Shown: positions 1 through 6,095 of the stretch, piece by piece | Position numbering within the stretch: the first letter of the stretch is position 1 | Layout of the letters: every line of letters begins with the position of its first letter | From: Clostridia bacterium | GTDB taxonomy: Bacteria; Bacillota_A; Clostridia; Oscillospirales; CAG-272 | Length of the DNA stretch: 6,095 nt | Direction: 5' to 3' | Assembly (NCBI GenBank): GCA_017547395.1 | Contig: JAFYPS010000095.1 | Coordinates: 1-6,095, forward strand | The notes under the pieces: model-generated | What the model saw: the letters and a program-made list of their open reading frames with translations, nothing else | What the model was told of the DNA's origin: nothing | Databases searched by the model: none | Program-made: the position numbers and the translations under genes

Positions 1-10
1 AAGATTTTTC

Positions 11-39
11 TTGAAAAGCGTTTTTTTGTATGATATTAT
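11..39 (+). promoter_or_regulatory. Sigma-A type promoter with extended -10 for the secreted hydrolase gene
   Basis: A -35 box TTGAAA (11-16) is followed after 17 bases by a -10 box TATTAT (34-39), directly preceded by TGA (31-33), which fits the extended -10 TGn pattern. Transcription would begin near 45-47, giving a leader of about 30 bases, too short for a riboswitch. The surroundings are AT-rich, as expected for a vegetative promoter in low-GC Gram-positives. This is read from consensus alone; no transcript start is known. Confidence 0.7.
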
Positions 40-63
40 AAAATTGCATAGGTATTTTTCAAA

Positions 64-68
64 AGGAG
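64..68 (+). promoter_or_regulatory. Ribosome binding site that decides the start at 78
   Basis: AGGAG lies at 64-68. An in-frame ATG at 69 directly abuts it and could not be used from this site, whereas the ATG at 78 has a 9-base spacer. Starting at 78 also gives a clean signal peptide beginning Met-Asn-Lys-Lys. The open frame from 69 is therefore three residues too long. Confidence 0.85.
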
Positions 69-77
69 ATGTACATT

Positions 78-2849
78 ATGAACAAAAAACTGACATTATT
101 TTTGGCATCACTGCTCTGCCTTTTCTGCTTGCTTGCAGTAGTGGCAAGTGCTACGGAAACGGTAGTTGACAAGGTTTATATCTCCTCCGGCGGTAAAGGT
201 GAAAAAACAGGGCTTACCCCCGAGGATGCGGCGGCTACTATGGGTACTGCCGTAAAAAAACTTACTGCCGACGGCACCGTTTACATTGTTGATACGTTCA
301 GGCTTTACGGTCCGCGTGCTATGCTTACCGATATAGCGCACAGCATCACCTTTAAGCCGTATAACGAAAACAGCGTTTTCCACTTTGACGGTGAGTGGTA
401 TGTATCCACCAGCACAAGCAATAACACCTATACCTTCGATATTCCTATAACCGTGGATTCGGGCGAAACTCACAAAATTGTCGGCGGCTTCAACAACTTT
501 GTATTTACGGAAAAGTTTGTTGTCAACGGCGGCGGCGACCTTGAGTTTTACGGCGGCTTCCATCAGGATACGGAAGAGGGAAACAGTGTTACAAAAGAAA
601 AGAAAGGCATCGCCACTGCAGATTACTCCATCACCGTTAAAAACGGTAGGTTCTCAAAGTTCTACGGCGGCAATCTCCGCAATGCCATCGAAGACTACTA
701 CGGCTCTCTTGCAGGTCACGTTACAATCAATATAAGCGGCGGTACTTTTGGAAAGAGTGGCACCTACAACCTTGCCACCAACAACAAGAGTTTCGATGCA
801 TTCTCGGTTTCGGGTATGTCGGTGCTTGCAAACGGCGCCACCCTTAACATTTCGGGCGGTACCTTCAACACTCCCATCTATATTCAGGGCAGAACCGATA
901 CTATTTCCTCTAAGGCATCCGAAATATCTAAGACTGTTGCTTCAAACAAAAAGTATTACGCGATGGACGGCGACGTCAAGGTGAATATCACGGGCGGTAC
1001 CTTCAACGGCGGCGAGATAAGCGCGTACTATACTCACGCATCCTACACAACCCTTATACGCGGCAACTTTGACGTAAGTATTACGGGCGGTACCTTCAAA
1101 AAAGACACCGTAATTGATGCAACTCAGGTCGTACCCTACAAGAACTCGACCAAAAAAGCCACTATCACCTACCAGAACGTTACGAATATCACCCCAAAAC
1201 GCTTTGACGTTGTAAACGGCACGGCAAAAACCTACGACGAGCCTATCCGCGTAGTGTTTATCGGTGACTCTATCACCGAGGGCTATGCCCCTGCAGCTGC
1301 AGGCGTTGTACGCCTTACCGACGGATATCCCGCAAAGTTCCTTGCAAAGTGCGAAGCCGAGGGCAAAGAGGTAATCGTATCAAACTTCGGCATCGGTTCG
1401 GCAGGCTTTCTCCCGACGGCGGGCCGTTACTATATGAATATGCTCGCATATCCTATGGTTACCGAAGAGACCGAGCCTGACTACGTATTCTTTGCAATGG
1501 GTACAAACGATGCAAATGCAGTCGGCGGCACAAATGGCGCATATCAGCTTTTTGAAAAGAATTTTGAGGATATCGTTACCCTCATGGGTGAAAAGGACAC
1601 CGTTGACAAGGTGCTTATAACCAACGCTATCTACCGCAATAGCAATATGTCGGCTTCTCACCGTATGGCAGGCGCGCTCCACGCTATCCAGAAGCGCGTT
1701 GCAGACAAACTTCACGAAGAGGATGCAAGGTACAACTTTGTCGACCTTTACGGTCTTACTCTCCCTATGGCAAAGTACTATACCCTCTTTGCATACGGCA
1801 CCGATACCGACGGTGACAATCTCCATCCCACAAAAGAGGGACTTAAGGCAATGGGCGAATTCTGCTACGATGCAGCATTCAACGACGTATATGCTCCCCA
1901 AAACGACTATCACTTAACCGAAATCTATCTCTCCGACAAAGGCAGACCCTTTGGCGAAGGAACAAAAGACTCACCGATAAACAATATCCACTATGCGAAC
2001 GGTCTTGCGGCATACGGCAAAGAGGTTACGTTCTATATTGACGGCACGTTTACACTTCCCGACTCAACGAACGTTTTCCTCACCGAAAACCCGTCAAAGC
2101 TAAGTATCGTCGGCACCTCGGACGAGGCAAAGCTCGTTGTCAGGGGCAACACCTTAAAATGCGGAACGAACACAACCTTTGACAATATCATCCTTGAAAA
2201 CAACTATAGCGAGGGCACATATATTGTCGGATGCTACAATGATATTACGATAACCGACAGCGTTAAAACCACCTCCGTAACAGGAAAGGCATGGCACTTT
2301 ACTGCAGGCTATACGGTATATACCGTAAGCGAGCCGGTAACAACCGGTACGTTTGATACCGAAAAGTCGGCATCCTCGGATAAGGATTGCACCGTTATCG
2401 TAAACGGCGGCAGCTTTACAAGATTTGTTCTCGGTAATATTCGCTTAGACCCTGTGGCTCCTATCGGCTCGTACACAGGCGAAATGATTGCGCACATCGG
2501 CGACGGTGCTACTATAAGCACTACCGAAAAGTACGTCGGTATTGTCGGTCACAACTACAATCAGGGAAAAATCGCTGCAAACACCTCCTCGCACAGCCTG
2601 AAAGAGTATGCAACGTTCAGCACCGTTTCTTCTCCTATAGTAAAGGATGACGCCAAGAATACGGGCAGCGTTAAGTTTGCGAAGTCATATGATGCAAACT
2701 ATAGCGGAAAGCTTGACCTCGGTGACGTTCTGCTTGCCGTAAAGTATCACCTCAACGGTCTGCCAAGACTCGAGCAACCCGTGTACGGTATGGCAGAAGA
2801 GCTTACCCTTTTGGATGTTGTAAGCTTTATCGTCAATACTGTAAAATAA
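78..2849 (+). CDS. Secreted multidomain SGNH/GDSL hydrolase with flanking beta-repeat regions and C-terminal dockerin-like domain
   Basis: A 923-residue exported protein, probably an esterase acting on an extracellular glycan or other acylated polymer; the substrate is not evident. Residues 1-25 are a signal peptide (charged MNKK, hydrophobic core, ASA before the cut at about 25/26). Residues 33-390 are rich in beta strands, with SGGTF/TGGTF repeats near 220, 259, 305 and 336, suggesting a beta-helix-like fold. Residues 392-600 are an SGNH hydrolase with all blocks: GDSITEG with nucleophile Ser398, block II glycines 438/440, GTND with Asn477, and DNLHP with Asp580 and His583. Residues 613-865 resemble the first region again. 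Residues 872-923 resemble a type I dockerin: the first loop has Asp872, Asn874, Ser876, Asp880 and Asp883; the second loop has lost most calcium ligands. No LPxTG, SLH or lipobox is seen. It has its own promoter and no + strand neighbour in the window. The hydrolase fold is secure, the dockerin less so. Confidence 0.88.
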   Translation: MNKKLTLFLASLLCLFCLLAVVASATETVVDKVYISSGGKGEKTGLTPEDAAATMGTAVKKLTADGTVYIVDTFRLYGPRAMLTDIAHSITFKPYNENSVFHFDGEWYVSTSTSNNTYTFDIPITVDSGETHKIVGGFNNFVFTEKFVVNGGGDLEFYGGFHQDTEEGNSVTKEKKGIATADYSITVKNGRFSKFYGGNLRNAIEDYYGSLAGHVTINISGGTFGKSGTYNLATNNKSFDAFSVSGMSVLANGATLNISGGTFNTPIYIQGRTDTISSKASEISKTVASNKKYYAMDGDVKVNITGGTFNGGEISAYYTHASYTTLIRGNFDVSITGGTFKKDTVIDATQVVPYKNSTKKATITYQNVTNITPKRFDVVNGTAKTYDEPIRVVFIGDSITEGYAPAAAGVVRLTDGYPAKFLAKCEAEGKEVIVSNFGIGSAGFLPTAGRYYMNMLAYPMVTEETEPDYVFFAMGTNDANAVGGTNGAYQLFEKNFEDIVTLMGEKDTVDKVLITNAIYRNSNMSASHRMAGALHAIQKRVADKLHEEDARYNFVDLYGLTLPMAKYYTLFAYGTDTDGDNLHPTKEGLKAMGEFCYDAAFNDVYAPQNDYHLTEIYLSDKGRPFGEGTKDSPINNIHYANGLAAYGKEVTFYIDGTFTLPDSTNVFLTENPSKLSIVGTSDEAKLVVRGNTLKCGTNTTFDNIILENNYSEGTYIVGCYNDITITDSVKTTSVTGKAWHFTAGYTVYTVSEPVTTGTFDTEKSASSDKDCTVIVNGGSFTRFVLGNIRLDPVAPIGSYTGEMIAHIGDGATISTTEKYVGIVGHNYNQGKIAANTSSHSLKEYATFSTVSSPIVKDDAKNTGSVKFAKSYDANYSGKLDLGDVLLAVKYHLNGLPRLEQPVYGMAEELTLLDVVSFIVNTVK
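735..1099 (+). repeat. Coding repeats for the S/T-G-G-T-F motif in the hydrolase N-terminal region
   Basis: The 16-base string CGGGCGGTACCTTCAA occurs identically at 853-868, 991-1006 and 1084-1099. A diverged fourth copy is at 735-750 (AGCGGCGGTACTTTTG). Each encodes S/T-G-G-T-F preceded by N-I or S-I, at residues 220, 259, 305 and 336. The uneven spacing (39, 46 and 31 residues) fits turns of a repetitive beta structure rather than a strict tandem DNA repeat. Identical codons in three copies suggest recent internal duplication or gene conversion, or simply strong codon bias. Confidence 0.75.
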
Positions 2850-2852
2850 CGT

Positions 2853-3164
2853 AAAAAAGGACTGCAAAAGGCACCGCGCCGTAGTGTTGCGGTGCAGTGA
2901 TATGCACGCTTACGCGTGCGTTATATTCCCCTTTGGGGAGTGATATGTTCCTTCGGAACGCTATATGTTTTCTTCGAAAACGTTAATGAAAAAAACGACA
3001 CTTCAAAAGAAGTGTCGTTTTTCACTTTCACATTTGTCGCTCGCGACAAATATATCACGTTTGCGAAGCAAATATATCACTGCGCAGCAATATCACTTGC
3101 CCTACAAGGGCAAATATCACTGTACTCGACACTTTGGCGAGTACACTAACGCAGTCCTTTTTTT
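2853..3164. repeat. Mirror-symmetric multi-hairpin element with 13-bp terminal inverted repeats
   Basis: The ends are AAAAAAGGACTGC (2853-2865) and GCAGTCCTTTTTT (3151-3163), perfectly complementary. Inside are eleven hairpins. Left: 2871-2895, 2904-2919, 2927-2939, 2947-2959, 2967-2981. Apex: 2991-3022. Right: 3032-3051, 3059-3073, 3081-3089, 3097-3113, 3121-3145. Left spacers are GTGATAT, GTTATAT, GTGATAT, GCTATAT, GTTAATG (2897, 2920, 2940, 2960, 2982). Right spacers are ATATCAC four times (3052, 3074, 3090, 3114), plus a diverged CACTTTCAC at 3023. Spacers pair across the centre: two levels match 7/7, one 6/7, two 5/7. The arms differ in sequence, but each pairs with itself. The element begins three bases after the hydrolase stop codon and fills most of the gap between convergent genes. 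No protein is encoded. It could be a non-autonomous mobile element, a structured RNA or a bidirectional terminator; I cannot name a described family. Confidence 0.85.
2991..3022. terminator. Bidirectional intrinsic terminator at the apex of the multi-hairpin element
   Basis: AAAAACGACACTTC (2991-3004) and GAAGTGTCGTTTTT (3009-3022) form a perfect 14-bp stem with an AAAA loop (3005-3008). On either strand the stem ends in a run of five or more U, the layout of a Rho-independent terminator. It could end the hydrolase transcript from the left and read-through of the exporter-hisS transcript from the right. Confidence 0.75.
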
Positions 3165-3248
3165 GTTGTAAATTGAAGTTTATGAGAGTAGATTGAAGAC
3201 CACAAATCTGTAGGGGAGGCGTTCCGCCTCCCGTTTGTTACAACAAAA
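3161..3248. repeat. 11-bp inverted repeat bridging the two intergenic elements
   Basis: TTTTGTTGTAA (3161-3171) is the exact reverse complement of TTACAACAAAA (3238-3248). The left arm overlaps the T-run ending the multi-hairpin element; the right arm lies inside the second element. The enclosed stretch also holds ATTGAAG twice (3172-3178, 3192-3198). An 11-base perfect match 66 bases apart is unlikely by chance in so short a region, but the AT-rich sequence weakens the case. Confidence 0.55.
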
Positions 3249-3284
3249 GACGTTCTTTTCGGGAGGGGATATCCCTCCCCTGCA
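3209..3284. repeat. Short MITE-like palindromic element with alternative folds
   Basis: The ends TGTAGGGGAGG (3209-3219) and CCTCCCCTGCA (3274-3284) are inverted repeats with one mismatch. Fold one has two separate hairpins: GGGAGGCG/CGCCTCCC (3214-3221, 3225-3232, loop TTC) and GGGAGGG/CCCTCCC (3261-3267, 3273-3279). Fold two is nested: the ends pair, CCTCCCG (3227-3233) pairs with CGGGAGG (3260-3266), and AAAAGA (3245-3250) pairs with TCTTTT (3254-3259). It begins about ten bases past the hisS stop codon. No coding potential is seen. GGGGAGG/CCTCCCC palindromes of this kind seem familiar from gut Clostridia intergenic DNA, but I cannot cite a named family. Confidence 0.65.
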
Positions 3285-3294
3285 AAATCATCGC

Positions 3295-4611
3295 TTATCT
3301 TATTTTTTCAATCGCTTCGGCTACGGTGAGAAGCTCCTGCTCGCCCGTAGTCATATTTTTGAGCATTATCTTGCCGCACTCCGCCTCACTGTCACCGACA
3401 AGCGCAACGTAGGGAATCTGGCTTCGGTTTGCGAACTTCATCTTGGGCTTCATACCCTTGTCAAGACAGTAAACGTCAACGTTAAGTCCTGCCGCACGGA
3501 TCTCGGCCGCACTCCTCAGTACAAACTCAATATTATTCTTATCCATCGGAATAAAGAGCACGTCGGTAAGACTGCCGCTTTCGCTCTGAAGAATATTCTC
3601 ACTGCGAAGCTGTGAGAAAAGGCGTGTAAGACCTATTGAAATGCCGATACCGGGAAGACGATCCTCGGTATAGTAGCCTGTAAGGTTATCATATCTGCCG
3701 CCCGAGCAAACACTGCCGAGGCTCGGATAGTCAACCATCTTTGTCTCGTAAACAGTACCCGTATAATAGTCGAGTCCGCGCGCAATGGTGAGGTCAATCG
3801 CGATATTCTTTTCGGGAATACCGTACATATACGCGTAGGTAATAACCTTTTCAATCTCGTCTACACCGCACTTAAAGGTTTCGTTGTCGCAATCGACGTT
3901 TTTGAGTGCCGCGATAACCTCTGCATTGCTTCCGCCAATGCTGATAAATGCAAAAATCTTCTCTGCCGAGGCACCGTCAACTCCGAACTCGGAAAGCTCT
4001 GCCATAACCTTTTCCGCGCCGATTTTTTCAAGCTTGTCTATCGTGCGGAGAATGTCGCCGATTTTGTCGGCAAAGCCGAGGCGTGAGAAAAATCCGTTAA
4101 GCACCTTGCGGTTATTAAGACGGATAACGAAATCGCCGAAATTAAGCTTTGTAAACACGTTGTAGATAACCGCGGGCATTTCGGCATCGTACATAAGGTC
4201 AAGCTCTTCACTGCCTATAATGTCGATGTCGCACTGATAAAATTCGCGGAAACGTCCCTTCTGCGGGCGTTCGCCACGGTAAACCTTGCCCATCTGGTAA
4301 CGCTTGAACGGGAAAACGAGGTCGTTTTTGTGCTGAGCAACGTATCTTGCAAGCGGAACCGTAAGGTCAAAGCGCATAGAAAGGTCGGTATCACCCTTTG
4401 AAAAGCGGTAAATCTGCTTTTCGGTCTCTCCGCCCGCCTTTGCGAGAAGCACGTTTGAAAGCTCAAGCACGGGTGTGTCAAGCGGCAAAAAGCCAAAGCT
4501 CTCATAAGTCTCGCGGATAGTATCGTACATTCTGTTGAAAAGTATCTGGTCGGGTGGAAGAAGCTCCAAAGTGCCCTGCAACGTACGGGGCTCTGTCAAA
4601 TTGTTTGCCAT
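3295..4611 (-). CDS. hisS: Histidyl-tRNA synthetase
   Basis: A complete 438-residue class II aminoacyl-tRNA synthetase that charges tRNA-His with histidine in the cytoplasm, using ATP; the length is normal. Visible landmarks: motif 1 around 41-50 (Pro47); DLTVPLAR at 82-89; motif 2 from 104 to 134 with Arg112, Glu114 and REFYQCD (122-128); the histidine-binding RGLDYYTG at 278-285 with Arg278; SGGRYDNL at 303-310; and motif 3 GIGISIGLTRL at 321-331 with Arg330. Residues 349-438 are the anticodon-binding domain. The histidine motif and anticodon domain rule out the paralogue HisZ. REFYQCD and GLTRL resemble the eukaryote-like HisRS branch more than the E. coli form (RQFHQ, GLERL). The ATG at 4611 has AGGAG seven bases upstream. 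The gene follows an ABC exporter by 16 bases and is last in its unit. Confidence 0.96.
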   Translation of the reverse strand: MANNLTEPRTLQGTLELLPPDQILFNRMYDTIRETYESFGFLPLDTPVLELSNVLLAKAGGETEKQIYRFSKGDTDLSMRFDLTVPLARYVAQHKNDLVFPFKRYQMGKVYRGERPQKGRFREFYQCDIDIIGSEELDLMYDAEMPAVIYNVFTKLNFGDFVIRLNNRKVLNGFFSRLGFADKIGDILRTIDKLEKIGAEKVMAELSEFGVDGASAEKIFAFISIGGSNAEVIAALKNVDCDNETFKCGVDEIEKVITYAYMYGIPEKNIAIDLTIARGLDYYTGTVYETKMVDYPSLGSVCSGGRYDNLTGYYTEDRLPGIGISIGLTRLFSQLRSENILQSESGSLTDVLFIPMDKNNIEFVLRSAAEIRAAGLNVDVYCLDKGMKPKMKFANRSQIPYVALVGDSEAECGKIMLKNMTTGEQELLTVAEAIEKIR

Positions 4612-4618
4612 TTTTAAA

Positions 4619-4623
4619 CTCCT
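4619..4623 (-). promoter_or_regulatory. hisS ribosome binding site in the exporter-hisS gap
   Basis: On the minus strand AGGAG occupies 4623 down to 4619, seven bases before the hisS ATG at 4611. It lies five bases after the exporter stop codon (4630-4628), so ribosomes finishing the exporter would sit next to this site. That allows translational coupling. It also leaves no room for a separate hisS promoter in the gap. Confidence 0.8.
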
Positions 4624-4627
4624 GATA

Positions 4628-6095
4628 TTAAACTCTGAACTGATAATCGTATAAATCTTTGTAAATGCCGCCGATTTCCATAAGCGCGCTGTGGTCTCCG
4701 CGCTCCTTTATGCCCTCGTCGGTCATAACTATAATTTCATCCGCCTTTTTAACCGTGGAAAGACGGTGTGCAACAACTATTGTGGTTCTGCCAACCGAAA
4801 GCTCGCCAAGGCTCTCGGAAATCTGCTTTTCGGTTGCATTGTCAAGCGCGCTCGTCGCCTCGTCAAGAATAAGAATAGGCGGATTCTTGAGGAATACGCG
4901 CGCTATCGCAACTCTCTGCTTTTGTCCGCCCGAAAGCTTGACGCCGCGCTCGCCTACCTGAGTTTCATACCCGTCGGGAAGGCTCATTATGTACTCGTGA
5001 ATGTTTGCACGCTTTGCCGCCGCTATCATCTCCTCCTCGCTGACGTTCTTCGTGCCGTAGCAGATGTTGTCGCGAAGAGTTGAGTCAAAGAGAAATACGT
5101 CCTGTGAAACTATGCCGACCTTGCTTCTGAGTGAGGAAAGCGTGATAGAACGGATATCGCGCCCGTCAATAGAAACGCTGCCCTCTTCAATGTCGTAAAA
5201 ACGCGGAACAATGTTGCAGATCGTAGTCTTTCCGCCGCCTGACGGACCTACGAGTGCAAGTGTTTTTCCGGGAGCAACCTTAAACGAAAGACCGTTTAAA
5301 ATCCTTCTCGCACCCTCGTCGCCGTAGCGGAAGGTAACGTCCTTGAACTCGATTTCGCCCTTTACGTCCTCTATCGGAGTCGCGTCCTCGCTGTCGCACT
5401 CGGCAGGGGTGTCCATAATGGAGCAAAAGCGTTCAAAGCCGCTCATACCGTTCTGGAACTGCTCGATAAAGTTTACAAGGCGGTTGATAGGGTCGGTAAA
5501 CACGTTTGCATAAATGAGGAATGCCGCAAAATCACCGGGTGTGATTTTACCGTAAATGCAGAAAAGTCCGCCGCTGACAAGCACGATAAGCTTGAGCAGG
5601 TCAAACATAAGCGTTGACGTGCTGTGGAACTGCGCCATTGCCATAAGCGCCTTTTCTCTGACCGAAACGTACTTCTTTGTAACCGTGTCAAACTTCTCGT
5701 TTTCATAGTCGTCGGCAACGTACGCCTTGGTAACGCGGACACCTGTAAGACTGTTTTCGATAGTCGCGTTTATAACCGCGTTTTCCGCGCGCATCGCCTT
5801 GAACTGAACGCTCATTTTATTGCGCATCTTCATAGCGAAAAGCACCATAAACGGCATACACGCAAAGATTATCAGCGTGAGCCAGAGGTTTACGCTCGCC
5901 ATCATAACAAAAGAAGCGATAAGCAACACAATAGCGAGGAAAAGGTCCTCGGGACCGTGGTGCGCAAGCTCGCAAACGTCAAGCAGGTCGCCCACTATTC
6001 TCGATATCAGTGCGCCCGTTTTGTTATCGTCAAAAAACTTAAACGGCAGTTTTTCAATATGGGCAAAAAGGTCGCGGCGCATATCCGCCTGCATC
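4628..6095 (-). CDS. ABC exporter half-transporter (membrane domain plus ATPase), 5' end outside the window
   Basis: The C-terminal 488-plus residues of a fused TMD-NBD exporter of the MsbA/BmrA/Sav1866 type, an ATP-driven inner-membrane pump normally working as a dimer. Members are usually about 570-620 residues, so roughly 100 residues with the first membrane helices are missing. The Met codon at 6094 is internal: the sequence there (MRRDLFAHIEKLPFKFFD) is the intracellular loop typical of this family. Counting from that Met, helices lie near 51-88 (a pair) and 163-200 (a pair). The NBD is complete: A-loop Tyr257, Walker A GPSGGGKTT 283-291, Q-loop Gln331, X-loop TQVGERG 378-384, signature LSGGQ 387-391, Walker B ILILDE 407-412, D-loop SALD 415-418 and His443. 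The ATPase should be active. The substrate (lipid, drug or peptide) cannot be read. A second half-transporter may lie upstream if it is a heterodimer. Confidence 0.93.
   Translation of the reverse strand, partial: MQADMRRDLFAHIEKLPFKFFDDNKTGALISRIVGDLLDVCELAHHGPEDLFLAIVLLIASFVMMASVNLWLTLIIFACMPFMVLFAMKMRNKMSVQFKAMRAENAVINATIENSLTGVRVTKAYVADDYENEKFDTVTKKYVSVREKALMAMAQFHSTSTLMFDLLKLIVLVSGGLFCIYGKITPGDFAAFLIYANVFTDPINRLVNFIEQFQNGMSGFERFCSIMDTPAECDSEDATPIEDVKGEIEFKDVTFRYGDEGARRILNGLSFKVAPGKTLALVGPSGGGKTTICNIVPRFYDIEEGSVSIDGRDIRSITLSSLRSKVGIVSQDVFLFDSTLRDNICYGTKNVSEEEMIAAAKRANIHEYIMSLPDGYETQVGERGVKLSGGQKQRVAIARVFLKNPPILILDEATSALDNATEKQISESLGELSVGRTTIVVAHRLSTVKKADEIIVMTDEGIKERGDHSALMEIGGIYKDLYDYQFRV

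Follow-up and report, generated by a model that had tools for sequence, protein, structure and literature searches.

Inverted Gut-1-class hairpin arrays facing a probable shared terminator between convergent clostridial genes, and the case for a dispersed DNA hairpin repeat

Gut-1 RNA (Rfam RF01706), in the portion of its description available, is reported from human-gut metagenomes only (Weinberg et al. 2010, PMC2864571). Its model consists of three hairpins joined by GUGAAAU-type linkers. No later account of such arrays was found in the literature searched, either by Gut-1 and RF01706 or by subject, and the available portion of PMC12306157 has no occurrence of Clostridi, Oscillospir, Ruminococc, Faecalibact or Firmicutes. 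Among dispersed bacterial repeats, REP sequences are described, in the accessible part of PMC3733652, as palindromes whose foot carries the tag GTAG or CGTC. For DNA itself, the available parts of PMC4686876 present GNA and GNNA mini-hairpins with G-C closing pairs as extraordinarily stable, and those of PMC4496689 report that in phage N4 a C:G closing pair, together with a loop starting in 5′G and ending in 3′A, is required for hairpin extrusion from supercoiled duplex.

The window (the whole 6,095-nt stretch of Clostridia bacterium DNA that was analysed) contains an intergenic element whose two halves each match the Gut-1 model from end to end, above its gathering score and in opposite orientations (Table 1). 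The first-pass annotation knew of no named family with this design. The Gut-1 name does cover part of the element, and membership follows from both sequence and structure; another Rfam match, to MCS4, was ignored at 31.3 bits, below its cut-off of 56. We regard the element as a further architecture within the Gut-1 class. The class, for its part, may be less a simple family of RNAs than a dispersed hairpin repeat that acts at the level of DNA.

Much of the initial description of the element is accurate. Eleven hairpins are arranged 5-1-5, with each side made up of a head hairpin and four array hairpins. The heptamers between them are GTGATAT-like in the left half and ATATCAC-like in the right half. 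The 13-bp terminal repeats are exact complements, their midpoint (3008) falls inside the apex loop, and the flanking genes are indeed convergent. The five pairs of facing heptamers, or rungs, also match to the extent claimed: 7/7 for 2897-2903 with 3114-3120, 6/7 for 2920-2926 with 3090-3096, 7/7 for 2940-2946 with 3074-3080, and 5/7 both for 2960-2966 with 3052-3058 and for 2982-2988 with 3025-3031. More broadly, 2853-2887 and 3129-3163 are 71% complementary. Both the sequence and the fold of the central part give a hairpin followed by a T-run on either strand.

Two neighbouring features were seen in passing. The C-terminus of the GDSL protein (2685-2849) contains DLGDVLLAVKYHLNG and LLDVVSFIVN, which look dockerin-like by eye; Pfam gave no dockerin domain there at the limit used. 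Beside the element, at 3200-3291, lies a second dispersed palindromic repeat of the GTAGGGGAGGCG...CCCTCCCCTGCA type. It accounts for 28 of the 31 matches that a DNA search returned in the related genome G013, and further copies occur in other related genomes.

Table 1. Features of the intergenic element and its neighbours (window coordinates).
Feature	Position	Strand	Basis or remark
Left neighbour, GDSL-type hydrolase ORF	69-2849	+	Element begins right after its stop
Left outer repeat AAAAAAGGACTGC	2853-2865		Pairs with 3151-3163; 13/13 pairs in best folds
Left head hairpin, 7-bp stem, 11-nt loop	2871-2895	+	In best DNA fold, not in best RNA fold
Gut-1 RNA (RF01706) match, left array	2895-2971	+	61.1 bits, cut-off 50, E 1e-10
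Left array heptamers inside Gut-1 match	2897-2903, 2920-2926, 2940-2946, 2960-2966	+	
Hairpin L1, loop C-TTAC-G (other strand C-GTAA-G)	2904-2919	+	Sequence
Hairpin L2, loop C-TTT-G, outside GNA rule	2927-2939	+	Sequence
Hairpin L3, loop C-TTC-G (other strand C-GAA-G)	2947-2959	+	Sequence
Hairpin L4, loop C-TTC-G (other strand C-GAA-G)	2967-2981	+	Open in best whole-region folds
Central A-tract/T-tract hairpin, bidirectional intrinsic terminator by form, loop 3005-3008	2989-3023		Sequence, folds
Hairpin R1, loop outside GNA rule	3032-3051	-	Sequence
Gut-1 RNA (RF01706) match, right array	3047-3122	-	53.3 bits, cut-off 50, E 9.8e-9
Right array heptamers inside Gut-1 match	3052-3058, 3074-3080, 3090-3096, 3114-3120	-	
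Hairpin R2, + strand loop C-GAA-G (has GCGAAGC)	3059-3073	-	Open in best whole-region folds
Hairpin R3, + strand loop C-GCA-G, short stem	3081-3089	-	Sequence
Hairpin R4, loop outside GNA rule	3097-3113	-	Sequence
Right head hairpin, 8-bp stem	3121-3145	-	In best DNA fold, not in best RNA fold
Right outer repeat GCAGTCCTTTTTT	3151-3163		Sequence; best folds
Right neighbour, histidyl-tRNA synthetase	3295-4611	-	3′ end faces element

The reading to which we give roughly even chances is that the window holds two inverted Gut-1-class arrays, one beyond each convergent gene, facing a shared bidirectional terminator, and that such arrays are terminator-associated, dispersed DNA hairpin repeats. The likeliest history is that a one-sided array was gained at either gene end and that the two have a single terminator in common. 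Inward-facing arrays around a central terminator are also seen at the loci L488 and L490; at three other loci flagged for this layout, the flags read as array hairpins and not as terminators. The family to which these arrays belong is dispersed, has covarying arms, varies in copy number and place, lies close to terminator-like hairpins more often than gene ends do and includes one subtype positioned after tRNA and tmRNA ends. That its working form is DNA we infer from the loops and mismatches considered below.

Gut-1 matches are widespread among relatives of the host. Judged by histidyl-tRNA synthetase (85% identity), the nearest relative is a metagenome bin of the Oscillospiraceae. Matches occur in 5 of the 6 genomes of the nearest genus (4 over the cut-off), with 0 to 39 per genome, in 69 of 118 genomes of the family (67 over the cut-off) and in 36 of 291 genomes of the class (33 over the cut-off). 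Fourteen control genomes had none in the family and class searches; in other searches, at a laxer limit, E. coli gave a match below the cut-off. Loci of relatives typically carry several hairpins per array with a constant heptamer between them, so that the repeating unit is the heptamer GTGAWAT, or a variant of it, plus a short near-perfect palindrome. Arrays are either one-sided or two-sided, the latter consisting of an array and then an inverted array. In 40 loci of the genomes G013 and G012, picked as Gut-1 matches, 39 arrays were delimited by counting GTGAWAT and GTTATAT motifs only, and 6 of the 40 loci gave none. Among these arrays, 20 are one-sided and 19 have motifs in both orientations, where two-sided means at least one motif per orientation; for 13 of the 19 the count is at least two per orientation.

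Some arrays depart further from the Gut-1 model. Two-sided ATGAAGC/GCTTCAT arrays occur at L097:1617-1780, L083:347-527 and L090:534-711; of nine units of this type, eight close their loops with C..G and seven carry TN(N)C loops. Such arrays seem to escape Rfam, since the L097 array is not among the Gut-1 matches. At L416:1420-2380, a tRNA-Trp gene is followed by a tandem series in which elements with GTGAAAT heptamers alternate with elements with ATGATAT heptamers, and some of the repeated linkers end in CCA or CCG.

The claim that structure rather than sequence is kept in the hairpin arms is well supported by covariation among relatives. We aligned 28 two-sided elements, mostly of the tRNA-docked type, out of 40 extracted. 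Near-duplicates more than 0.93 alike were dropped, and the 12 left out were opposite-end readings, composites, elements with an insert or an extra hairpin, or elements with no typical right side. The window itself is not part of this alignment, and the covariation concerns hairpins between constant GUGAAAU-type linkers in these relatives. RNAalifold predicts 28 pairs, 23 of them changed on both sides. In the right-hand hairpins, 165 cells are changed on both sides against 51.1 after shuffling, and 91.7% of cells are paired against 51.3%, with 17 of 17 pairs showing both-side changes (shuffles 16.1). The first hairpin has 52 such cells against 16.1, with 94.3% of cells paired against 69.8% and 5 pairs changed against 4.6. 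Counts of changed pairs are close to the shuffles throughout; what sets the data apart is the number of cells, the percentage paired and the score. As the control ignores kinship and the sequences are related, the shuffle figures are not probabilities.

A long stem from the first heptamer and hairpin arm to the centre of the element is also kept, with 63 both-side cells against 20.6, 99.0% of cells paired against 80.6% and 6 pairs changed against 5.6. It shares the left arm of the first hairpin; two mutually exclusive pairings are therefore both maintained. In the alignment (columns 4-27 and 100-110) this single arm covaries with two partners, in a manner that looks like a structural switch. 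As the arm is often 5 nt long, a search for its 6-mers at the centre recovered only 46 of 113.

The arrays are associated with particular genomic positions. A terminator-like hairpin lies within 75 nt of 25 of the 39 arrays. At these loci the figure is 8 of 88 for gene 3′ ends and 54 of 780 for randomly placed windows; 14 of the 39 arrays have none inside that distance. A start no more than 70 nt from a tRNA or tmRNA 3′ end is seen in 9 of the 19 two-sided arrays and in 0 of the 20 one-sided arrays. At 64 distinct terminators ahead of arrays, selected by pattern, the junction is commonly CCA followed by GAAAA...TTTTC, and in the tRNA subtype the array sits beyond the terminator. A preference for convergent genes was considered and rejected (7 convergent and 2 divergent one-sided arrays against 19 and 25 controls; p 0.076, not significant), which weakens a role in the relief of torsion.

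Duplication of the tRNA 3′ tail was likewise rejected as a general scar: 26 of 29 distinct docked tRNAs have no downstream repeat of at least 11 nt. Direct repeats of tRNA 3′ tails do adjoin arrays at L146:1020-1300, L436:990-1500 and L480:3200-4100, about 116 to 388 nt downstream, and comprise 22 nt of tRNA-Trp, 21 and 19 nt of tRNA-Gly and tRNA-Cys, and 17 nt of tRNA-Gly. These repeats resemble attachment-site duplications.

Whether the hairpins act as DNA or as RNA is the central question, and the loops are informative in this respect. Units were read on the GTGAWAT strand in 172 loci, giving 432 non-redundant units; since most loci were found with the Rfam model, the loop counts carry some selection, and the units are phylogenetically non-independent. 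Loops are closed by C..G in 413 of the 432 and by G..C in 12. The commonest forms on this strand are C-TNC-G (209 units), C-TNNC-G (81) and C-TNT-G (46). Read on the ATWTCAC strand, 290 of the 432 have C-GNA-G or C-GNNA-G loops. Among hairpins with stems of at least 6 pairs, such loops occur in 238 of 439 within arrays and in 102 of 1005 outside them at these loci. In some units only a single G-C pair adjoins the loop. In arrays with ATGA-type heptamers, which are less like the Rfam model although some match it, 46 of 52 units close with C..G and 29 of 52 have TN(N)C loops. As a counterpoint to the DNA reading, the loop rule is kept by only five of the eight array hairpins in the window (L1, L3, L4, R2 and R3).

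Stem mismatches point in the same direction as the family loops. Stems are perfect in 327 of 394 units. With the foot pair excluded, 2314 pairs include 12 G.T and 11 A.C mismatches; the 62 tRNA acceptor stems at these loci have 26 G.T and 2 A.C (Fisher p 0.0012 versus arrays). At the foot, 330 of 394 units have T.G and 64 have T-A; in most units, therefore, the foot can pair as a wobble when the GTGAWAT strand folds but is mismatched on the opposite strand, which tells against the main reading. Where two mismatches stand side by side, 29 of 30 cases read TC/CT on the GTGAWAT strand, equivalent to tandem G.A on the ATWTCAC strand, and this motif makes up most of the 69 C.T/T.C stem mismatches. 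It looks from these patterns as if the ATWTCAC strand is the folded one and its stems have no wobble tolerance. Tandem G.A pairs and GNA-type loops can be stable in RNA too, and they therefore name the strand more surely than the molecule. Taken together, loops and mismatches favour DNA hairpins, and none of them proves the point.

The strongest rival is that Gut-1 is a genuine structured RNA, forming small RNAs or mRNA 3′ ends whose hairpins protect or regulate the RNA. We consider this unlikely, though with a sizeable share of the probability. Rfam classes Gut-1 as 'Gene; sRNA', and the strong covariation of the arms counts in its favour. In the window, transcription from either gene would run from the stop codon through one array before reaching the terminator, a placing that suits an mRNA 3′ end and leaves room for an RNA role there. 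The CTNCGG form that RNA UNCG loops need is fitted by 97 of the 209 TNC units (46 of 116 with TTC, 41 of 53 with TGC), and part of the loop set may follow this rule. The other 112 break it, and the rule does not explain the set as a whole. RNA UUCG tetraloops were also tried as the loop rule and partly rejected: GCTTCGC occurs 47 times and CCTTCGG 46 times, but CCTGCGG occurs 41 times against 11 for GCTGCGC. The near-equal G.T and A.C counts, with no excess of wobble on either strand, differ from those of the tRNA stems; one-sided arrays have no fixed orientation relative to the gene on their 5′ side (13 with it, 7 against); and in the tRNA subtype the array comes after the terminator, all of which speaks against an RNA. 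The first-pass annotation had offered three guesses. Two of them fit the evidence, namely a DNA element whose hairpins extrude and a repeat that is dispersed and probably non-autonomous; the mismatch statistics speak against the third, a structured RNA.

Dispersal is evident from several comparisons. Near-identical copies include a pair on two contigs of the genome G101 (98.5% over 197 nt) and a pair within the locus L454 (97.6% over 211 nt). One G101 copy matches seven others in that genome at 92% or more over at least 140 nt, and the copies have different flanks at the end read (L472-L477, L479). The array cluster is absent from all 19 hisS loci of relatives, in about 16 genomes, and the copy number and place of arrays differ among related genomes. 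Near-identical copies at differing places, with none at the relatives' hisS loci, indicate that the arrays disperse. Pattern scans of viral contigs gave, among the matches listed, at least 15 hairpin chains, of which at least six loci read as real arrays (L190, L287, L291, L299, L349 and L365). The tRNA-type element has one partial match in phage records and none among plasmids, and the window element has no match among phages.

Such dispersal invites comparison with REPIN or BIME elements moved by a Y1 (HUH) REP-associated transposase, and tagged short palindromes, inverted pairs and clusters dispersed between genes are, in the accessible part of the REP literature (PMC3733652), the layout of REP and BIME. 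That the arrays are of this kind is nevertheless improbable. The transposase domain Y1_Tnp (PF01797) is found in 5 of 13 draft genomes. Two of these carry 3 and 6 Gut-1 matches (G001 and G009), but three have none (G002, G005 and G006), and the domain gave no match in the array-rich G007, G008, G012 and G013, with 19, 26, 33 and 39 Gut-1 matches, where absence is not absolute as these are drafts. The tag is moreover a heptamer, and not GTAG or CGTC. On the lack of a Y1 match in the four array-rich genomes, we reject a REPIN/RAYT system.

The first-pass annotation saw the element as a ladder of five four-way junctions, with left spacers paired to right spacers level by level; as a functional unit, this would be a set of stacked junctions. 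Folding does distinguish the element from dinucleotide shuffles, the check proposed with that claim: with RNA parameters it folds at -138.3 kcal/mol (z -11.7) and with DNA parameters at -88.6 (z -12.1), and 0 of 100 shuffles did as well in either case. Hairpins alone, with spans up to 60 nt, supply -102.5 of the -138.3 (RNA) and -68.1 of the -88.6 (DNA). The best RNA and DNA folds retain all 13 pairs of the outer stem and the outermost rung (7/7), the other four rungs are absent in register, and hairpins L4 and R2 are opened. The ladder as drawn scores -115.6 (RNA) and -73.8 (DNA), 22.7 and 14.8 kcal/mol above the best folds. By these energy models, the long-range folding gain in the window is not the drawn ladder.

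Evidence from the family bears on the ladder both ways. Heptamers agree between sides in 72 of 74 two-sided elements across six types (GTGAAAT, ATGAAAT, GTGATAT, ATGAAGC, ATGATAT and GTGAAGT), compared with a mean of 42 and a maximum of 54 in 10,000 shuffles; the window element lies outside this set, its sides being too far apart for the script. This agreement suits the pairing of rungs, and equally suits one repeat unit used both ways round. Rung variation leans slightly towards pairing (9 both-side cells against 3.8), to a degree that none of 500 shuffles matched in cells, percentage or score, and once the outer stem is in place the rungs contribute 17.6 kcal/mol with DNA parameters (1.4 with RNA). 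Rungs are nonetheless near-invariant, with both-side changes in 3 of 28 pairs against 2.1 in shuffles and 88.0% of cells paired against 87.4%, and the three imperfect rungs of the window are uncompensated. In the tRNA subtype the best-supported long stem is the one to the element centre, and 20 of the 39 arrays have no second side with which to pair. A functional ladder is hence hardly probable. As a conserved unit we reject it, on rung covariation, best folds, drawn-ladder energy and one-sided arrays, and as the preferred fold it fails with one rung in five; the ladder would be one possible single-strand fold of an inverted pair.

The weakest alternative, that the element is an elaborate bidirectional terminator whose remaining hairpins are chance or decay, takes account of a central hairpin and outer stem that are both terminator-like on both strands, but the fold energy, the two Gut-1 matches and the 432 like units elsewhere make it extremely improbable, and the family evidence refutes it as a full account.

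We return to the reading of inverted DNA hairpin arrays around a shared terminator, and suggest how such arrays might work. Most of the family's palindromes would fold, on the ATWTCAC strand, as mini-hairpins with C-GNA-G or C-GNNA-G loops, and the AT-rich heptamers between them may help the duplex to open. Hairpins extruded beside terminators could then take up negative supercoils or serve as binding sites for a host protein, roles that have been suggested for BIME and REP palindromes. The family would spread as a non-autonomous repeat copied by an enzyme, although no mobilising enzyme came to light, which tells against this part of the reading.

A bolder proposal, which we advance tentatively and with more doubt than confidence, is that Gut-1 is not an RNA family at all. 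The catalogued model would instead capture one part of a widespread and probably mobile class of natural DNA mini-hairpin arrays. These would be tandem palindromes in which one strand has d(C-GNA-G) or d(C-GNNA-G) loops and tandem G.A pairs; they would be designed for extrusion from supercoiled chromosomal DNA, would dock in Clostridia at terminators and at tRNA CCA ends, and would be spread by an enzyme. If so, a catalogued RNA family is really a family of DNA structures, and clostridial chromosomes harbour dozens of sites with loops that obey the rules of supercoil-driven extrusion. Natural arrays of this kind would offer a direct test of the old question whether cruciform-like hairpins form and work in the chromosomes of bacteria, and would imply an agent that copies arrays to terminators and tRNA ends.

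Both halves of the window element align over the full length of the Gut-1 model as catalogued (RF01706) and exceed its cut-off. The model has three hairpins, whereas the elements described here are longer, one- or two-sided and dispersed in many genomes, use six heptamer types, often lie near terminators or tRNA ends, and have no RNA-type wobble in their stems. With REP, BIME and REPIN elements they share tagged short palindromes, inverted pairs, intergenic positions and many copies per genome. They differ in their GTGAWAT-type heptamer tag, which is neither GTAG nor CGTC, in having several distinct hairpins with variable arms in each array, and in the lack of a Y1 match in the four array-rich genomes. 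The early promoters of phage N4 resemble them in that C:G closure with a 5′G/3′A loop is the commonest form here (290 of 432 units in the family, five of eight hairpins in the window), extrusion being a prediction for our arrays; the difference is that these are arrays of many hairpins in bacterial intergenic repeats, known from sequence. Finally, d(GCGAAGC) and the other GNA and GNNA mini-hairpins belong to the same loop class with G-C closing pairs. In the available part of PMC4686876 they are designed parts of oligonucleotides, whereas here they are natural and occur in arrays.
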